A stretch of DNA of 64,000 nt from Flavobacterium sp. 9. Its GTDB lineage: Bacteria; Bacteroidota; Bacteroidia; Flavobacteriales; Flavobacteriaceae. Shown here in pieces: positions 1 through 64,000 of this stretch (position 1 is the first letter of the stretch; each line of letters opens with the position of its first letter). The translations under genes were made by a program, and so were the position numbers. The notes below the pieces were generated by a model. The model made no database searches. It had not been told where the DNA came from and was given only the letters and a program-made list of their open reading frames with translations. The stretch covers positions 2,604,001-2,668,000 of the forward strand of contig NZ_PEEU01000001.1 in assembly GCF_002754195.1 (NCBI RefSeq). Reading direction: 5' to 3'.

Positions 1-1209
1 GTAATTGATGCCGTAAAAGACAATGCAAACGATAGTAATAAACTAAATATTGCCAGAATCTGGAAAGCATATTTGTATCATAGAATTACAGATTTATACG
101 GAGACATTCCTTATTCTGAAGCTGCAAAAGCAAATAGTACACAAGTATTTCTTCCAAAATATGATACTCAGGAATTCATATACAAAGATTTATTGAAAGA
201 ACTTGACGAAGCTGCAACAGCATTAGATCCAGCGAAACCAAGTTTTGGTAAAGCCGATTTTATCTATGACGGAGATGTTGCAAAATGGAAAAAATTCTCT
301 TATTCTTTAATGCTTCGTTTAGGATTAAGATTAAGTAAAGTTGATGCCGCTCTATCAAAAACATGGGTTACAAAAGCAATTGCCGGAGGAGTTATCCTTA
401 ACGGAACTGACAATGCAATCATGAAATATACAGATGGTCCAAATGATTTTAACAGAAACCCTGTTGGTTTTGACGCCAGAAGACAAGATTTCACAAATGG
501 ATCATACGGTCAAAAAAATGTTGAAGGCGGAAAATTAGCTAAGACATTCATCGATTTATTAAAAAATACTGCCGATCCAAGAATTAGTGTTTATGCAGGA
601 GTTTGGGAAGGTACAACACAAAATACAAGTGCAGCGGTTCAAAAAGGTTTTCCTAACGGAACTAAAAATGCTCCAACACCAATTGAACAAGCAACTTATT
701 CTGAGCCTAATCAAAGTACTATTTTTAAATACGATGCGCCACTTGTTCTTTTAAGCAATGCCGAAACTAATTTATATCTAGCCGAAGCCGCCGTAAGAGG
801 ATGGTATTCTGGCGAAACAGATAAAGATCTATATGAAAAAGGTGTAAAAGCTTCTTTCTTAAACATGGGGATTTACGGATCGACTTATGCAATTTCGGAC
901 GCAACACCATATTTAACTGCAAATCCATATAATGCAGCAGGATCTTTTGAAGCTAAAATGAATCAGATTCACACTCAGGTTTATGTTGCTTTATTTGTAG
1001 ACGAACAAGAAATTTATGCCAACTGGAGAAGAACCGGTTATCCAGTTTTGGTTCCGGTAAATTTTCCTGGAAACGTTACAAACGGCACAATCCCAAGACG
1101 TTTGAAATATTCAACAAGTGAATATTCAGTGAATTCAACTAACTTAGCTGAAGCAGTTAAACGCCAGGGCGAAGATAGTTTTACAACAAAAATCTGGTGG
1201 GATAAATAA
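1..1209 (+). CDS. SusD/RagB-family outer-membrane nutrient-binding lipoprotein, 3' part
   Basis: The reading frame is open from base 1 with no stop, so about 402 C-terminal codons are present and the signal peptide, lipobox and start lie outside the window. Segments such as WKKFSYSLMLRLGLRLSK, the helical stretch around LYLAEAAVRGW and the ending EIYANWRRTGYP...TIPRRLKYS are typical of SusD-like proteins (the SusD-like_2 type branch). Family knowledge: these lipoproteins sit on the cell surface, bind a glycan or peptide and lid a SusC TonB-dependent transporter, whose gene is normally just upstream. Here the partner would lie before base 1. The downstream amino-sugar-acid genes and the GH20 hexosaminidase suggest, by inference only, a chito-oligosaccharide ligand. 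A large hairpin follows the stop codon, so the link to the permease gene downstream may be attenuated or broken. Confidence 0.9.
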   Translation, partial: VIDAVKDNANDSNKLNIARIWKAYLYHRITDLYGDIPYSEAAKANSTQVFLPKYDTQEFIYKDLLKELDEAATALDPAKPSFGKADFIYDGDVAKWKKFSYSLMLRLGLRLSKVDAALSKTWVTKAIAGGVILNGTDNAIMKYTDGPNDFNRNPVGFDARRQDFTNGSYGQKNVEGGKLAKTFIDLLKNTADPRISVYAGVWEGTTQNTSAAVQKGFPNGTKNAPTPIEQATYSEPNQSTIFKYDAPLVLLSNAETNLYLAEAAVRGWYSGETDKDLYEKGVKASFLNMGIYGSTYAISDATPYLTANPYNAAGSFEAKMNQIHTQVYVALFVDEQEIYANWRRTGYPVLVPVNFPGNVTNGTIPRRLKYSTSEYSVNSTNLAEAVKRQGEDSFTTKIWWDK

Positions 1210-1230
1210 AATATGAAACAAGAGTTAAAA

Positions 1231-1381
1231 TGTGCCTTTAGGCACTTAATGTTGGTAGTTATAAAGTTTCAAATTCGTTCGCGTGCCGTAGGTACGCAAC
1301 AAAACGATAACTATTGCGTACCTACGGCACGCTAGATATTGTGACTTATGTTTTTACCAATATTAAGTGTCTAACGACACA
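1231..1381. repeat. Nested palindromic element (two concentric inverted repeats)
   Basis: Bases 1281-1299 (GCGTGCCGTAGGTACGCAA) are perfectly inverted at 1314-1332 with a 14-nt loop. Outside this, 1231-1257 pairs with 1355-1381 with 23 of 27 positions matching. The whole 151-bp element could fold into one long hairpin. It lies between the SusD gene and the permease gene. It is G+C-richer than its surroundings and looks like a REP/MITE-type dispersed element. It has no T-run on either side, so it is not a standard intrinsic terminator. Confidence 0.85.
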
Positions 1382-1408
1382 AATTAAAACTCTTAATACA
1401 AAAGATAA

Positions 1409-2728
1409 ATGAGCATTTTAATTCTTACGGCATGCATTGCGTTTTTAATCATTCAGATAGCTTGGCTTAAAATCAATCCGTTTATTGCCTTTATCATAAC
1501 AGCTTTATTAGCAGGTTTATTTTTAGGCCTGCCAATAGAAACTTTATCTCAAACCGTACAAAAAGGTTTGGGCGAAATGTTAGGATCTATCACTTTGATT
1601 ATTGTTTTCGGAACCTGTATTGGTAAACTCACCGTTTCATCAGGCGCCGCCAATGTCATTGCCAAAACAGTTATGGGATGGACGGGTAAAAAATATGTTC
1701 GTCTTGGCTTAATGATTACCGGATTTATTGTTGGGATACCTCTATTTTATAGTGTTGGATTTGTTTTGTTAGTTCCATTAATCTTTTCAGTAGCCCATCA
1801 ATTTAAGCTTTCAAAAGTATATCTCGGTATTCCAATGCTGGCGTCGCTTTCAGTAGCACACGGTTTTTTGCCTCCACATCCGTCTCCAATGGCTTTAAGC
1901 AGTATTTTAAAAGCTGATATTGGACTCGTTTTAGTCTACGGAATCATCATTGCGATTCCAACAATTTTTATTGCAGGTTTATTGTTTTCGAATTTATTAA
2001 AAAACATCAAAACCGAATCGGATCATGAAATTCTGAATGTCGAAGAAATCATAAACGAAGGAAAACAACCTAGTTTTTCATTGAGTTTATTCTCCGCTTT
2101 ATTTCCGGTTTTTGGATTAACAATTACTTCGATATTACCAATGATTTCGAAAAATGAAACTCTGGTGAATATCTGCAAAACAGTTGGAGAACCAAGTATG
2201 ATTATGCTGATTTCTCTATTAATCTGTACGTATACATTAGGAATCAGAATGAACAGAAGCATCACATCAGTAATGGACGATTATGCCGTTGCCATAAAAG
2301 ATGTTGCTTTAATTGTTTTAATTGTTGGAGGAGCCGGTGGTTTAAAAGAAGTTATGATTGTAAGCGGTGTAAACGAAACTATTGTAGCATCATTAACACA
2401 AACAAACATTCATCCATATTTATTGGCCTGGATGATGGCGGCAATCATACGCGTTTGTGTAGGTTCTGCTACAGCAGCCGGATTAATGACTGCGAGCGTT
2501 TTATTACCTTTGTTACAAACTACCGGCCTCGATCCCAATCTGTTAGTTCTGTCTGTTGGAGCCGGAAGCTTAATGTGCTCACACGTAAACGATCCAAGTT
2601 TTTGGATGTTCAAAGAATATTTTAATATCAGCCTGAAAGATACATTCAAATCATGGACCGTCATGGAATCTCTAGTATCTGTTTTAGGAATCATTTTCGT
2701 TTTTATTTTAAACTCTATAATACATTAA
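1409..2728 (+). CDS. GntP-family permease (gluconate:H+ symporter type)
   Basis: A 439-residue polytopic inner-membrane protein of the usual GntP length, with about 12 hydrophobic segments. Family signatures visible are the conserved loop HGFLPPHPSP near residues 150-160, the glycine-rich GGAGGLKEVMIVSGV segment and the C-terminal GAGSLMCSHVNDPSFWMFKEYF. Known members import gluconate, other aldonic acids, D-serine or related hydroxy acids with protons. It is the first gene of a tight run (4 nt to ridA) that ends in KDG kinase and KDPG aldolase, so I infer the substrate is an aldonic acid, possibly N-acetylglucosaminic acid. The start ATG follows an A-rich AAAAGATAA region typical for this group. 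No clear promoter was seen between it and the palindrome upstream. Confidence 0.92.
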   Translation: MSILILTACIAFLIIQIAWLKINPFIAFIITALLAGLFLGLPIETLSQTVQKGLGEMLGSITLIIVFGTCIGKLTVSSGAANVIAKTVMGWTGKKYVRLGLMITGFIVGIPLFYSVGFVLLVPLIFSVAHQFKLSKVYLGIPMLASLSVAHGFLPPHPSPMALSSILKADIGLVLVYGIIIAIPTIFIAGLLFSNLLKNIKTESDHEILNVEEIINEGKQPSFSLSLFSALFPVFGLTITSILPMISKNETLVNICKTVGEPSMIMLISLLICTYTLGIRMNRSITSVMDDYAVAIKDVALIVLIVGGAGGLKEVMIVSGVNETIVASLTQTNIHPYLLAWMMAAIIRVCVGSATAAGLMTASVLLPLLQTTGLDPNLLVLSVGAGSLMCSHVNDPSFWMFKEYFNISLKDTFKSWTVMESLVSVLGIIFVFILNSIIH

Positions 2729-2732
2729 TATC

Positions 2733-3200
2733 ATGAATTTATTACCACAAGAAAAATTTGAAACATTAGGCTTATCATTACCTCCGGCGCCGCAGCCACT
2801 TGGTATTTATAAACCTTATTTAGTTGATGGTAAATATTTATACCTTTCAGGTCATGGACCTGTTAATGACGACAAATCCCTAATCATTGGCCGAATTGGC
2901 GATGACATGGATATCGAAGAAGGAAAATTAGCAGCAAGACAAGTCGGATTAACAATGCTTTCTACAATTGTAACCAATTTTGGAAGCCTGAATAAAGTAA
3001 AACGTGTTATAAAAGTTTTAGGAATGGTCAATTGTAATGGCGAATTCTTGAGACATCCGTACGTAATAAACGGTTGTAGCGAATTGTTTGCTGAAGTTTG
3101 GGGACAAGAAAACGGAATTGGAGTAAGAAGCGCCGTAGGAATGGGTTCTTTACCGGACAATATTCCTGTTGAAGTTGAAGCCGTTTTCGAATTATTTTAG
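2733..3200 (+). CDS. RidA/YjgF-family enamine/imine deaminase-like protein
   Basis: 155 residues, longer than the 128-residue E. coli RidA because of an N-terminal extension and an insertion, as in the YjgH-like subgroups. The segment GVRSAVGMGSLPDNIPVEVE aligns with the RidA signature and keeps the arginine (equivalent to Arg105) that binds the carboxylate of 2-aminoacrylate-like intermediates. RidA proteins form trimers and speed the hydrolysis of enamine/imine products released by PLP-dependent dehydratases. The gene lies 4 nt after the permease and in the same run as a D-threonine-aldolase-fold PLP enzyme, which fits that role: clearing the imine made during deamination of an amino acid or amino-sugar acid. 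Confidence 0.9.
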   Translation: MNLLPQEKFETLGLSLPPAPQPLGIYKPYLVDGKYLYLSGHGPVNDDKSLIIGRIGDDMDIEEGKLAARQVGLTMLSTIVTNFGSLNKVKRVIKVLGMVNCNGEFLRHPYVINGCSELFAEVWGQENGIGVRSAVGMGSLPDNIPVEVEAVFELF

Positions 3201-3258
3201 ATTAAAGAATTTAGCCCACGGGTTTTACGGATTAAACAGGTTCGCACAGATTTTTTTT

Positions 3259-3395
3259 AACACATAGAAACATAGATTTTTTACTTGTAAACTAGAAGGA
3301 AGTAAAAAAAAGCCAGCTTTCACACATAGCTATGTGCATTAATGCAAGTGAAATGCCTTTTTTCAACACTTTCAAAAACTATGTTTCTATGTGTT
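3259..3395. repeat. Inverted-repeat element inside the operon
   Basis: A perfect 17-bp inverted repeat, AACACATAGAAACATAG at 3259-3275 and its complement at 3379-3395, brackets a 137-bp segment. Inside lies a smaller palindrome around ACATAGCTATGTG (3323-3336). The element fills most of the 262-bp gap between ridA and the KDG kinase gene. It resembles the short ACATAG-rich dispersed repeats common in Flavobacterium genomes (recollection, not tested). It may separate transcription or processing of the upstream and downstream halves of the operon. Confidence 0.75.
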
Positions 3396-3462
3396 TAAAG
3401 AATTAACCGCTACGTTTATAAATCTTTTTAATCATAATAATCCGTGGCAAAAAAACAAAAAT

Positions 3463-4491
3463 ATGAATACAACACCACAAACTAGAATTGCAACTTTTGG
3501 AGAATTATTACTTCGGATGAATGTTGCTGATGGAAACCGATTTACGCAGGCCAATGAAATAAAAATTCATGTTGGCGGTGCCGAAGCAAATGTTTGTGTT
3601 TTACTTTCTCAACTCGGGATTCAAACCGATTATATTACCCGATTACCCGAAAATGATTTGGCTCAACTCGCCTTAAACGAACTTCAGAAATACAAAGTAA
3701 ATACCTCAAAATGTGTTTATGGCGGAGAACGTTTGGGATTGTATTTTGTCGAAGCCGGAAATCAAATCAGGCAATCACAAGTTATTTATGACCGAAGCAA
3801 TTCTTCATTTGGAACCATTCAAAAAGATCAAATCAATTGGGATTTGGCTTTAGCCGATGTTACACACTTTCATTGGTCAGGAATAAGTCCGGGAGTTTCA
3901 AACGAAGCAGGTTTAGCTTGTAAAGAAGCAATTCTTGTGGCACATAAAAAAGGTTTACCCATTTCGTCTGATTTTAATTACCGATCCAAATTGTGGCAAT
4001 ACGGAAAACAACCTTCTGAAATTATGCCTGATTTGCTTCAATACAGTACAATTACGGTTGCAGATTTAGATGCGATTGAAATTTATTTCGGAATCAAAAC
4101 CGATAAAAATGAATCAGATGAAAATCGTTTTCAGAAAACATTCGAATTATTAAAAGTAAAAATGCCATTTCTAAAAACATTAGCGATGAGTTTTAGAAAA
4201 TCAGATGGACCGGCGCATTTATACAAAGGTTTACTAATTCATAATGATAATTTTTATCAAACCCAAGAACACAAAATACACGTTGTAACAGATCAAATTG
4301 GTTCCGGAGATGCTTTCAACGCAGGATTATTATACGGATTATCGAATAAATTTTCAGGACAGGAATGTATCGAATGGGCAACAGCTTGTGGCGTAATCAA
4401 ACAAAGTATTCACGGAGATTTTGCCATCACAAATGAAAACGAAATAAGTCATTTCATCAAAAATGGCTCAAGTAATAGAATTAATAGATAA
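3463..4491 (+). CDS. kdgK: PfkB-family sugar kinase, probable 2-dehydro-3-deoxygluconate kinase
   Basis: 342 residues from ATG 3463. The frame is open back to 3391, but that extension begins inside the inverted-repeat element and has no family similarity, so the ATG opening TPQTRIATFGELLLRMN is preferred. PfkB features: the N-terminal GGAEANVCVLLSQLG ligand-binding motif and the C-terminal DQIGSGDAFNAGLLYG motif with the catalytic Asp and anion hole. The product phosphorylates 2-keto-3-deoxygluconate to KDPG using ATP. The next gene, 9 nt downstream, is a KDPG aldolase, which makes KDG the most likely substrate. 2-Keto-3-deoxygalactonate or another keto-sugar acid cannot be excluded. Confidence 0.9.
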   Translation: MNTTPQTRIATFGELLLRMNVADGNRFTQANEIKIHVGGAEANVCVLLSQLGIQTDYITRLPENDLAQLALNELQKYKVNTSKCVYGGERLGLYFVEAGNQIRQSQVIYDRSNSSFGTIQKDQINWDLALADVTHFHWSGISPGVSNEAGLACKEAILVAHKKGLPISSDFNYRSKLWQYGKQPSEIMPDLLQYSTITVADLDAIEIYFGIKTDKNESDENRFQKTFELLKVKMPFLKTLAMSFRKSDGPAHLYKGLLIHNDNFYQTQEHKIHVVTDQIGSGDAFNAGLLYGLSNKFSGQECIEWATACGVIKQSIHGDFAITNENEISHFIKNGSSNRINR

Positions 4492-4500
4492 AATAAGAAA

Positions 4501-5148
4501 ATGTACAGCATATTAAAAACGCAAGGTGTACTTCCGTTAGTAACCCAAATCAACATTGAAACAGCCCAAATAGTATTGCAATCAGCGGCTGATGCTGGCA
4601 TTAAAATTATCGAGTTTGCTGCTCGTGCAGATGATGCTAAAGAAGTTTTTAGCCAAATGATAGCCTTTAAAAAAGCAAATAATTTAGATGTAAAAATCGC
4701 CGTTGGATCTATTTTAAGTGTAGATGATGCCGAAACATTTCATCTTCTTGGAGCAGATTGTATTGTTTGCCCGCATACAGATCTGGAAATTGGAAATTAT
4801 TGCTTCAAAAATAATATCTATTGGATTCCCGGAGCCGCGACTTTAAACGAAATACTTCAGGCAAATAAATTAGGAGCCGAAATTGTAAAGCTTTTTCCAG
4901 CTGATAAAATTGGTGGTCCGGGATATGTAAAAGCAATTAGAGCGCCATTCCCAAATTTAAAAATAATGCCAACCGGAGGCGTAACGCTCGAAGAAAGCAA
5001 TTTAAAATCATGGTTCAAATCCGGAGTAGTTTGCGTGGGAATTGGTTCTAATTTATTTTCGAAAGAAATGCTTTTGAATTTAAATTATGAGCAATCTCTA
5101 AAGGCATTCCAAAATTTAATTGAAGTTGTAGAAAAAACCAGAAACTAA
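4501..5148 (+). CDS. eda: KDPG / 4-hydroxy-2-oxoglutarate class I aldolase
   Basis: 215 residues, the normal length of the Eda family, a trimeric TIM barrel. The Schiff-base lysine lies in EIVKLFPADKIGGPGYVKAI and the general base in KIIEFAARADDA. The phosphate-binding MPTGGV motif is also present. The enzyme splits 2-keto-3-deoxy-6-phosphogluconate into pyruvate and glyceraldehyde-3-phosphate in the cytoplasm. It sits 9 nt after the KDG kinase and 4 nt before the PLP enzyme, so the last two steps of a keto-deoxy-sugar-acid route are co-transcribed. Confidence 0.92.
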   Translation: MYSILKTQGVLPLVTQINIETAQIVLQSAADAGIKIIEFAARADDAKEVFSQMIAFKKANNLDVKIAVGSILSVDDAETFHLLGADCIVCPHTDLEIGNYCFKNNIYWIPGAATLNEILQANKLGAEIVKLFPADKIGGPGYVKAIRAPFPNLKIMPTGGVTLEESNLKSWFKSGVVCVGIGSNLFSKEMLLNLNYEQSLKAFQNLIEVVEKTRN

Positions 5149-5152
5149 AGTT

Positions 5153-6268
5153 ATGCAAAACAATTGGTGGAAAATTAATTCCGAACTCCGCATTGATACG
5201 CCATTTTTAGCCGTTTACGAAGATCGTATTCAGGCAAATATTGAGCGTTTGATTGAAGCAGTAAAAGGCGAAACTCAAAAATTAAGACCACACATCAAGA
5301 CGCATAAAATAGGTGAAATTCTGGATTTGTTTAAAACCTACAACATCAATAAAATAAAATGCGCAACAATTGCCGAAGCTGAATTGGCTGCGATACATGA
5401 AATTCCAGACGTACTTCTCGCCTATCAACCTGTTGGTGCTAAAAAAGACAGATGGATTTCATTGATTCAGAAATATCCAAATGTTGCTTTTTCGACTATT
5501 GTTGACAATTTAAATTCGGCGAAAGCCTTAAATGAAAGTGCGGCAAAAAACAATTTAAAACTTACAGTTTATCTGGATTTAAATACCGGAATGAACAGAA
5601 CAGGAATTTCGGTTTCTAAAAACTGGAAAGCTTTAATTGATGAAATTGTTTTGTTGAAAAACATTCATTTTGCAGGAATTCATATTTATGACGGTCATTT
5701 AAAAGGAGATTTAGAACATCGATTTGATACCGCTTCCAATTTATTTTTTAGCATAAACGAAGAAATTCAGGCGATTAATAAAAAACTGGGATACGAATTA
5801 AAAATTGTCGCGGGCGGATCAAATACATTTCCGTTTTACGCAACTCAAAAAAACGTAGAATGTAGTCCCGGAACTTTTGTTTTTTGGGATTCGAATTACC
5901 AAATTCATTTACCGGAACAACATTTTGAACCTGCTTTGGTTATCGTTGGAACCATAATTTCAAAACCAACAAGCTCTACTTTTTGTATTGACATTGGATA
6001 CAAAGCCGTAGCTTCTGAAAACCCAATTGATAAAAGATTAATCATTTTAAATGATGAAAACCTAATCCCAACAGCACATTCAGAAGAACATTTAATTATA
6101 GAAAACAGAGGAAAAAACGAGTATGCTATTGGCGATACCATTTATGCACAACCTTATCATGTTTGCCCAACTTGTGCTCTTTACGATTCAGTTCAGGTCG
6201 TGAATTCGGCACATGAAATTTGCGATCAATGGCTGGTTGTTGCCCGCAGCAGAAAAATTAATATCTAG
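5153..6268 (+). CDS. D-threonine-aldolase/D-serine-dehydratase-fold PLP enzyme, candidate D-glucosaminate dehydratase
   Basis: 371 residues: an alanine-racemase-like TIM barrel followed by the D-Ser dehydratase-like C-terminal domain. The PLP lysine is K49 in RPHIKTHK. The phosphate/ring-binding AGGSNTFPFYA motif is present. The metal site near the C-terminus reads H336-x-C338 (QPYHVCPTC). From recollection, zinc-dependent D-serine dehydratases use His-x-Cys while true D-threonine aldolases use His-x-Asp, so elimination of water and ammonia fits better than aldol cleavage. With RidA, KDG kinase and KDPG aldolase as neighbours, I infer conversion of D-glucosaminate (2-amino-2-deoxygluconate) to KDG and NH3. 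D-serine or beta-hydroxyaspartate dehydratase activity are alternatives. Confidence 0.88.
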   Translation: MQNNWWKINSELRIDTPFLAVYEDRIQANIERLIEAVKGETQKLRPHIKTHKIGEILDLFKTYNINKIKCATIAEAELAAIHEIPDVLLAYQPVGAKKDRWISLIQKYPNVAFSTIVDNLNSAKALNESAAKNNLKLTVYLDLNTGMNRTGISVSKNWKALIDEIVLLKNIHFAGIHIYDGHLKGDLEHRFDTASNLFFSINEEIQAINKKLGYELKIVAGGSNTFPFYATQKNVECSPGTFVFWDSNYQIHLPEQHFEPALVIVGTIISKPTSSTFCIDIGYKAVASENPIDKRLIILNDENLIPTAHSEEHLIIENRGKNEYAIGDTIYAQPYHVCPTCALYDSVQVVNSAHEICDQWLVVARSRKINI

Positions 6269-6397
6269 CAGCAGAAAAAGTAGAATAAAGAAAAAAGAAT
6301 AGAAAATAGAGCGAAGAAGAAAGAGAATAGACCTCATAATAACACTTGTCTGGAAAACCTCTGAGCCTTTGGACCTTTGTGCCTTAAAAAAAATAAT

Positions 6398-7468
6398 ATG
6401 TTTATAATAGACGCCCATTTAGACCTGAGCATGAATGCGATGGAATGGAATCGAGATTTAAGAAATGACGTACCAACTTTGCGTCATCTCGAAAAAGGAA
6501 TGACGGACAAACCAGATCGCGAACGCGCAACGGTTTCGTTCCCTGATTTACGACGTGGCAATATTGGTATTGTTGTCGCCACTCAAATTGCAAGATTCGT
6601 AAAACCGGACAGTATTATTCCGGGTTGGAATTCTCCTGAACAAGCCTGGGCACAAACTCAAGGGCAGCTTGCGTGGTACAAAGCCATGGAAGAAGCCGGA
6701 GAAATCACAGCAATTACCGATAAAAAATCATTACTAAAACAAATTGATTTATGGAATGACGGAACACCAAACGATAAAAAACCCATTGGTTATATTTTGA
6801 GTTTGGAAGGCGCAGATTCTATTATTGATGTTTCGTATTTAGAAAAAGCATACAATTACGGATTGCGTGCCATTGGTCCTGCACATTACGGACCCGGACG
6901 TTACGCAAACGGAACCGACGCAACCGGAAAAATGAACCAAAACGGTCTTGATTTATTAAAAGAAATGGAACGTTTGAATATTATTCTCGATGCAACCCAT
7001 TTATGCGATGATGCTTTTTGGCAAGCTTTAGACCATTATCACGGGCCAGTTTGGGCAAGTCATAACAATTGCAGAAGTCTAGTTAATCACAATCGTCAAT
7101 ATAGCGATGAAATGATTCAAGCTTTAATTTCTCGTGGCGCCGTAATTGGCGGTGCTTTAGATGCGTGGATGTTAGTTCCGGATTGGGAAAGAGGAGTTTC
7201 AACACCAAAAGGTACTAATTGCAATCTCGAAACGGTTTTCAAACACATGGATCACATTTGTCAATTGGCCGGAAATGCCAATCACATTGGCGTAGGTTCT
7301 GATTTGGATGGCGCTTTTGGTACAGAACAAGGTCCGTATGATTTAGACACCATTGCCGATTTACAAAAATTGGTTCTGATCTTTAAAAACAACGGCTATT
7401 CTGATGAAGATTTAGATAAAATCTTTCACCAAAACTGGATCAATTTCTTAATGAAAAATTGGGATTAA
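6398..7468 (+). CDS. M19-family dipeptidase-like metallohydrolase, candidate N-acetyl-amino-sugar-acid deacetylase
   Basis: 356 residues from ATG 6398; the open frame to 6377 has no ATG. The renal-dipeptidase zinc ligands are all visible: H7 and D9 (IIDAHLDLS), E137 (LEGAD), H201 (LDATHLCDDAF) and H222 (ASHNNCRSL). There is no signal peptide, so the protein is cytoplasmic. M19 enzymes belong to the amidohydrolase superfamily and cleave dipeptides with a D-residue or N-acyl bonds. Position after the PLP enzyme (129-nt gap) suggests it generates that enzyme's substrate. I infer, without proof, deacetylation of N-acetylglucosaminic acid. A D-amino-acid dipeptidase feeding D-serine-like substrates is the alternative. 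Confidence 0.88.
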   Translation: MFIIDAHLDLSMNAMEWNRDLRNDVPTLRHLEKGMTDKPDRERATVSFPDLRRGNIGIVVATQIARFVKPDSIIPGWNSPEQAWAQTQGQLAWYKAMEEAGEITAITDKKSLLKQIDLWNDGTPNDKKPIGYILSLEGADSIIDVSYLEKAYNYGLRAIGPAHYGPGRYANGTDATGKMNQNGLDLLKEMERLNIILDATHLCDDAFWQALDHYHGPVWASHNNCRSLVNHNRQYSDEMIQALISRGAVIGGALDAWMLVPDWERGVSTPKGTNCNLETVFKHMDHICQLAGNANHIGVGSDLDGAFGTEQGPYDLDTIADLQKLVLIFKNNGYSDEDLDKIFHQNWINFLMKNWD

Positions 7469-8244
7469 ATAAAGACTAAACTTGGAACTGCCTTCTTATA
7501 CGACTGTAATTTTTCGTCGGTTGGATCAACTTCTGTAACCACATAATCAACCTCGGATAAGTTGGCAATTTTCATTTTTAAAACTGTGTCTAGTTTTTCA
7601 GAAATAGTTAAAATCGCTGTTTTTTCAGAAGCCTGAATCATAGCTTTTTTTACCTGAACAGTTTCCCAATCAGAGTCTGAGAAACCACCTTCGATATCCA
7701 AAGCATTTGTTCCTAATATTAATAAATCGACTTTAATATTAGCCAATTGATTGTAGACATCGCCACTCACACACATTTGGCTGTAAGATGAAATGCTTCC
7801 GCCAATCATGATAATTTTAACATTAGGTTTATCCAGAAGTTCAACTGCTGACAAAACCGTAACCGTAAAAATAGTTAGATTCATATCGTCAGGAATCAAT
7901 CGGATGAATTCACGAATTGTAGTTCCTCCGCCAATTAATAAAACCATTCCGTCGCGAAGTAAACCTAAAGTTTTTTGCGCAATAATTTGTTTAGATTCGC
8001 CTGCATAAGTCTGATTATTAGTCGAAGAATGGTGATATGCTTTTGTCATCGCACCACCTTTTACCTTAATCAATAAAGATTCTGATTCAAGTTCGTTAAT
8101 ATCACGTCTCACCGTATCTTCTGAAACAAATAATTTAGCCGAAAGCGTTTCAAAACTTACACGAGTATGCAAGTTAATCTCTTTTAAAATAAGACTTTTA
8201 CGTTCTTCCTTGGTATAATTAACTACTTCATTATCATTATTCAT
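7465..8244 (-). CDS. DeoR/GlpR-family transcriptional repressor
   Basis: 259 residues from ATG 8244; eight more codons are open upstream, but the ATG and its distance from the -7 element at 8266-8273 favour this start. N-terminal DeoR helix-turn-helix: TLSAKLFVSEDTVRRDINEL followed by the KGGAM hinge. The C-terminal sugar-isomerase-like sensor domain has the GGGTTIREFIRLIP ligand loop. These proteins usually repress sugar operons and are released by a phosphorylated intermediate such as KDPG (inference). The gene converges on the M19 gene with a 4-nt overlap of their 3' ends and is divergent from the GH20 gene. This makes it the likely local regulator of the whole cluster. Confidence 0.9.
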   Translation of the reverse strand: MNNDNEVVNYTKEERKSLILKEINLHTRVSFETLSAKLFVSEDTVRRDINELESESLLIKVKGGAMTKAYHHSSTNNQTYAGESKQIIAQKTLGLLRDGMVLLIGGGTTIREFIRLIPDDMNLTIFTVTVLSAVELLDKPNVKIIMIGGSISSYSQMCVSGDVYNQLANIKVDLLILGTNALDIEGGFSDSDWETVQVKKAMIQASEKTAILTISEKLDTVLKMKIANLSEVDYVVTEVDPTDEKLQSYKKAVPSLVFI

Positions 8245-8265
8245 GCGAATTCTTTTTAAGTAAAG

Positions 8266-8273
8266 CAAATGTA
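8266..8273 (-). promoter_or_regulatory. Putative -7 element for the DeoR gene
   Basis: The minus strand reads TACATTTG, a perfect match to the Bacteroidetes TAnnTTTG element, 22 nt upstream of the DeoR start codon. No good TTTG lies at the expected -33 spacing, so the assignment is moderate. Confidence 0.45.
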
Positions 8274-8283
8274 AACAATAAAT

Positions 8284-8296
8284 GCAATATTATTGC
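8284..8296. promoter_or_regulatory. Candidate operator palindrome
   Basis: Perfect palindrome GCAATA-T-TATTGC in the divergent DeoR/GH20 intergenic region, immediately upstream of the DeoR -7 element. The size, symmetry and position suit an operator for the neighbouring DeoR-type repressor. This is inference; no second copy was found in front of the permease gene. Confidence 0.4.
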
Positions 8297-8401
8297 GAAA
8301 CAAATTATAACACAATGTAATAAAAAAGTTAATTCACCTATTTTAAAGACATCTATGCCTAAATAAGTTTTGCAAAAAAAATGCAAATCCATTACAAACC
8401 T

Positions 8402-8409
8402 TAAATTTG
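8402..8409 (+). promoter_or_regulatory. Putative -7 element for the GH20 gene
   Basis: TAAATTTG matches TAnnTTTG exactly and lies 23 nt upstream of the GH20 ATG. The nearest TTTG (8369-8372) is 29 nt away, too far for a consensus -33, so this promoter may need activation or be weak. Confidence 0.45.
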
Positions 8410-8432
8410 TTTAACAAACCAAGAAAGCAACC

Positions 8433-10736
8433 ATGCAAAAAAGTATATTTCTCTTATTGATCTTTTGGTATTCTTTTGGAAGCGCTCAAACTTCCTTCAC
8501 TAATAATTCGATTATTCCTGCTCCAAATTCATATAAAGCAACCGGAGACAGTATTCGTTTAAACGGACAAATTAAAGTTATTTTCGAAAAGAATAAATTT
8601 AGTGCGAAAGAACAAAAAACAGCAAACATTTTTGAAGCTGCTATTAACAAAAATGTATCTTCAAAAAAGGGTTCGGTCGAAGTTTTATTCATTACTAAAA
8701 ATCCATCTGCTTCCTTAAAAAAAGAAGCGTATAAAATCAATATTACCTCAAAAAAAATAACCGTTACCGGAAGTGAAGAAGGATTATTTTATGGAGTTCA
8801 GAGTTTATTGCAAATGCTTCCGAACAAAATTACGAATCAAGAGGTAAAATTACCTTGCGTTACTATCGAAGATGAGCCTAGATACAACTACCGCGGGCTT
8901 CACCTCGATGTTTGCCGTCATTTTTTCTCTGTTGATGTTATAAAAGATTTTATTGCACAAATGTCCAGTTATAAATTAAATAATTTCCATTGGCATTTAA
9001 CGGACGATCAAGGATGGAGAATTGAGATAAAAAAGTATCCAAAACTAACTGAAGTAGGTTCGAAAAGAGCACAGACTTTAGTGGGAAATAAATTCGAAAG
9101 ATTCCCGTATTTTTTTGACGGAAATCCATACGGAGGATTTTACACTCAGGAAGAAATTAAAGACGTTGTTAAATTTGCCGAAGAACATTATGTGAATATT
9201 ATTCCGGAAATTGAAATGCCCGGTCATGCAACTGCAGCAGTTACTGCTTATCCAAATTTATCTTGTTTTCCAGATCGTCAATATAAAGTTATAGAATCAT
9301 GGGGCGTTTTTGAAGATATTTTCTGTGCCGGAAAAGAGGAGACTTTTACTTTTTTAGAAGATGTTCTGACGGAAGTTATGGCTTTGTTCCCGAGTACTTA
9401 TATTCATATTGGTGGAGACGAATGTCCAAAAGCAAGATGGAAAGAATGTCCGAATTGCCAAAAGCGAATCAAAGAATTAGGTTTGAAAAACGAACATGAA
9501 TTACAAAGTTATCTCACAACCCGAATCGAGAAATTCCTGAATGCAAACGGAAGACAAATTTTAGGCTGGGACGAAATGCTCGAAGGTGGGCTTGCGCCAA
9601 ATGCGGCTGTAATGTCATGGCGAGGCGAAGCTGGAGGAATCAGCGCCGCAAGACAAAAACACAATGTAATCATGAATCCGGAGCAAGTTTTGTATCTGGA
9701 TTATAATCAAGGATATTCACCGCAAGAACCTTTAACAATTGGGAGATTAACAACAGTTGAAAAAATCTACAATTACAACCCAACTCCCGTTGATAGTTTG
9801 ACCGTCGACCAACAAAAATATATTATAGGTGTACAATCTAATCTTTGGTCTGAATATTTAACAAGTCCTGCGAAATTAAATTACATGATTTATCCTCGTG
9901 TATTTGCTTTAGCAGAAATTGCCTGGACAGAACCTCAAAATAAAAATTACAATCAGTTTATTTTGAATCAAATTCCGCATCATTTAGAAAAACTAGAAGC
10001 ACAAAAAAGATTGTATAAAGTTCCGAGTCCTTTTGGTTCTAATGAAACAGCATTGATCACATCAAAATATATTTTGGATTTAAAACCAACGATCAAAAGC
10101 GGACAAATCTTCTACACAATTGATGGATACAATCCAGATGAAACAGCTGAACTTTACACAAAACCGGTAACGATAAATATCCCAAAAGGAGAATTCAGAA
10201 TTATAAAAACGGTTCAGATTAGTCCAAGCGGAAGAAGAAGTTCGATCAATAAAATATTGGTTAGAAATCCGGAATTAAAATCGGCTTTAGCTATAAAACC
10301 AACTAAGAAAGGTTTAAAATTCGATTATTATACCGGAACATTATTCCAGCAAGTTCAGGATTTAGATTTAGCAAAACCTGTTAATTCAGGCATTTTTGAA
10401 GGCGCCATCAGCAGCGAAAAATGGAAAACGAAAACAGAGCGTTATATCGGCTTAAAATTCGACGGATACATCTTTATTCCAGAAACGGCAAATTATACAA
10501 TTTCGACGCTTTCAGATGACGGCTCGAAGCTTTTTATCGATAATGAATTAGTTGTAAATAACGATGGAATTCATTGGCTCAACGAAGCCTATGGCGCTGT
10601 AAAACTCGAAAAAGGTTTCCATAAAATCAACATTGGTTATTTTGACCAGATTGGCGGAACTACTTTAACGTGTTTCATTCAGCAAGAAGGAAAAGAAAAA
10701 CAAGAAATAAGCGCTTCGCAATTGTATTACGAATAA
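8433..10736 (+). CDS. Secreted GH20 beta-N-acetylhexosaminidase with C-terminal PA14 domain
   Basis: 767 residues with an N-terminal signal peptide (QKSIFLLLIFWYSFGSAQ). Order: GH20b-like alpha/beta domain at about 25-145, GH20 TIM barrel at about 150-500, a small beta region, then a PA14 carbohydrate-binding-type domain at about 625-765. The catalytic pair D329-E330 lies in YIHIGGDECPKARW, and the substrate-distorting motif FHWHLTDDQGW at 185-195 is intact. The enzyme removes terminal GlcNAc (or GalNAc) by substrate-assisted catalysis, probably in the periplasm or at the outer membrane. Context with aldonic-acid genes suggests it releases the terminal residue of chito-oligosaccharides, including oxidised ends. 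It has its own promoter, divergent from the DeoR gene. Confidence 0.93.
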   Translation: MQKSIFLLLIFWYSFGSAQTSFTNNSIIPAPNSYKATGDSIRLNGQIKVIFEKNKFSAKEQKTANIFEAAINKNVSSKKGSVEVLFITKNPSASLKKEAYKINITSKKITVTGSEEGLFYGVQSLLQMLPNKITNQEVKLPCVTIEDEPRYNYRGLHLDVCRHFFSVDVIKDFIAQMSSYKLNNFHWHLTDDQGWRIEIKKYPKLTEVGSKRAQTLVGNKFERFPYFFDGNPYGGFYTQEEIKDVVKFAEEHYVNIIPEIEMPGHATAAVTAYPNLSCFPDRQYKVIESWGVFEDIFCAGKEETFTFLEDVLTEVMALFPSTYIHIGGDECPKARWKECPNCQKRIKELGLKNEHELQSYLTTRIEKFLNANGRQILGWDEMLEGGLAPNAAVMSWRGEAGGISAARQKHNVIMNPEQVLYLDYNQGYSPQEPLTIGRLTTVEKIYNYNPTPVDSLTVDQQKYIIGVQSNLWSEYLTSPAKLNYMIYPRVFALAEIAWTEPQNKNYNQFILNQIPHHLEKLEAQKRLYKVPSPFGSNETALITSKYILDLKPTIKSGQIFYTIDGYNPDETAELYTKPVTINIPKGEFRIIKTVQISPSGRRSSINKILVRNPELKSALAIKPTKKGLKFDYYTGTLFQQVQDLDLAKPVNSGIFEGAISSEKWKTKTERYIGLKFDGYIFIPETANYTISTLSDDGSKLFIDNELVVNNDGIHWLNEAYGAVKLEKGFHKINIGYFDQIGGTTLTCFIQQEGKEKQEISASQLYYE

Positions 10737-10748
10737 AGCATAAAAAAA

Positions 10749-10776
10749 GGATCAGCTACAACTGATCCTTTTTTTT
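10749..10776. terminator. Bidirectional terminator between GH20 and sdhB
   Basis: Seven-base stem GGATCAG/CTGATCC with a 6-nt loop, flanked by A-run on the left and T-run on the right. It serves both convergent genes. Confidence 0.85.
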
Positions 10777-10800
10777 ATTTAAAACTAAAAGTAATTTAGA

Positions 10801-11547
10801 TTATCCTTTCAAACTTGCAGATAAATACTCACGGTTCATACGTGCGATATTTTCAAGTGAAATCCCTTTTGGACATTCGATTTCACAAGCTCCTGTATTT
10901 GTACAGTTACCAAAACCTTCTAAATCCATTTGGTGTACCATGTTTAAAACACGATCAACAGCTTCAACCTTACCTTGAGGTAATAATGCATATTGAGATA
11001 CTTTTGCTCCAACGAATAACATTGCTGATCCGTTTTTACAAGTTGCAACACAAGCTCCACAACCAATACAAGCTGCAGCATCAAATGATTTATCTGCATC
11101 ATGTTTGTTAATCGGAATTGTATTTGCATCAATTGTATTTCCTGAAGTATTTACAGAGATAAATCCTCCTGCATGTTGAATTCTGTCAAAAGAACTTCTG
11201 TCAACAACTAAATCTTTAATTACAGGGAAAGCTTTTGCTCTAAATGGCTCGATAAAAATCGTGTCACCATCTTTAAACATACGCATGTGCAACTGGCAAG
11301 TAGTAACTCCTCTGTCTGGTCCGTGTGCTTCTCCGTTGATGAATAATGAACACATTCCGCAAATTCCTTCACGACAATCGTGATCAAATGCTACTGGCTC
11401 TTCTCCTTTGTTGATTAATTGTTCGTTAAGAACATCAAGCATTTCAAGGAAAGACATATCTGGTTCGATTCCGTCGATTGGGTAATCAACAATTCCCCCT
11501 TTATCTTGGGCGTTTTTCTGACGCCATATTTTTAATGTAAGTTTCAT
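10801..11547 (-). CDS. sdhB: Succinate dehydrogenase / fumarate reductase iron-sulfur subunit
   Basis: 248 residues. The N-terminal plant-type ferredoxin domain carries the [2Fe-2S] cysteines in [19 protein letters not shown] and a further Cys in TTCQLHM. The C-terminal domain carries [15 protein letters not shown] and [15 protein letters not shown] for the [4Fe-4S] and [3Fe-4S] centres. It passes electrons from the flavoprotein to the quinone-reactive cytochrome b at the inner membrane. It is the last gene of sdhC-sdhA-sdhB on the minus strand. The 77-nt gap to sdhA contains an AAGACT/AGTCTT hairpin that may tune relative expression. Confidence 0.96.
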
Positions 11548-11624
11548 ACTGTTTTAGTTTGAAGGTCATAAAGCCGAAAGTCGAAAGCCATTAGACTTTA
11601 AGACTTTAGTCTTTTGACTAATTG

Positions 11625-13625
11625 CTATTTGTAGCTTCTTTGTACTAATTTAATGTTTTCGTAAACCAGAGGTTCTTTGTGTAATACTGCATCACTTGGT
11701 TTTCCTTTGTATTCCCAAGCTGCAACATATGCAAAGTTTTCGTCATCACGAAGTGCTTCTCCTTCTTCTGTTTGGTACTCTTCACGGAAGTGACCTCCAC
11801 AAGACTCATTACGGTGTAATGCATCTTTCGCGAACAATTCTCCTAACTCTAAGAAATCGGCAACACGTGTCGCTTTCTCTAATTCCTGATTAAATTCGTT
11901 AGCGCTTCCAGGAACTTTTACATCTTTATAAAACTCCTCACGTAAAGCAGCAATTTCTACGATAGCTTCAGACAAACCTTTAGCATTACGAGCCATACCT
12001 ACTTTATCCCACATGATTTTTCCTAATTTCTTATGGAAATAATCTACAGAATGAGTTCCTTTATTATTGATAAATCTATCGATTTGATCTTTTACTTCTT
12101 TTTCTGCTGCTACGAATTCTGGTAAATCTGTAGAAATTTCTCCCATTTTAATATCCGGAGCTAAATAATCTCCAATAGTATAAGGTAATACGAAATATCC
12201 ATCAGCTAAACCTTGCATCAAAGCAGAAGCTCCAAGTCTGTTTGCTCCGTGATCAGAGAAGTTAGATTCTCCAATTGAGAAACATCCAGGGATTGTAGTC
12301 ATTAAGTTATAATCAACCCAAGTTCCACCCATTGTGTAGTGAACCGCTGGGTAAATCATCATTGGTGTTGTATAAGGATCTTCGTCAACGATTTTGTAAT
12401 ACATTTGGAATAAGTTTCCGTATTTACTTTTCACGATTTCAGCTCCTAATTTAGTTACCAAAGCCGCATCGTTAGCATCTAAACCTTTAACGAAAGCTTC
12501 TTCAGTTCCGTAACGTTTGATTGCTGCTGCGAAATCTAAGTAAACTGCTTCTCCAGTTTTGTTAACACCAAAACCAGCATCACATCTTTCTTTTGCAGCA
12601 CGAGACGCAACGTCACGAGGTACTAAGTTACCAAAAGCAGGATATCTTCTTTCTAAGAAATAATCTCTTTCTGCTTCAGATAAATCTGTTGCTTTTTTCT
12701 TTCCTTCACGAATTGCTTTTGCATCTTCTTGTTTTGCAGGAACCCAAATACGACCGTCATTACGTAACGATTCAGACATCAAAGTCAGTTTTGACTGGTG
12801 ATCTCCTGAAACGGGAATACAAGTTGGGTGAATTTGTGTGTAGCAAGGATTTGCGAAAAACGCTCCTTTTTTATGTATTTTCCAAGCTGCTGTTGCGTTA
12901 CTTCCCATAGCATTTGTTGACAAGAAAAATACGTTTCCGTATCCTCCAGAACCAACTACTACCGCGTGAGCAGAATGTCTTTCTATTTCTCCAGTAATTA
13001 AGTTACGAGCGATAATACCTCTCGCTTTTCCGTTCACGATAACAATGTCAAGCATTTCGTGACGGTTGTACATTTTTACTTTTCCACGACCAATCTGACG
13101 GTTCATTGCAGAATAAGCTCCTAACAATAATTGTTGTCCAGTTTGTCCTTGTGCGTAAAAAGTACGAGAAACCAAAGTTCCTCCAAAAGAACGGTTATCT
13201 AATAATCCACCATATTCACGAGCCAATGGAACTCCTTGAGCCACACATTGGTCAATAATATTAGCAGAAACTTCAGCCAAACGGTGAACGTTTGCCTCAC
13301 GTGCACGGTAATCTCCTCCTTTTACAGTATCATAAAATAATCTGTAAACTGAGTCACCGTCACCTTTATAATTTTTTGCTGCATTGATACCACCTTGTGC
13401 TGCAATAGAGTGCGCACGACGAGGTGAATCCTGAAAACAAAATGCTTTTACGTTATATCCCTGCTCAGCCAAAGTAGCCGCAGCTGAACCTCCAGCCAAA
13501 CCTGTACCAACAATGATAATATCTAAATTACGTTTGTTAGCCGGATTTACTAAATTAATATGATCTTTATAATCTGTCCATTTGTCCGATATTGGGCCAT
13601 GTGGAATTTTTGAATCTAATGCCAT
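11625..13625 (-). CDS. sdhA: Succinate dehydrogenase / fumarate reductase flavoprotein subunit
   Basis: 666 residues, the long form of the B-type enzyme. The FAD-binding Rossmann motif [20 protein letters not shown] and the covalent-FAD histidine in [13 protein letters not shown] are clear. The substrate-site region HPTCIP and the C-terminal HFREEYQT motif follow. It oxidises succinate to fumarate in the TCA cycle, facing the cytoplasm. The gene lies 11 nt after sdhC. Confidence 0.96.
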
Positions 13626-13636
13626 TATAATTTATA

Positions 13637-14302
13637 TTAATTATTGAAATGATGAAATAATGCGATTATGATGAAAAGTGCTGGTACTACAACCGCAAAA
13701 GCATAACCGATTTTGTTTAAAAAACGAGAATATTTATTGTTCATTCCCACAGATTGCAGAGAAGAACCGAATCCGTGCCAAAGGTGAAAACCTAACAACA
13801 CAAAAGCCACACAATATAATCCTGTACGGATTGGATCGTGAAATTTATGCACTAACTCTCCATAATACCTAGTTGCATCTGGCGCAGTACCTACTATATA
13901 TTTATAGGTAACTTCAGGAAACCAAAAATCATAGAAATGCAATCCTAAGAAAGCTAAAATAACCAATCCAGAAATAATCATATTTCTTGAACTCCAAGAA
14001 GCATTAGCCGCTCCATTGTATTTTGCATAAGCAATTGGTCTTGCAGCGCTATTTTGTGCAGTCAAAACAAATCCCATAACGAAATGGAAAATTACTCCGA
14101 TTGCCAAAACTGGTTGCATTACATACTGAATTAGCGGATTGTATCCCATAAAGTGAGAAGCTTCGTTAAAAACATTTTCACTAATAATAGAAATGAAATT
14201 TAAGGAAACATGCAGCGCTAAAAACGTGATTAAGAATATTCCCGAAAGAGCCATAGCCACTTTCTTTAAGATGGAAGCATTCAATAGTGCAGATTGTGCC
14301 AT
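13637..14302 (-). CDS. sdhC: Succinate dehydrogenase cytochrome b subunit (single-subunit anchor)
   Basis: 221 residues with five predicted membrane helices. This is the fused cytochrome b558-type anchor of B-type quinol:fumarate reductases, which binds two hemes. Histidines suited to heme binding occur in FLALHVSLNF, VIFHFVMGF, FLGLHFYDF and LLGFHLWHGF. It starts the sdhCAB operon and anchors the A/B subunits to the inner membrane for menaquinone reduction. A separate sdhD is not expected for this type and none is seen. Confidence 0.94.
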   Translation of the reverse strand: MAQSALLNASILKKVAMALSGIFLITFLALHVSLNFISIISENVFNEASHFMGYNPLIQYVMQPVLAIGVIFHFVMGFVLTAQNSAARPIAYAKYNGAANASWSSRNMIISGLVILAFLGLHFYDFWFPEVTYKYIVGTAPDATRYYGELVHKFHDPIRTGLYCVAFVLLGFHLWHGFGSSLQSVGMNNKYSRFLNKIGYAFAVVVPALFIIIALFHHFNN

Positions 14303-14335
14303 AAGTGTTTAAGTAGTTTGTTTTAAAAAATTACA

Positions 14336-14367
14336 CAAAAATAAAGCAATTAGACATGAACTACAAC
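14336..14367 (-). promoter_or_regulatory. Candidate promoter of sdhCAB
   Basis: The minus strand has TATTTTTG (14343-14336), an exact TAnnTTTG, preceded 20 nt upstream by GTTG (14367-14364), one base off TTTG. Transcription would begin about 30 nt before the sdhC ATG. Confidence 0.5.
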
Positions 14368-14623
14368 CATTTCGTTGTTATTTATAATGATTTTAAAGAG
14401 CTTTATTCAATTTTATTGCAAATTATTTAAAAACAATAAAATAGAAATCTTTCGCATGTCATTTTAACGAAATCCTGTTTTTTATATAATTACCAAATTG
14501 CTACTTTTCTCCCCGTTTTGACTTATTTTCCTCAAAAATAAAGTCATCCTGAATTTTATTGAACCAAAACAAGTGAATTTTAACAGCATAATTTTACCTT
14601 TATCGGCTTCAAAAAAAATCAGA

Positions 14624-15985
14624 ATGAAAACAGGAATCGACGCTATATCTTTTGATGTTGCCAACATACATTTACCCATAAAAACTTTGGCTGTTGCCAG
14701 AAATATTGAACCCGAAAAATTAGAGAAAGGTCTTGGATTAATAAAAATGACTTTGCCTGACGTTCATCAGGATGCAGTTGTTTTTGGAGCTAATGCTTTA
14801 ACCAAACTTATTCTTGAAAACGAAATAAACCTAAACGAAATCAGCCGGATTTATGTTGGTACCGAAAGCGGAATCGACAGTTCTAAACCTATTAGTTCTT
14901 TCTTAATTAGTTTAATGGAGCAAAAATTTGGCGAAGATGTTTTGGCCGAATGTGATGTTGTTGATTTTACTTTTGCTTGTATTGGTGGAGTTGACGCTTT
15001 GCAAAACTGTATTGATTTTGTAAAATTGAATCCAACGAAAAAAGCAATTGTCGTTACAACGGATTTTGCAAAATATGATTTAAACTCAACTGGAGAATAT
15101 ACTCAAGGTGCGGGAGCTCTTGCAATGCTTGTGACTTCGAATCCTAGAATTATTGCTTTTGATGAAAATTGGGCAACATCTACAAAAGGTGTTTTTGATT
15201 TTTTCAAACCCTACAGAACTATCTCTAAAGAAGCGATTACTCAAAACGAAAACAACGATCCTTGGTTTGATAATTTAGAAGCCGAAATCGAGATCCACAA
15301 AGATCAACCAGTTTTTGACGGACAATATTCGAATCAATGTTATATGGATCGTACGCGAAATGCATACTTTTCGTTTAAGAAATTAAAAAATACGACCGAA
15401 ACTTTATACAATACCTGGAATAGCATTATCATGCATCTTCCCTATTCTTTTCAAGGGCGCAGAATGTTGTCTGAGATTTATGCTTTAGATCACGCTGATA
15501 AAATCATTTCAGAAAATATCGAACCAGCAGATTACCAAAACAAAATCAAAGAAGTTGGAAAATCTGATGAATACAAAAAGTTTGTAACTGAGAAATTACA
15601 ACCCGCAGAATTGGCTTCTTCTTTAATAGGAAACCTTTATACAGGATCTATTTTCATGGGATTATTATCGACTTTGGCTCATTATTACGATACAAAGCAA
15701 GAAGTTGCCGGAACTAAATTTGGATTCTTGGCTTACGGAAGCGGATCGAAATCAAAAGTATTTGAAGGAACAATTCAACCGGAATGGCAATCGGCTTTAG
15801 CCAAAACCAAACTTTTTGAAAACTTAGAAGAAAGCACAGAAATTGGTTTTGAAACTTACGAAAGCCTTCACAAAAAAGAACAAAAACAAAGTATAAGAAC
15901 TCCTAAAAACGAATGGATTTTAGATAGAATCGAAAAAGAAATTCCTAATTTAATTGGAGCGAGATATTATAAATGGATAGACTAA
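14624..15985 (+). CDS. Hydroxymethylglutaryl-CoA synthase
   Basis: 453 residues from ATG 14624; a GTG 51 nt upstream is in frame but adds residues without family character. Thiolase-fold enzyme that condenses acetyl-CoA and acetoacetyl-CoA to HMG-CoA, the first committed step of the mevalonate pathway used by Flavobacteriia for isoprenoids. Likely catalytic residues: E81 in YVGTESGIDSS, nucleophile C119 in VDFTFACIGGVDALQN, and the histidine in IIMHLPYSFQGRRM. The late FLAYGSGSKSKVFEG motif also fits. It is monocistronic, with sdhC divergent and a terminator-like hairpin 40 nt downstream. Confidence 0.93.
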   Translation: MKTGIDAISFDVANIHLPIKTLAVARNIEPEKLEKGLGLIKMTLPDVHQDAVVFGANALTKLILENEINLNEISRIYVGTESGIDSSKPISSFLISLMEQKFGEDVLAECDVVDFTFACIGGVDALQNCIDFVKLNPTKKAIVVTTDFAKYDLNSTGEYTQGAGALAMLVTSNPRIIAFDENWATSTKGVFDFFKPYRTISKEAITQNENNDPWFDNLEAEIEIHKDQPVFDGQYSNQCYMDRTRNAYFSFKKLKNTTETLYNTWNSIIMHLPYSFQGRRMLSEIYALDHADKIISENIEPADYQNKIKEVGKSDEYKKFVTEKLQPAELASSLIGNLYTGSIFMGLLSTLAHYYDTKQEVAGTKFGFLAYGSGSKSKVFEGTIQPEWQSALAKTKLFENLEESTEIGFETYESLHKKEQKQSIRTPKNEWILDRIEKEIPNLIGARYYKWID

Positions 15986-16023
15986 AAGTTAAATTTCATT
16001 TTTTTAAATTCCAATATAAACAA

Positions 16024-16050
16024 AACCGAAGCAAATTGCCTCGGTTTTTT
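16024..16050 (+). terminator. Terminator after HMG-CoA synthase
   Basis: Stem AACCGAAGC / GCCTCGGTT (one mismatch), 5-nt loop, followed by a T-rich tail. Confidence 0.75.
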
Positions 16051-16074
16051 ATTTTTATAACATACAGTTTGTCA

Positions 16075-16151
16075 TTGCGAGGAACGAAGCAACCACACTA
16101 ATAAGAGTAACCAATGTTATGTAGCACATGAGATTGCTTCGTTCCTCGCAA
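16075..16151. repeat. Inverted repeat of the TTGCGAGGAACGAAGCAA type
   Basis: The 18-bp arm at 16075-16092 is perfectly inverted at 16134-16151. The sequence belongs to a widespread family of short dispersed repeats seen in many bacterial genomes (recollection). It is part of a gene-free 16.05-16.5 kb stretch that is a mosaic of such repeats. Confidence 0.8.
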
Positions 16152-16186
16152 AGACTGGCGACATTCTGTACGGAGCTTCTCACGAA

Positions 16187-16209
16187 GATTTCTCCTCCGT
16201 CGAAATGAC
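16187..16209 (-). repeat. Dispersed 23-bp GTCATTTCGACGGAGGAGAA-type repeat, copy 1
   Basis: The minus strand carries the same 23-bp sequence found at 28576-28598, 28651-28673 and (one mismatch) 28715-28737. Next to it, 16241-16255 holds a further short palindrome of the type CAAAGTTTTAAACTTTG. The remainder of 16.26-16.49 kb shows no gene, only low-complexity repeat-like text. Confidence 0.8.
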
Positions 16210-16497
16210 AAGATTGCGTTAACAAAATCTTTGTCAAAGTTTTAAACTTTGACAAAGATCATTCGATCAAAACCATAGCCAATGGTTTCAACCATTGGAA
16301 CGCAATGGATTGTCTCAATATAAATCATCATAAAACGTTTCCTAAGGTTGAAACCTCGGGCTATAATTAAAATACAATGTTTACAAAAACAATAAGTCGC
16401 AAAATTTTATATTCCTTTTAAACACAAAGCTTTGCGAACTTTGTGATTTTTAAGACATCACAAAAATAAAATCCTTGCGCACTTTGCGGTTAAATTC

Positions 16498-16677
16498 TCA
16501 ATCCTTTTTATGTTGTTCCGTATAGTTTTGATTTCCTTTAAGAGCTTCATCATGCACATTCATTCCGTTTGACATTCCGAGCATGAAAGCGGTTATTATT
16601 ACTATGAATTTTCTTTTTATCCAATGAAGTGGTCGCTTAGATTGCTCTAAACGTTTTTGATTATTTTGTTTATACAT
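16498..16677 (-). CDS. Small single-pass membrane protein, hypothetical (59 aa)
   Basis: ATG 16677 to TGA 16498 encodes 59 residues. The first 25 are strongly basic (MYKQNNQKRLEQSKRP, then HWIKRK), followed by one membrane segment FIVIITAFMLGMS and a short hydrophilic tail. The basic N-terminus with one hydrophobic stretch suggests an inner-membrane peptide with N-in orientation. It lies about 70 nt downstream of the secreted 123-residue protein on the same strand, so the two may be co-transcribed. No family is recognised, and coding status is inferred from composition and start context only. Confidence 0.45.
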   Translation of the reverse strand: MYKQNNQKRLEQSKRPLHWIKRKFIVIITAFMLGMSNGMNVHDEALKGNQNYTEQHKKD

Positions 16678-16748
16678 TTTGAAAATGATAAATGATTAGA
16701 CATTATTTTATCATCGTATGCGTTAAAGCGCATAAAAGCTTAAAAAAA

Positions 16749-17120
16749 TTAAGCTATGTATAAACTAGTTTTGAAATTACCGGAATGAATCGTTTCATTT
16801 ACAAAAACAGATTGTTTTATAAATGAACTTAATTTCTGAAAAAGAAGTAGTTGTAAATTTTGAATTACCCGAATTTGAAAACTAAAAATATCTTTATTAG
16901 AAAGATAATTTAGAACAATCGAAAATATCGTTTTTGTTCGGGAAGTTGATTGTGTAAACTTGTATAATCGAGAACTCGAAAAATCTAATTCTCGTCTTAA
17001 AATCACAAACGAAGATTGGTAATAATCTGCCGATTTTGACTGAGAAACTAAAGTACCGTCACTCGCAATCACGACAAAAGCCAGAAAGAGCGAGATTAGA
17101 TATTTTAGATATTTATTCAA
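16749..17120 (-). CDS. Secreted or membrane-anchored hypothetical protein (123 aa)
   Basis: The N-terminus MNKYLKYLISLFLAFVVIAS looks like a signal peptide or anchor. The rest is rich in Ser, Phe, Lys and Ile without Cys, and I recognise no domain. The ATG 17120 follows a run of A-rich sequence. It stands between the TPR protein gene and a 59-residue membrane peptide gene on the same strand. Function is unknown. Confidence 0.6.
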   Translation of the reverse strand: MNKYLKYLISLFLAFVVIASDGTLVSQSKSADYYQSSFVILRRELDFSSSRLYKFTQSTSRTKTIFSIVLNYLSNKDIFSFQIRVIQNLQLLLFQKLSSFIKQSVFVNETIHSGNFKTSLYIA

Positions 17121-17182
17121 TTCTATTTATTTGGATTCTTAATCTTAAGAACATTACAAATTTATGTCTTTAAAATTTATTG

Positions 17183-18022
17183 TTATAATTCCTTTTTCAT
17201 TTGTTGTGCCAACGATTTAATTTGCGGATCACTCATTAAATGAGAATTGGTTTCTGCAAACCATCTATTAAAGTTTTTAATGTCATTTTTCAGGTAATAC
17301 GCTTGTAAAACATTATAAGCATTTTCGGCATTATAAGTTTTATCGGCACATTCTTTAAACACTTTACGACAAACATTTTCAGCATCTTCTAAATTGCCAT
17401 TTTTTGTTTCTGCATAAATCAATTCCTTATTGGTATAAGCGTCAAGCGGATCACTTTTTAAAGCAATCTTCAAAATATCAACGGCTTTTTGATATTGCTT
17501 CAAACAATTATACGAAAAAGCCAATTCAGTTCGAAGTCCTTTATATTCCGGGTTTATTTTTTGAGCTTTCTCAAGATATTCCAGCGCTTTTTCGCATTCG
17601 TTCCAACCATTATACATGAAACCCCATTGATAAAGTCGTTCTACAGAACCTTCTCCTGTTTTATACCCCTTAAGCCAATCCGGAATTTTGTCAATATTCA
17701 ACTCTGCAAGTTTTGAATCAGGAATAAACGCTATCAGGTTATTATTAGGTTCTAATCTGTATTTCACCTGTCCAACAACCTCTCTTCTTTTTGGAATAAA
17801 TTTACCCGTTCCATTAATTTTAAAACTTCCCTCATAATCAAACGTCAATCCAGCCTGAGCATCGATGTATATAAATCCATATGGATAAGCATCTGTACTA
17901 TCTTTTGGAAACGCAACCCACTTATCTTCGCTCTGCACAAATTTCTTATCAAACTGAAGACTATTTTGTGCCGAAAGACGCAATGAAACCAGTAAAACAA
18001 GTAAGGTAAAAATCTTATTCAT
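17183..18022 (-). CDS. Secreted tetratricopeptide-repeat protein
   Basis: 279 residues from ATG 18022; 39 further codons are open upstream, but they would mask the clear signal peptide NKIFTLLVLLVSLRLSAQ that begins here. The N-terminal half (to about 130) is a beta-rich region resembling a WG-repeat or MORN-like module and is unassigned. The C-terminal half has about three TPR motifs, e.g. ALEYLEKAQKINPEYKGLRT and KAVDILKIALKSDPLDAYT. TPRs mediate protein contacts in the periplasm. The gene lies 61 nt after an integral membrane protein gene and may share its transcript. Confidence 0.75.
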   Translation of the reverse strand: MNKIFTLLVLLVSLRLSAQNSLQFDKKFVQSEDKWVAFPKDSTDAYPYGFIYIDAQAGLTFDYEGSFKINGTGKFIPKRREVVGQVKYRLEPNNNLIAFIPDSKLAELNIDKIPDWLKGYKTGEGSVERLYQWGFMYNGWNECEKALEYLEKAQKINPEYKGLRTELAFSYNCLKQYQKAVDILKIALKSDPLDAYTNKELIYAETKNGNLEDAENVCRKVFKECADKTYNAENAYNVLQAYYLKNDIKNFNRWFAETNSHLMSDPQIKSLAQQMKKEL

Positions 18023-18083
18023 ATTTAAAATTATCGATTGAGGTTTAAAGAAACGGACTATTTCGAATTCAAATATATAGATT

Positions 18084-18638
18084 TCAACTGATTTCTCTAC
18101 TATCATTCTTACAAAGAAGTATTCCCAATCCCAAAGCAAAAACCAGACAACTCAGTAACATATAAACTACATTCTTCAATACAAAAAAAGAAAAACCAAT
18201 TGCCAATGAACCAACAATAACCATTAATGAACTTATCATATTTGTTTTGAAAAAGTTCAAAGCATGAATTGCCAAACCTATAAAAAGCAAAGAAGGTCCG
18301 ACTATAATAAATGGATACAAAATCGCTGGCGTATTGCTAATATGTTTACTTAATTCTTCTTTGGCAAATTCATTATTACCAAAACTTGACATTATTAAAT
18401 CGATTGTGCAAAGTCCAATATGCGCAATAACTCCAAAAGTTGTAATAACCGAAGCTACTGAATTTAATCTGTTTTTGGGAAATGCATCATTAAACGATAA
18501 TAAAAAACAGGCGCCAATTAAGTTGAACCAATGTCCAAAATCTATTGGATTTTGATCGTTTGGCAAAACGTGCGAAAAGAATAAATAACTGATAACGAAA
18601 AATAATAATCCGATAAAGCAAAGATGTTTTGTTTTCAT
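18084..18638 (-). CDS. Integral membrane protein, hypothetical (184 aa)
   Basis: Five to six hydrophobic helices, beginning MKTKHLCFIGLLFFVISYLF, with a Pro-rich bend ILYPFIIVGPSLLFIGLAI. No catalytic motif is visible. It sits in a minus-strand series with a membrane-bound LytTR regulator about 100 nt upstream and a TPR protein downstream. Such small membrane proteins are often targets of neighbouring LytTR regulators, but this is only suggested by position. Confidence 0.7.
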   Translation of the reverse strand: MKTKHLCFIGLLFFVISYLFFSHVLPNDQNPIDFGHWFNLIGACFLLSFNDAFPKNRLNSVASVITTFGVIAHIGLCTIDLIMSSFGNNEFAKEELSKHISNTPAILYPFIIVGPSLLFIGLAIHALNFFKTNMISSLMVIVGSLAIGFSFFVLKNVVYMLLSCLVFALGLGILLCKNDSREIS

Positions 18639-18739
18639 AATTTAGTTTAAAATTGATGAAACAAAACTAAAATCAAAAACTTACGTAAAGCCCAATTTTA
18701 TTGACTTAGGTACAAAACATATTGTTTTAGGTACGAAAA

Positions 18740-19480
18740 TTATAACGCCAATAAAGTTTCTTTGTAGTTTTTAGAAACAGGAAGTTCGATTTGAGTTAAA
18801 ACAACAGTATTTTGATTTCTCCAGGATTTAAAATGTGTTGGATTTATTAAATGCGATCGATGAATTTGCATTAAAAAATCAAAATCTTCCTGAACTTTTC
18901 TAAGCGAAGTCCGAAGCAGTTTTGAGGTAAGTTTGTCGTTTTCGATATAAAAAATCTCAACGTAATTCTGAGCATTCGAAATACAAACCAAATCGGCTTT
19001 GTTAATTTTTAAAATATCTAGTTTATTCTCTCCTCTTATAGTTAGAATATCATCTTTCGAAGGAATTAATTTAATCAAATATCTTCTGGCGAGAATAATT
19101 ACCGGAGTTAGAATCAAAGCAACTCGGCTAAATATGATCAAAAAGAATGCTGTAAAATTATATCCGCCTTTGAGAATTGGACTTTTGTAATAGAAGTAAA
19201 TTCCAATTAAATAAATCAAGTAAAAAAACAGCAAACTAGCTATTTCCAGCTTTAAATTCCATTTTGAGGTTTTAAGATAAACTCGTTTTTGAACAAAAGC
19301 CAAAACTGAATAGCACAAAAATGCCAAAACACTAAAACCTAAACTTATCAAAAACCATGATTTAAAATCTATAGTTCCGTCGTCAAAAGGTCTTATGATA
19401 AAAGCAAAAACAAAAATCCATAATGCGATAAGTAAACCTACTATCAGATTGTGTTTTATGGATATGTTTAGTTGTTTCAT
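18740..19480 (-). CDS. Membrane-anchored LytTR-family transcriptional regulator
   Basis: 246 residues. Four membrane helices in residues 1-135, then a LytTR DNA-binding domain in the last 100 (IRGENKLDILKINKADLVCI, then AQNYVEIFY, and LRTSLRKVQEDF...MQIHRSHLINP). This topology places a DNA-binding domain directly on the inner membrane without a receiver domain. Such proteins usually control a small adjacent set of genes. The next gene downstream is a membrane protein on the same strand. Confidence 0.88.
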   Translation of the reverse strand: MKQLNISIKHNLIVGLLIALWIFVFAFIIRPFDDGTIDFKSWFLISLGFSVLAFLCYSVLAFVQKRVYLKTSKWNLKLEIASLLFFYLIYLIGIYFYYKSPILKGGYNFTAFFLIIFSRVALILTPVIILARRYLIKLIPSKDDILTIRGENKLDILKINKADLVCISNAQNYVEIFYIENDKLTSKLLRTSLRKVQEDFDFLMQIHRSHLINPTHFKSWRNQNTVVLTQIELPVSKNYKETLLAL

Positions 19481-19549
19481 TTTTTTAGAATCTCTTTTTT
19501 TTACTGGCTGCCAAGATTTGTCTTTCTACTTTAATCTAATGTTACTTCT

Positions 19550-19855
19550 CTATTTTGAAGTATAATTGCTCGAACCACCATTTAATTTCTTCATTTCAAA
19601 AAAACATTCATCACAAATAAGTTCTATTTTAGCAAATGCTTCAGATATATCATTCCATTCTCCTTGTTCTACAAGTACTTTATCGCAAGCATTACACCAC
19701 GCATTTAATTCACCATCATGATATTCTTTCGTTGAATCTGAATCAAACGATTCCCAAAAACCTCCAAATTCAGAAGTTATTAAATGTTGACATACATAAG
19801 CTTCATTTCGAAGTCCATGATTACAGCATTCTACTTTTTTATGGTTCTCTGACAT
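19550..19855 (-). CDS. Small Cys-rich, probably zinc-binding protein (101 aa)
   Basis: Acidic protein with regularly placed metal-ligand pairs: ECCNHG near residue 10, VCQHL near 22, WCNACDK near 54 and ICDECFFE near 82. The two CxxC pairs with the upstream Cys/His pairs suggest two zinc clusters. No family name can be given with confidence. The surrounding region is accessory and the gene is alone on its strand. Confidence 0.6.
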   Translation of the reverse strand: MSENHKKVECCNHGLRNEAYVCQHLITSEFGGFWESFDSDSTKEYHDGELNAWCNACDKVLVEQGEWNDISEAFAKIELICDECFFEMKKLNGGSSNYTSK

Positions 19856-20052
19856 TCGTTTTAATGTTTTTAACTTTTTTTGATATACAATATTACACTT
19901 TAATCCAATTTGTAAGAAGTAAGATTCGCCAGTTTTTCACTTATTTTTAAGATCAGCAAAAACACAAAAAAGAAAGAAATTACAACGTACTTATCTTAAA
20001 AACCGAAGAATATTACATAATATTATAAAAACAAATTAGAAGCGCAAGTGTT

Positions 20053-20081
20053 TTTGTAAGTTTTTATTTAAAATTAATTTG
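20053..20081 (+). promoter_or_regulatory. Promoter of the tandem Cys-rich peptide genes
   Basis: TTTG at 20053-20056, 18-nt spacer, TAATTTG at 20075-20081 (one base short of TAnnTTTG). Predicted start near 20088 gives a leader of about 57 nt. None is seen in front of the second gene. Confidence 0.6.
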
Positions 20082-20144
20082 TATTTTTATCAAAGTCGTA
20101 TCCGAAAAACTTATAGAGTAGGAAATCCAAAAAACAAATTACCT

Positions 20145-20348
20145 ATGAAAAAATTACAAGAATTATCAAAATCACAAAAATTATCTAAAGAAGAATTGAA
20201 ATCAATTAATGCCGGTAATGGTACTCCATGCATACCATGGCCATTATGTAACGGTCAGGAAGCTACTTTTGAAACCATAAACTCATGTGGTTGGTATTTA
20301 TACAGAACAGCATCAAATAGTATTTGTATGGAATACGGAGCTGTATAA
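20145..20348 (+). CDS. Bacteriocin-like peptide precursor with double-glycine-type leader, copy 1
   Basis: 67 residues from ATG 20145; an upstream in-frame start at 20079 would lie inside the -7 promoter element. The leader MKKLQELSKSQKLSKEELKS ending in INAG resembles the leaders of Bacteroidetes bacteriocin-like and other natural-product precursors (hydrophobic heptad followed by G-G or A-G). The core of about 43 residues has Cys in TPCIPWPLCNG, SCGWYLYRTAS and SICMEY, so four Cys could form two disulfides or be modified. It is 70 nt upstream of a paralogue with the same layout. No maturation protease, C39 ABC exporter or modifying enzyme is nearby. Confidence 0.75.
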   Translation: MKKLQELSKSQKLSKEELKSINAGNGTPCIPWPLCNGQEATFETINSCGWYLYRTASNSICMEYGAV

Positions 20349-20419
20349 TCAACAGCTTTTATATCAAAGTGGCATCCGAAAAACTTACAGAGTAGGAAAA
20401 TCCAAAAGACAAATTACCT

Positions 20420-20617
20420 ATGAAAAATTTAGAAAAATTATCAGAATTGCAAAAATTATCAAAAGAAGAATTGAAATCAATTAATGCCGGAGCTGTAAAT
20501 TGCGTACCATATCCCTTATGTGGTGGTGACGAAGTTTCATATTATGGAAGAAACATCTGTGGTTGGTATTTATACAAAACAGCATCAGGTAGTATCTGTA
20601 TGGAATATCTGCCATGA
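20420..20617 (+). CDS. Bacteriocin-like peptide precursor with double-glycine-type leader, copy 2
   Basis: 65 residues. The leader LSKEELKSINAG is identical to copy 1; the core keeps the four Cys and the strings CGWYLYKTAS and SICMEY, but differs between the second and third Cys. The 5' untranslated stretch (about 20363-20419) is nearly identical to that of copy 1 (20088-20144), showing that a unit of leader plus gene was duplicated. It probably shares the upstream promoter. A strong terminator follows. Function unknown: toxin, signal or surface peptide. Confidence 0.75.
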   Translation: MKNLEKLSELQKLSKEELKSINAGAVNCVPYPLCGGDEVSYYGRNICGWYLYKTASGSICMEYLP

Positions 20618-20643
20618 TAATAACATAACGATTAAATTATTAA

Positions 20644-20676
20644 AACTGCTATCTTATCGATAGCAGTTTTTTTTTA
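20644..20676 (+). terminator. Terminator of the peptide operon
   Basis: Ten-base stem AACTGCTATC / GATAGCAGTT, 5-nt loop, then nine T. Confidence 0.9.
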
Positions 20677-20702
20677 TGTTCAATCTTTAATCCCTGAAAA
20701 AC

Positions 20703-21140
20703 TTACTTATAAATCGTAAACTTATTATGCGTTAAACCAAAACCAAGATTTTCGTAAATCAATACGTTTTCTACTCGTCTTTTATTTGTGGTAACTTCGA
20801 TACTTTTCAGGTTATTTTGATCAGCATAAATCATGATTTTTTCTATCAATTGTTTACCAACGCCTTGACCGCGATATTTTTGATGAATAAAAAACTCCTG
20901 GATTTCGCCAACTAATCCGCAATGATGTAAAAGATTTTGGGTGTGAAAACTAATAAAACCTAAACCTTCGTTTTCATTTTCGGCAATTAGGTAAACATTC
21001 TTTGGATTCGAAAAGTTTTCATCGAATATTTCCTTGAATACTTCAAAATCCAAAACTTCATTTTCGAGTTCGCAGATTGCTTTGTACACAAAATCCAAGT
21101 CTTGTTTTTCTACTTTTCTTATTTCAATTTTTGATTCCAT
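20703..21140 (-). CDS. GNAT-family N-acetyltransferase
   Basis: 145 residues. The acetyl-CoA pyrophosphate loop is HQKYRGQGVGKQLIEKI (R/QxxGxG/A), and the C-terminal IEVTTNKRRVENVLIYENLG follows the usual beta5-alpha4 pattern (residues N and Y-E-x-x-G-F). The acceptor substrate cannot be told. It is a single gene 23 nt upstream of the NTF2-like gene on the same strand; the two may be co-transcribed. Confidence 0.87.
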   Translation of the reverse strand: MESKIEIRKVEKQDLDFVYKAICELENEVLDFEVFKEIFDENFSNPKNVYLIAENENEGLGFISFHTQNLLHHCGLVGEIQEFFIHQKYRGQGVGKQLIEKIMIYADQNNLKSIEVTTNKRRVENVLIYENLGFGLTHNKFTIYK

Positions 21141-21163
21141 TTATAATTTTCGACTACTTACAA

Positions 21164-21541
21164 TTAGCTAATATCAGTCAATTTCAAAATTCTACCCTCT
21201 AAAATCTCAAAAACAGATTTTCCTTTCAAGTTTAATTCATCACCTTTTTTCATTCCGTTAGGGAAATCCATTGCCAAAACCGCATAATAATCAATTTCTA
21301 CCTCAGTTTTGGATTCAAAATGATTGAATGCAGTAATTGTTTGTGATCTGATCGAAAAATACGCTTTTGCTTTTTCTGCCTGTTCTCTAAATTCATCTAT
21401 TCCGATCAAAGTCATATTTACTTCACCATTCTGAATGTTTTCAAAAACAATATCATCAATAAAAGCAGCTGTCATTTTATCAATATCAAATTGATTGTAA
21501 CCTTTAACATAATTCTTAATTACTCTTTCTCTACTCTCCAT
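21164..21541 (-). CDS. NTF2-like / SnoaL-type small alpha-beta barrel protein
   Basis: 125 residues. The N-terminus (VIKNYVKGYNQFDIDKMTAA followed by FIDDIVFEN) is the common opening of nuclear-transport-factor-2-like proteins, and the rest has the alternating beta pattern ending FEILEGRILKLTDIS. Such proteins bind small ligands or act as isomerases or polyketide-like cyclases. No catalytic residue can be singled out. Confidence 0.78.
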   Translation of the reverse strand: MESRERVIKNYVKGYNQFDIDKMTAAFIDDIVFENIQNGEVNMTLIGIDEFREQAEKAKAYFSIRSQTITAFNHFESKTEVEIDYYAVLAMDFPNGMKKGDELNLKGKSVFEILEGRILKLTDIS

Positions 21542-21572
21542 AATATAATTTTGTTTTAAGTTTAAAGCTTGA

Positions 21573-22928
21573 CTAAAGATATTCGTTCAACCCAAGACGC
21601 TCAAATTTAACTTTGTATTTCCCAATAAAATTATTCCATTTCTCCTTATTTTCTTCATTATCATAAACAGAAGCCGAATAATCAGCAACTTCTTTACTAA
21701 AATGATTTCCAAAAACTGAATCTAAATTTTCTATTCCAGAATCGATTACTTGTTTTAAAATAGTGAATTTGTCAATTCCGTTTTCTTTACAAACTTTATC
21801 CAGCCATAATCCTTTGCCTATTTTCACATATTCTTCGAGCAAATTTTCGGTAATAAATTCAGACGAAACATCATTTATATTCGGTTCGTGTTTTCCGTTT
21901 TTGAATGTCGTTAAAATCAATTCTTCAGAATAAAACTCCTTTGGAATAAGCGAAATTAAGGTTCCGCTTTTCGCTGCTTTTAAGCAAAGTTCTTTTGTTA
22001 TAAAGTCGTCCGGAATTTTCTGAATCGCAAATCCATCTTTATCGACTAATCTCTCGCAAAGTTCCTTCGTAATAAATTCCTGATTGACAAATGGCAAAGC
22101 ATGAAATGTGATATTCAAAGCCAATTCGCACAATTCTTTGGTTTTAAATTGATGCGGAACTAACTTCAAATCTCTATAATTTGATTCAACTCTATATTTC
22201 CAATATGCAAAAGTTTTGGCAGCGGGATTACTTTTTTTCAAAACCAATTCGCCTTTCTCTAACTCACGTTTTAATTCTTCGAAAGTTTCAATTAATGGAT
22301 TATTCAGATGTTTGCGCAATTCTACCGAAATAATATCTTCATCAGAATCATCATCATATTCGCAATCATTTTTTGACTCAAAATCATTTGCTCTGTCATT
22401 ATAATAAAACAAATCATTTTTTCGCTCAGCAAAAGTTGTATTATGATCTTCGACTATAAAAACGGGAGAATCGATAACGCCGGAACATTTAAAATTTCCG
22501 TGATTGTACGAAGTCATAACCACTTCTTTGGCTTTTACATCTCCGTTTATTTCGACATAAGAACCTCCTAACAATAAACTTTTACAAGTTACATTTCCGC
22601 TAATAAAAACATAAGGTCCGTAATCTCCTTCGGCATTTATTATAGTTCCATTTGTGAAGATATTTCCATTTACCAAAATTCCTTCGATTCTTAAATCTTC
22701 AATAATTTTAATGGGTAAATTAAAGATATTGATAAACCATTTTTTTACTTTATCCTCATAAACATCTAGTAAAAAATCACCATCAAAATAGACATCTTCG
22801 TTTGCGACAAAAAAGAAATCGTCGTCATTCCATTCTTCAAAATAATCAAATCCTTCACGATCCAATAGAAACGGATATTGCGATTTGACTTCTTTTATTG
22901 TTATTAATTTAAAAACTGAATTATGCAT
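21573..22928 (-). CDS. Beta-helix (polymer-forming-like) plus DUF4116-like repeat protein
   Basis: 451 residues, no signal peptide. Residues about 60-165 run as short beta-strands with Gly/Asn/Val periodicity (ILVNGNIFTNGTIINAEGDY, then VFISGNVTCKSLLLGGSYVE), like a right-handed helix. An acidic linker (DCEYDDDSDEDI) follows. From about 250 to 370 are four repeats of roughly 25 residues with the theme F-x-T-K-E-L-C followed by a P-x-x-F/L turn (VPHQFKTKELCELAL, VNQEFITKELCERLV, IPDDFITKELCLKAA, IPKEFYSEELILTTF). This theme recalls DUF4116 repeats. Likely cytoplasmic; function unknown. It is in a minus-strand series with the pseudo-ABC pair. Confidence 0.72.
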   Translation of the reverse strand: MHNSVFKLITIKEVKSQYPFLLDREGFDYFEEWNDDDFFFVANEDVYFDGDFLLDVYEDKVKKWFINIFNLPIKIIEDLRIEGILVNGNIFTNGTIINAEGDYGPYVFISGNVTCKSLLLGGSYVEINGDVKAKEVVMTSYNHGNFKCSGVIDSPVFIVEDHNTTFAERKNDLFYYNDRANDFESKNDCEYDDDSDEDIISVELRKHLNNPLIETFEELKRELEKGELVLKKSNPAAKTFAYWKYRVESNYRDLKLVPHQFKTKELCELALNITFHALPFVNQEFITKELCERLVDKDGFAIQKIPDDFITKELCLKAAKSGTLISLIPKEFYSEELILTTFKNGKHEPNINDVSSEFITENLLEEYVKIGKGLWLDKVCKENGIDKFTILKQVIDSGIENLDSVFGNHFSKEVADYSASVYDNEENKEKWNNFIGKYKVKFERLGLNEYL

Positions 22929-22976
22929 TTTAATTTTTTATTGAAGTGAGTTACTTCATTTTTTTATTTCTTTTCA

Positions 22977-23606
22977 TTAATACATTCGAGAAAGATTTAC
23001 ACTTCCATTACCAATCTTTTTTAATTCTTCAAGATCTGAAAACCATTCAATTACAATAAATTTTGAACAATCATTTTTCATATCTTCTGCCCAATCAATT
23101 AAAATTGCGGCGCCTTCCTCTTTAATCTGTTCTTTAACAAACTGAAACGTTTTTTGTGCTCCAACCGGACTTTCTCCTCTCAAATCAAAAACAATATTTT
23201 TAGTTTTTAAGAAAACCGCGCTCAATGAAAGTCTCTTTTTTTGACTGGTATCGAGATCTTTCAGTTTGTCTTTTCCTGCAAAAGTATCAACTTCAAAGAT
23301 CCTTGGAATCACAATATTTTTTGGATCTGCATTTCTTTTTAAATATTCAAATACTGTAGTTGGATTAAACATTCTTTTAAACTTTGATTCTTTAAAAGGT
23401 TCTACAAAAGTCAAAGGCTTAAATATTTTTACGTTTTCATGATTCGCTCTTCCAGTAAAAATAGATGTCAATTGTATTTTCAGTTCATCATAATGCGCTC
23501 CACCTTGCAAATAAATAACAACCAATTCACCTTGTCTTAATTCAAATGGAGGTATAAAATATTGATCCGTTTTTATTCCTTTACTTTCGATTATAAGTTC
23601 TTTCAT
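22977..23606 (-). CDS. Degenerate ABC-ATPase-like protein, paralogue A
   Basis: 209 residues. The order of elements mimics an ABC nucleotide-binding domain: an opening FELRQGELVVIYLQGG where a Walker A would be, PTTVFEYLKRN where LTV-x-E-xL occurs, DTSQKKRLSLSAVFLKTKNI in place of the LSGGQ-to-Walker B stretch, then IVFDLRGESPVG and a final FIVIEW strand. However, Walker A has no GxxGxGK[ST], the catalytic Glu after Walker B is replaced by Leu, and the switch His is Trp (IDWAED). It is therefore probably unable to hydrolyse ATP. It shares the N-terminus ELIIESKGIKTD-YFIPPFEL with paralogue B, 107 nt upstream. Confidence 0.65.
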   Translation of the reverse strand: MKELIIESKGIKTDQYFIPPFELRQGELVVIYLQGGAHYDELKIQLTSIFTGRANHENVKIFKPLTFVEPFKESKFKRMFNPTTVFEYLKRNADPKNIVIPRIFEVDTFAGKDKLKDLDTSQKKRLSLSAVFLKTKNIVFDLRGESPVGAQKTFQFVKEQIKEEGAAILIDWAEDMKNDCSKFIVIEWFSDLEELKKIGNGSVNLSRMY

Positions 23607-23713
23607 TTTTATTCTTTATTAATTGACTTATTTTCGCAAAAAAAATATTAAATACTAAAAATCAATAACATACATTTTATTGCCATTATTTTTTTTATAA
23701 CAACGCCAAATTG

Positions 23714-24295
23714 TTATTTCAAAAACGGTATCCTTTCGGCTCTTATATACTTTGTACAATCTTTTTTTAGATGATTTCCCCACTCTATTAATAAAGCCGA
23801 TCCATCGTTTTTAATTTCTTCTTTAACGATTTCTGCTGCATGTTCCATTCCTTGAAAATCTTGTGCTGCGAGATCAAAAATTATATCATTTGTTTTTGAT
23901 AATACAGCATACAAGGAGAGCAATTTTCTTGGATTTCCTGCCAATGTATTGATTTTAGTGTTTTTATTAATCCAAACCGTTTCATAAATCTTTTTCGCAA
24001 ACTTATTGTTGGGATTTACATTTCTTAATAAATATTCACCGACTGTCGTTGGAAAATATCTGCTTCTGAATTTTGATTCTCGAAAATGCTTTGCATAAGT
24101 AAGAGGTTTATGGACAATAACATTTTCATGTTTTACTTTTCCTGTAAAAATAGCAATCATTTTATCTTCGATATCTATAGAATCAATGTGATTATCTAAA
24201 TGAATTAATACTAATTCGCCTTTTCTTAATTCAAATGGCGGTATAAAATATCGGTCGGTTTTTATTCCTTTGCTTTCGATTATTAGCTCGTTCAT
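23714..24295 (-). CDS. Degenerate ABC-ATPase-like protein, paralogue B
   Basis: 193 residues, clearly related to paralogue A over its whole length (same opening, FTGKVKHENV, FPTTVGEYLLRN, NPRKLLSLYAVLSKTND, IIFDLAAQDFQG, ALLIEW). The same ATPase residues are missing. It lacks the last 15 or so residues of paralogue A. The gene starts 7 nt after the stop of a membrane protein gene, so the two are translated from one transcript. A scaffold or regulatory role with the membrane protein is possible but unproven. Confidence 0.65.
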   Translation of the reverse strand: MNELIIESKGIKTDRYFIPPFELRKGELVLIHLDNHIDSIDIEDKMIAIFTGKVKHENVIVHKPLTYAKHFRESKFRSRYFPTTVGEYLLRNVNPNNKFAKKIYETVWINKNTKINTLAGNPRKLLSLYAVLSKTNDIIFDLAAQDFQGMEHAAEIVKEEIKNDGSALLIEWGNHLKKDCTKYIRAERIPFLK

Positions 24296-24302
24296 TTTTA
24301 TT

Positions 24303-24884
24303 TTATTCTTCGATAATTACTCTTTGACTTTCTCTGCAAAGTATTGCAATTGCGATAAAAACAAAACTTAGATAAATCGCAATTGGAAATCCAAGACCTA
24401 AGTGATAACTAACAATACTATCATAAAAAGGCAATATTTTTAAGGTTATCGCCGTCAGAATTGGCAATGAAAATAACACCCAAAATGCCACAAAATTATC
24501 CGGAAAAGAAAACAATCGTCTGAGAATAAAAAATAATAAAAAAGTAGTAGATGCTAATGGAACTATAAAACCTATCCAATCCAATTTGGTAATTGCCGAA
24601 ATAATAAGTCCAATTGTCATGGAAAGTATGAAAACTATTAAAATTCCAAAACTCAGAAAAAAGAATGTTGCCAAATACTCTCCTAATTTCACTTTTGCAA
24701 AGAATTGTACCAATATAAAAGTCAAAATTACTATTGTACCAAAACTAGTCATCAATCCGCGATCATTTCCTCTGTCAATCTTCGATGTAATAAACATCCA
24801 ACTCCAAAAAAGTGAAAGCGAAACCAACAAAAAAATTGCACTTTGCTTAATTGTTAAATACTTAACTTCTGTATTTAGTTTCAT
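24303..24884 (-). CDS. Polytopic membrane protein, hypothetical (193 aa)
   Basis: Six hydrophobic segments across residues 15-185, starting IKQSAIFLLVSLSLFWSWMF, with charged ends (MKLNTEVKYLT, CRESQRVIIEE). No known motif. It is immediately upstream (7 nt) of the degenerate ABC paralogue B, so it could be the membrane partner of an ABC-derived complex. The homology of the pair to transporters is suggested only by gene order. Confidence 0.65.
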   Translation of the reverse strand: MKLNTEVKYLTIKQSAIFLLVSLSLFWSWMFITSKIDRGNDRGLMTSFGTIVILTFILVQFFAKVKLGEYLATFFFLSFGILIVFILSMTIGLIISAITKLDWIGFIVPLASTTFLLFFILRRLFSFPDNFVAFWVLFSLPILTAITLKILPFYDSIVSYHLGLGFPIAIYLSFVFIAIAILCRESQRVIIEE

Positions 24885-24916
24885 ATTTTATAACTTTAAA
24901 ATTTCTATTAACGGTT

Positions 24917-25375
24917 TTAAACTTTTTCTATTAATAACTCCATGATTGGCATAAAGCGATCTTTAATCGAAGTTTCTATTTGACCAATTGTTACAAATCC
25001 AAATTTAGAATAAAACACTTCTGCATTTGGTTCCGAATCAAGAATCACTTTTTGAACGTCGTCATTTTTTATTCGAATAAGAAAATCATCCATTAATACT
25101 TTCCCGAATCCTTTGCCGATAAATTCCGGTAAAACAAACAAATTATCAAGTTTTATAATGTTTTCACTTTCGTGGAAGAATGAATAATAACCAATAATTT
25201 TATCGTTATCAACTAAATTAAAAACCGAATTCTTCTCGATATATTCTTTGGAAACGGTCAGGAATTGCGACCAATTTTCGATTTGCTCGTTTGAATATCC
25301 CCAATATGCTTTTGATTTTTTGGTTATTTCGGTTAAGATTTCGTGATCGTTTGGGTTTGCTTTTTGTATGGTCAT
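24917..25375 (-). CDS. GNAT-family N-acetyltransferase
   Basis: 152 residues from ATG 25375; a TTG 12 nt upstream is in frame but less likely. The acetyl-CoA loop is LPEFIGKGFGKVLMDDFL, and the C-terminal DSEPNAEVFYSKFGFVTIGQ matches the N-x-x-x-x-F-Y-x-x-x-G-F pattern. The acceptor is unknown. The gene is 33 nt upstream of the membrane protein gene on the same strand. Confidence 0.87.
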   Translation of the reverse strand: MTIQKANPNDHEILTEITKKSKAYWGYSNEQIENWSQFLTVSKEYIEKNSVFNLVDNDKIIGYYSFFHESENIIKLDNLFVLPEFIGKGFGKVLMDDFLIRIKNDDVQKVILDSEPNAEVFYSKFGFVTIGQIETSIKDRFMPIMELLIEKV

Positions 25376-25428
25376 TTTTCTTTTCAAATTGAGTTTGGTA
25401 GTTTTTCTCTAAGAATTCGGATTGGAAA

Positions 25429-25962
25429 TTATCTTTCAGCATAAATAAATCCAAACTGCCCAATTTTCATTTCTTTTTTAAATTTCTGTCCGAGAATATA
25501 ATTATTTGTCGGCACATCCATTTCAATTGTATCATTTTCAATTTCTCTTTTAATAAAAACACAATATTTATTTCCCCATTTTTTAGGAATCGGATAATCT
25601 ACTTTGACTATTTCTCCCGACAATAAATAGTTGTTTTGTGCTCCAAATTCTTTATTAATAATAATTACAGATCCTTGAAAAGAAAGACAATTTACCAATG
25701 AAATCATCGGAAACATCACAACAAAAACTACTAAATTTTTCCATACCGGAACAGCAATTAGTTGCTTATATCCAAAAGTTGAAAAATAAGCGTATGCCAA
25801 AGAAAATACGATTAACGGAATCAAAAGATATCTTTTTACAAACCCGAAACTTTGATCTCCAGAAATATAAGGAAGGTAATAAACTCCGTAAACACCAATA
25901 ATAAGAAGTAATAGAAACGGAATTGTAATATATAAATCTCTTTTAGTAACCTTCATATTCAT
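25429..25962 (-). CDS. Membrane protein, hypothetical (177 aa)
   Basis: Three or four hydrophobic helices in residues 9-95 (ITIPFLLLLIIGVYGVYYLP; LLIPLIVFSLAYAYF; NLVVFVVMFPMISLVNCL), then an extracytoplasmic beta-rich tail of about 80 residues (NYLLSGEIVKVDYPIPKKWG...QFGFIYAER). Either Met1 or Met3 may be the start. No family is recognised. Confidence 0.65.
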   Translation of the reverse strand: MNMKVTKRDLYITIPFLLLLIIGVYGVYYLPYISGDQSFGFVKRYLLIPLIVFSLAYAYFSTFGYKQLIAVPVWKNLVVFVVMFPMISLVNCLSFQGSVIIINKEFGAQNNYLLSGEIVKVDYPIPKKWGNKYCVFIKREIENDTIEMDVPTNNYILGQKFKKEMKIGQFGFIYAER

Positions 25963-26133
25963 AAATAAAGCATTTGTAAATTGCGATTCTATATTTTAAA
26001 AAACAATCCCGACTCAAAACAAACAATTATAAGAAAAATCATATTTTTAAAATATCGGAAACAATTTACAAAATGTATCTCACAAACCAAGACTTGTTTT
26101 CTACCAAAACCAAAATGGTAACAGAATTTTAAA

Positions 26134-26141
26134 TATCTTTG
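26134..26141 (+). promoter_or_regulatory. Putative -7 element, leaderless XRE transcript
   Basis: TATCTTTG is a perfect TAnnTTTG only 4 nt before the XRE-regulator ATG. Initiation at the usual distance would fall on or next to the start codon. No -33 TTTG is visible at consensus spacing. Confidence 0.45.
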
Positions 26142-26145
26142 AACT

Positions 26146-26553
26146 ATGAGCACAGAAATAAAACCAAAACATATTGGGCGAAACATAAGCCGAATTAGAG
26201 AGCTTAGAGATATGAAACAGGAAGCACTTGCGATTTCGATTGGCGTAAGTCAACAAACCATCTTGAGTATTGAAGGAAGCGAAAGCGTTGACGACGAAAA
26301 ACTTAAAGCAATTGCCGAAGCTTTGGGAGTTACGCCTGAAATAATAAAAAACTTTTCTGAAGATGCTGTTTTTAATATTATTGGAAATACGTATAACGAC
26401 AATGCTTCTTCTGCAATTAATTTAGGTTGCACTTTTAATCCATTTGATAAACTTCTTGAAGCTTTTGACAAAAATGAAAAGCTTTATGAAAGATTGGTTG
26501 AAGCTGAAAAAGAAAAAGTGGCTCTTTTAGAGAAGTTGCTTGATAAGAAGTAA
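26146..26553 (+). CDS. XRE-family helix-turn-helix regulator with coiled-coil tail
   Basis: 135 residues. HTH_3 domain at about 12-65 (ISRIRELRDMKQEALAISIG, VSQQTILSIEGSE, LKAIAEALGVTPEIIKNF). The tail from about 100 is helical and charged (LLEAFDKNEKLYERLVEAEK), likely a dimerisation coil. Short XRE proteins of this form are common stand-alone regulators in Flavobacterium. It is flanked by divergent and convergent hypothetical genes and followed by a terminator. Confidence 0.88.
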   Translation: MSTEIKPKHIGRNISRIRELRDMKQEALAISIGVSQQTILSIEGSESVDDEKLKAIAEALGVTPEIIKNFSEDAVFNIIGNTYNDNASSAINLGCTFNPFDKLLEAFDKNEKLYERLVEAEKEKVALLEKLLDKK

Positions 26554-26580
26554 TTTTTTAGATAGATATATTTATAGAAA

Positions 26581-26612
26581 AAACCGAAGTTTTATGGCTT
26601 CGGTTTTTTTTA
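26581..26612 (+). terminator. Terminator after the XRE gene
   Basis: Stem AAACCGAAG / CTTCGGTTT, 8-nt loop, T-run. Same stem core as the hairpin at 16024-16050. Confidence 0.85.
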
Positions 26613-26676
26613 TGGTTTTAATTATTGTTGTAAGTTATGAATTGGAAATTTGCGTTATCTAGAACTAAAATTTTAT

Positions 26677-27252
26677 TTATTTAATTTTTTTAAACTCTTT
26701 TCTATACAGCTCTTCTTCTTTCTCTGACATATTAATAAACATTCTTAATATATGGACATCATCTAAAGATGTATATTTATTCCCTAAATCTTTACACATT
26801 GCTAATAACAAGTCCGAAAACAATTTTAATGTCTTGTATAAACTTTTAGATCCTGTTTCAGTATCATTTGTATCAGTATTTCTAAACCTACCATATTTTT
26901 CAATGACTTCATCTGACGCATAGAGAATATTATCAAAAGCTGTATCCATTGCATCTGCAATCTGCTTATTATTTAATATAGTATTTCCATTTTTGACTTT
27001 TATATTTTTTAAAACATCCCTATATGGTCTAATTAATTCATTATAATACTTTCTTTTTTGTTCGTAAAGCCTTTGTTTACTTTCTTTTAAATCTTCAATA
27101 ATTTTTGAAATTATAAAACCTATTGAACCCGAAACTAAAGTTAGTATTGTTGGATCTACTTTTTTAAAATATTCTACATTGTAAATTACTACAACAACAA
27201 TTGAAGAAATTAGCAAAAATAATAGTATCGTCTTTTTGTTGATTTTAAGCAT
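26677..27252 (-). CDS. Two-helix membrane protein with cytoplasmic helical domain, hypothetical
   Basis: 191 residues. Two N-terminal membrane segments (TILLFLLISSIVVVVIYNV; PTILTLVSGSIGFIISKII), then about 135 mostly helical, Lys/Glu-rich cytoplasmic residues. It is translated just 2 nt after the stop of the next upstream gene, which also encodes a membrane protein. Very AT-rich DNA compared with core genes. No family recognised. Confidence 0.6.
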   Translation of the reverse strand: MLKINKKTILLFLLISSIVVVVIYNVEYFKKVDPTILTLVSGSIGFIISKIIEDLKESKQRLYEQKRKYYNELIRPYRDVLKNIKVKNGNTILNNKQIADAMDTAFDNILYASDEVIEKYGRFRNTDTNDTETGSKSLYKTLKLFSDLLLAMCKDLGNKYTSLDDVHILRMFINMSEKEEELYRKEFKKIK

Positions 27253-27254
27253 AA

Positions 27255-27689
27255 TTATTTTTTATGTTCTTTTTCTAATTTCTCTACTTTCTTTTTTAAA
27301 ACTTCAAATTCCTCTTGTGTAGGACTGTTGAACTTTATCGAAATAGCTAAAATCGCAACTGTTAAAGAAAGAATTGGAATTATAATACTAGCAATATCCT
27401 TTAAATTGTCAATAATAGCCTTTCGATACAACTTAATATATTTTCCTGTTACAAATGCTTTCATTCCTAAATGAGAAATAATAAAAGTATCCACTTCTAC
27501 TTTTTCTAATTCATTATTGTCGACAAGATTTCGTAAAAGCAAAGCGACTTCTAGCTTCGGAAGTTTTAGCAGATCTTTTAATTCGTCATGACTAAAAGAA
27601 CCAAATATAACTTCATCACCATGATCTGGGTAATCGCCATTGGAATAAAAAATATTAAGTAGTTTATGAAGATTTTTATTATGAGCCAT
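27255..27689 (-). CDS. Membrane protein with winged-helix-like N-terminus and coiled-coil C-terminus, hypothetical
   Basis: 144 residues from ATG 27689; the TTG 9 nt upstream is rejected. Residues 20-75 (SFSHDELKDLLKLPKLEVAL, then LLRNLVDNNELEKVEVDTF) have the helix pattern of a small winged-helix domain. One membrane segment follows (ASIIIPILSLTVAILAISI) and the tail is a coiled coil (EFEVLKKKVEKLEKEHK). It forms a two-gene unit with the membrane protein just downstream. A stress or defence role is possible but not shown. Confidence 0.6.
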   Translation of the reverse strand: MAHNKNLHKLLNIFYSNGDYPDHGDEVIFGSFSHDELKDLLKLPKLEVALLLRNLVDNNELEKVEVDTFIISHLGMKAFVTGKYIKLYRKAIIDNLKDIASIIIPILSLTVAILAISIKFNSPTQEEFEVLKKKVEKLEKEHKK

Positions 27690-27810
27690 TTTATTCAATT
27701 CAAATAAACAGCAATATACAAAATACTTCTAAGCCAAAGTATTTCTTACAGTAAAACAATATTTTACCTTAAAACCGAGATTCGCGTCAGGGATTGAGGC
27801 GGTATTCTCT

Positions 27811-28446
27811 TTATTCAATTACATAAATTAATTTGGGCGCACCAGCATCATGTTCTGCAACCGCTAAATAAAATGGTCTTTTCAAGTTTAGTTTTTCAAA
27901 TAAATTTTCTTGATTTGCTCTTTCAAATAATTTATTTATTTCTATTAATGCTGTAGCTTCAAAGAGTTCATAAATATTATTGACATCAAGAAAGTCGTCA
28001 AAGTTATCTTCTTCTCCCTGAATATTCTCTGTTAAATGATATAATGTAGGCGAAACAAAAGCTGGCAAGCAGGAAATATTATCTAAATATTCCATTCGAT
28101 CATCCATTATTTCAAACTCTGGTAATTCTGAATCAGAATCATCAAAATCAATAGCAAAAGCTTCTAATTCTCCGCCATATAAACCGCCATGTTCAAAATA
28201 AATCATATTGAAACTTTTTTGAACATCATTATTATATTTTTCAGCAAGCCAATATGTATTAACATTCGATTTTAAATCTTCAAACATCAAATTGATATTG
28301 TCTTTTCTTTCCTGATTTTTCCATAAATCATAAAAAGCCTGATAGGTTTCATTTTCTGATTCTTCTAAATCTTCGGTGACATTTTTCTTAGCTTCTTTTT
28401 CAATTTCTTTTAAACTCTCTGCAATTGAATCATTAGTTTTACTCAT
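27811..28446 (-). CDS. Acidic cytoplasmic hypothetical protein (211 aa)
   Basis: Strongly acidic, beginning with a Glu/Lys-rich coiled coil (SLKEIEKEAKKNVTEDLEES). The central part ends GGLYGGELEAFAIDFDDSDS and the C-terminal strand-rich part has FYLAVAEHDAGAPKLIYVIE. The all-acidic composition and globular alpha/beta look recall immunity-type proteins, but no toxin gene is adjacent and no family is recognised. Confidence 0.6.
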   Translation of the reverse strand: MSKTNDSIAESLKEIEKEAKKNVTEDLEESENETYQAFYDLWKNQERKDNINLMFEDLKSNVNTYWLAEKYNNDVQKSFNMIYFEHGGLYGGELEAFAIDFDDSDSELPEFEIMDDRMEYLDNISCLPAFVSPTLYHLTENIQGEEDNFDDFLDVNNIYELFEATALIEINKLFERANQENLFEKLNLKRPFYLAVAEHDAGAPKLIYVIE

Positions 28447-28575
28447 ATCAATTTTGTTTTAAAAATTATGATTAGTCTAGCAATATACAAAATACCAGAA
28501 GCGATGAAATGTTTTTCCTGCTGAGAAAATTCAATTTATTTTGAAACTGAGATTCTAAGTTGCTAAGATTTTATT

Positions 28576-28737
28576 GTCATTTCGACGGAGGAGAAATCCC
28601 ACGAGGGATTCGACAAAGATTGGCGACTTTGATTGCTGAGTTTCTAGTGTGATTTCTCCTCCGTCGAAATGACAAATCTTTGTGGTTATTATTCTTTGTC
28701 GAGTTTCTTGCGAAGATTTCTCCTCCGTCGAAATGAT
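28576..28737. repeat. Cluster of three 23-bp dispersed repeats
   Basis: GTCATTTCGACGGAGGAGAA-type repeat in forward orientation at 28576-28598 and in reverse at 28651-28673 and 28715-28737 (last copy one mismatch). The first two copies form a hairpin with a 52-nt loop. Another copy lies at 16187-16209. The 28.45-28.85 kb stretch holds no gene other than these repeats and the promoter of the next gene. Confidence 0.85.
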
Positions 28738-28815
28738 AAGATTGTGTAGCAAAAAACATTAAACAAATAAGAAAACTTTAATAAAGCAACTGTACGCCAC
28801 TTATTCAAAAATCAC

Positions 28816-28823
28816 TAATTTTG
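28816..28823 (+). promoter_or_regulatory. Putative -7 element of the aminopeptidase P gene
   Basis: TAATTTTG, exact TAnnTTTG, 28 nt upstream of the ATG. The -33 element is weak. Confidence 0.5.
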
Positions 28824-28851
28824 AAATTCGAAGTTCAAAACTCACATTATT

Positions 28852-30144
28852 ATGAAATATCATCAAATAAACAGCGCTCTTTTTGTAAAAAATCGCAGAA
28901 AATTCACGGCAGAAATGAAACCTAATTCGGTTGCCGTTTTCAATTCAAATGACATTTACCCAGTTAGCGCAGATAGTACTTTGCCGTTTGCACAACACAG
29001 AGATATTTTTTATCTAAGCGGTGTTGATCAGGAAGAAAGTATTTTGCTTTTGTTTCCGGATGCTCCTTATGAAAACCAAAAAGAAATTCTTTTCCTAAAA
29101 GAAACTAACGATCATATCGCGGTTTGGGAAGGTGAAAAACTTAGTAAAGAACGTGCTTTTCAGGTTTCGGGAATTAGAACGGTTTATTGGTTACAGGATT
29201 TTCATAAAGTTTTGAACGAAATGATGACGTATGCAGATACGATGTACATTAATACAAACGAACATTATCGCGCAACTGTTGAAACTGAAACTCGCGAAGC
29301 TCGTTTTGTAAAATGGTGGAAAGAACGTTATCCAGCGCATAATGTGGCAAAAAGTAACCCGATTTTGCAACGCATTCGTTCTGTAAAAGAAAGCGAAGAA
29401 ATCGATTTGATTCAGCAAGCTTGCGATATTACGGAGAAAGGTTTCCGTAGATTATTGTCGTTCGTGAAACCAAATGTTACTGAATATGAAATCGAAGCTG
29501 AATTGATTCACGAATTCATTCGTAACCGTTCTAAAGGTTTTGCTTATACACCAATTATTGCTTCGGGAAATAATGCCAATGTTTTGCATTATATCGAAAA
29601 CAATCAGCAATGTAAAGCCGGAGATTTAATTTTATTAGATGTTGCAGCAGAATATGCAAATTATTCAAGCGATATGACGAGAACAATTCCGGTTTCGGGA
29701 AGATTTTCTGAGCGTCAAAAAGCAGTTTACAATGCAGTTTTGAGAGTTAAAAATGAAGCTACAAAAATGTTGGCTCCAGGAACTCTTTGGAAACAATATC
29801 ATATTGAAGTTGGTAAAATCATGACTTCGGAATTACTTGGTTTAGGATTAATCGATAAAGCCGATGTTCAGAACGAAAATCCGGAATGGCCAGCTTACAA
29901 AAAATATTTCATGCACGGAACTTCTCACCACATGGGACTTGACACGCACGATTATGGATTGCTTCACGAACCTATGAAAGCCAATATGGTTTTTACGGTT
30001 GAACCTGGAATTTATATTCCGGAGGAGAAATTCGGAATTCGTTTAGAAGATAATGTTGTGGTTCAGGAAAAAGGAGAACCTTTTAACTTGATGCGCAATA
30101 TTCCGATTGAAGTTGATGAAATCGAAAGCTTAATGAACTCATAA
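28852..30144 (+). CDS. Xaa-Pro aminopeptidase (aminopeptidase P, M24B)
   Basis: 430 residues: an aminopeptidase P N-terminal domain (to about 165) and a pita-bread metallopeptidase domain. Dinuclear-metal ligands are visible in LILLDVAAEYANYSSDMTRT (two Asp), HGTSHHMGLDTHDYG (His), VFTVEPGIYIPE (Glu) and FGIRLEDNVVV (Glu). It removes an N-terminal residue preceding proline, in the cytoplasm. The next gene, 8 nt downstream, is a prolyl-aminopeptidase-like hydrolase, so a proline-peptide unit is likely. Confidence 0.94.
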   Translation: MKYHQINSALFVKNRRKFTAEMKPNSVAVFNSNDIYPVSADSTLPFAQHRDIFYLSGVDQEESILLLFPDAPYENQKEILFLKETNDHIAVWEGEKLSKERAFQVSGIRTVYWLQDFHKVLNEMMTYADTMYINTNEHYRATVETETREARFVKWWKERYPAHNVAKSNPILQRIRSVKESEEIDLIQQACDITEKGFRRLLSFVKPNVTEYEIEAELIHEFIRNRSKGFAYTPIIASGNNANVLHYIENNQQCKAGDLILLDVAAEYANYSSDMTRTIPVSGRFSERQKAVYNAVLRVKNEATKMLAPGTLWKQYHIEVGKIMTSELLGLGLIDKADVQNENPEWPAYKKYFMHGTSHHMGLDTHDYGLLHEPMKANMVFTVEPGIYIPEEKFGIRLEDNVVVQEKGEPFNLMRNIPIEVDEIESLMNS

Positions 30145-30151
30145 TTTCATA

Positions 30152-31051
30152 ATGAAAAAGATTTTTCTATTGGTTTTCCTGATGGTTTTAGGAAACTCTT
30201 TTGCTCAAACAGAAGGTTATTCGACAAACAATGATTCGAGTAAAACATATTATAAGGTATTCGGAAAAGGCGAACCGCTTTTGATTATTAACGGTGGTCC
30301 GGGAATGAACAGTAATGGTTTTGAAAGTATGGCTAAAACATTGGCAGAAACGCAGGAAACTATTATTTATGATCAACGCGGAACCGGAAATTCAAAGTTG
30401 GCTGAATTGAATTCCAAAACTATTTCTATGAAAATAATGGCGGATGATATTGAGTCTTTAAGAAAACATCTGAAAATTAAAAAATGGAATATTCTAGGTC
30501 ATTCTTTTGGCGGAATGTTGGCTTCATATTATGCTACAATATATCCAAACAGCATTAATAAATTGGTTCTGTCATCGTCCGGCGGAGTTGATTTGACTTT
30601 GCTAAAAACAGAAAATCTTATCGAAAGAAATCTAACTAAAGTCGAAAAAGATTCAATGAATTATTGGAATGATAAAATTGCAAAAGGCGACACTTCTCAT
30701 AAAGCCGCACTTGGCCGAGGAAGAGCAATGGCGCCGGCTTATGTTTACGACCAAAAATATGTTCCTATTATTGCCGAAAGATTAACTCAGGGAAATCCTA
30801 AAATAAACGGATTGCTTTGGGATGATATGCAAAAGATCAAATTTGATTGTAAAGCAAAGCTGAAAACATTCAAAAATCCGGTTCTGATTATTCAGGGAAA
30901 ACAAGATGTAATCAGCAATCAAATTGGAGAATTGGCGAATAAAGCTTTTCCAAATTCAAAACTAATCTTGCTTGAAAACTGCAGGCATTATGGATGGCTT
31001 GATGCAAAAGAAAAGTATTTTACGGATGTTAATTCCTTTTTAAAATCATAA
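30152..31051 (+). CDS. Secreted alpha/beta hydrolase, proline-iminopeptidase-like (S33)
   Basis: 299 residues with a signal peptide (KKIFLLVFLMVLGNSFAQ). The oxyanion motif is INGGPGMNSNGF, the nucleophile serine is in LGHSFGGMLASYYA, and the acid/base triad ends with D near IIQGKQDVIS and H in LENCRHYG. The fold and NGGPG motif match prolyl aminopeptidases and related S33 enzymes. It lies 8 nt after the aminopeptidase P gene. Because of the signal peptide, it acts outside the cytoplasm, unlike its neighbour. Confidence 0.88.
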   Translation: MKKIFLLVFLMVLGNSFAQTEGYSTNNDSSKTYYKVFGKGEPLLIINGGPGMNSNGFESMAKTLAETQETIIYDQRGTGNSKLAELNSKTISMKIMADDIESLRKHLKIKKWNILGHSFGGMLASYYATIYPNSINKLVLSSSGGVDLTLLKTENLIERNLTKVEKDSMNYWNDKIAKGDTSHKAALGRGRAMAPAYVYDQKYVPIIAERLTQGNPKINGLLWDDMQKIKFDCKAKLKTFKNPVLIIQGKQDVISNQIGELANKAFPNSKLILLENCRHYGWLDAKEKYFTDVNSFLKS

Positions 31052-31068
31052 TAAAAAACAACTAAAAG

Positions 31069-31094
31069 CTGCCTCAAAAGGGCAGTTTTTTTTA
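31069..31094 (+). terminator. Terminator after the S33 hydrolase
   Basis: CTGCC / GGCAG stem with 7-nt loop and eight T. Confidence 0.75.
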
Positions 31095-31187
31095 TTGTTG
31101 GACGTGGGGAATATTATAAAATTTATTTTATCGGTAAAAGCCCTGGCGGGGTGAAATATTTATAGAATTAGAATAAGACAAATAAAA

Positions 31188-31247
31188 AGCTCCGGAGGAG
31201 CGACATATATTAAAACTGTAGAAAAAATATGTCGCTCCTCCGGAGCT
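31188..31247. repeat. Perfect 21-bp inverted repeat element
   Basis: The arm at 31188-31208 (core CTCCGGAGGAGCGACATA) is exactly inverted at 31227-31247 with an 18-nt AT loop. It lies in a 300-bp gene-free gap, well apart from the two terminators. The G+C-rich arm stands out from its AT-rich setting. Probably a REP-like dispersed element. Confidence 0.85.
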
Positions 31248-31308
31248 GTATCTTGTAAACATTTATCCATTGCTATAAACATTTTGCTTCTCTGAAGCTC
31301 ACAAAAAA

Positions 31309-31333
31309 AAAGCTATCCTTTTGAGACAGCTTC
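31309..31333 (-). terminator. Terminator after ferritin
   Basis: Minus strand: AAGCTGTC, 7-nt loop, GATAGCTT (one G-T pair), then a T-run. Confidence 0.8.
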
Positions 31334-31357
31334 TTTTTAAATTTTATAAATCGATAT

Positions 31358-31876
31358 TTATCCGATTTTTGAAATCTGAACATCCAATTGGAATTTGCCG
31401 TCAGCTTCGTTTCCGTTGATCAATTCAAAAAGCTCTAAAGCTCTTCTTGCGTTTTTCTCCTCTTCTCTTTGCTCAGCCACATACCACATCATAAAATCTT
31501 CTGTAGCATAATCATTCTCAGCTCTACATTTTGCGATTACTTTATTGATTGCCTGAGTAACTGCAATTTCGTTTTGCAAAGCAATTTCAAATACTTCTCT
31601 AAAAGAAGCAAATTCTTGCTGCACTTCCGGAACAGATGGCGTAACTGCAATCCCTCCCATGTCTGTAATATATTTGAAAACTTTTAGAAAATGCTCTCTT
31701 TCTTCTTCAGCTTGCTTGTACATATAAGATGCTGTATTTGCATAACCGTTTCTATCTAACCATGCAGCCATAGCTAAATATTTATTAGAAGCGTCACTTT
31801 CTAATTTTGCCTGTAAGTTCAATATATTTTCGATTCCTTCAACTAATGAAGTACTTGTTCTTAGTAAATCTTTCAT
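31358..31876 (-). CDS. Ferritin (iron storage, FtnA-like)
   Basis: 172 residues forming the four-helix ferritin subunit. Ferroxidase-type ligands appear as the Glu in LQAKLESDASNKYLAMAAW, E-E-E-R-E-H-F in YKQAEEEREHF, and the Glu/Gln cluster in FEIALQNEIAVTQAINKV with YVAEQREEEKNARRALELFE. The 24-mer oxidises Fe(II) and stores it as ferric mineral in the cytoplasm. Monocistronic, with its own terminator. Confidence 0.94.
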   Translation of the reverse strand: MKDLLRTSTSLVEGIENILNLQAKLESDASNKYLAMAAWLDRNGYANTASYMYKQAEEEREHFLKVFKYITDMGGIAVTPSVPEVQQEFASFREVFEIALQNEIAVTQAINKVIAKCRAENDYATEDFMMWYVAEQREEEKNARRALELFELINGNEADGKFQLDVQISKIG

Positions 31877-31965
31877 AACCTTTAATTTTTATACGTGTAA
31901 AATTACAAAAATTAAAGACGACAACTGTAAACGCCTGAAAATTTGGATTTAATCTAAGTAAGAAT

Positions 31966-32322
31966 CTAAATAAGCTCTACATTAACAATATTGCAAAGCA
32001 TAGAATGCAACGTAAGGGTAAATTTTGTTCCGTTTAATAGATCTCTTAACTGCACTATTTCGCAGATAGTAAGGTTTCTGGAAAAATTTCTTTTGGTAGT
32101 TTCAATCAACTGTGCATCTGACTGATCAGATAAGTCATAAAGCATGTTAAGAATGTCAACGCTATTAACCTTTCTTTGAAAAATCAAAAAATCATGAATT
32201 TTATAACTTGACACCGTATCAACAAAATTGATAATTATACTATTGGTCAAATCACATTGATAACTGTATCCTTTTTCGGTTTCAAATAATACTTTGGTGG
32301 TCAAATCACTAATTAATGCCAT
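31966..32322 (-). CDS. Conserved-looking hypothetical protein (118 aa)
   Basis: Cytoplasmic, no signal or membrane segment. Alternating beta then helix, with Cys at residue 23 (YQCDL), in the middle (LTICEIVQLRDLLNG) and near the end (SMLCNIVNVELI). No named domain is recognised. It is a lone gene upstream of ferritin, same strand, 90 nt away. Metal or redox sensing is conceivable but unsupported. Confidence 0.6.
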   Translation of the reverse strand: MALISDLTTKVLFETEKGYSYQCDLTNSIIINFVDTVSSYKIHDFLIFQRKVNSVDILNMLYDLSDQSDAQLIETTKRNFSRNLTICEIVQLRDLLNGTKFTLTLHSMLCNIVNVELI

Positions 32323-32500
32323 TCTGATAAAATATAATAATGGTGCAAAAATATAGAATTTAAAGCAATATCAAACATAATTAAGACTAATTTAAAATAA
32401 CAAAATCATATAATGTTCTTAAAAACAGTTCAAGTACACTAAAAGCTGTAACATTCTACAGCATTATTAGTCTAATTTTAAAACAAAAAACTTAAAAATT

Positions 32501-33304
32501 ATGCAGGCACACGAAATAGATTATCAAATTTTTGGAGAAGAAATGCAGTATGTTGAAATAGAACTAGACCCACAGGAAATTGTAATTGCCGAAGCTGGCA
32601 GTTTTATGATGATGGAAAACAATATCCAAATGGAAACCATATTTGGAGACGGTTCTCAGCAACAGGAATCTGGTTTGTTTGGCAAACTTTTAAATGCAGG
32701 TAAAAGAGTTCTTACCGGCGAAAGCATGTTTATGACAGCATTTTTAAACCAAGGCAGCAGCAAAAGTAAAGTTTCATTTGCATCGCCATATCCTGGAAAA
32801 ATCCTTCCGATTGATTTAACAGAATTTCAAGGTAAATTTATCTGTCAAAAAAACTCCTTCTTATGTGCTGCCAAAGGCGTTTCTGTCGGGATAGAATTTT
32901 CGCAGAAATTAGGACGCGGTTTATTTGGCGGAGAAGGTTTTATCATGCAGAAACTCGAAGGAGACGGAATGGCATTTGTACATTCTGGCGGAACAATGGC
33001 AAAAAAAGTATTGGGTCATGGCGAAGTCCTTAAAGTAGATACGGGATGTATTATTGGTTTTACCAAAGATGTAGATTATGATATTGAATTTATTGGCGGA
33101 ATCAAGAATTCTATTTTTGGCGGCGAAGGATTATTTTATGCCTCTTTAAAAGGTCCGGGAACGGTTTACATACAGTCGTTGCCATTCTCCAGACTGGCTG
33201 ACCGCATTATTGCATCGGCACCAAGATCTGGCGGAAACAGCCGCGACGAAGGTAGTCTTCTTGGCGGATTAGGAAATCTTTTGGATGGCGATAACCGATT
33301 TTAA
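32501..33304 (+). CDS. AIM24/TIGR00266-family protein
   Basis: 267 residues. The beta-rich double-barrel family is recognised by EIVIAEAGSFMMMENNIQME, GEGFIMQKLEGDGMAFVHSGG, and the late GGEGLFYASLKGPGTVYIQS. Tandem strand duplication is evident. Family function in bacteria is unclear; members are often near membrane or stress genes. No signal peptide. It has its own hairpin terminator. Confidence 0.9.
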   Translation: MQAHEIDYQIFGEEMQYVEIELDPQEIVIAEAGSFMMMENNIQMETIFGDGSQQQESGLFGKLLNAGKRVLTGESMFMTAFLNQGSSKSKVSFASPYPGKILPIDLTEFQGKFICQKNSFLCAAKGVSVGIEFSQKLGRGLFGGEGFIMQKLEGDGMAFVHSGGTMAKKVLGHGEVLKVDTGCIIGFTKDVDYDIEFIGGIKNSIFGGEGLFYASLKGPGTVYIQSLPFSRLADRIIASAPRSGGNSRDEGSLLGGLGNLLDGDNRF

Positions 33305-33313
33305 TTTTTACAG

Positions 33314-33346
33314 AATGGCTTTCAAAAAACGGAAGCCATTTTTTAT
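33314..33346 (+). terminator. Terminator after the AIM24-family gene
   Basis: AATGGCTT / AAGCCATT stem, about 11-nt loop, T-run. Confidence 0.8.
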
Positions 33347-33443
33347 TCTTTCACAATTATTTACATGTTATAAATAAATTTATAGCTGTTTTAAAGATTT
33401 CCCAATTAAATTAAGACATCACAATATTTTACTTCAGCTTTCT

Positions 33444-33451
33444 TAACTTTG
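33444..33451 (+). promoter_or_regulatory. -7 element of the second alpha/beta hydrolase gene
   Basis: TAACTTTG is an exact TAnnTTTG. Predicted initiation near 33458 excludes the in-frame TTG at 33449 and supports the TTG start at 33476. Confidence 0.55.
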
Positions 33452-33475
33452 TGCTTCTCAACAAAAAATACCATT

Positions 33476-34252
33476 TTGAAAAACATTCTATACAAAAACA
33501 CCAAAATATCTTATACTGATTCAGGTTCCGGAACTGCAATTGTATTGCTTCATGGCTTTCTGGAGAATAAAAAAATGTGGCAGGAATATGTTATTTTATT
33601 CTCAGAAAAACATCGTATAATTACAATTGATTTATTAGGTCATGGCGAATCTGATTGTTTGGGATATGTTCATGCAATGGAAGATAATGCAAATGCTGTT
33701 CAGGAAGTTTTAAAACATCTAAAAATTGAAAAAGCCACTATTCTTGGACATTCTATGGGAGGATATGTTGGTTTGGCTTTCGCCGAATTATTCCCAAATA
33801 ACATTCAGAAACTAGTTTTATTAAATTCTACTTCCAGAGAAGATACTCACGAAAAGAAACTAAACAGAACTCGCGCTATTAAAGCAGTTAAACAAAATGC
33901 TATAAACTTTGTAAGCCTTGCAATTGGGAATTTGTTTAGTGAAAACAACAGAACAAGATTAGCTGATGAAATCGAAAAGGTAAAAATTCAGGCGCTAAAA
34001 ACTCCGCTACAAGGAATTGTTGCTTCGCTTGAAGGAATGAAAATCAGAAAAGACAGAGAAGCTCTTTTACAAAAAAATCTATTTCCGGTTTTGTTGATCT
34101 TAGGAAAAAAAGATCCCGTTTTAAACTACGACGAAAGCATTTCTCAAATAGAAGATACAACCGCCGAACTTGTTTCGTTTGAAGATGGACATATGAGTCA
34201 CATTGAAAACAAGGAAGAATTGAAAGTTATATTATTAGACTTTTTTCAATAG
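33476..34252 (+). CDS. Alpha/beta hydrolase
   Basis: 258 residues from TTG 33476, chosen because the promoter -7 element overlaps the other possible start and because the sequence KNILYKNTKISYTDSG begins the fold cleanly. The oxyanion HGFLENKKMW, nucleophile elbow LGHSMGGYVG (Ser), Asp in ILGKKDPV and His in FEDGHMSHIE make a full catalytic triad. Cytoplasmic; acceptor unknown (esterase, thioesterase or lactonase). A rare TTG start is needed because no ATG is in frame near the N-terminus. Confidence 0.87.
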   Translation: MKNILYKNTKISYTDSGSGTAIVLLHGFLENKKMWQEYVILFSEKHRIITIDLLGHGESDCLGYVHAMEDNANAVQEVLKHLKIEKATILGHSMGGYVGLAFAELFPNNIQKLVLLNSTSREDTHEKKLNRTRAIKAVKQNAINFVSLAIGNLFSENNRTRLADEIEKVKIQALKTPLQGIVASLEGMKIRKDREALLQKNLFPVLLILGKKDPVLNYDESISQIEDTTAELVSFEDGHMSHIENKEELKVILLDFFQ

Positions 34253-34265
34253 ATCAAATAAGACA

Positions 34266-34302
34266 AAAAGGCCATTTCAAAATACTATTGAAACGGCCTT
34301 TT
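34266..34302. terminator. Hairpin between convergent hydrolase and roadblock genes
   Basis: Fifteen-base arms (34266-34280 and 34288-34302, one mismatch) ending in AAAAGGCC / GGCCTTTT. Serves both convergent genes. Confidence 0.75.
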
Positions 34303-34320
34303 CTCATTTTGGGGGCAAAA

Positions 34321-34695
34321 TTAAAGCTTTGAAATAATGTCTTTTTTAAATTTAGCCAAAGTTGCTCTCGTTAAACCAAGATTCGCTTTTGTTGAATCAA
34401 CCGCTAAATAAATAAAATATTTACCATCTTCAGAAACATCGATAATATGTATTTGATCTGTTAGAGTAATTAAGATATCATTGATTTTTTGATCTAATCC
34501 CAACGCTTTAATAGCGCTTAATTTTGCTTTTACAACTTCCAGATTATAAGCAGATGCTAGTTCCGGATCAAAATTTGGATTTAAAGAAAGTGAACAATAA
34601 GACATTCCTGTTTCAACTTCAGTTACTGAAACTGCAATGAATCCGTTAATGTTTTCTTTTAAGTCATTTTGAAAATTCTGTAAAAAATCTGACAT
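34321..34695 (-). CDS. Roadblock/LC7-like protein B1 (124 aa)
   Basis: Small alpha/beta protein of the length of roadblock/longin-type domains, with FIAVSVTEVETGMSYCSLSL, the helix AYNLEVVKAKLSAIKALGLD and IHIIDVSEDGKYFIYLAVD. It is closely similar over its length to the protein at 46928-47308. The partner gene, 23 nt upstream on the same strand, encodes a clearer roadblock protein, so they are probably a hetero-complex. Such proteins usually regulate small Ras-like GTPases (MglA type), but no GTPase gene is nearby. Confidence 0.65.
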   Translation of the reverse strand: MSDFLQNFQNDLKENINGFIAVSVTEVETGMSYCSLSLNPNFDPELASAYNLEVVKAKLSAIKALGLDQKINDILITLTDQIHIIDVSEDGKYFIYLAVDSTKANLGLTRATLAKFKKDIISKL

Positions 34696-34718
34696 GTTTA
34701 AATTATGGTTTAAATTAA

Positions 34719-35036
34719 TTATTGAAAAACAGTATCCATCTTGCGCAGCAAAAGGCCCATTTTACTTATATCTTTAGAAAGCAAGGCTATACAATTATCC
34801 TCTTCGTCTTTATTAGCAACCACAATACCTTCTCGATTCTTAATCATAACTTGTTTAAGATCTCCATTATTAACATCTTCAGACATTTCTAAACACATTT
34901 TCAAGATCATCCCAATCATTGCAGCAACATTTCCGTCATACTCCAAATTAACCGATTCAAGCAAAACTCCATCTATATTAAAACTCAATCCAGACTCGGC
35001 TCCGGTCTCTTCTACAAGTGTATTTAGATCCACCAT
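34719..35036 (-). CDS. Roadblock/LC7-domain protein A1 (105 aa)
   Basis: Roadblock fold pattern: LNTLVEETGAESGLSFNIDG, the helix AAMIGMILKMCLEMSEDV, a central strand VMIKNREGIVVANKDEEDN and a C-terminal helix MGLLLRKMDTVF. It resembles the protein at 46537-46893 in layout (short strand, helix, D/GL-K-Q-V/L-x-I/L-K strand). First gene of a two-gene unit with B1, preceded by a -7 element TATCTTTG on the minus strand at 35072-35065. Confidence 0.68.
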   Translation of the reverse strand: MVDLNTLVEETGAESGLSFNIDGVLLESVNLEYDGNVAAMIGMILKMCLEMSEDVNNGDLKQVMIKNREGIVVANKDEEDNCIALLSKDISKMGLLLRKMDTVFQ

Positions 35037-35276
35037 ATTGTTATTTTATTTTTTAAGGAATGACCAAAGATATTTTTAAATAATATAATTGTACGATAAA
35101 CACTTGTTAAAAAAAAGGCACACGTAACCATTTGAACCACTTTTGTTTATAGCATAATGTTTCTTTATTTTTAAAACAAAAAACATAAAAAATCCTGATA
35201 AAAAAAGAAGATTTATCTAAAAACGCAATAATCTGCTTCAGATAATTGAATTATTATTGGCGCATTTATCTTAACC

Positions 35277-35306
35277 TTTGTTTAGCGTAAGTTTTTCATA
35301 GATTTG
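35277..35306 (+). promoter_or_regulatory. Consensus promoter of the 47-codon gene
   Basis: TTTG at 35277-35280, 18-nt spacer, exact TAGATTTG at 35299-35306. One of the best promoters in the window; initiation near 35313, about 10 nt before the ATG. Confidence 0.75.
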
Positions 35307-35322
35307 CAAAAAATATAATCTA

Positions 35323-35466
35323 ATGAAAACTGTTGACGAATTGCGCTTTGACCTAAATGTAAAACTGATGAAGTTTAGAAGATTTCGTTTTGAAAACGGA
35401 AGTATAAACACTACGAATACGCAGGAAAACCAAAAGAAAGGTTTTTTCAAAAAAATATTTAGCTAA
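35323..35466 (+). CDS. Small basic hypothetical protein (47 aa)
   Basis: ATG 35323 to TAA 35466. Sequence MKTVDELRFDLNVKLMKF opens an amphipathic helix; the C-terminal third is very basic (QKKGFFKKIFS). The consensus promoter directly upstream and the good start context make this a real gene. No family recognised. It converges on the ABC ATPase gene, 8 nt apart, without an obvious terminator. Confidence 0.6.
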   Translation: MKTVDELRFDLNVKLMKFRRFRFENGSINTTNTQENQKKGFFKKIFS

Positions 35467-35473
35467 GAACTAT

Positions 35474-36148
35474 TTATAAAAAAGAAGAAGTTGTCAAATA
35501 ACCTTTATCGACAAGTTCGCTTTTTTCCTTTAAAACATGCGTCTTACCTTCTTTAATCAAAATTAACCGATTCGCAATTTTGATTGTGCTTTGGTAATTA
35601 TGATCGGTTATAATAATTCCTTTTCTAAGTGAATTTTCTTTGATCATTTCATTTACAACTTCAATCATTACAGGAGACAATCCGTTATATGGTTCGTCAA
35701 GCAAAATGAATTTTGCAGGATTAAAAAGTACTATTTTAATTTCAAGATATCGGAGTTCTCCACCTGATAAATGCCGAATTTTCTTTTCTAAAAGAGATTG
35801 AATAAATTGATCTTCGTAAAAACTATCTCTATTTTGTTTATCGATTGACAACAAAATTGCCTTCTTTACAGACAAATGATTCGGTATATATTGCTCCTGA
35901 TGCAAATAACTAATTTCATTAGACAAATTACCCGAATTATTTTTTGAAACACCATCAATTCTTATACACTTTCCCGGAGCTGAAATAAGGCCAAAAATAA
36001 TCTTCAGCAAAGTAGATTTTCCCGAACCATTTCGACCAAATAAACCAATAATATCTGAAGTTTCGCATTTTAGATAAACATCAGAAAGCACTACTCTTTC
36101 ATTAAATCTTTTTTGGATTCCGTCAACTTCAAGAATATGTTTTTTCAA
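35474..36148 (-). CDS. ABC transporter ATP-binding protein
   Basis: 224 residues. Walker A GLFGRNGSGKSTLLKIIFG, signature LSGGELRYLEIKI, Walker B FILLDEP with the catalytic Glu, D-loop GLSPVM and switch His in IITDHNYQ. All ATPase residues are intact, unlike the degenerate pair at 22.9-24.3 kb. The upstream gene encodes a tiny membrane protein and overlaps by ATGA, so the two are translationally coupled. Substrate unknown; a full permease is missing. Confidence 0.9.
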   Translation of the reverse strand: MKKHILEVDGIQKRFNERVVLSDVYLKCETSDIIGLFGRNGSGKSTLLKIIFGLISAPGKCIRIDGVSKNNSGNLSNEISYLHQEQYIPNHLSVKKAILLSIDKQNRDSFYEDQFIQSLLEKKIRHLSGGELRYLEIKIVLFNPAKFILLDEPYNGLSPVMIEVVNEMIKENSLRKGIIITDHNYQSTIKIANRLILIKEGKTHVLKEKSELVDKGYLTTSSFL

Positions 36149-36384
36149 AATAATTTCTTTATTAAAAATATAAGAAGCGCCAGGAAAACCGCAGTACAGA
36201 AAGTAAAAAAGTAAGTTATTAGTAAAAGAGAAATCTTTGCAATACCATTGTTTGTATAAAACAAATAATCCGTTTTTCGATACAATTCCTTAAAACCAAT
36301 GCTCATCAAAAAACCAAAACTCAAAAAATAAATATAGAAATAATCAAAACCACCGAGCAAAACAGCCACAGCGCAAACAACCAA
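36145..36384 (-). CDS. Tiny membrane protein coupled to the ABC ATPase, start uncertain
   Basis: At least 79 residues with two or three membrane helices (AVAVLLGGFDYFYIYFLSFG, ISLLLITYFFTFCTAVFLAL). The stop overlaps the ATPase start (ATGA). The only canonical start is TTG 36384, which cuts the first helix short. The frame stays open to 36456, giving an extra RKLHNIFEFFKTTLIIN segment, and an ATA at 36444-36442 overlaps the TAA stop of the gene upstream as ATAA, as if from an ATGA coupling. The true protein may therefore have 99 residues. It may form the membrane part of a minimal transporter. Confidence 0.6.
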   Translation of the reverse strand: MVVCAVAVLLGGFDYFYIYFLSFGFLMSIGFKELYRKTDYLFYTNNGIAKISLLLITYFFTFCTAVFLALLIFLIKKLF

Positions 36385-36440
36385 ATTAATTATTAAAGTG
36401 GTCTTAAAGAATTCAAATATGTTATGGAGCTTTCTGATAA

Positions 36441-39206
36441 TTATTCGGTTTTTTCTTCAAAAGGAATATTCATATCAAAAATCTCCTTCAACAATAATAC
36501 GATTTCTTCGATATAATTGTTTAAGATTTCTTTTCCAACAAAGGAGTTTAATTCTTTGTCTTCTTTAAATCCGAATGGTAAAAATCCAGATTTCAAATTT
36601 TTAAAAGAAATAATCCCAACTTCAACAGGAACTTCTCCAGCTTCTTGTTCAAACATGAAAGCATATGCCAAAACCTGAATAATTTTATCGTTTTTAAGCT
36701 CTTGAGTTAATCCATTCCATGATTTCAGTATAACATTCGTCTTTTCTACTTTTCCTGTCTTATAATCGATGATTCTTATTTTTCCGTTGCGTAACTCGAT
36801 TCTGTCAACATTTCCTTTTATAAGAACTGGAAAAGGTAATTTTGGATGATTTAATTCTCGTTCGAAAGTTTTCTCTAAAGCTATGATTTTAATTGCATCA
36901 CCATTCTTGATTTCTTCTAATTCCATTCTCAGGAAATTTGAAACATTTCGTTTTGCAACTTCAAAAGCCAAAAGATTACGTCCTTTCTTGATTTCACCCT
37001 CTTTGTACACCAATTTAAATTGCCTTAAAACTTCATCATCTAATAATTTAAAGCAATTCGAAATATCACTTTCTGAGATAAATTTCCCAACAAAAGGATC
37101 ATACAACGATTTTAAAGTTTCGTGAATAATCGTTCCCAAAGTGTTTAACGCAATATTTTCTTCGACTTCTTCAACTTCACGGATTCGAAGTATTTTCTGG
37201 AAATAAAAATCAATGGGATTTCGAATATAACTCGTCAATGCAGAAGGTGAAAAACCGGCAGTAGCAATTTCTTTTAAACGCTCCATTACCGCTTCTGACT
37301 TCGGAATTATCATTGGCTGATATGCCATTGTTGGCAAAATCGGATTATAAATATCAAACGTAAGATTATGATTTCTTTGCTTTTCTACTTCTAATTGTGT
37401 GATAAAACGACTACGTTCTCCAGCGTCCAATCCATCATTTTCAGTATTATAAATAAGATAAATATTTTTTGCTCTTTGAAGCAAATGATAAAAGTGATAG
37501 GTATAAATGGCGTCTTTTTCTTTAAAAGTTGGCAAACCTAATTCGCGTTTTACATCATATGGAATAAATGAATTCTGAGATTTTCCGGCTGGAAATTTCC
37601 CTTCATTCATCGAAGTCACAATAACGGTATCAAAGTCCAGAACACGACTTTCCAGAACTCCCATAATCTGCAAACCATGCAAAGGCTCTCCTTCAAATGA
37701 AACTTCGGCTACATCTATAATTTGTTTATAAATGGCATGAAGTGTATCAATATTATCAATATAATGATGCTGCGAATAATAATTAATAAGCTTATTAATC
37801 ACTTTAAAAACAGAGAAGACAAATGCTTTTGCAATTTTCTCTTCTTCATTATCATTGCTGAAATTCTCTTTTATCAAAAGTAAAAGTGCAGAGATATTTT
37901 CTAAAACCGCCATTGATCCATTTTCCCATTTCTGGAACAATACACCAAACAAAACCGAAGGACTTGAATTGAGTTCTACAATCCGATTATGAGTAATAAA
38001 AGTGTAGTTATTCTCTTTGATAATCTTTACCAGATTATTTGCTTTCGCGTAAGGTTCTATCAAAGGATGCGTCAAAATATCCAATACATCTTTATAATAA
38101 AAAACATAACTATCGCCTTTTCTGGAAAGTGCGTTTGTATGCATTTTAAACAGTTTTGCAATTAATATTTGCGATGGATTATTCTTCCCGGAATATCCCA
38201 TTGTAATATTCAATGCTCCAACCGAAGCTGGCAATCCGTACAAAACCGGCAATAAAAGATTTTCTTCACCAAGTACAATCGCAACTTTATCAAGAGAAGT
38301 CGATGGATCATTATTGATTATATTTTCAATAATGCTTCCCGCCAACTTTGCCTGACCAATAGTTTTTGGAGTTCCAATAACCTGAATATTTTTAGATTGC
38401 GAAAAATCATCCACAATCCATTCAAAAGGATTTGATTTATAATGTTTCCAGCTTTCTTTAAAACGACGAACAAAAAGTCCTGCATCGTGATATGGATCAT
38501 TTAGAAAAGTCTGATCAACGTCCCAATAAATTTTCGCCTGATCAAGTGCTAAAAGGTGTTGTACAATTCTTTCTTCGGCAGCATTTAAAGCATTAAATCC
38601 CGCAAAAATAAAAGTCTTGTCTGAAACGGTATCCGAAAAATGGTTCAAATTATTTACAGCTTCTCTGTAAATCAAACCTTGATATCCAATCGCTTTATTC
38701 AGCAAGTGATTGTATAATGAATCGTAATACAAAGGCAAAAGTTTCCAGAAATCAATATAATTCTCCAGAAGTTGTGTTTTGTTTTCGACCTCGATACCCC
38801 ACTTTTTAATATCTTCTATGTCTTTTAAGTAAGACAAAACATGAGAAGGCTCTAAAAGATAACGATCAATCTCATTAAAATCCTGCAAAAGAGTCTTAGC
38901 CCAATTTGCAAATAACTCAAATGATTGTTGATGTTGTTTTTCTGTAATAGAAAGATAAACTTCGTAAAACTCAAATAAAAGTTCAATTGAGTCTATTGAT
39001 CTAATAGATGCGACATCTTGCACAAAATCTTCAATACTAACAATTTCAGGAGCAAGAATTGTTCTTTTAGTTTCTTTTTTCAATGCTTCTATTAAAAAAA
39101 CTTTAGCTCTTTTATTTGGCAAAATAATAGTTGTATCAGCAAGTTTTGCAGAATAATCCTGAATTACAACGGCAGCAATTTTTTCGAGAAAAGAAGTATT
39201 TATCAT
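36441..39206 (-). CDS. AddB-like PD-(D/E)XK recombination nuclease subunit
   Basis: 921 residues from ATG 39206 (a TTG 27 nt upstream is rejected). The N-terminus has helicase-like LADTTIILPNKRAKVF; the middle holds VIVTSMNEGKFPAGKSQNSF, typical of the inactivated helicase half. The C-terminal nuclease has ALTSYIRNPIDFYFQKIL, GNVDRIELRNGK and IRIIDYKTGK, the PD-(D/E)XK core. With the AddA-like protein (42.1-45.3 kb) it forms a helicase-nuclease for double-strand-break end processing, in place of RecBCD. The two genes are separated by two unrelated genes. Confidence 0.88.
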   Translation of the reverse strand: MINTSFLEKIAAVVIQDYSAKLADTTIILPNKRAKVFLIEALKKETKRTILAPEIVSIEDFVQDVASIRSIDSIELLFEFYEVYLSITEKQHQQSFELFANWAKTLLQDFNEIDRYLLEPSHVLSYLKDIEDIKKWGIEVENKTQLLENYIDFWKLLPLYYDSLYNHLLNKAIGYQGLIYREAVNNLNHFSDTVSDKTFIFAGFNALNAAEERIVQHLLALDQAKIYWDVDQTFLNDPYHDAGLFVRRFKESWKHYKSNPFEWIVDDFSQSKNIQVIGTPKTIGQAKLAGSIIENIINNDPSTSLDKVAIVLGEENLLLPVLYGLPASVGALNITMGYSGKNNPSQILIAKLFKMHTNALSRKGDSYVFYYKDVLDILTHPLIEPYAKANNLVKIIKENNYTFITHNRIVELNSSPSVLFGVLFQKWENGSMAVLENISALLLLIKENFSNDNEEEKIAKAFVFSVFKVINKLINYYSQHHYIDNIDTLHAIYKQIIDVAEVSFEGEPLHGLQIMGVLESRVLDFDTVIVTSMNEGKFPAGKSQNSFIPYDVKRELGLPTFKEKDAIYTYHFYHLLQRAKNIYLIYNTENDGLDAGERSRFITQLEVEKQRNHNLTFDIYNPILPTMAYQPMIIPKSEAVMERLKEIATAGFSPSALTSYIRNPIDFYFQKILRIREVEEVEENIALNTLGTIIHETLKSLYDPFVGKFISESDISNCFKLLDDEVLRQFKLVYKEGEIKKGRNLLAFEVAKRNVSNFLRMELEEIKNGDAIKIIALEKTFERELNHPKLPFPVLIKGNVDRIELRNGKIRIIDYKTGKVEKTNVILKSWNGLTQELKNDKIIQVLAYAFMFEQEAGEVPVEVGIISFKNLKSGFLPFGFKEDKELNSFVGKEILNNYIEEIVLLLKEIFDMNIPFEEKTE

Positions 39207-39220
39207 TTGATAAAAATAAA

Positions 39221-39250
39221 AAAAGCCATTCAATTAAGAATGGCTTTTAG
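39221..39250 (-). terminator. Terminator of the OmpA gene
   Basis: AAAAGCCATTC / GAATGGCTTTT 11-bp stem; the minus strand ends in a T-run. Confidence 0.85.
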
Positions 39251-39269
39251 TATTTATTTAGAAAGTAAA

Positions 39270-40733
39270 TTAGATTTTACCTTGGTATTTAGAACCAATG
39301 TGTCTAATTTCTGTTCTTCTGTTTTGTGCTTTACCTGCAGCAGTTTTGTTACTTGCTACTGGTTGAGAAGATCCAAATCCTTTAGACTCTAAGTTTTCTG
39401 GATTAACACCTCTTTCAATTAAAGCGTTTTTAACAGCAGCAGCTCTTTCTTCAGAAAGTTTTTGATTGATTTTTGCAGAACCTGTGCTATCTGTGTGTCC
39501 TTCAATAGAGAATTTCGCGTTTGGATAGTTTTTAAGGATTTCTTTAATTGCATCTAATCTAGCTGGAGTTTCTTTGTCTCCTGTTTTAAAAGTAGCTTTT
39601 CCTGAGTTAAAGTATACAGCTCTTGCTTGAACTTTAAGATCTTCTAAAGCTTCAGAAGTTACTTCTGGACATCCTCTGTTTGAAGCAGGACCGTAAACTG
39701 TAGGACAATCATCATCTTTATCAGCAACACCGTCTTTGTCAGCGTCTAAGAAAGGACAACCACCATTTTCTTTAGGACCAGCAACTGTAGGACATTTGTC
39801 ATCTTTGTCAGCGATACCATCACCGTCAGTATCAGGACAACCTTTTAAAGCAGCTAAACCAGCAACATCTGGACAAGCGTCATCTTTATCAGCAATTCCG
39901 TCTCCGTCAGTATCAGGACATCCGTTTAATGCAGCTAAACCAAATACATCTGGACAAGCGTCAGAAGCATCAACGATTCCGTCTCCGTCAGTATCAGGAC
40001 ATCCGTTGAATTGTTTTAAACCAGCAACATCTGGACAAGCATCATCTTTATCGTAGATTCCGTCTCCGTCAGTATCTTTACCTCCGAATTTGAAAACTAG
40101 ACCAGCAGTGTGTTGGAAGTGAGATGGAGCGTCTGGAACACCAGCAGCATCTTGTCTGTCACCACTAACAGCCCATTTGTATTTTGTAGCAAGTTCAAGA
40201 CCAATAGCATCTGTAAACCAGAAAGTAACACCAGCACCTGGGTTAACTGTTCCGTAGCTACTATCACCAAAGAAAGTATAACCTCCACCAACAGATAACG
40301 AAGGATCAACTACTTTAGAATGGATTAATTCCTGAAAGCTATACTTTACAGCAGCATCAATACCATAATACATCAAGTCACCAGGATTAGTTACAACATT
40401 ACCTCTGTTGTCATGAGCTGGATTGCTTAGATCAAAAGTAACATATTTATCAATTTTGTTTACAGACCCTTGTAAACCAACAGAGAAACCATGTCCAACA
40501 TATCTACTTACTCCAATGTAAGATAAAGAAGGAAGAATGTTCCAGTTGTCTTTTACAGCAAATGGCTGAGAAAAGTGTTGATCGAAGAAACCATGTCCTG
40601 CACCAGAACTTGTTCTTGTATCAACTGCATTAACTCCAAATGAGATAGCCCATGGATTGTTACTGTCTTGTGCGTGAGAACTTAAACCCATCACCATCAT
40701 CACAGCAACTAAAAGTTTGTTAAGATGTTTCAT
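39270..40733 (-). CDS. OmpA-family outer-membrane protein with thrombospondin type 3 repeats
   Basis: 487 residues. Signal peptide ([18 protein letters not shown]), N-terminal 8-strand-type barrel (to about 215), five TSP3 calcium-binding repeats of about 27 residues (pattern DTDGDGI-D-DDACPDV) at about 220-355, then an OmpA peptidoglycan-binding domain with [20 protein letters not shown] and NRRTEIR. It anchors the outer membrane to peptidoglycan and the Asp/Gly repeats probably bind calcium and space the domains. Monocistronic with a consensus promoter. Confidence 0.94.
39669..40076 (-). repeat. Tandem coding repeat (TSP3, about 81 bp x 5)
   Basis: Five in-frame units of about 81 bp encode the calcium-binding repeats of the OmpA protein. 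The DNA is similar between units, notably the CCGTCAGTATCAGGACA string, so copy number may vary between strains. Confidence 0.85.
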
Positions 40734-40770
40734 ACTTAATTTTTTTAATTACAATTTAGTTAATTACAAG

Positions 40771-40801
40771 CAAAAGTAACACCAAATTTTTTAAATACAA
40801 A
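40771..40801 (-). promoter_or_regulatory. Consensus promoter of the OmpA gene
   Basis: Minus strand: TTTG (40801-40798), 19-nt spacer, TACTTTTG (40778-40771). Both elements and spacing fit the Bacteroidetes consensus exactly; leader about 30 nt. Confidence 0.8.
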
Positions 40802-40846
40802 ATGAAATGTTAAAAAAAACCTACAAAAATTTCACCAAAGTGGGAA

Positions 40847-42040
40847 TTATATAACTTTTAACATTTGTCCCACTGATACAAAGGCGTTTATAGCCTTGTC
40901 CAAATGTTCTTTTGTATGCGCCGCTGACAGCTGAACTCTGATTCTTGCCTTTTCTTTTGGCACAACCGGAAAAAAGAATCCTATTACATATATTCCTTGC
41001 TTCAAAAGTTCGTTTGCCATCGTTTGCGACAATTTCGCATCATATAACATAACAGGTACAATTGCCGAGTCTCCGTCAATAATATCAAATCCGGCTTTTT
41101 TCATTCCTTCGTTAAAGTAGTTTGTATTCCACTCTAATTTATCTCTTAATGTTGTATCTTTTTCTAAAAGCTCAAAAACTTTAATAGAAGCACCAACAAT
41201 TGCAGGCGCAAGTGAGTTCGAAAACAAATATGGTCTTGAACGCTGACGCAACAATTCGATAATTTCTTTCTTTGCTGTAGTATAACCTCCCATAGCGCCA
41301 CCAAGAGCTTTACCAAGAGTTCCTGTAATAATATCTACACGTCCCATTACACCTTTTGCTTCAAGCGTACCTTTACCAGTAGCACCTATAAATCCGGCTG
41401 CGTGACATTCGTCAACCATAACCATTGCATCATATTTATCAGCTAAGTCACAAATTTTATCTAATGGCGCCACAAGACCGTCCATAGAGAAAACTCCATC
41501 AGTAACAATTAATTTAAAACGTGATCCAGCTTCATTAGCTTTAATAAGCTGCTGTTCCAAGTCTTCCATGTTGCTGTTTTCATATCTGTAACGAGCCGCT
41601 TTACACAAACGAACACCATCTATAATAGAAGCGTGATTTAAACTATCTGAAATAATAGCATCATTCTCTCCTAATAAAGGCTCGAAAACTCCACCATTTG
41701 CATCAAATGCAGCTGCATAAAGAATCGTATCTTCTGTACCATAAAAATCAGAGATCTTTTTCTCCAAAGTTTTATGAATATCCTGCGTTCCGCAAATAAA
41801 ACGAACCGACGACATTCCGAAACCGTGTGTATCCATAGCGTCTTTAGCTGCCTGAATAACTTCTGGATGAGAAGAAAGTCCTAAATAGTTATTAGCACAA
41901 AAGTTCAAAACCTTTTCTCCTGTAGAAATCGTAATTTCAGCATCTTGCGCAGATGTTATAATACGTTCTTTTTTGAAAATTCCATTTTCTTCAATAGTTT
42001 GCAACTCACTTTGCAAATGCTCTTTAATTTTACCGTACAT
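40847..42040 (-). CDS. kbl: Glycine C-acetyltransferase (2-amino-3-ketobutyrate CoA ligase)
   Basis: 397 residues, the normal length of this alpha-oxoamine synthase. The PLP lysine is in [16 protein letters not shown], and the cofactor-binding [14 protein letters not shown] and [13 protein letters not shown] motifs are clear. It converts 2-amino-3-ketobutyrate and CoA into glycine and acetyl-CoA, completing threonine breakdown with threonine dehydrogenase (not in the window). Located between OmpA and the AddA-like gene. Confidence 0.93.
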
Positions 42041-42121
42041 TTTACTATATTTAAAACGTTAAATATTAACACTTTAAGGCATCAAAAACCCCGTTAATCC
42101 TTTAACATCTGATTAATTTTT

Positions 42122-45100
42122 TCACAAATTTACTACATCGATTTCTGTTCCTATATATACCAGCGCTTTTTTTAACACTTTGTACCCTAAATCTTCAATA
42201 GCATCCTGATATTCCTGAAGTTGCTGTGCATATTTAGAATTAACTGCTCCGGTTTTATAATCCAAAAGATAAGCTTCATTATTCTTTGTCAATACAATTC
42301 TGTCCGGTTTTAAAATTTTCCCTTCCTTTTGAACTATTGTCTGTTCGTTTAAAATCAAATAATTTCCATCAAAACAAAAACTCAATTCAGAGTGATTTAC
42401 AATTTCCTGAAGTGTTTTTGAAACCATTTCTACCTGATCAACTTTAATCAAACCATTTTCAAGGGCTTTTGTAATTGCCAAATCCACATCAGATTTATCT
42501 TTGACAAAAGCCAAAATCTCATGCACAACATTTCCGTAAGAAATAGCTTCTTGCTGATGCGTTCCCCACATTAAAGCTTCTCGCTGCGCAATTTTTATAT
42601 TCTTCGGATTTAAAACTTCTGAAACTACAGGAATCGGTTTTACTAAATCTACAGATTTACTTGAAGCCGAAAGCCTTGTCTTATTTCCGAAATCATATTC
42701 TAACTTCTCAGGATCGTAAACTCCTTCGCTAATTAAATATTTAATAAAGAAAGAAGCCATGTTATATGGAAAATCACCATCTTTTCGTTCTTTTATCGAT
42801 TGAGAAATCACATACAACTGTTCTTCTGCCCGAGTCAACGCAACATACAAAACATTAACATTATCAAGCAATTCCTCTTGCTTCTTCAAATTAAAAACCG
42901 CTGATGCACTTTCTCCAAAACCTTCAACCGCACTACTATTATCAATTAAGGCTTTTGGAATATCCAAACCTGAATCTTCTGTATCCAGCCACAATTTATC
43001 TTTTGGCTTTCGATTATAATCTTCTTCTGCGAAAGGCATAATAACCACAGGAAACTCCAAACCTTTTGACTTATGAATGGTCATAATTCGAACAGCATTA
43101 TTCCCTTCTGGGGAAGGAATACTAAATCGCTCTCCGTTTTTATCCCAAAAATATAAAAAATCAGCTATTCCTGCCTGATTTCTAATATCTCTTTCCAGAA
43201 CAATATCCAGAAAAAACTGGATATATGCATTTCCTTCCGAAGGAAGTACAAACTTTGAAATAATAATCTCAACTGCTTCGTACAATGATTTTTTACGAAC
43301 GTCTTCGAAAGAAAGCGAAACATCAAAAGTCAAAAGCCATTTTTCGAAATCAGTTTCAAACTTTTTTGCCATTCCCATCGCTATAAAATCGTGGATTGGC
43401 ATATTTGTTTCTTTATGCGTTGCCAAAAAATGCAAAAAGTTAGCTTTCGATTCTAAATCGGCGCTATTATTTAAATATTTCAATAAGTAAACAATCAACC
43501 GAACTTCGGTCGCATTTTGAATCATCAAGGTTTCCGAAGACAAAAGCGGAATATTCTGTTCTGTCAAATAATTAGCAATTGCAATTCCCTGATCTCTTTT
43601 ACGAGTTAAAATTACGATGTCTTTATATTCAAAACCTTCACGAATTACTTTTTGAATTGTATTTAAAGTTGCCAAAACATACAAATCTGATTTTTCAACT
43701 ACTTCTTCGTCGTCTCCTTCATTTTTTTCAATTATTGGCAGAAAAGAAATATTTACAAAACCACCTTTTTTCGAGTTTGAATTCTGAAAACTATGATTTT
43801 CATACAAATCCTTATAATCTTCGTTCGAAAATTCAGCTGCAATTAACTTAAAAAAGGCATTATTAAAATCAATTACTTCGCTATAACTTCTATAATTTGT
43901 ATCGAGATGTTTAACTACTTTTTCATGATTAAAAAAAGAAGTTTCTTCTTTCCCTAATTCGATAAACTGCTCAGCCTTTCCTCCTCTCCATCGATAAATA
44001 GATTGTTTTGGATCTCCAACGATCATCAAAGTACCTTTGTTTCCAAAATCATCTTCCCCCGAAAGCGAGTTATGTATAAGCGGAATCAAATTCTGCCATT
44101 GCATTTCTGAAGTATCCTGAAATTCATCAATAAAAAAATGACGATATTTCTCCCCTAAACGTTCATAAATAAAAGGCGCTGGTTGATTCTGAATTTCACG
44201 ATGGATAATCGCATTAAATTCAGAAATTGACAAAACGTTTTGTTCTGATTGAATTTTCGCTAACTCATTACTTACAGTATTCAGAAGAGAAAGCGGTGTT
44301 ATATTTTTTAGAAAGGCTTTATAGAAATCTCTCTTTTCGAAGTTTTTATAAATTTTCTCCAGAATCTGAAGTAGTTCCGGAATTATATTTTCGATTAAAG
44401 CTCTGTCTTTAGCAGTTTTATTAATCGCAATATCATCGAATTCATGAAAGGTTTTATTTCGGGGATTAAATTTCCCATCACGAATACTTTCTAAATGATT
44501 CGGAAAAGTTCCTCGGGAAAATGATTTTAAATCAATTCCGTTTTTATCAATTAAAGAAAGTGCTTCTGTTGCAAAAGTTTCATTTTCAGATTCCAGATCT
44601 TTACACAGAACTAGCATTTTCTTTTTTATTTCGACAAATTCTTCGATCGATTTATCCTGAAAATGCAAAATCTCATTTCGATTATTTTCATTTAAAACCA
44701 ATCTTCCGGTTTCCAAAATTTCACGCGAAACATCCCAACTTTTATCGTCATCGGTTTTTTCCATTGTGAAATCAATCAGCAACTTTGTCAAAGTTTCATC
44801 TTGTCCGGCCTGAGCGATAATTGCATCAACGGCTTCGATTAGTAAATTTTCAGTATCCAATGTAACTTCAAAAGTCATTGGCAAATTTAGATCGTGCGCA
44901 AAAGCACGTATCACTTTATGCGTGAATTTGTCGATTGTAGAAATATCAAAAGCAGCATAATTATGAATAAGATGCTTAATAATACTTTGCGATTTTGTTT
45001 TGATTTTAATTACCGAAAGTCCTGTATCGCGAGACAAGTCTTCCATTAAATCGACTGCTTTCGCAGAAGGCTGTTCTTTGGCAAACTCAGACAAGCTTCC

Positions 45101-45277
45101 AACAATACGGTTTTTCATTTCATGAACCGCTTTGTTGGTAAAAGTTATGGCGAGAATATTTCGATAAGCATCATTTTTGGGAGACGAAAGAATAATTTTG
45201 AGATATTCCTTAACCAATGTATAGGTCTTTCCCGATCCTGCAGATGCATCATATATAGAGAAAGACGGACTTTGCAT
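42122..45277 (-). CDS. AddA-like UvrD/RecB-family helicase-nuclease
   Basis: 1051 residues from ATG 45277; 51 upstream nt are open but non-homologous. Superfamily-1 helicase motifs in order: Walker A YDASAGSGKTYTLVKEYL, Ia NILAITFTNKAVHEMKNRI, II FFIDEFQDTSEMQW, III MIVGDPKQSIYRWRGG, V VRIMTIHKSKGLEFPVV, VI NVLYVALTRAEEQLYV. The C-terminal RecB nuclease motif is AYLLDYKTGAVNSKY. It works with the AddB-like protein in DSB resection. The start follows a LspA-side inverted repeat. Confidence 0.92.
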   Translation of the reverse strand: MQSPSFSIYDASAGSGKTYTLVKEYLKIILSSPKNDAYRNILAITFTNKAVHEMKNRIVGSLSEFAKEQPSAKAVDLMEDLSRDTGLSVIKIKTKSQSIIKHLIHNYAAFDISTIDKFTHKVIRAFAHDLNLPMTFEVTLDTENLLIEAVDAIIAQAGQDETLTKLLIDFTMEKTDDDKSWDVSREILETGRLVLNENNRNEILHFQDKSIEEFVEIKKKMLVLCKDLESENETFATEALSLIDKNGIDLKSFSRGTFPNHLESIRDGKFNPRNKTFHEFDDIAINKTAKDRALIENIIPELLQILEKIYKNFEKRDFYKAFLKNITPLSLLNTVSNELAKIQSEQNVLSISEFNAIIHREIQNQPAPFIYERLGEKYRHFFIDEFQDTSEMQWQNLIPLIHNSLSGEDDFGNKGTLMIVGDPKQSIYRWRGGKAEQFIELGKEETSFFNHEKVVKHLDTNYRSYSEVIDFNNAFFKLIAAEFSNEDYKDLYENHSFQNSNSKKGGFVNISFLPIIEKNEGDDEEVVEKSDLYVLATLNTIQKVIREGFEYKDIVILTRKRDQGIAIANYLTEQNIPLLSSETLMIQNATEVRLIVYLLKYLNNSADLESKANFLHFLATHKETNMPIHDFIAMGMAKKFETDFEKWLLTFDVSLSFEDVRKKSLYEAVEIIISKFVLPSEGNAYIQFFLDIVLERDIRNQAGIADFLYFWDKNGERFSIPSPEGNNAVRIMTIHKSKGLEFPVVIMPFAEEDYNRKPKDKLWLDTEDSGLDIPKALIDNSSAVEGFGESASAVFNLKKQEELLDNVNVLYVALTRAEEQLYVISQSIKERKDGDFPYNMASFFIKYLISEGVYDPEKLEYDFGNKTRLSASSKSVDLVKPIPVVSEVLNPKNIKIAQREALMWGTHQQEAISYGNVVHEILAFVKDKSDVDLAITKALENGLIKVDQVEMVSKTLQEIVNHSELSFCFDGNYLILNEQTIVQKEGKILKPDRIVLTKNNEAYLLDYKTGAVNSKYAQQLQEYQDAIEDLGYKVLKKALVYIGTEIDVVNL

Positions 45278-45335
45278 AAGTTTGGTTTTTCGTACGGTAA
45301 AAATAACACAATAAATATTAAAACCCAATTATGTA

Positions 45336-45395
45336 AAATTCCAAATTCCAATATCTGTAAGCAATGAACGCTTCAAATATTGGAATTTGGAATTT
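45336..45395. repeat. 19-bp perfect inverted repeat of the CCAAATTCCAA family
   Basis: AAATTCCAAATTCCAATAT at 45336-45354 is perfectly inverted at 45377-45395. It lies after lspA and before the AddA-like gene. The element at 61361-61402 has the same CCAAATTCCAA core in similar hairpin form, so the two represent one family. Confidence 0.8.
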
Positions 45396-45419
45396 ATATT
45401 TTAGATTTTTAAAACCTAA

Positions 45420-46019
45420 TTATGCTGTTTTAGGAAATGCTCTTTTATTAAAAACCAATAAGATTCCAACTCCTGTTGAAATCGCCATATCGGCTACATT
45501 GAAAATTGCATTGAAAAAAGCAAAATGTTTACCTCCAAAAATCGGTAACCAAGTTGGCAAATTCCCTTCCCAAATAGGAAAATAAAACATATCTACTACT
45601 AATCCATGAAACCATGATCCGTATGGAGTTGGCGAGAAAAGAGTTGCTAAACTATGTGTACTGTCATCGAAAATCACTCCGTAAAACACAGAATCAATAA
45701 TATTTCCTGCTGCACCGGCAAAGATTAATGCAATAGCAACTATCAAATAAGTAGAATGACGCTTTTTTATAGCATCAGCTAACCAATATCCAATTCCGAA
45801 AACGGCGAAGATCCTAAAAACTGTCAAAATCAATTTACCGTATTCTCCGGGAATCTTTGTTCCCCAAGCCATTCCTTCATTTTCAATAAAATGAATTCTG
45901 AACCAATCAGCAATAACAACTTCTTCACCTAAAACAAAGTTTGTTTTTACATAGATTTTTGAAAGCTGATCAACAATTAAAACTAAGAATATAAGGAAAT
46001 ACGCTTTTCGTAATGTCAT
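45420..46019 (-). CDS. lspA: Lipoprotein signal peptidase (signal peptidase II)
   Basis: 199 residues with four membrane helices. The catalytic Asp pair appears in AGAAGNIIDSVFYG and FNAIFNVADMAI, the latter matching the FNxAD motif; IHFIENEGMAWG gives the N-E-G-x-A-W loop. The protein is longer than the roughly 165-residue E. coli enzyme through an insertion near residues 140-160 (FPIWEGNLPTWLPIFGGKH), as in many Bacteroidetes. It removes signal peptides from prolipoproteins. A TACTTTTG promoter element lies on the minus strand at 46046-46039. Confidence 0.94.
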   Translation of the reverse strand: MTLRKAYFLIFLVLIVDQLSKIYVKTNFVLGEEVVIADWFRIHFIENEGMAWGTKIPGEYGKLILTVFRIFAVFGIGYWLADAIKKRHSTYLIVAIALIFAGAAGNIIDSVFYGVIFDDSTHSLATLFSPTPYGSWFHGLVVDMFYFPIWEGNLPTWLPIFGGKHFAFFNAIFNVADMAISTGVGILLVFNKRAFPKTA

Positions 46020-46063
46020 TTTAAATTTTTTTGATGCGCAAAAGTAACAATTTAATCAAAAAA

Positions 46064-46083
46064 AACGCCCCTTATGGAGCGTT
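46064..46083 (-). terminator. Terminator after the 71-residue gene
   Basis: AACGCTCC / GGGGCGTT-type stem, short loop, then eight T on the minus strand. Its loop-stem sequence resembles the hairpin at 47519-47538. Confidence 0.8.
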
Positions 46084-46140
46084 AATTCTTTTGTAATAAA
46101 ACCAAACCTGTATTGTTCAGTTTTAATTCTATACTATATT

Positions 46141-46356
46141 CTATTTTTTAACAACTGCTTTAGCTGGTGCTTTTGGACTATCTGCAAAGAAATCCGATAT
46201 CGACTTAAGCAATCCCTTGCCTTCTTTTCCGGCAGTTGCTTTTTTGGCCTCAGCCTTTTTTACATCAGCTTTGAACTTGATTCGTAATTTTTCAAATTCT
46301 TTCATTCTACTCTCAACATCAAAGTTCACCTCTTTAAATTTCAATACTTTAGCCAT
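46141..46356 (-). CDS. Lysine/alanine-rich small protein (71 aa), hypothetical
   Basis: Basic, 71 residues, mostly helical. Helix 1 is VESRMKEFEKLRIKFKADVK and the tail is Ala/Lys/Pro-rich (SPKAPAKAVVKK), histone-H1-like in composition. It has a strong terminator and a lone position 120 nt upstream of lspA. Nucleoid or ribosome association is possible from composition only. Confidence 0.6.
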   Translation of the reverse strand: MAKVLKFKEVNFDVESRMKEFEKLRIKFKADVKKAEAKKATAGKEGKGLLKSISDFFADSPKAPAKAVVKK

Positions 46357-46536
46357 AGTACAAGTTGTTTATAGTGAATAAATAAAATCATTCATAATTG
46401 GGTATTACAATAATACATAAATTAATTTAAATTTGTTAATAAAAATTAACATTTGTTTAGCTAAAAAAGCTATATTTATCACACCAAACATACAAAAACG
46501 AATTATTTTTAATCACTCTCCTAAATCCTACAAAAT

Positions 46537-46893
46537 ATGAATGAAATCACAACCACCTTGAACGATTTTTTAGTGAACACAAAATCCAGCGCTGCATTAA
46601 TTCTAAATGGAAAAGGAAAACTAATCACTTCTCTTCACTTGGATTACGGAGACAGCATTGCAGCAATGAGCGCAGCAATCTTATCGATGAGCGAGAAATT
46701 CTTAATCGACTTAGATAAGGGAGCACTAAAACAACTCTTCCTGAAAACCTCTGAAGGAGTTGTAATTGGAAATAAAATAAGCGGCACAAATTTTATAATT
46801 GCTTTTTCCAGAGACGGAAGCAATCTGGGCTTATTAATGCGTTCAACAGATGAAGTAGCAGCCGAACTAAGCAAAAATTCCCTATTAAAATAA
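46537..46893 (+). CDS. Roadblock/LC7-domain protein A2 (118 aa)
   Basis: Roadblock pattern: LNDFLVNTKSSAALILNGKG, the long helix SIAAMSAAILSMSEKFLIDL, the strand LKQLFLKTSEGVVIGNKISG and the C-terminal helix NLGLLMRSTDEVAAEL. A second member of the A-type at 34719-35036. Followed 34 nt downstream by the B-type partner. This pair is on the plus strand, between minus-strand lspA and dksA-like genes. Confidence 0.68.
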   Translation: MNEITTTLNDFLVNTKSSAALILNGKGKLITSLHLDYGDSIAAMSAAILSMSEKFLIDLDKGALKQLFLKTSEGVVIGNKISGTNFIIAFSRDGSNLGLLMRSTDEVAAELSKNSLLK

Positions 46894-46927
46894 CATAAAT
46901 CTATTAACCCAACAAACCCACTAAACT

Positions 46928-47308
46928 ATGAGTAACGACTTCTTAAACGTGTTTTTAAATGAAATGAAAACTAACGTAAACGGCTTTATTGCAGTAGCTG
47001 TAACCGAAATTGAATCAGGACTAAGCTTTGGAAATCTAACAATAGACCCAGGTTTTGATCCTGAACTTGCTGCAGCTTACAACCTTGAAGTTGTAAAAGC
47101 AAAATTAAGCGCCGTAAAAGCCTTAAACCTAAATCAGGAAATCGAAGATATTTTGATTACATTATCAAATCAAATTCATATTATCGATATTTCTCCTAAC
47201 AAAAAATTCATGATTTATCTTGCGGCAGATTCTACAAAAGCAAATTTAGGAATGACGAGAGCTATTTTAAGAAAACACAAATTAGACTTAGAGAAAAACC
47301 TAGCGTAA
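46928..47308 (+). CDS. Roadblock/LC7-like protein B2 (126 aa)
   Basis: 126 residues, strongly similar to B1 at 34321-34695: DPELAAAYNLEVVKAKLSA and QIHIIDISPNKKFMIYLAAD align nearly exactly, as does ADSTKANLGMTRAILRK. It forms the second half of the A2-B2 unit. The higher conservation of the B protein than of the A protein suggests it is the structural or effector partner. No MglA-like GTPase in the window. Confidence 0.68.
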   Translation: MSNDFLNVFLNEMKTNVNGFIAVAVTEIESGLSFGNLTIDPGFDPELAAAYNLEVVKAKLSAVKALNLNQEIEDILITLSNQIHIIDISPNKKFMIYLAADSTKANLGMTRAILRKHKLDLEKNLA

Positions 47309-47518
47309 TAAACTTCGTTTTTTATTAATTAGAACTGTTCAGATTATGAACAGTTCTAATTAAAATATACCCTTCCACCCGCAATCTTCCTGCGTTTCGA
47401 TCTTCTTACAAAAACACATACTCTTTATTTTGGCTTATTTGTAATAATTATAAATAATTTCTTTCAAAATAAAAAAACCCAATCTTTAAACAGTTTCGTA
47501 AAACATTAAACAAAAAAA

Positions 47519-47538
47519 ACGCCCCTAAAAGGAGCGCT
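47519..47538 (-). terminator. Terminator after the dksA-like gene
   Basis: Minus strand: AGCGCTCC, loop TTTT, AGGGGCGT then T-run. Minor mismatch tolerated. Confidence 0.75.
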
Positions 47539-47558
47539 TATTTGTATTTAGAAGTAGA

Positions 47559-47939
47559 TTATCGTTGTAAGTTTTTAGCTTCGATACTCATTGTAGCATG
47601 AGGAACGATTTTAAGCCTTTCTTTACCAATTAATTTACCTGTTACTTTGCAAATACCATACGTTTTGTTTTCAACACGGAATAGAGCGTTTTTTAAGTCG
47701 CGTATAAACTTTTCTTGTCTAATTGCTAACTGAGAGTTTGCTTCTTTAGACATTGTTTCGCTTCCTTCTTCAAATGCTTTAAAAGTTGGAGAAGTATCAT
47801 CTGTTCCGTTATTCAAATCGTTCATGTAAGCACTTTTTATTAAATCCAGATCGGCTTGTGCTTTTTGTATTTTAACTTGAATTATTTCTTTGAACTCTGC
47901 TAAGTCAGCATCAGAGTATCTTGTAATTTCATCTATCAT
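47559..47939 (-). CDS. TraR/DksA-family protein lacking most zinc cysteines
   Basis: 126 residues: an N-terminal coiled coil (DLAEFKEIIQVKIQKAQADL) and a C-terminal globule. In the region that is normally C4-zinc, GICKVTGKLIGKERLKIVPH then ATMSIEAKN, only the first Cys remains; the others are Thr, Ser and Ala. The fold should still bind the RNA polymerase secondary channel, as do zinc-less homologues. The gene is 9 nt after ileS on the minus strand, the usual Bacteroidetes order. Confidence 0.9.
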   Translation of the reverse strand: MIDEITRYSDADLAEFKEIIQVKIQKAQADLDLIKSAYMNDLNNGTDDTSPTFKAFEEGSETMSKEANSQLAIRQEKFIRDLKNALFRVENKTYGICKVTGKLIGKERLKIVPHATMSIEAKNLQR

Positions 47940-47948
47940 GGTATTATA

Positions 47949-50900
47949 TTATTTTGAAATTAATATCAATGTTTTAATATCATCAAACTCAATTTCTGTG
48001 CCGTTTTCTAAAGCGTCCACAAAAACCAAATCATCTGTTAATGTCTCAGACTTAATATAGTCTTCATTTTTTAGAACCGCATCTTCTAAGATACCATTCC
48101 TTTTTATTTGAACCTTAATTTTATCGGTAACCTCAAATCCGGAATCTTTACGGATATTTTGAATCCTGTTTACCAGTTCTCTGGCGATTCCTTCGCTTTT
48201 TAGTTCTTCCGAGATTGTAATATCAAGCGCAACCGTAATTCCGTTTGAATTTACAACCAACCAACCTTCAATATCCTGCGATGTTATTTCGACGTCTTCT
48301 AGTGATAAAGTTACATTATTTCCAGCAATAACAATATCTAGCGTGCCTTGCTTGTCTAATTGATTAATCTGATCTGCCGAAAAAGATTGTATTTCTTTGG
48401 AAATCAGACCCATATCTTTACCAAAACGTGGTCCCAGCGCTTTAAAATTAGGTTTAATTTGCTTTACTAATATACCAGAATCATCGTCTAAAAGTATAAT
48501 TTCTTTAACGTTTACTTCGGCTTTTACAAGATCAGAAATAGCTAAAATTTCAGCTCTCTGATTCTCGTCAAGTACTGGAATCATTACCTTTTGCAAAGGT
48601 TGACGTACTTTAATCATTTCCTTTTTACGAAGCGATAAAACCAAAGAGGAGATGGTTTGCGCTTTCTGCATTTTGCTCTCTAACGTTTTATTAACAAAGT
48701 TTTCGACAAATTTTGGAAACTCAGCCAAGTGAACACTGCTATATTGCTCAGATTCTGTCGAACTTGTCAAATCCCGGTACAATTTATCCATGAAAAAAGG
48801 AGCGATCGGAGCGCTTAATTTACTGATCGTTAACAGACAAGTATAAAGCGTTTGATAAGCTGCAATTTTATCGTGAGCATATTCACCTTTCCAGAAACGA
48901 CGACGACATAAACGAACGTACCAGTTACTTAAGTTTTCCTGAACGAAATCAGAAATAGCTCTCGCCGCTTTTGTTGGTTCGTAATCTTCGTAACATTCGT
49001 CAACAAATTTTATTAAAGAATGTAATTCAGATATAATCCATTGATCGATTTCCGGTCTTTCGTTTAACGGAATTTCCGCTTCAGCGTATTTAAACCCATC
49101 AATGTTCGCATATAACGAAAAGAATGAATAGGTATTATATAAAGTTCCGAAGAATTTACGACGAACCTCAGCAATTCCTTCAAGGTCAAACTTTAAGTTA
49201 TCCCAAGGATTTGCGTTCATAATCATATACCAACGTGTGGCATCCGGACCAAATTCTGCAATGGTTTTAAAAGGATCAATAGTGTTCCCTTTACTTTTAG
49301 ACATTTTTATTCCGTCTTTATCTAAAACCAAACCATTCGAAACTACATTTTTATAAGCTACTTTATCAAAAACCAAAGTTCCGATTGCGTGTAAGGTATA
49401 AAACCATCCACGAGTCTGATCGACACCTTCAGCGATAAAGTTCGCCGGAAAATCTTTATTCTCGTCAATTTTATCTTTGTTTTCAAAAGGATAATGCCAT
49501 TGTGCATAAGGCATTGCTCCAGAATCGAACCAAACATCAATTAAATCACTTTCGCGTTTCATTGGTTGTCCAGAAGCCGAAACTAAAGTAATTTGATCCA
49601 CTACATTTTTATGCAAGTCGATTAAATCATAATTTGATTCAGCCATATTTCCGATTTCAAAACCTTTAAACGGATTTTCTTTTTGAAAACCTGCTTCGAT
49701 AGATTTTTCAATCGCATTGTACAATTCTTCTACAGAACCAATAAGAACTTCTTCTTTTTTGTCTTCAGTTCTCCAAATTGGCAACGGAATACCCCAATAT
49801 CTAGAACGAGATAAGTTCCAGTCGTTGGCATTTTTAAGCCAATTCCCAAAACGTCCTTCACCAGTAGACTTAGGCTTCCAATTGATAGTTTCGTTCAGGT
49901 CGAACATTCTATCTTTTACATCGGTTACTTTTATGAACCAAGAGTCTAGTGGATAATATAATAACGGCTCATCAGTTCTCCAACTGTGTGGATAACTATG
50001 TACGTATTTTTCAACCTTAAAGGCTTTATTTTCTTCTTTTAATCGAATAGCAATTTCAACATCGACAGAACGCTCTGGCGCTTGTCCTGCATCATAATAT
50101 TCGTTTTTCACGTATTTACCAGCTAATTCACCTAAATGTGAAGTGAATTTTCCTTGTAAATCTACTAATGGAACTGGTGTTCCGCTTTCGTCAAGAACCA
50201 ACATTGGCGGTACTTCCGGCTTAGCTTCTTTTGCTACTTTAGCATCATCAGCACCAAAAGTTGGAGCAGTATGTACAACTCCCGTTCCGTCTTCTGTCGT
50301 AACGAAATCTCCGGCAATTACTCTAAATGCGTTCTCAGCATTTTGATAAGGTAATACGTACGGTAATAATTGCTCGTAACGAATCTCTACTAAATCAGCT
50401 CCTTTTGCTTCTGCTAAAATTTTGTACGGAAGTTTTTTATCTCCTTCTTTTACATTATCAAAATCAGCATCATCTTCACTTAGGAAAAATCCTTTTCCGA
50501 ATTGTTTTCCAACTAAATTCTTAGCCAAAACAACATTGATTGGCTCAAAAGTATATTGATTGAATGTTTTTACTAAAACATAATCGATTTTTGGTCCAAC
50601 TGTCAAAGCTGTATTCGATGGTAATGTCCAAGGAGTTGTCGTCCATGCCAAAATGTGAATATCACCAAAACCTTGTAAAAAGCTTGGCAAAGTTTCCGGC
50701 AAAGTTTTGAATTGTGCTACAATCGTAGTATCTGTAACATCTCTATAAGCTCCAGGCTGATTCACTTCGTGAGAAGACAATCCTGTTCCTGCTTTTGGAG
50801 AATAAGGCTGAATTGTATATCCTTTGTACAACAAACCTTTATCATAGATTTGCTTCAAAAGCCACCAAACAGACTCCATATATTTTGGTTTGTAAGTAAC

Positions 50901-51350
50901 ATATGGATCTTCCATATCTACCCAATATCCCATTTTTTCGGTCAAATCATTCCATACGTCAGTATAACGCATTACGGTTTTTTTACACGCTTCGTTATAT
51001 TCTTCAATAGAAATTGTTTTACCAATATCTTCTTTTGTAATTCCAAGTTCTTTCTCCGTACCTAATTCTACAGGTAAACCGTGAGTATCCCAACCGGCTT
51101 TTCTTTTTACCTGAAAACCTTTTTGAGTTTTATATCTGCAAAAAATATCTTTAATCGCACGTGCCATCACGTGGTGAATTCCCGGTAAACCATTTGCTGA
51201 AGGCGGACCTTCAAAAAATACGAAAGGCTCTGCTCCTTCGCGAGTAGTTACACTCTTTTCAAATATATTTTCTTTCTTCCAAAAATCAAGTACTTCTGAC
51301 GCTACTGTTGGCAAGTCAAGTCCTTTGTATTCAGTAAATTTTGTGCTCAT
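47949..51350 (-). CDS. ileS: Isoleucyl-tRNA synthetase, eukaryote-like type 2 form
   Basis: 1133 residues, about 200 more than the 938-residue E. coli enzyme. Class I signatures: EGPPSANGLPGIHHVMARAI and DGIKMSKSKGNTIDPF (KMSKS). The first signature reads G57-I-H59-H60, where the usual order is H-x-G-H: a GxHH variant. The editing-domain region (WTTTPWTLPSNTALTVG) is intact. It charges tRNA-Ile and edits valine. The long C-terminal region has about 250 residues of helical and beta parts. The GxHH type has been linked, as I recall, to very strong mupirocin resistance. Confidence 0.96.
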   Translation of the reverse strand: MSTKFTEYKGLDLPTVASEVLDFWKKENIFEKSVTTREGAEPFVFFEGPPSANGLPGIHHVMARAIKDIFCRYKTQKGFQVKRKAGWDTHGLPVELGTEKELGITKEDIGKTISIEEYNEACKKTVMRYTDVWNDLTEKMGYWVDMEDPYVTYKPKYMESVWWLLKQIYDKGLLYKGYTIQPYSPKAGTGLSSHEVNQPGAYRDVTDTTIVAQFKTLPETLPSFLQGFGDIHILAWTTTPWTLPSNTALTVGPKIDYVLVKTFNQYTFEPINVVLAKNLVGKQFGKGFFLSEDDADFDNVKEGDKKLPYKILAEAKGADLVEIRYEQLLPYVLPYQNAENAFRVIAGDFVTTEDGTGVVHTAPTFGADDAKVAKEAKPEVPPMLVLDESGTPVPLVDLQGKFTSHLGELAGKYVKNEYYDAGQAPERSVDVEIAIRLKEENKAFKVEKYVHSYPHSWRTDEPLLYYPLDSWFIKVTDVKDRMFDLNETINWKPKSTGEGRFGNWLKNANDWNLSRSRYWGIPLPIWRTEDKKEEVLIGSVEELYNAIEKSIEAGFQKENPFKGFEIGNMAESNYDLIDLHKNVVDQITLVSASGQPMKRESDLIDVWFDSGAMPYAQWHYPFENKDKIDENKDFPANFIAEGVDQTRGWFYTLHAIGTLVFDKVAYKNVVSNGLVLDKDGIKMSKSKGNTIDPFKTIAEFGPDATRWYMIMNANPWDNLKFDLEGIAEVRRKFFGTLYNTYSFFSLYANIDGFKYAEAEIPLNERPEIDQWIISELHSLIKFVDECYEDYEPTKAARAISDFVQENLSNWYVRLCRRRFWKGEYAHDKIAAYQTLYTCLLTISKLSAPIAPFFMDKLYRDLTSSTESEQYSSVHLAEFPKFVENFVNKTLESKMQKAQTISSLVLSLRKKEMIKVRQPLQKVMIPVLDENQRAEILAISDLVKAEVNVKEIILLDDDSGILVKQIKPNFKALGPRFGKDMGLISKEIQSFSADQINQLDKQGTLDIVIAGNNVTLSLEDVEITSQDIEGWLVVNSNGITVALDITISEELKSEGIARELVNRIQNIRKDSGFEVTDKIKVQIKRNGILEDAVLKNEDYIKSETLTDDLVFVDALENGTEIEFDDIKTLILISK

Positions 51351-51451
51351 TTTATCCTTTTCTTAAACGAGGTGCGAAAGTAAGGAATTTTGGATTATTG
51401 ACCATCAATTTCTTGAAATTTCACAAACTTTTGTTGAGATTATAGATACAA

Positions 51452-51524
51452 AAACAAAAGAATTGATTAGTTTCCGGTACTTATCTCATTTTTTTGAGTA
51501 AATAATCCTAAAACTAACCAATTC
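51452..51524 (-). terminator. Nested hairpin after the secreted protein gene
   Basis: Minus strand arms GAATTGGTTAGTTT (51524-51511) and AAACTAATCAATTC (51473-51460) with one mismatch, an inner TACTCA/TGAGATA hairpin, then TTTTGTTTTTG. Confidence 0.6.
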
Positions 51525-51554
51525 TCTTTATTCTTTTTTTCTGAATTTAAAAGG

Positions 51555-53474
51555 CTATTTAAACCCTCCGAAATAAACTTCTTTCATAAAAATTCTATTT
51601 CCAAAAACAGCATTTACCTCAACTTTTTCACGGCTTTCCTGATAGAAAGTATCTCCGTAAAAATCTTCAATTTCATAATTGATTTTATGCGGAATCTTTC
51701 CTGAATTTAAAGCTGCTATAGGACGATAATCTTTAAACAACTTTCGCTCGAAAAAACTTTTGTTTCCGTCATCAAATTCTGTTCTTTCCGTTACAACAAT
51801 CGAAAAATTCTCTTTGTCTACAAAAAGATGATAATCCGTTTTAGGAATCGTTCTATTACTTGCATTCAAAGTTTTTTCGAAATAATTAAAATGATAACAC
51901 AATTTTCCGTCAACCATTTCGTCTTGCTGAAGCTCTAATTTGTTCCATAAGTCAAGTCTTAAAGCGCTTAAAAAATTAACCGGATCCAGATTTGTCGAAA
52001 GATTACCGTAAGTATACATTGGTAATTTTGCCCATTTTGCCTCAACTCCACTTTCGCGATCGCTATGACTCCATGCTTCTGGTCCGTTTACAATTTCATA
52101 ATAAGTTTCAGGCATTTTCTTTTTCAACAGATAATTTGTCGTTGTCGCCCATCTTTCCTCTGTTTGAGGAATATTACTTTCTTCAAGAGTTAGTTTCGAT
52201 AACAAATGTGTTTTCTCAACTTTTTTCAAAACATCGCTTCCGCCTAAATTAGCAATGATTTTCGCCAACAAATCCGGATTAGATTGATACGCGATAGAAT
52301 CAAGCATATTCTCACGCTGAATTTTGCTTTTTTCTAAAGCTGCTGCTCTATTTTCTTTTTCAATATTCCAATCTGCTTCCTGGCGATCGATTTTTTCAAA
52401 AAATGCTAATCTCAATTCTTCTTTTTCTTCCTCAATTTTTAAGCCCAGCTTTTTAAGATCTGCAAAACGAGTTGTGTGATTTCTTATTTTTTTATCTACA
52501 AAATTGGCTTTATTAACTCTTTCGATAATTGTGGATCCTCTTGAATCTAGCTTATCATTTTCGATCAATAAATTAGCAAACTGCAAAGCTTTTTCTTTGT
52601 TTTCAAGTAAAAAATAAGTTTCAGCCAAATTGTTGGTAACAATAAAACGAATGTCTTCATTTGCCGGAGAAAGCGGATATTTTACCAATAAACTTTCTAA
52701 ATACAGCAAATGTGGCGCAAGCAATTTTTCGTCAAGACCTTTTTCAAGAGTTACTTTCTCCATTTGAGCCATGATTTCCGTCTCAAAAGCAAGAATTTGT
52801 TTGTATTCCGAATGTCCTTTTGAAGTCACAAATTCGAACCTTTCTTTAGATATATCAGTTGTATATCCGAATTTATAATCTAAAAACTCCTGAATTCTTC
52901 CTGCTGCCTGATAAATAACATTATCAAATCCAAGTCCTACACTGCTATAATCTGATTCTTTGACTGCGGCTCTTATTTTTTTATCATTTTCTGAAGCTGC
53001 AATTTTCATAGATCCCAGACTACTTCCCACACTTATAGAATAGGATTCTGAACCTCCAAAATCTTTAGTCAATAGAATTTTATCTCCATATTTAACATCA
53101 AGTTTTACATTCGTCAAATAATTTGAACGTGCGCTATAAACCCATTTGTTTTCTTTCTTATCAAATGTACTATCAATATTCATTTGCGTATATCTGGGCA
53201 TCGCAAAGGTCAAATACAATTTAAGCTTCCCATTTACAGGATCTTTTATAAAACCATTAATATTAAAGTAGTTCTTCTTTAAATTAGTTTCTTCTTCTTG
53301 CAAGCCTTTATCCATTTGATAAAAAGCCGTTTGTGTTAATACATTATCAAGAGCTTGAAATTCTGAATATCGAATTACGGGAATTTTAAATTTCTTCGTT
53401 TTTGAGCTTATTTTTTCTTGCGCCTGAATTGAACCAATTACAAGCAAAGCAATTAAGAGTAACGTTTTTTTCAT
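51555..53474 (-). CDS. Large secreted hypothetical protein (639 aa)
   Basis: Signal peptide KKTLLLIALLVIGSIQAQ, start ATG 53474. Residues 30-170 resemble beta-rich adhesion-like strands. A long coiled-coil area spans about 330-400 (LKIEEEKEELRLAFFEKIDR). The C-terminal half ends with VFGNRIFMKEVYFGGFK and a run LRLDLWNKLELQQDEMVDGK, reminiscent of the C-terminal outer-membrane-lipoprotein-sorting-like domain of Bacteroidetes. No catalytic motif is visible. It lies 53 nt downstream of the PQQ-propeller gene, with a terminator between. Confidence 0.65.
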   Translation of the reverse strand: MKKTLLLIALLVIGSIQAQEKISSKTKKFKIPVIRYSEFQALDNVLTQTAFYQMDKGLQEEETNLKKNYFNINGFIKDPVNGKLKLYLTFAMPRYTQMNIDSTFDKKENKWVYSARSNYLTNVKLDVKYGDKILLTKDFGGSESYSISVGSSLGSMKIAASENDKKIRAAVKESDYSSVGLGFDNVIYQAAGRIQEFLDYKFGYTTDISKERFEFVTSKGHSEYKQILAFETEIMAQMEKVTLEKGLDEKLLAPHLLYLESLLVKYPLSPANEDIRFIVTNNLAETYFLLENKEKALQFANLLIENDKLDSRGSTIIERVNKANFVDKKIRNHTTRFADLKKLGLKIEEEKEELRLAFFEKIDRQEADWNIEKENRAAALEKSKIQRENMLDSIAYQSNPDLLAKIIANLGGSDVLKKVEKTHLLSKLTLEESNIPQTEERWATTTNYLLKKKMPETYYEIVNGPEAWSHSDRESGVEAKWAKLPMYTYGNLSTNLDPVNFLSALRLDLWNKLELQQDEMVDGKLCYHFNYFEKTLNASNRTIPKTDYHLFVDKENFSIVVTERTEFDDGNKSFFERKLFKDYRPIAALNSGKIPHKINYEIEDFYGDTFYQESREKVEVNAVFGNRIFMKEVYFGGFK

Positions 53475-53484
53475 AGGCAAAAAA

Positions 53485-53515
53485 AAAGCCATCAGAAACA
53501 ACTTCTGATGGCTTT
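53485..53515 (-). terminator. Terminator after the beta-propeller gene
   Basis: AAAGCCATCAGAA / TTCTGATGGCTTT 13-bp stem, 5-nt loop, then nine T on the minus strand. Confidence 0.9.
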
Positions 53516-53530
53516 AGAGTTTTAATTTTC

Positions 53531-55423
53531 TTATTTTTTATTGAAGATTTGAATAGATTTATCAGACACATAAAAAATATTTTGTGTCGCAGGATCTACT
53601 TCATAAACTGGTTTGTTGTTTGTGAAAATAATTTTATCAACCTCAACTCCATCTACTTTACTCACTTTTACAAGAATTTTTTCTCCTGTTTCTGCTTTAG
53701 CAAAAATATAAGAGTAGTCTCTGTTTTGTTTCATAGCATTAAAACGAGAATTAAATTTAGCCGCTACAATTCCCAGAGCTGCTGATCCTGCTGCATAATT
53801 TTTTGCCTGATCCATATTCTTCTTATCTTCTGGCACTAAAACAGTAGTTCTCATATTTCCGCTAGAGTCGCGGTATGTCATTGTCACCTCAGAACCTTTA
53901 AATTCGCTTACACCTGCTCCAACTCCTAAACCGATACTTCCAACAATGGCAGCACTTTTAAGAAGACGTCTTGTTCCTTCTCCAGGTTGTGAGTATGTAA
54001 GGTGATATTTAATTGTACCATCCATATTAACTCCCATAACCTCAAGTGGTCCAGAAAGCACAACTCCCCAAGGGAATAATTCAATACTGTTTAATTCTTT
54101 TTCTTTTTTGATATTTACTTTAGCAAATGGTTCTGGTTTGTCGCTAATACTTGGATCAAATTTGTATAATTTCTCGTCATTATATACTAAGTAAGAATTT
54201 GTAGCTTCATCATAAGTAGGCAAAACCGGACGATCTTTGTCAAACGAGATATTACGTTTCCAAAGTTTAACTCCTGTTTTGTAATCTACCATGTTTCCGT
54301 AAGTTCCTGTAAGGTACATTACTTTTTCACCAACTTTTCCTAAGTAATAAATTGGATCTTCTTTATCATCAGAAATTTCGATGAATTTTTTCCAAAGTTT
54401 TTCTCCGTCTTTGTTGATCAACATCATTTCGTTTTCAGCAACATATAAGAAATCCTGATCGATAGGAATTACTCTTTTCAATCCATCTCCACGTGCATCT
54501 TTTTTCCAGATTTTTTCTCCTGTTTTTAAGTCAAAAAAGTTAAATCCGCTGTAATGAGCAACTAATATTTTTGTTCCCCAATCTTCAAGATAAACAACTC
54601 TTTTTGTTTTGATAGATTCTTTCCAGATACTTTTTCCTGTTTCTGTATTCAAAACATTCAAATATTGTTTTGTCGAAAAAGTTCCAGTGTTGTTTACAAC
54701 AACAATGTTTTTATCATTTTGAGTTAAAAAGAATTTAGAATAATCTTCTTCCCCTTTCCAGTTCAACTTTCCTGTCGCTCTGTCAAAAGAATATAATTTT
54801 CCGTATAATAAATAGTAAATTACTGATCCGTGAACTGTAGCAATATTTGTATTTACTGACTCTTTGAAAGAGAAACTAAATAATGATTTTGCTTTGTCTA
54901 CAGTAGTATTCCATTTTAATTCGCCAGTTGTCATATCCAACAATGCGATTGCCATATCTCCATCTTTTTTCAAAGTAAGCAAATACTCATTTGTTTCAGG
55001 AATAAAATCTGATTGTGTTACCCAAAAAGATTCTTTTGATGAATTATAAACTACTTTACCAGTATCAGTATTAATGATCATGTACTTACTATTGATGTAA
55101 GCTTCAACATAAGGACTTCCGACAACGTTTGTTAAAGAACTTTTATCCGCAAAAAGTTTTGTAAGATCTGTGTCAGCTATGATATCCGCTGCTGATTTAC
55201 CTCCAAAATCCTCTTTGGTCAAAGTCCAAACCACTTTTTTAGTTTCAGGATCCAAACCTTTTATAGTTGCCCCTTCTTTAAAAACAACAATTCCTGTAAT
55301 TCCGTTCTGTACCAAATCCTGTACAGCACTGTCTGTGTTCACGATTTCATCATATTTCCTTTGTGAAAATGCTGAAACGCAAACTAATAAAAGCAAAAAA
55401 ATCGAGAATGTAATTTTCTTCAT
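53531..55423 (-). CDS. Secreted PQQ-like beta-propeller protein
   Basis: 630 residues with a signal peptide (KKITFSIFLLLLVCVSAFSQ). About seven propeller blades are seen as repeated tryptophan docking motifs such as TKKVVWTLTKEDFGG, TGELKWNTTV, TGKLNWKGEEDYSKF, TGKSIWKESIKTK, TGEKIWKKDARGD and TGVKLWKRNISFD. A C-terminal unit from about 500 has a glycine-rich helix (GSIGLGVGAGVSEFKG). Extracytoplasmic; it resembles BamB-like scaffold propellers more than enzymes. Partner unknown. Confidence 0.82.
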   Translation of the reverse strand: MKKITFSIFLLLLVCVSAFSQRKYDEIVNTDSAVQDLVQNGITGIVVFKEGATIKGLDPETKKVVWTLTKEDFGGKSAADIIADTDLTKLFADKSSLTNVVGSPYVEAYINSKYMIINTDTGKVVYNSSKESFWVTQSDFIPETNEYLLTLKKDGDMAIALLDMTTGELKWNTTVDKAKSLFSFSFKESVNTNIATVHGSVIYYLLYGKLYSFDRATGKLNWKGEEDYSKFFLTQNDKNIVVVNNTGTFSTKQYLNVLNTETGKSIWKESIKTKRVVYLEDWGTKILVAHYSGFNFFDLKTGEKIWKKDARGDGLKRVIPIDQDFLYVAENEMMLINKDGEKLWKKFIEISDDKEDPIYYLGKVGEKVMYLTGTYGNMVDYKTGVKLWKRNISFDKDRPVLPTYDEATNSYLVYNDEKLYKFDPSISDKPEPFAKVNIKKEKELNSIELFPWGVVLSGPLEVMGVNMDGTIKYHLTYSQPGEGTRRLLKSAAIVGSIGLGVGAGVSEFKGSEVTMTYRDSSGNMRTTVLVPEDKKNMDQAKNYAAGSAALGIVAAKFNSRFNAMKQNRDYSYIFAKAETGEKILVKVSKVDGVEVDKIIFTNNKPVYEVDPATQNIFYVSDKSIQIFNKK

Positions 55424-55551
55424 AGTAGTCTTTTTCTTAAAAAATTAATATTTTTGGGTATGGTTTTGTTGTTGAATTAACTTATTAAAGGAGAAAAACA
55501 TTAACATTTAATAAAATTCAACGCACAAATATATAAAAATAGGAATCGGTT

Positions 55552-56265
55552 TTAAGAAAATATTTCTCGCAAAACTTCCAGTGATTTTGGTCTTTTAAAA
55601 CCGTCTAAATGGAAGCTGTAATAATCGATTAGAATTTTCAATAAAATTTGTCTTTCGGCCACATTAAAGACTTTTTGGTCGTTGTCGAATTTTAAATCAA
55701 TTAGTTTTTTAAACACATTGGTTTCGTGTTCTGTAAGTGCGTTAAAACCATGAAAAGGTATAAAAACACCATCGATCATTTCGAAATGAGGAAGATCAAT
55801 TTCTGAAACATCAGGATAGAAACCTAAATATTTGGTGGCTTCTAAAAGTAGAATTAAATGAAAATTAGAAATTTCGTCATGATGGTCAAGCCAAGTTAAA
55901 GCGGTTTCTAAAAAAATAAATAACGATTCGTTCTTTTCTTCTTCCTGAATTGAATAATGCAACATTTCGGACAGAAACATTACCATTGTACTTTTTATCA
56001 AATCAGTATGAATACTCTGAAACGGAACTGCAGATTTAATTTCTTTGAAGTTTTCTAATGTACCTTTGTTTTTATGAACGGCTTCGATCTCAAGAATAGA
56101 CAAAGGCTGGAAATAAGCAATTTTCTGGCTCGCTTTCCGACTCGAAAAAGCATCGCGCACAAAATAAGATTTCAAGCCGTTTGAAAGCGTAAAACATTTT
56201 ACGATCAAACTTTTCTCCTGAAATTTTAATGCCGAAATTACTATTGCTTTGGTTTTGACTAACAA
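55552..56265 (-). CDS. recO: DNA repair protein RecO
   Basis: 237 residues: N-terminal OB fold (VKTKAIVISALKFQEKSLIV, GLKSYFVRDAFSSR), then a helical domain (LIKSTMVMFLSEMLHYSIQE, LDHHDEISNFHLILLLEATK). No zinc-binding cysteines, as usual in Bacteroidetes. RecO with RecR loads RecA on SSB-coated single-stranded DNA. Next to the PorZ-like gene. Confidence 0.92.
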   Translation of the reverse strand: MLVKTKAIVISALKFQEKSLIVKCFTLSNGLKSYFVRDAFSSRKASQKIAYFQPLSILEIEAVHKNKGTLENFKEIKSAVPFQSIHTDLIKSTMVMFLSEMLHYSIQEEEKNESLFIFLETALTWLDHHDEISNFHLILLLEATKYLGFYPDVSEIDLPHFEMIDGVFIPFHGFNALTEHETNVFKKLIDLKFDNDQKVFNVAERQILLKILIDYYSFHLDGFKRPKSLEVLREIFS

Positions 56266-56399
56266 TTTTTGTTTTGTTTATTTTGTTTCAGGTTTCAGGT
56301 TTCAAGTTTTCATCGAGACTGAAAACTGAGACCGGCAACTATCGAATAATCATGATTTCTTATACTTTAAACAATTATCTAATTATCTCAATTGCCACA

Positions 56400-58682
56400 T
56401 TATCTAATTATCATGACTTTTTTAACCTTAGTTTCACTTCCGTCTTGTGCAGAAATAAAAACCATATAAACTCCTGAAGCTACTTTATATCTTCCAAAAG
56501 CGGTTGTGTCCCATTCTATTGTTCCGCCTGTCGAAGTGATTTCATAAACGAGATTGCCTTCGATATCTGTGATTTTAACATTGGCTTTATCAATTAATCC
56601 TGCCACTTTTACTGTTCCCGAATAAGTTGGGCGAACTGGATTTGGATAAATATATACATTGTTCAAATCTTCATTTGCCTGTGTTGCAATCCCTTTAAAA
56701 GCAATCATTCCTTTATTTGTTGCAATAAAAACTTCGCCACTTACACTATTTATTTTAATATCATTTATAGCATTACTTGGCAATGGTGAATTATTTATAG
56801 TAAAATGATATTTTGTTTCCTGACCATTTGGCGAAACCATAAAAACTCCGGAATCGGCTGTTCCAATCCATTTATTATTTGATCCATCTACCGCAATAGA
56901 AGTGATAAATTGCTGATATAATAATTCCTGAGCCAGATTATCTTCCATTATAATAATAGGATTCGCTTTTAATTGACTTTCAGATTGAAAACTTCCAACA
57001 TTAGACAAAACCCTCAATCCATTTGTAGTTCCTATCCAAAGCTGATTTTTAGTATCAACCGCTACAGATCTAACATCTGCTGAAGGCAAATTTCCTGAAT
57101 CAGCTCCCAAAGTCATTTTTTTGAATGCATTTGTACTTTCATTAAAAGCAATCACACCATCTCTATTGGTAGAAATCCATTTGGTGCTATTTTTATCAAT
57201 AGCGATATTTGAATAACTAACGTCTTCCGGTTTAGCCAAAATTGTACTTGTATCATAACTTTGCCATTGTCCATTTGCTTTAAAAACCTTTAAACCGTTT
57301 TTAATTCGGCTATTGGTTATCCAAAGATTTCCGGATTTATCAAAAGCATTTCCGTTGATTCGAACATCTTTATAATCTGGTCCGGCATAAGTAAGACTTT
57401 CAAGACCGCTGTTTTTTTCATTATATAAAAAATTAGGCACATCATCTTCAATCTTTACTAATCCTGAAAAAAAAGAACTTGCATAAACTTGTTTTTCATT
57501 CTTGGGATTAATCAAAATACGTGTTATTGATTTTGCATCATAAACTTCTGAATAAGGAATATTTAACCAACCAGAAGAATTATATCTACTAATACCGTAA
57601 GTATCTAATGGATATGGATCATAAGAAATATTATAATCTCCATAAACAGCCCATAATACATTTGGAGAAACATCGAAAGAAAAGATATTATTTCGAACTG
57701 GTCCCGTAGGCGTATTATCTACAAAAGCAGAAACTCCTGCAAGCGTCGAAGAGAATAAACCTTTTTCTTTTGTTCCGATGAAAATCATATCGCCAACAGC
57801 AGTAGCACAAGTAAAATTTAGACTATTATCCAAAACTTGTGCATTTGAAATTTGACGATTCAAAACCATTTGATTGTTATAAACGTAAACCGAATTTGGT
57901 ATCGTAATAAACAAATTGTGATTTTTTGCTCTCATATCTACAGAAGGCTGTGAAAGCTGCAGAAATCCAACAAATGTATTGGAGTTGAAACGATGAATAT
58001 ATCCCGCTGAATTTATTGCGATAAGTTCTGTATCAAAAGCTTCTACACTTGACCAATCGCCAGGATTCACAAGAAGCCATTGGTTGAAATCAATTAAATT
58101 TGCGTTTGTACTATCTGCTTTTTTAATTCCGGTTGAAGTTGCTGCGTAAATAAATCCATTAAAAAAAGTGGTTTGTTTTACACTGGTTTCTGCGCCATTG
58201 TCTCCAATAAAATAAGTATCTCCAAATTGCGAAGTTGTCAAATTGAATTGTACTATTCCAAAATCGCATGAAACATAAAGCAAACCATTATGTTCCATAA
58301 AATTATTAATTCTTTTTATGCTTGGCGATAATTGTTTGTTAATGATATCGACAACTTTCAGCATGCTTCCGTCGGTTTCGTTGATTACAATCATTAAACC
58401 GTTTTCATAACCAACAATAGTTTTTTTGAATGCATCGCTATGATAAACCGCCGAAATAGTCTGACCCGAAAGTCCATCGATTGTCGTAGTTGTTTTGACA
58501 ACATTTGTAGCCGAGTTTTTAGAGAACAAAGCATTCTCTGAAGCAGCAAAAACTGTAGTTGAAGATTCTGAAATATCTTTTATTTCGTTAAACGAAAAAT
58601 AACCTTCCCAAGACAATTTACTCTGAGCGAAATTAAATTGAAACAGTAATAAAAATAAAATATACAGAAACTTATTCTTCAT
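56400..58682 (-). CDS. porZ: PorZ-like T9SS component with beta-propellers and C-terminal sorting domain
   Basis: 760 residues with signal peptide (NKFLYILFLLLFQFNFAQ). Two beta-propeller regions appear, with motifs NNKWIGTADSGVF, KNQLWIGTTNGLRVLSNVG and GNLWITNSRIKNG. The C-terminal 75 residues form a type A T9SS sorting domain (IYPNPVRPTYSGTVKVAGLI, then VYMVFISAQDG and KKVMIIR). The known PorZ of Porphyromonas has about the same length and the same two propellers plus CTD. It sits on the cell surface and helps the attachment complex modify cargo with A-LPS. Located next to recO on the same strand; a -7 element TATATTTG is at 58711-58704. Confidence 0.82.
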   Translation of the reverse strand: MKNKFLYILFLLLFQFNFAQSKLSWEGYFSFNEIKDISESSTTVFAASENALFSKNSATNVVKTTTTIDGLSGQTISAVYHSDAFKKTIVGYENGLMIVINETDGSMLKVVDIINKQLSPSIKRINNFMEHNGLLYVSCDFGIVQFNLTTSQFGDTYFIGDNGAETSVKQTTFFNGFIYAATSTGIKKADSTNANLIDFNQWLLVNPGDWSSVEAFDTELIAINSAGYIHRFNSNTFVGFLQLSQPSVDMRAKNHNLFITIPNSVYVYNNQMVLNRQISNAQVLDNSLNFTCATAVGDMIFIGTKEKGLFSSTLAGVSAFVDNTPTGPVRNNIFSFDVSPNVLWAVYGDYNISYDPYPLDTYGISRYNSSGWLNIPYSEVYDAKSITRILINPKNEKQVYASSFFSGLVKIEDDVPNFLYNEKNSGLESLTYAGPDYKDVRINGNAFDKSGNLWITNSRIKNGLKVFKANGQWQSYDTSTILAKPEDVSYSNIAIDKNSTKWISTNRDGVIAFNESTNAFKKMTLGADSGNLPSADVRSVAVDTKNQLWIGTTNGLRVLSNVGSFQSESQLKANPIIIMEDNLAQELLYQQFITSIAVDGSNNKWIGTADSGVFMVSPNGQETKYHFTINNSPLPSNAINDIKINSVSGEVFIATNKGMIAFKGIATQANEDLNNVYIYPNPVRPTYSGTVKVAGLIDKANVKITDIEGNLVYEITSTGGTIEWDTTAFGRYKVASGVYMVFISAQDGSETKVKKVMIIR

Positions 58683-58844
58683 TATTTGACATATTCAGAT
58701 AGACAAATATACTACAAACGAAAGTATTTGATTTTTGTTCTACTTTAAATAAAGTTCTTTTTTGAACCTTTAATAGATTAAGAAGAATTATTCTTTTCTT
58801 AATAATGAACAAACTGCATCTATGGATTTAACACAAAATTAAAA

Positions 58845-58879
58845 AAGCCTTCATTTTTCTTTGCGAAAAATGAAGGCTT
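58845..58879 (-). terminator. Terminator after gdhA
   Basis: Perfect 15-bp stem (AAGCCTTCATTTTTC and complement), 5-nt loop, flanked by A-run/T-run; active for the minus strand. Confidence 0.9.
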
Positions 58880-58900
58880 AAAAAAAATCTTCAATTAAAA

Positions 58901-60244
58901 TTATACTACACCTTGTGCAAGCATAGCATCGGCAACTTTAACAAATCCGGCAATGTTAGCTCCTTTTACGTAGTTTACATAACCATCTTCTCCAGCACCA
59001 TATTTTTTACATTGGTTGTGAATTCCAACCATGATATCTTTTAATCTTAAATCAACTTCTTCACTCGTCCAGTTTAGACGAATAGAGTTTTGTGTCATTT
59101 CTAATCCAGATGCAGCAACTCCTCCAGCATTTGCAGCTTTTCCAGGAGCAAATAATACTTTATTATCAAGGAATAATTTAATAGCATCTAAAGTAGAAGG
59201 CATATTTGCAGCTTCAGTCACACATAAAACTCCATTATCAATAAGTTTCTTAGCGTCATCACCGTTTAACTCATTTTGAGTTGCACATGGAATTGCGATA
59301 TCAACTTTTACTTCCCATGGACTTTTTCCTTTATGGAAAACAGCATTTGGATATTTATGAGTATAAACTTCAGCTCTGTTATCTCCAGTTGCTCTCATTT
59401 CGACCATGTGCTCGATTTTCTCTCCAGAAATACCTTCTTCATCAAGAATATAACCATCAGGACCAGAAATAGTAACTACTTTTCCTCCTAATTCGTTTAT
59501 TTTTAAAGCAACTCCCCAAGCCACATTTCCAAAACCAGAAATTGCCACTCTTTTACCTTTAATTTCATGTCCGATAGTACGTAACATTTGATCTGTAAAA
59601 TAAACAACTCCATATCCTGTAGCCTCAGGACGTATTAAAGAACCACCGTAAGCAAGACCTTTACCAGTTAAAACACCAGTAAATTCGTTTCTGATTCTTT
59701 TGTATTGACCAAATAAATAACCAATTTCTCTTGCACCAACTCCAATATCTCCTGCAGGAACGTCTAAGTCAGGACCAATATGACGACATAATTCAGTCAT
59801 AAATGATTGACAGAAACGCATTATTTCTCCATCAGATTTTCCTTCCGGATCAAAATCAGAACCTCCTTTTCCACCACCCATTGGAAGTGTAGTAAGACTA
59901 TTCTTAAAAACTTGTTCGAAAGCTAAAAATTTTAAAACTGATAAATTTACAGAATGATGAAATCTGATTCCACCTTTGTACGGCCCAATTGCAGAATTCA
60001 TCTGAATTCTAAAACCTCTGTTTACAATTATCTCTCCTTTATCGTCCACCCATGGAACTCTGAATATTATAGAACGTTCTGGTTCAGCAATTCTAAGAAG
60101 TAAATTTTTACCATCGTATTTTTTTCTTTCTGCAATAAATGGAATTACCGTTTCTGCAAACTCTCTAACGGCTTGAAGAAACTCAGGCTCGTTTGGATTC
60201 TTTGACTCTACAAGAGCCATAAACTCATTTATTTTTTGTTCCAT
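58901..60244 (-). CDS. gdhA: NADP-specific glutamate dehydrogenase
   Basis: 447 residues, the length of hexameric bacterial GDH. Substrate motif LPMGGGKGGSDFDPEGKSDG with the catalytic Lys, second motif VPAGDIGVGAREIGYLFGQY, and the nucleotide fold KRVAISGFGNVAWG. The enzyme makes glutamate from 2-oxoglutarate and ammonia with NADPH. It is the route that would recapture ammonia released by amino-sugar or amino-acid breakdown. The 300-bp upstream region holds a perfect palindrome near the start. Confidence 0.95.
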   Translation of the reverse strand: MEQKINEFMALVESKNPNEPEFLQAVREFAETVIPFIAERKKYDGKNLLLRIAEPERSIIFRVPWVDDKGEIIVNRGFRIQMNSAIGPYKGGIRFHHSVNLSVLKFLAFEQVFKNSLTTLPMGGGKGGSDFDPEGKSDGEIMRFCQSFMTELCRHIGPDLDVPAGDIGVGAREIGYLFGQYKRIRNEFTGVLTGKGLAYGGSLIRPEATGYGVVYFTDQMLRTIGHEIKGKRVAISGFGNVAWGVALKINELGGKVVTISGPDGYILDEEGISGEKIEHMVEMRATGDNRAEVYTHKYPNAVFHKGKSPWEVKVDIAIPCATQNELNGDDAKKLIDNGVLCVTEAANMPSTLDAIKLFLDNKVLFAPGKAANAGGVAASGLEMTQNSIRLNWTSEEVDLRLKDIMVGIHNQCKKYGAGEDGYVNYVKGANIAGFVKVADAMLAQGVV

Positions 60245-60281
60245 TTTGAAATAAATTATTTTATTTTTTTGCTCAATTATG

Positions 60282-60318
60282 TATTACGAAAACGTTTAGA
60301 GAAAACGTTTTCGTAATA
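60282..60318. promoter_or_regulatory. Candidate operator of gdhA
   Basis: A perfect 16-bp inverted repeat (TATTACGAAAACGTTT, 5-nt spacer, complement) 38 nt upstream of the gdhA ATG. The right half contains AAAACGTTTT, a LacI/GntR-like core. A TATCTTTG -7 element on the minus strand (60331-60324) puts the palindrome at about +1 to +36, suiting a repressor site. Confidence 0.5.
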
Positions 60319-60492
60319 ACACACAAAGATACAGTAAATTGTTATTTTTTTGCATCTGGGCAGTAGATTTGTTTATTTTTCAAACAATGATTAAAATAAC
60401 ATTTACACTTCTAAGTTTACATCAAATTAACATAGTTAAAGTTAGTAAATTAAGTATTTTATTACTTATTTTCTAATAGCCAAATTTATTGT

Positions 60493-60522
60493 TTTGAATC
60501 GAACTTGTTTTTTATATATTTG
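60493..60522 (+). promoter_or_regulatory. Consensus promoter of the beta-barrel protein
   Basis: TTTG at 60493-60496, 18-nt spacer, TATATTTG at 60515-60522: exact match in both boxes. Initiation about 17 nt before the ATG. Confidence 0.8.
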
Positions 60523-60545
60523 CCCTGATTAGAAAGCCCAAAACT

Positions 60546-61340
60546 ATGCTCAAACCTGTAATTATCACATTATTTGCCATCTTTGGCATCTCAACAATTG
60601 CGACTGGTCAGTCCAGTTTAGCACAAGAAGTAGGAATAATATTCGGACCTGTAGTTTTTCAATCCGATTACGGCCAAAGAAATAATTTTGATACAAATAT
60701 CGGAAATACCGGATTTGGTGTAGGAATTGTCCACTTTATAAATTTCTCAGCCAATAACAACAGAGAAAGTTTTTTCACAGAACACTTTAAAGTTAGATCC
60801 GAATTATCTTTTAACAAAACCAACTTAGAACATTTTGGTTATTGGGTAGAAAGAGAAAAATTCAAAAACCTCGTACAACATCTTAGAGCAATGCACGGAA
60901 GCTCTACTTTAGTTAACCTTGGAGCTCAATTGGAGTATTCTCCGTTTATGAAAATTCATGATTTTGAGAACACAATTGGTGGCTTTAGCCCTTATGTAAG
61001 TGTAGGTTTCCAGGTAAGTTACTATAATACCAAAGTTGATTCCAGATTAGGTACTTTAGGACTTCCAGAAAATACTTTTCCAAAATACTTAACTCCGTCA
61101 GATGGCCGTCCATATGGTTTCTCTAGTGAGTCAGGTGTAGTCGCCTCTATAACAGCAGGTGTTGGAGTTCATTACAAACTAACAACAATGAGCGATCTGA
61201 TGTTCGAAGCCCGTTATCAGGGATTTAGTTCTGATTGGGTTGATGGTTTAAATCCTAACAAAGATCTTTATAAAGAAAATAAATCAAACGATTCACAAGT
61301 TTGGTTTAATGTAGGATACATTTATTATTTAGAATTCTAA
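60546..61340 (+). CDS. Outer-membrane beta-barrel-like protein (possible THC0290_0291 family)
   Basis: 264 residues, signal peptide (LKPVIITLFAIFGISTIATG) followed by alternating amphipathic strands (EVGIIFGPVVFQSDYG, YVSVGFQVSYYNT, TAGVGVHYKLTTMSD) and ending in YIYYLEF with the terminal aromatic typical of Bam substrates. I think it belongs to a family specific to Flavobacteriia; the family name is recollection. Likely an outer-membrane structural protein. Monocistronic. Confidence 0.78.
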   Translation: MLKPVIITLFAIFGISTIATGQSSLAQEVGIIFGPVVFQSDYGQRNNFDTNIGNTGFGVGIVHFINFSANNNRESFFTEHFKVRSELSFNKTNLEHFGYWVEREKFKNLVQHLRAMHGSSTLVNLGAQLEYSPFMKIHDFENTIGGFSPYVSVGFQVSYYNTKVDSRLGTLGLPENTFPKYLTPSDGRPYGFSSESGVVASITAGVGVHYKLTTMSDLMFEARYQGFSSDWVDGLNPNKDLYKENKSNDSQVWFNVGYIYYLEF

Positions 61341-61360
61341 AGAAATCCACAACATAAAAA

Positions 61361-61402
61361 AAATCCCAAATTCCAAAATCATTAGATTGGAATTTGGGAT
61401 TT
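61361..61402. terminator. Bidirectional terminator of the CCAAATTCCAA family
   Basis: AAATCCCAAATTCCAA and perfect complement (61387-61402) between convergent genes. Same core as the inverted repeat at 45336-45395. Confidence 0.85.
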
Positions 61403-61424
61403 TTACATTTTATAGATTGTTTTC

Positions 61425-62567
61425 TTATGCTAAAGCTTGCTCTAAATCTGCTATTAAATCTTCAGCATCTTCAATACCAACGCTCAATCGAACAAGATCG
61501 TCTGTAATACCAACTTCTGCTCTTTTATCAGCCGGAATAGAAGCGTGCGTCATTAAAGCAGGATGATTTGCTAATGATTCAACTCCTCCAAGAGATTCTG
61601 CCAAAGTAAAAACTTTTAGTTTCTCTAAAAACGTAATCGAATCTTCTTTTTTACCTGATTTAAAAGTAAAAGAAACCATTCCGCCAAAAGCTTTCATTTG
61701 CTTTTTAGCAATTTCATGAAACGGATGACTTTTTAATCCTGGATAATAAACAGTATCGATTTTAGGATGATTACTTAAATATTCAACTACTTTTTCTCCG
61801 TTTTCACAATGTCTTTGTACTCTTAACGAAAGTGTTTTAATTCCTCTCAAAACCAAGAAACTATCCATTGGCCCAAGTGTTCCTCCAGTTGCAAATTGTT
61901 GAAAATGTAATTGTTCTCCTAAAGTTTCATCTTTTACAATTAAAGCTCCCGCAATAACATCAGAATGTCCTCCAAGATATTTTGTAGCAGAGTGCATAAC
62001 AATATCAGCTCCAAGATCAAGAGGTTTTTGCAAATATGGCGTTGCAAAAGTATTATCTACAGCAAACAAGATATTATTAGCTTTCGTGATTTTTGCCACT
62101 TCCTGAATGTCTGCCAATTTCATTAACGGATTTGTAGGTGTTTCTACCCAAACCAATTTTGTGTTTTCGTTGATTAATGATTTCAATTTTTCAATATCAG
62201 TCATATCAACAAAATGGAACTTAATTCCTGAATCTTTATAAATTCGAGAGAACATTCTATAAGTTCCTCCATATAAATCATCCATAGCAATGATTTCATC
62301 TCCGGCTTTAAATGATCTTAAAACACAATCTGTCGCTGCCAAACCAGATGAAAATGCCAATCCGCGCGTACCATTTTCGATACTAGCCAAAGCGTTTTCT
62401 AAAGCTGTACGAGTTGGATTTGAAGCTCGGCTATATTCATAATCAGCCAACGGTTTCCCCGGACTAGTCTGAACAAATGTTGAAGTTTGATACACCGGAG
62501 GCATAACTGCTCCTGTACTTGGATCATGATGTTGACCACCATGTATTACTTTAGTATTGAATTTCAT
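61425..62567 (-). CDS. metB: Cystathionine gamma-synthase / PLP trans-sulfuration enzyme
   Basis: 380 residues. PLP motifs YEYSRASNPTRTALENALA, AFSSGLAATDCVLR, and the Schiff-base lysine in MHSATKYLGGHSDVIAGAL. The C-terminus AESLGGVESLANHPALMTHA completes the family signature. It joins O-acylhomoserine with cysteine toward methionine, or may act as gamma-lyase. A -7 element TAAATTTG (62608-62601) is upstream on the minus strand. Confidence 0.88.
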   Translation of the reverse strand: MKFNTKVIHGGQHHDPSTGAVMPPVYQTSTFVQTSPGKPLADYEYSRASNPTRTALENALASIENGTRGLAFSSGLAATDCVLRSFKAGDEIIAMDDLYGGTYRMFSRIYKDSGIKFHFVDMTDIEKLKSLINENTKLVWVETPTNPLMKLADIQEVAKITKANNILFAVDNTFATPYLQKPLDLGADIVMHSATKYLGGHSDVIAGALIVKDETLGEQLHFQQFATGGTLGPMDSFLVLRGIKTLSLRVQRHCENGEKVVEYLSNHPKIDTVYYPGLKSHPFHEIAKKQMKAFGGMVSFTFKSGKKEDSITFLEKLKVFTLAESLGGVESLANHPALMTHASIPADKRAEVGITDDLVRLSVGIEDAEDLIADLEQALA

Positions 62568-62642
62568 ATAGTTACAAATTTTAAATGCTTAATTGTGGTA
62601 CAAATTTACCGTTTAATTTATTTTAATCCTGAAACAACTTCT

Positions 62643-62650
62643 TACCTTTG
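62643..62650 (+). promoter_or_regulatory. -7 element of the RsiV-like lipoprotein gene
   Basis: TACCTTTG is an exact TAnnTTTG, 22 nt before the ATG; TTTT occurs at the -33 position. Confidence 0.5.
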
Positions 62651-62672
62651 TATATAATTAACACTTTTTGAT

Positions 62673-63416
62673 ATGAGACATTACACTTTTTTAGTCTTTT
62701 TGCTTGTAATTCTGACAAGTTGTAGCAAAGAGCTTTCCTTTGAAAATGAAACATTTGAAAAAGAATCGACTATTCCTTGCAAAAATGATTGCCCAAAAAT
62801 TACCATAGATGTTCCTATCGCAAAAAATATTCCGATAGTAGCAGACAGCATCAATAAAAAAGTTTTTGCTGTAATAAAAGAGATCGTTTATTTTGGCGAA
62901 GATCATGCAAAAGTGAATGATTATAAAACATTAACAGCTTCTTTTATTACTTCTTTTGAAGAAATGCACAAGAAATTTCCAAGCGAAACTTTTGGCTGGG
63001 AAGGAAAAATAAAAGGAGATATTGTGTTTAAATCCGATCAGATCTTAAATATCAAAATCGATCATTATACTTTTACCGGCGGCGCACATGGTTATCAAGG
63101 ACTAAGATCTTTGCTTTTTAACACTAAAACCGGAAAAACCATTTTTAGCGATCAGTTATTTAAAGATGAAAAAGGATTTAAGGCTTTCGCCGAAAAGGAA
63201 TTCAGAGCAAAATATCATATTCCAACAAAAGCCAACATCAATGCGAGCGGATTAATGTTTGAAAATGACAAGTTTCAATTACCTCAGAATATTTTTTATA
63301 CAGACGAAGGTTTACTTTTATATTACAACTCTTATGAAGCCGCTTCATATGCAGATGGCCCAAAAGAACTTTTATTTCCATATGATGAAGTCAATCAGTA
63401 TTTGAAATATCAATGA
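62673..63416 (+). CDS. DUF4163/DUF3298 (RsiV-like) lipoprotein
   Basis: 247 residues with a lipobox: LVFLLVILTSCSKE, lipidated Cys17. The N-terminal DUF4163-like part is followed by the DUF3298 part with HYTFTGGAHGYQGLRSLLFN and FYTDEGLLLYYNSYEAASYA. The same domain pair in RsiV binds lysozyme, but here no sigma factor is adjacent, so the protein may act as a sensor or a structural binder. It is divergent from metB. Confidence 0.88.
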   Translation: MRHYTFLVFLLVILTSCSKELSFENETFEKESTIPCKNDCPKITIDVPIAKNIPIVADSINKKVFAVIKEIVYFGEDHAKVNDYKTLTASFITSFEEMHKKFPSETFGWEGKIKGDIVFKSDQILNIKIDHYTFTGGAHGYQGLRSLLFNTKTGKTIFSDQLFKDEKGFKAFAEKEFRAKYHIPTKANINASGLMFENDKFQLPQNIFYTDEGLLLYYNSYEAASYADGPKELLFPYDEVNQYLKYQ

Positions 63417-63535
63417 TTTTGTTTGAGAAAAAATTTGGCTAAAGCCTATTTACAATACTGAATCATGATCTCCAGCTAAAGCTGGAGCCTATTCAAAAAA
63501 CCTTTGTCGCTTTGCACCTCTGAACCTTTGTCCCT

Positions 63536-64000
63536 CTATTTTAAACCTTCTTGAAAATCGTACTTCATCTTTCGAAGAATCCTCAACGCTTCTTTAAAAG
63601 ATAAATAAATATTCCCAAAAGGTTTCAGAAGCAACTTCGCATCAATTAATTTCTGTTTTGCATCATCAAAACCATTCAAATAACAAATCATAAAAGTCGA
63701 CGGAAGATTCTCCAGATCTTTTAATTCGCGATCTGATAAAACAATGCCTTTTTGAAGTTTTTGAAGCAAAGCCATATTTGCATTATAAATATGATACAAC
63801 ATTTTTCGGTTGAATTCCGGAGGTTGAAAAAGCATTTCGCGATCAATTTTATAATATCCGTTATCGAAAAAATGAATCGTTTGTTTCTCTAAAGGATAAT
63901 AACTTGTTTTATCATTTAAACCCAACGGAACATATTCGGTTATCGTAAAACTATCGTCATCAAAAACAATCGTAACAACATCCTGAGCCGAATAAAAAAG
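63536..64000 (-). CDS. Hypothetical protein, 5'-truncated by the window edge
   Basis: The frame is open from base 64000 on the minus strand (beginning LFYSAQDVVTIVFDDDSFTI) to the stop at 63536, so 154 residues are visible and the start is outside. Contains QTIHFFDNGYYKIDREMLFQ and a helical C-terminus with KEALRILRKMKYDFQEGLK. No domain recognised. The 63417-63535 gap before it holds a short AGCT palindrome and repeat text resembling 6357-6385. Confidence 0.7.
   Translation of the reverse strand, partial: LFYSAQDVVTIVFDDDSFTITEYVPLGLNDKTSYYPLEKQTIHFFDNGYYKIDREMLFQPPEFNRKMLYHIYNANMALLQKLQKGIVLSDRELKDLENLPSTFMICYLNGFDDAKQKLIDAKLLLKPFGNIYLSFKEALRILRKMKYDFQEGLK

What the first reader, a model, noticed from the sequence alone, without database searches (positions are those of the whole stretch)
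1..10736. Candidate locus for catabolism of oxidised chitin ends (N-acetylglucosaminic acid)
Seen: SusD, GntP permease, RidA, KDG kinase, KDPG aldolase, a D-threonine-aldolase-fold PLP enzyme, an M19 metallohydrolase, DeoR regulator and GH20-PA14 hexosaminidase in 10.7 kb. Established (recollection): in marine Pseudoalteromonas an oxidative chitin pathway follows LPMO attack and turns N-acetylglucosaminic acid into KDPG, acetate and ammonia by steps like D-amino acid breakdown. Inference: each step has a candidate here: GH20 for release, GntP for import, M19 for deacetylation, PLP enzyme with RidA for deamination to KDG, then kinase and aldolase. A SusD partner and GntP would make it a Flavobacterium version with its own uptake.
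Basis: partly seen in the sequence, partly recalled or inferred. Interest (0 to 1): 0.75.

Follow-up and report, generated by a model that had tools for sequence, protein, structure and literature searches.

The report
Flavobacterium gene set for aminosugar acids
A Flavobacterium gene cluster looks built to import a small amino-sugar molecule and turn it into pyruvate by steps like those of a known marine chitin-oxidation pathway, but with mostly unrelated enzymes and in a genome without the chitin-oxidising enzyme itself; what it really eats has to be tested at the bench.

Summary
The genes are real and the unit is larger than reported: SusC lies just outside the window. Three results make it one unit: GH20 comes and goes with the operon (6 of 6 against 0 of 33 Flavobacterium genomes); one 15-bp operator-like site stands twice before susC and once before GH20 and is conserved; the order is kept in 30 of 35 related loci. 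The PLP enzyme has the His/Cys metal pair of D-serine dehydratases, not the His/Asp of D-threonine aldolases, in 66 of 66 aligned Bacteroidota sequences, so it should release ammonia. Kinase and aldolase are a second copy of the pair in the genome's hexuronate cluster. The roles match the published ong pathway, but against a Vibrio ong cluster 1 of 8 proteins passes the authors' homology rule; deacylase, carrier and regulator are unrelated. This genome has no AA10 LPMO. M19 as deacetylase and oxidised chitin as source stay unproven; nine Flavobacterium variants and 28 of 28 distant loci lack the kinase/aldolase pair. Best reading: an independently assembled amino-sugar-acid regulon, perhaps scavenging ends oxidised by others.

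The parts
1..1209 (+). SusD-like lipoprotein (start at L001:19680 outside the window); SusC partner at L001:16447-19647
   Evidence: Pfam PF12771/PF12741; full frame and SusC from upstream DNA
1409..2728 (+). GntP-family permease, gluconate type
   Evidence: PF02447; NCBIfam gluconate model 402 bits vs DsdX (D-serine) 230 bits
2733..3200 (+). RidA-type protein (YjgF_endoribonc subfamily), probable enamine/imine deaminase
   Evidence: PF14588
3252..3402 (.). Imperfect inverted repeat, arms 29 nt, in the RidA-kinase gap (probably a small repeat element; role unknown)
3463..4491 (+). PfkB sugar kinase, probable 2-keto-3-deoxygluconate kinase
   Evidence: PF00294; best NCBIfam model is the kinase part of a KHG/KDPG aldolase-kinase fusion, below its cut-off; 40% identical to the kinase of the genome's hexuronate cluster
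4501..5148 (+). KDPG/KHG aldolase
   Evidence: PF01081; 39% identical to the hexuronate-cluster aldolase
5153..6268 (+). Fold-type III PLP enzyme with His/Cys metal pair: predicted D-amino (sugar) acid dehydratase/ammonia-lyase
   Evidence: literature passage
6398..7468 (+). M19 metallohydrolase, all eight checked catalytic-site residues present, no signal peptide by eye; predicted N-deacylase or dipeptidase
7465..8268 (-). DeoR-family regulator, convergent with M19 and overlapping it by 4 bp
   Evidence: PF00455/PF08220
8370..8386 (.). Operator-like inverted repeat TTGCAAAAAAAATGCAA; its 15-bp core stands twice before susC (L001:16388-16402 and 16408-16422)
8402..8409 (+). TAAATTTG, fits the Bacteroidota -7 promoter box TAnnTTTG (consensus recalled), before GH20
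8433..10736 (+). GH20 beta-N-acetylhexosaminidase with Fn3_assoc/CHB_HEX_C and PA14 domains, secreted (signal peptide judged by eye)

Best explanation
A small carbohydrate-utilisation regulon for a 2-amino-2-deoxy-sugar acid (aldonic acid), most likely glucosaminic acid or its N-acyl form. SusC/SusD import a short beta-HexNAc-containing molecule; the secreted GH20 removes the HexNAc in the periplasm; GntP carries the acid into the cell; M19 removes the N-acyl group; the PLP enzyme with RidA dehydrates and deaminates the free amino acid to 2-keto-3-deoxygluconate; the kinase and aldolase turn this into pyruvate and glyceraldehyde 3-phosphate; the DeoR protein represses susC-M19 and GH20 through the TTGCA-N7-TGCAA site. 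Shown here by sequence: gene set, order, co-inheritance, shared site, dehydratase-type metal site, paralogy of kinase and aldolase. Inferred: every substrate, DeoR as the binder and the direction of regulation, M19 as N-deacylase, oxidised chitin as the source.
For: GH20 orthologue (73-100% identity) in 6 of 6 Flavobacterium genomes that have the PLP enzyme and in 0 of 33 that lack it (4 of the 33 have a 47-49% GH20 that is not beside sdhB). Cassette-free sites, one with an orphan DeoR gene. The exact 15-mer three times in 84 kb, all before susC or GH20; a relaxed form before susC in 31 of 32 loci, before gntP in 8 of 8 loci without susCD, before GH20 in 31 of 34 loci that carry kinase and aldolase. 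His/Cys metal pair in 66 of 66 aligned Bacteroidota sequences; the aldolase base His193 replaced by Gly in 36 of 36 Flavobacterium-type sequences (rule from PMC4401734, passages). The OngC homologue of a Vibrio ong cluster (assigned by gene content) has the same pair; OngC of Pseudoalteromonas was shown to make KDG and ammonia from glucosaminate (PMC9537276, section read). Gluconate-type GntP, 8 of 8. KDPG aldolase family in 37 of 38 Bacteroidota genomes with the PLP enzyme against 159 of 357 without, 125 of 357 if the curated cut-off is required (taking the two draws of 395 to be the same). One distant locus has an acetyl-CoA hydrolase/transferase gene after M19, fitting release of acetate (one case among 20 neighbour proteins scanned).
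Against: Kinase and aldolase are missing from the locus in 5 of 35 related loci plus four more fetched ones, and no match to them was found in 28 of 28 more distant loci (one of these, L084, has a PfkB relative found with the Vibrio kinase), while RidA-PLP-M19 still stand together in 12 of the 28; the core may therefore serve ordinary D-amino acids. M19 enzymes are known as dipeptidases; the 16 solved matches carry no deacetylase name. GH20 lacks the shared site at its promoter in 9 of 9 loci without the kinase/aldolase pair. The window copy of the site alone is not rare (11 of 100 shuffles reach it), and the relaxed pattern also occurs elsewhere (9 matches in the window, 10 in 78 kb of other own DNA that includes the susC sites). 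The aldolase co-occurrence weakens within Flavobacterium: 10 of 10 against 9 of 14.
Confidence: 0.5

Rival explanations
1. Oxidised chitin ends proper: the natural substrate is GlcNAc-GlcNAc1A made by LPMOs of other organisms; the Flavobacterium scavenges it.
For: Step order fits the proven pathway of PMC9537276; GH20 is co-inherited and shares the operator-like site; six GH18 matches in the genome, so chitin chemistry is at home; among the 26 SusD matches in solved structures one is named chitin-binding (8j0p, E 2e-32, thirteenth in rank).
Against: No AA10 LPMO in this genome, in 1 of 43 genomes with the PLP enzyme, no BBE-domain oligosaccharide oxidase. The PLP enzyme does not group with OngC, and no convincing OngB relative is among the eight own-genome pieces compared. 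No GH18 gene in the locus.
Confidence: 0.3
2. D-amino acid dipeptide pathway: M19 splits L-Xaa-D-Ser-type dipeptides, the PLP enzyme with RidA deaminates the D-amino acid; kinase and aldolase serve another, co-imported sugar acid.
For: RidA-PLP-M19 stand together without the kinase/aldolase pair in distant Bacteroidota, including Parabacteroides distasonis and Hymenobacter volaticus; M19 and RidA are more conserved (medians 67% and 72.5%) than the PLP enzyme (41%) in 14 such loci; OngC itself also deaminates D-serine and D-threonine (PMC9537276).
Against: GntP scores gluconate over D-serine carrier in 8 of 8 proteins. Kinase and aldolase sit inside the operon between RidA and the PLP gene. GH20 and SusCD have no evident role in it.
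Confidence: 0.25
3. Another amino-sugar acid or N-aminoacyl sugar acid (for example galactosaminic acid, or 2-aminogluconate from lipid A), giving KDG or KDGal.
For: Nothing in the sequence fixes the sugar; kinase models matched include bifunctional KDG/KDGal ones, all below their cut-offs.
Against: No gene of a galactose-type route was recognised in the locus; speculative.
Confidence: 0.15
4. D-threonine aldolase or 3-hydroxy-D-aspartate aldolase, as database names suggest.
For: Best overall matches are D-threonine aldolase 4v15 and the BhcC model.
Against: Metal residue Cys instead of Asp in 66 of 66 and no base His193 in 36 of 36 Flavobacterium-type sequences; three solved aldolases have both.
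Confidence: 0.05

Closest known systems
ong cluster of Pseudoalteromonas/Vibrio (oxidative chitin utilisation, PMC9537276)
   Same: Same order of chemical roles: TonB-type outer-membrane import, GH20, inner-membrane carrier, N-deacylase (here a candidate), fold-III PLP deaminase, RidA, KDG kinase, KDPG aldolase (the last in Vibrio clusters).
   Different: Against the Vibrio sp. THAF191d cluster L127: GH20 35%, aldolase 26%, kinase 24%, PLP enzyme 22%; RidA no significant match; M19 vs Amidohydro_3 OngB, GntP vs SSS, DeoR vs RpiR without similarity. Outer-membrane receptors not compared. No AA10 LPMO in this genome.
Zn-dependent D-serine dehydratase (chicken, 3anu) within fold-type III PLP enzymes
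   Same: Lys, His and Cys at the key positions, Gly at 193.
   Different: Only distant sequence similarity; its place in the tree is unsure; substrate of the window enzyme unknown.
M19 membrane dipeptidase family
   Same: Eight checked catalytic-site residues kept in 19 of 19 cluster M19 proteins.
   Different: Judged cytoplasmic by eye; tied to RidA and a PLP deaminase; no NCBIfam match for the window protein or that of L112.
Chitin utilisation locus of Flavobacterium johnsoniae (PMC5127042, passages)
   Same: SusCD pair plus GH20.
   Different: That locus has chitinases ChiA/ChiB and NagB and the hydrolytic route; here no chitinase and an Entner-Doudoroff-type end.

Membership tests
ong cluster (PMC9537276) | At least four co-occurring genes homologous to ong genes at E < 1e-5 and > 30% identity | tested here: not met
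   1 of 8 (GH20, 34.8%) against a Vibrio ong cluster, L127, itself recognised by gene content; three more pass on E-value only (22-26%); sequences of ACAM 620 were not available and SusC was not compared with the ong receptors
ong cluster (PMC9537276) | AA10 LPMO in the genome | tested here: not met
   0 matches to PF03067 in own genome; 1 of 43 genomes with the PLP enzyme
GlcNAc1A deacetylase OngB family | D-aminoacylase-like Amidohydro_3 protein | tested here: not met
   M19 has no similarity to OngB. Elsewhere in the genome: best OngB match in eight pieces around PF07969 hits is 33% over 90 residues; not a whole-genome search with OngB
OngC clade | Groups with OngC in a tree | tested here: not met
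   55-row tree: OngC homologue and 3gwq split off with 100/100; the window enzyme is in a 46-row group (98/97) of all 45 Bacteroidota rows used and one Bradyrhizobium row (long branches noted there)
Fold-III PLP dehydratases with His/Cys metal site | His-x-Cys metal pair | tested here: met
   66 of 66 aligned Bacteroidota sequences
D-threonine aldolase | His347/Asp349 metal pair and His193 base | tested here: not met
   Cys at 349 and Gly at 193 in 36 of 36 Flavobacterium-type sequences
M19 dipeptidase family | Pfam Peptidase_M19 over its cut-off with intact metal ligands | tested here: met
   160 bits vs cut-off 26; residues (which residues are ligands is recalled)
M19 dipeptidase family | Dipeptidase activity | not testable with these tools
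   needs an assay
Polysaccharide utilisation locus | Adjacent SusC/SusD pair with carbohydrate-active enzyme | tested here: met
   GH20 linked by shared site
KDG kinase / KDPG aldolase | Catalysis on KDG and KDPG | not testable with these tools
   Homology only: 40% and 39% to the pair in the own hexuronate cluster; below NCBIfam cut-offs

The most novel reading that the evidence does not exclude
Bacteroidota have built their own route for oxidised chitin ends by convergence: an M19 'dipeptidase' acts as N-acetylglucosaminate deacetylase and a dehydratase from outside the OngC clade makes KDG, inside a SusCD/GH20 regulon of bacteria that mostly have no AA10 LPMO and so live on ends oxidised by neighbours.
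Probability: 0.3. Interest if true: 0.72.

Novelty: new variant of a known kind. Interest (0 to 1): 0.52.

Why it matters
The published oxidative chitin pathway was reported from Gammaproteobacteria plus one betaproteobacterium (PMC9537276, section read). A non-orthologous counterpart in Flavobacterium would show that amino-sugar acids are a traded carbon and nitrogen source, would give M19 hydrolases a new activity, and would help explain a RidA-PLP-M19 gene triad found in 12 of 28 sampled distant Bacteroidota loci.

Tried and rejected
Rejected: aldolase function of the PLP enzyme (metal pair and base); own AA10 supply; own BBE-type oxidase; GH20 as a chance neighbour. Kinase/aldolase as a test for KDG: three genomes without the local pair each have one KDG kinase elsewhere; beside it lies an aldolase and no copy of the shared site (L144-L146), and in the one of these three read for neighbours (L144) a uronate isomerase gene, so their absence does not exclude KDG. 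The Vibrio PLP proteins first taken for OngC (L109, L110) have His/Asp, and no ong genes were seen around L109; the true candidate was found in the same record as L109. Of the neighbours of distant loci, 20 proteins were scanned and gave no common pathway: aminotransferase III, 3-hydroxyacyl-CoA dehydrogenase, ceramidase-like, GH63-like and others. SusD matches to solved structures name several ligands (mixed-linkage glucan high in the list, chitin lower) and the best one none: no conclusion. Literature: searches found no paper; the listings of 8 (20 of 112), (2 of 3; 10 of 11; 12 of 16; 7 of 8; 12 of 463) showed no paper that I recognised as describing such a cluster in Bacteroidota; most of one search was not seen. 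Structure prediction was not run: it would not tell the substrate.
Full report
Observation. The window is part of a 6.33-Mb single-contig genome; its nearest relatives in the scan are records named Flavobacterium or [Flexibacter] (97-98% in the PLP enzyme). Reading upstream gives the SusC partner (L001:16447-19647) and the start of SusD (L001:19680). The unit is therefore susC-susD-gntP-ridA-kinase-aldolase-PLP-M19, a convergent deoR, and GH20 divergent from deoR, followed by sdhB-sdhA-sdhC.

Conservation. In 35 loci from named genomes (34 Flavobacterium, one [Flexibacter], compared) GntP, RidA, PLP enzyme, M19, DeoR and GH20 are present in 35 of 35, SusC and SusD in 31 of 35, kinase and aldolase in 30 of 35. 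Five loci lack kinase/aldolase (L031-L034, L037), as do four further fetched ones (L102, L103, L104, L107). In a sample of 395 Bacteroidota genomes 38 have the PLP enzyme at E <= 1e-30: 10 Flavobacterium, 28 others. Around these 28 the window's proteins find M19 in 16, RidA in 14, GntP in 6, and kinase, aldolase and GH20 in 0 (20 kb each, E <= 1e-4); with the Vibrio kinase as query one PfkB relative appears (L084). RidA, PLP enzyme and M19 stand together in 12 of the 28 and in two plasmid records (P. distasonis, H. volaticus). In these 14 loci the median identity to the window is 67% for M19, 72.5% for RidA and 41% for the PLP enzyme: M19 and RidA changed least, the PLP enzyme more.

GH20 belongs to the unit. 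Among 39 Flavobacterium genomes the GH20 orthologue is found in 6 of 6 with the PLP enzyme (73-100% identity) and in 0 of 33 without; four of the 33 have a 47-49% GH20 that is not near sdhB. Five cassette-free sdhB neighbourhoods were fetched (compared). In L135 only 1.2 kb without a long gene separates the upstream flanking gene from sdhB. L132 keeps only an orphan deoR between them, which speaks for loss of the block. In L131 the upstream gene lies beyond the sdh and HMG-CoA-synthase genes. In L133 and L134 it was not found in the stretch. The site described next is absent, at up to two mismatches, from L131, L132 and L135.

Shared site. An inverted repeat TTGCA-N7-TGCAA links the two transcription units (found). 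Its 15-bp core TGCAAAAAAAATGCA occurs twice in L001, 20 bp apart before susC (0.05 expected for up to one mismatch; 0 of 200 shuffles reach two), and once in the window, before GH20 (0.13 expected; 11 of 100 shuffles reach one). The pattern TTGCAN7TGCA alone is not significant in the window (2 matches, which are one palindrome; 0.96 expected). A relaxed pattern also occurs elsewhere (9 matches in the window, 10 in 78 kb of other own DNA including the susC sites), so the weight rests on the core and on place and conservation. With the relaxed pattern the site is present before susC in 31 of 32 loci, before gntP in 8 of 8 loci without susCD, before GH20 at the same place in 31 of 34 loci with kinase/aldolase (30 of the 31 with a TAnnTTTG box behind it) and 0 of 9 without, and in 0 of 34, 0 of 9 and 0 of 43 of the other gaps of the operon. 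The 32 and 8 leave out three loci in which the upstream gene was not matched. The core was absent at up to two mismatches from six stretches holding other KDG kinases. That the DeoR protein binds the site is inference.

Chemistry of the PLP enzyme. Overall similarity is highest to D-threonine aldolases, but the metal pair decides: a crystal paper (PMC4401734, passages) reports His347/Asp349 and a base His193 in the aldolase, and a histidine and a cysteine without the base in D-serine dehydratase. The window enzyme and its 35 relatives have His/Cys and glycine at 193 (36 of 36); 30 of 30 other Bacteroidota members aligned have His/Cys, with aspartate most often (18 of 30) and histidine once at 193. 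Three solved aldolases have His/Asp and His193; the OngC homologue of a Vibrio ong cluster has His/Cys. A dehydratase that frees ammonia is thus expected, and RidA beside it fits an enamine product. In a tree of 55 rows (9 of the 35 named loci, five more Flavobacterium loci, the window, 30 other Bacteroidota, four plasmid-record proteins, OngC and five solved enzymes) OngC and 3gwq form a separate clade (100/100), so the window enzyme does not group with OngC; the program warned of long branches. Loci without kinase/aldolase appear at three places of this tree: one clade of five (100/100), L031 beside a locus that has them (100/99), and L034 (95/63). The program's own count, which ignored unlabelled rows, needs only one change. 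L031 may be a recombinant. The pair was probably gained or lost more than once.

Kinase and aldolase. They are 40% and 39% identical to an adjacent pair in the genome itself (L129), in a cluster with UxaC, KduI, altronate-dehydratase, mannitol-dehydrogenase-type and short-chain-dehydrogenase genes, that is, hexuronate degradation (Pfam). Three genomes without the local pair each have one KDG kinase elsewhere, with an aldolase beside it; in L144, the one read for neighbours, a UxaC gene is next to it. KDG kinase matches were found in 6 of 6 Flavobacterium genomes with the PLP enzyme and 2 of 12 without, and the KDPG aldolase family in 37 of 38 Bacteroidota genomes with it and 159 of 357 without (125 of 357 over the curated cut-off); within Flavobacterium only 10 of 10 against 9 of 14 (assuming the same draw). 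Genome size and kinship confound these counts.

Carrier and deacylase. GntP proteins of the window and of seven related loci all score higher on the gluconate model than on the D-serine carrier DsdX (8 of 8). M19 keeps the eight catalytic-site positions that I checked (19 of 19 cluster proteins); which residues these are is recalled from dipeptidase structures. That it removes an acetyl group is not shown; the solved relatives are mostly named dipeptidases and none deacetylase. One locus (L074) places an acetyl-CoA hydrolase/transferase gene directly after M19, which would fit acetate release; a single case.

Comparison with the known pathway. PMC9537276 (abstract, sections 8, 13, 17 and passages) proved GlcNAc1A to glucosaminate to KDG to KDG-6-phosphate in Pseudoalteromonas, with OngA (GH20), OngB, OngC, OngD (RidA, needed but of unknown role), KdgK, an SSS carrier, a TonB receptor and an RpiR-type regulator. 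I found a cluster with these classes, except that I saw no TonB receptor, plus kdgA in Vibrio sp. THAF191d (L127). Against its eight proteins the window passes the authors' own homology rule for one. PMC12017989 (passages) shows that OngB is a D-aminoacylase relative; that text does not contain the words Bacteroid, Flavobacter or M19. PMC11653859 (passages) reports Aeromonas strains with LPMO but without clear OngB/OngC. PMC5127042 (passages) states that no LPMO was known in Bacteroidetes in 2016.

Source of substrate. The genome has no AA10 and no BBE-domain oxidase; 1 of 43 genomes with the PLP enzyme has an AA10 match. Oxidised chitin ends would thus have to come from other organisms, or the acid comes from another source. 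Other sugar-oxidising enzymes were not searched for.

Verdict. A real, co-inherited and probably co-regulated unit whose steps fit amino-sugar-acid catabolism; not a member of the ong family; chitin origin and the M19 role remain hypotheses.

Noticed in passing
L136 (G004:C28:19442-19888): A Flavobacterium genome with an AA10 LPMO domain match (85 bits, over the Pfam cut-off), although a 2016 paper says none was known in Bacteroidetes.
   Followed up: no
window 3252-3402: Imperfect inverted repeat (29-nt arms) in the RidA-kinase gap, whose length runs from about 100 to 426 bp among 34 loci; looks like a small repeat element inside the operon.
   Followed up: partly
L132:11051-11845: Orphan deoR between sdhB and the upstream flanking gene in a genome without the cassette, probably a footprint of its loss.
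   Followed up: partly
L031: GntP and RidA resemble the SusCD-less type (87%, 91%) while the PLP enzyme groups with a locus that has kinase/aldolase: possible recombination within the locus.
   Followed up: no
L076, L078, L096: Another Bacteroidota context: M19 53%, 56% and 57%; in L076 and L078 an aminotransferase III before M19 and a ceramidase-like protein between M19 and the PLP gene; a 3-hydroxyacyl-CoA dehydrogenase in L076 and L096.
   Followed up: partly
L111 (Parabacteroides distasonis plasmid 34): GntP-DUF4833-RidA-PLP-M19 on a 375-kb record annotated as a plasmid.
   Followed up: no
G000:C1:5836361-5837969: A further kinase/aldolase pair in the own genome, whose kinase match contains one stop codon.
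   Followed up: no
L127:957-11127: An ong-type cluster with kdgA (no TonB receptor seen) on a 1.85-Mb Vibrio replicon filed as a plasmid and without gene annotation there.
   Followed up: yes
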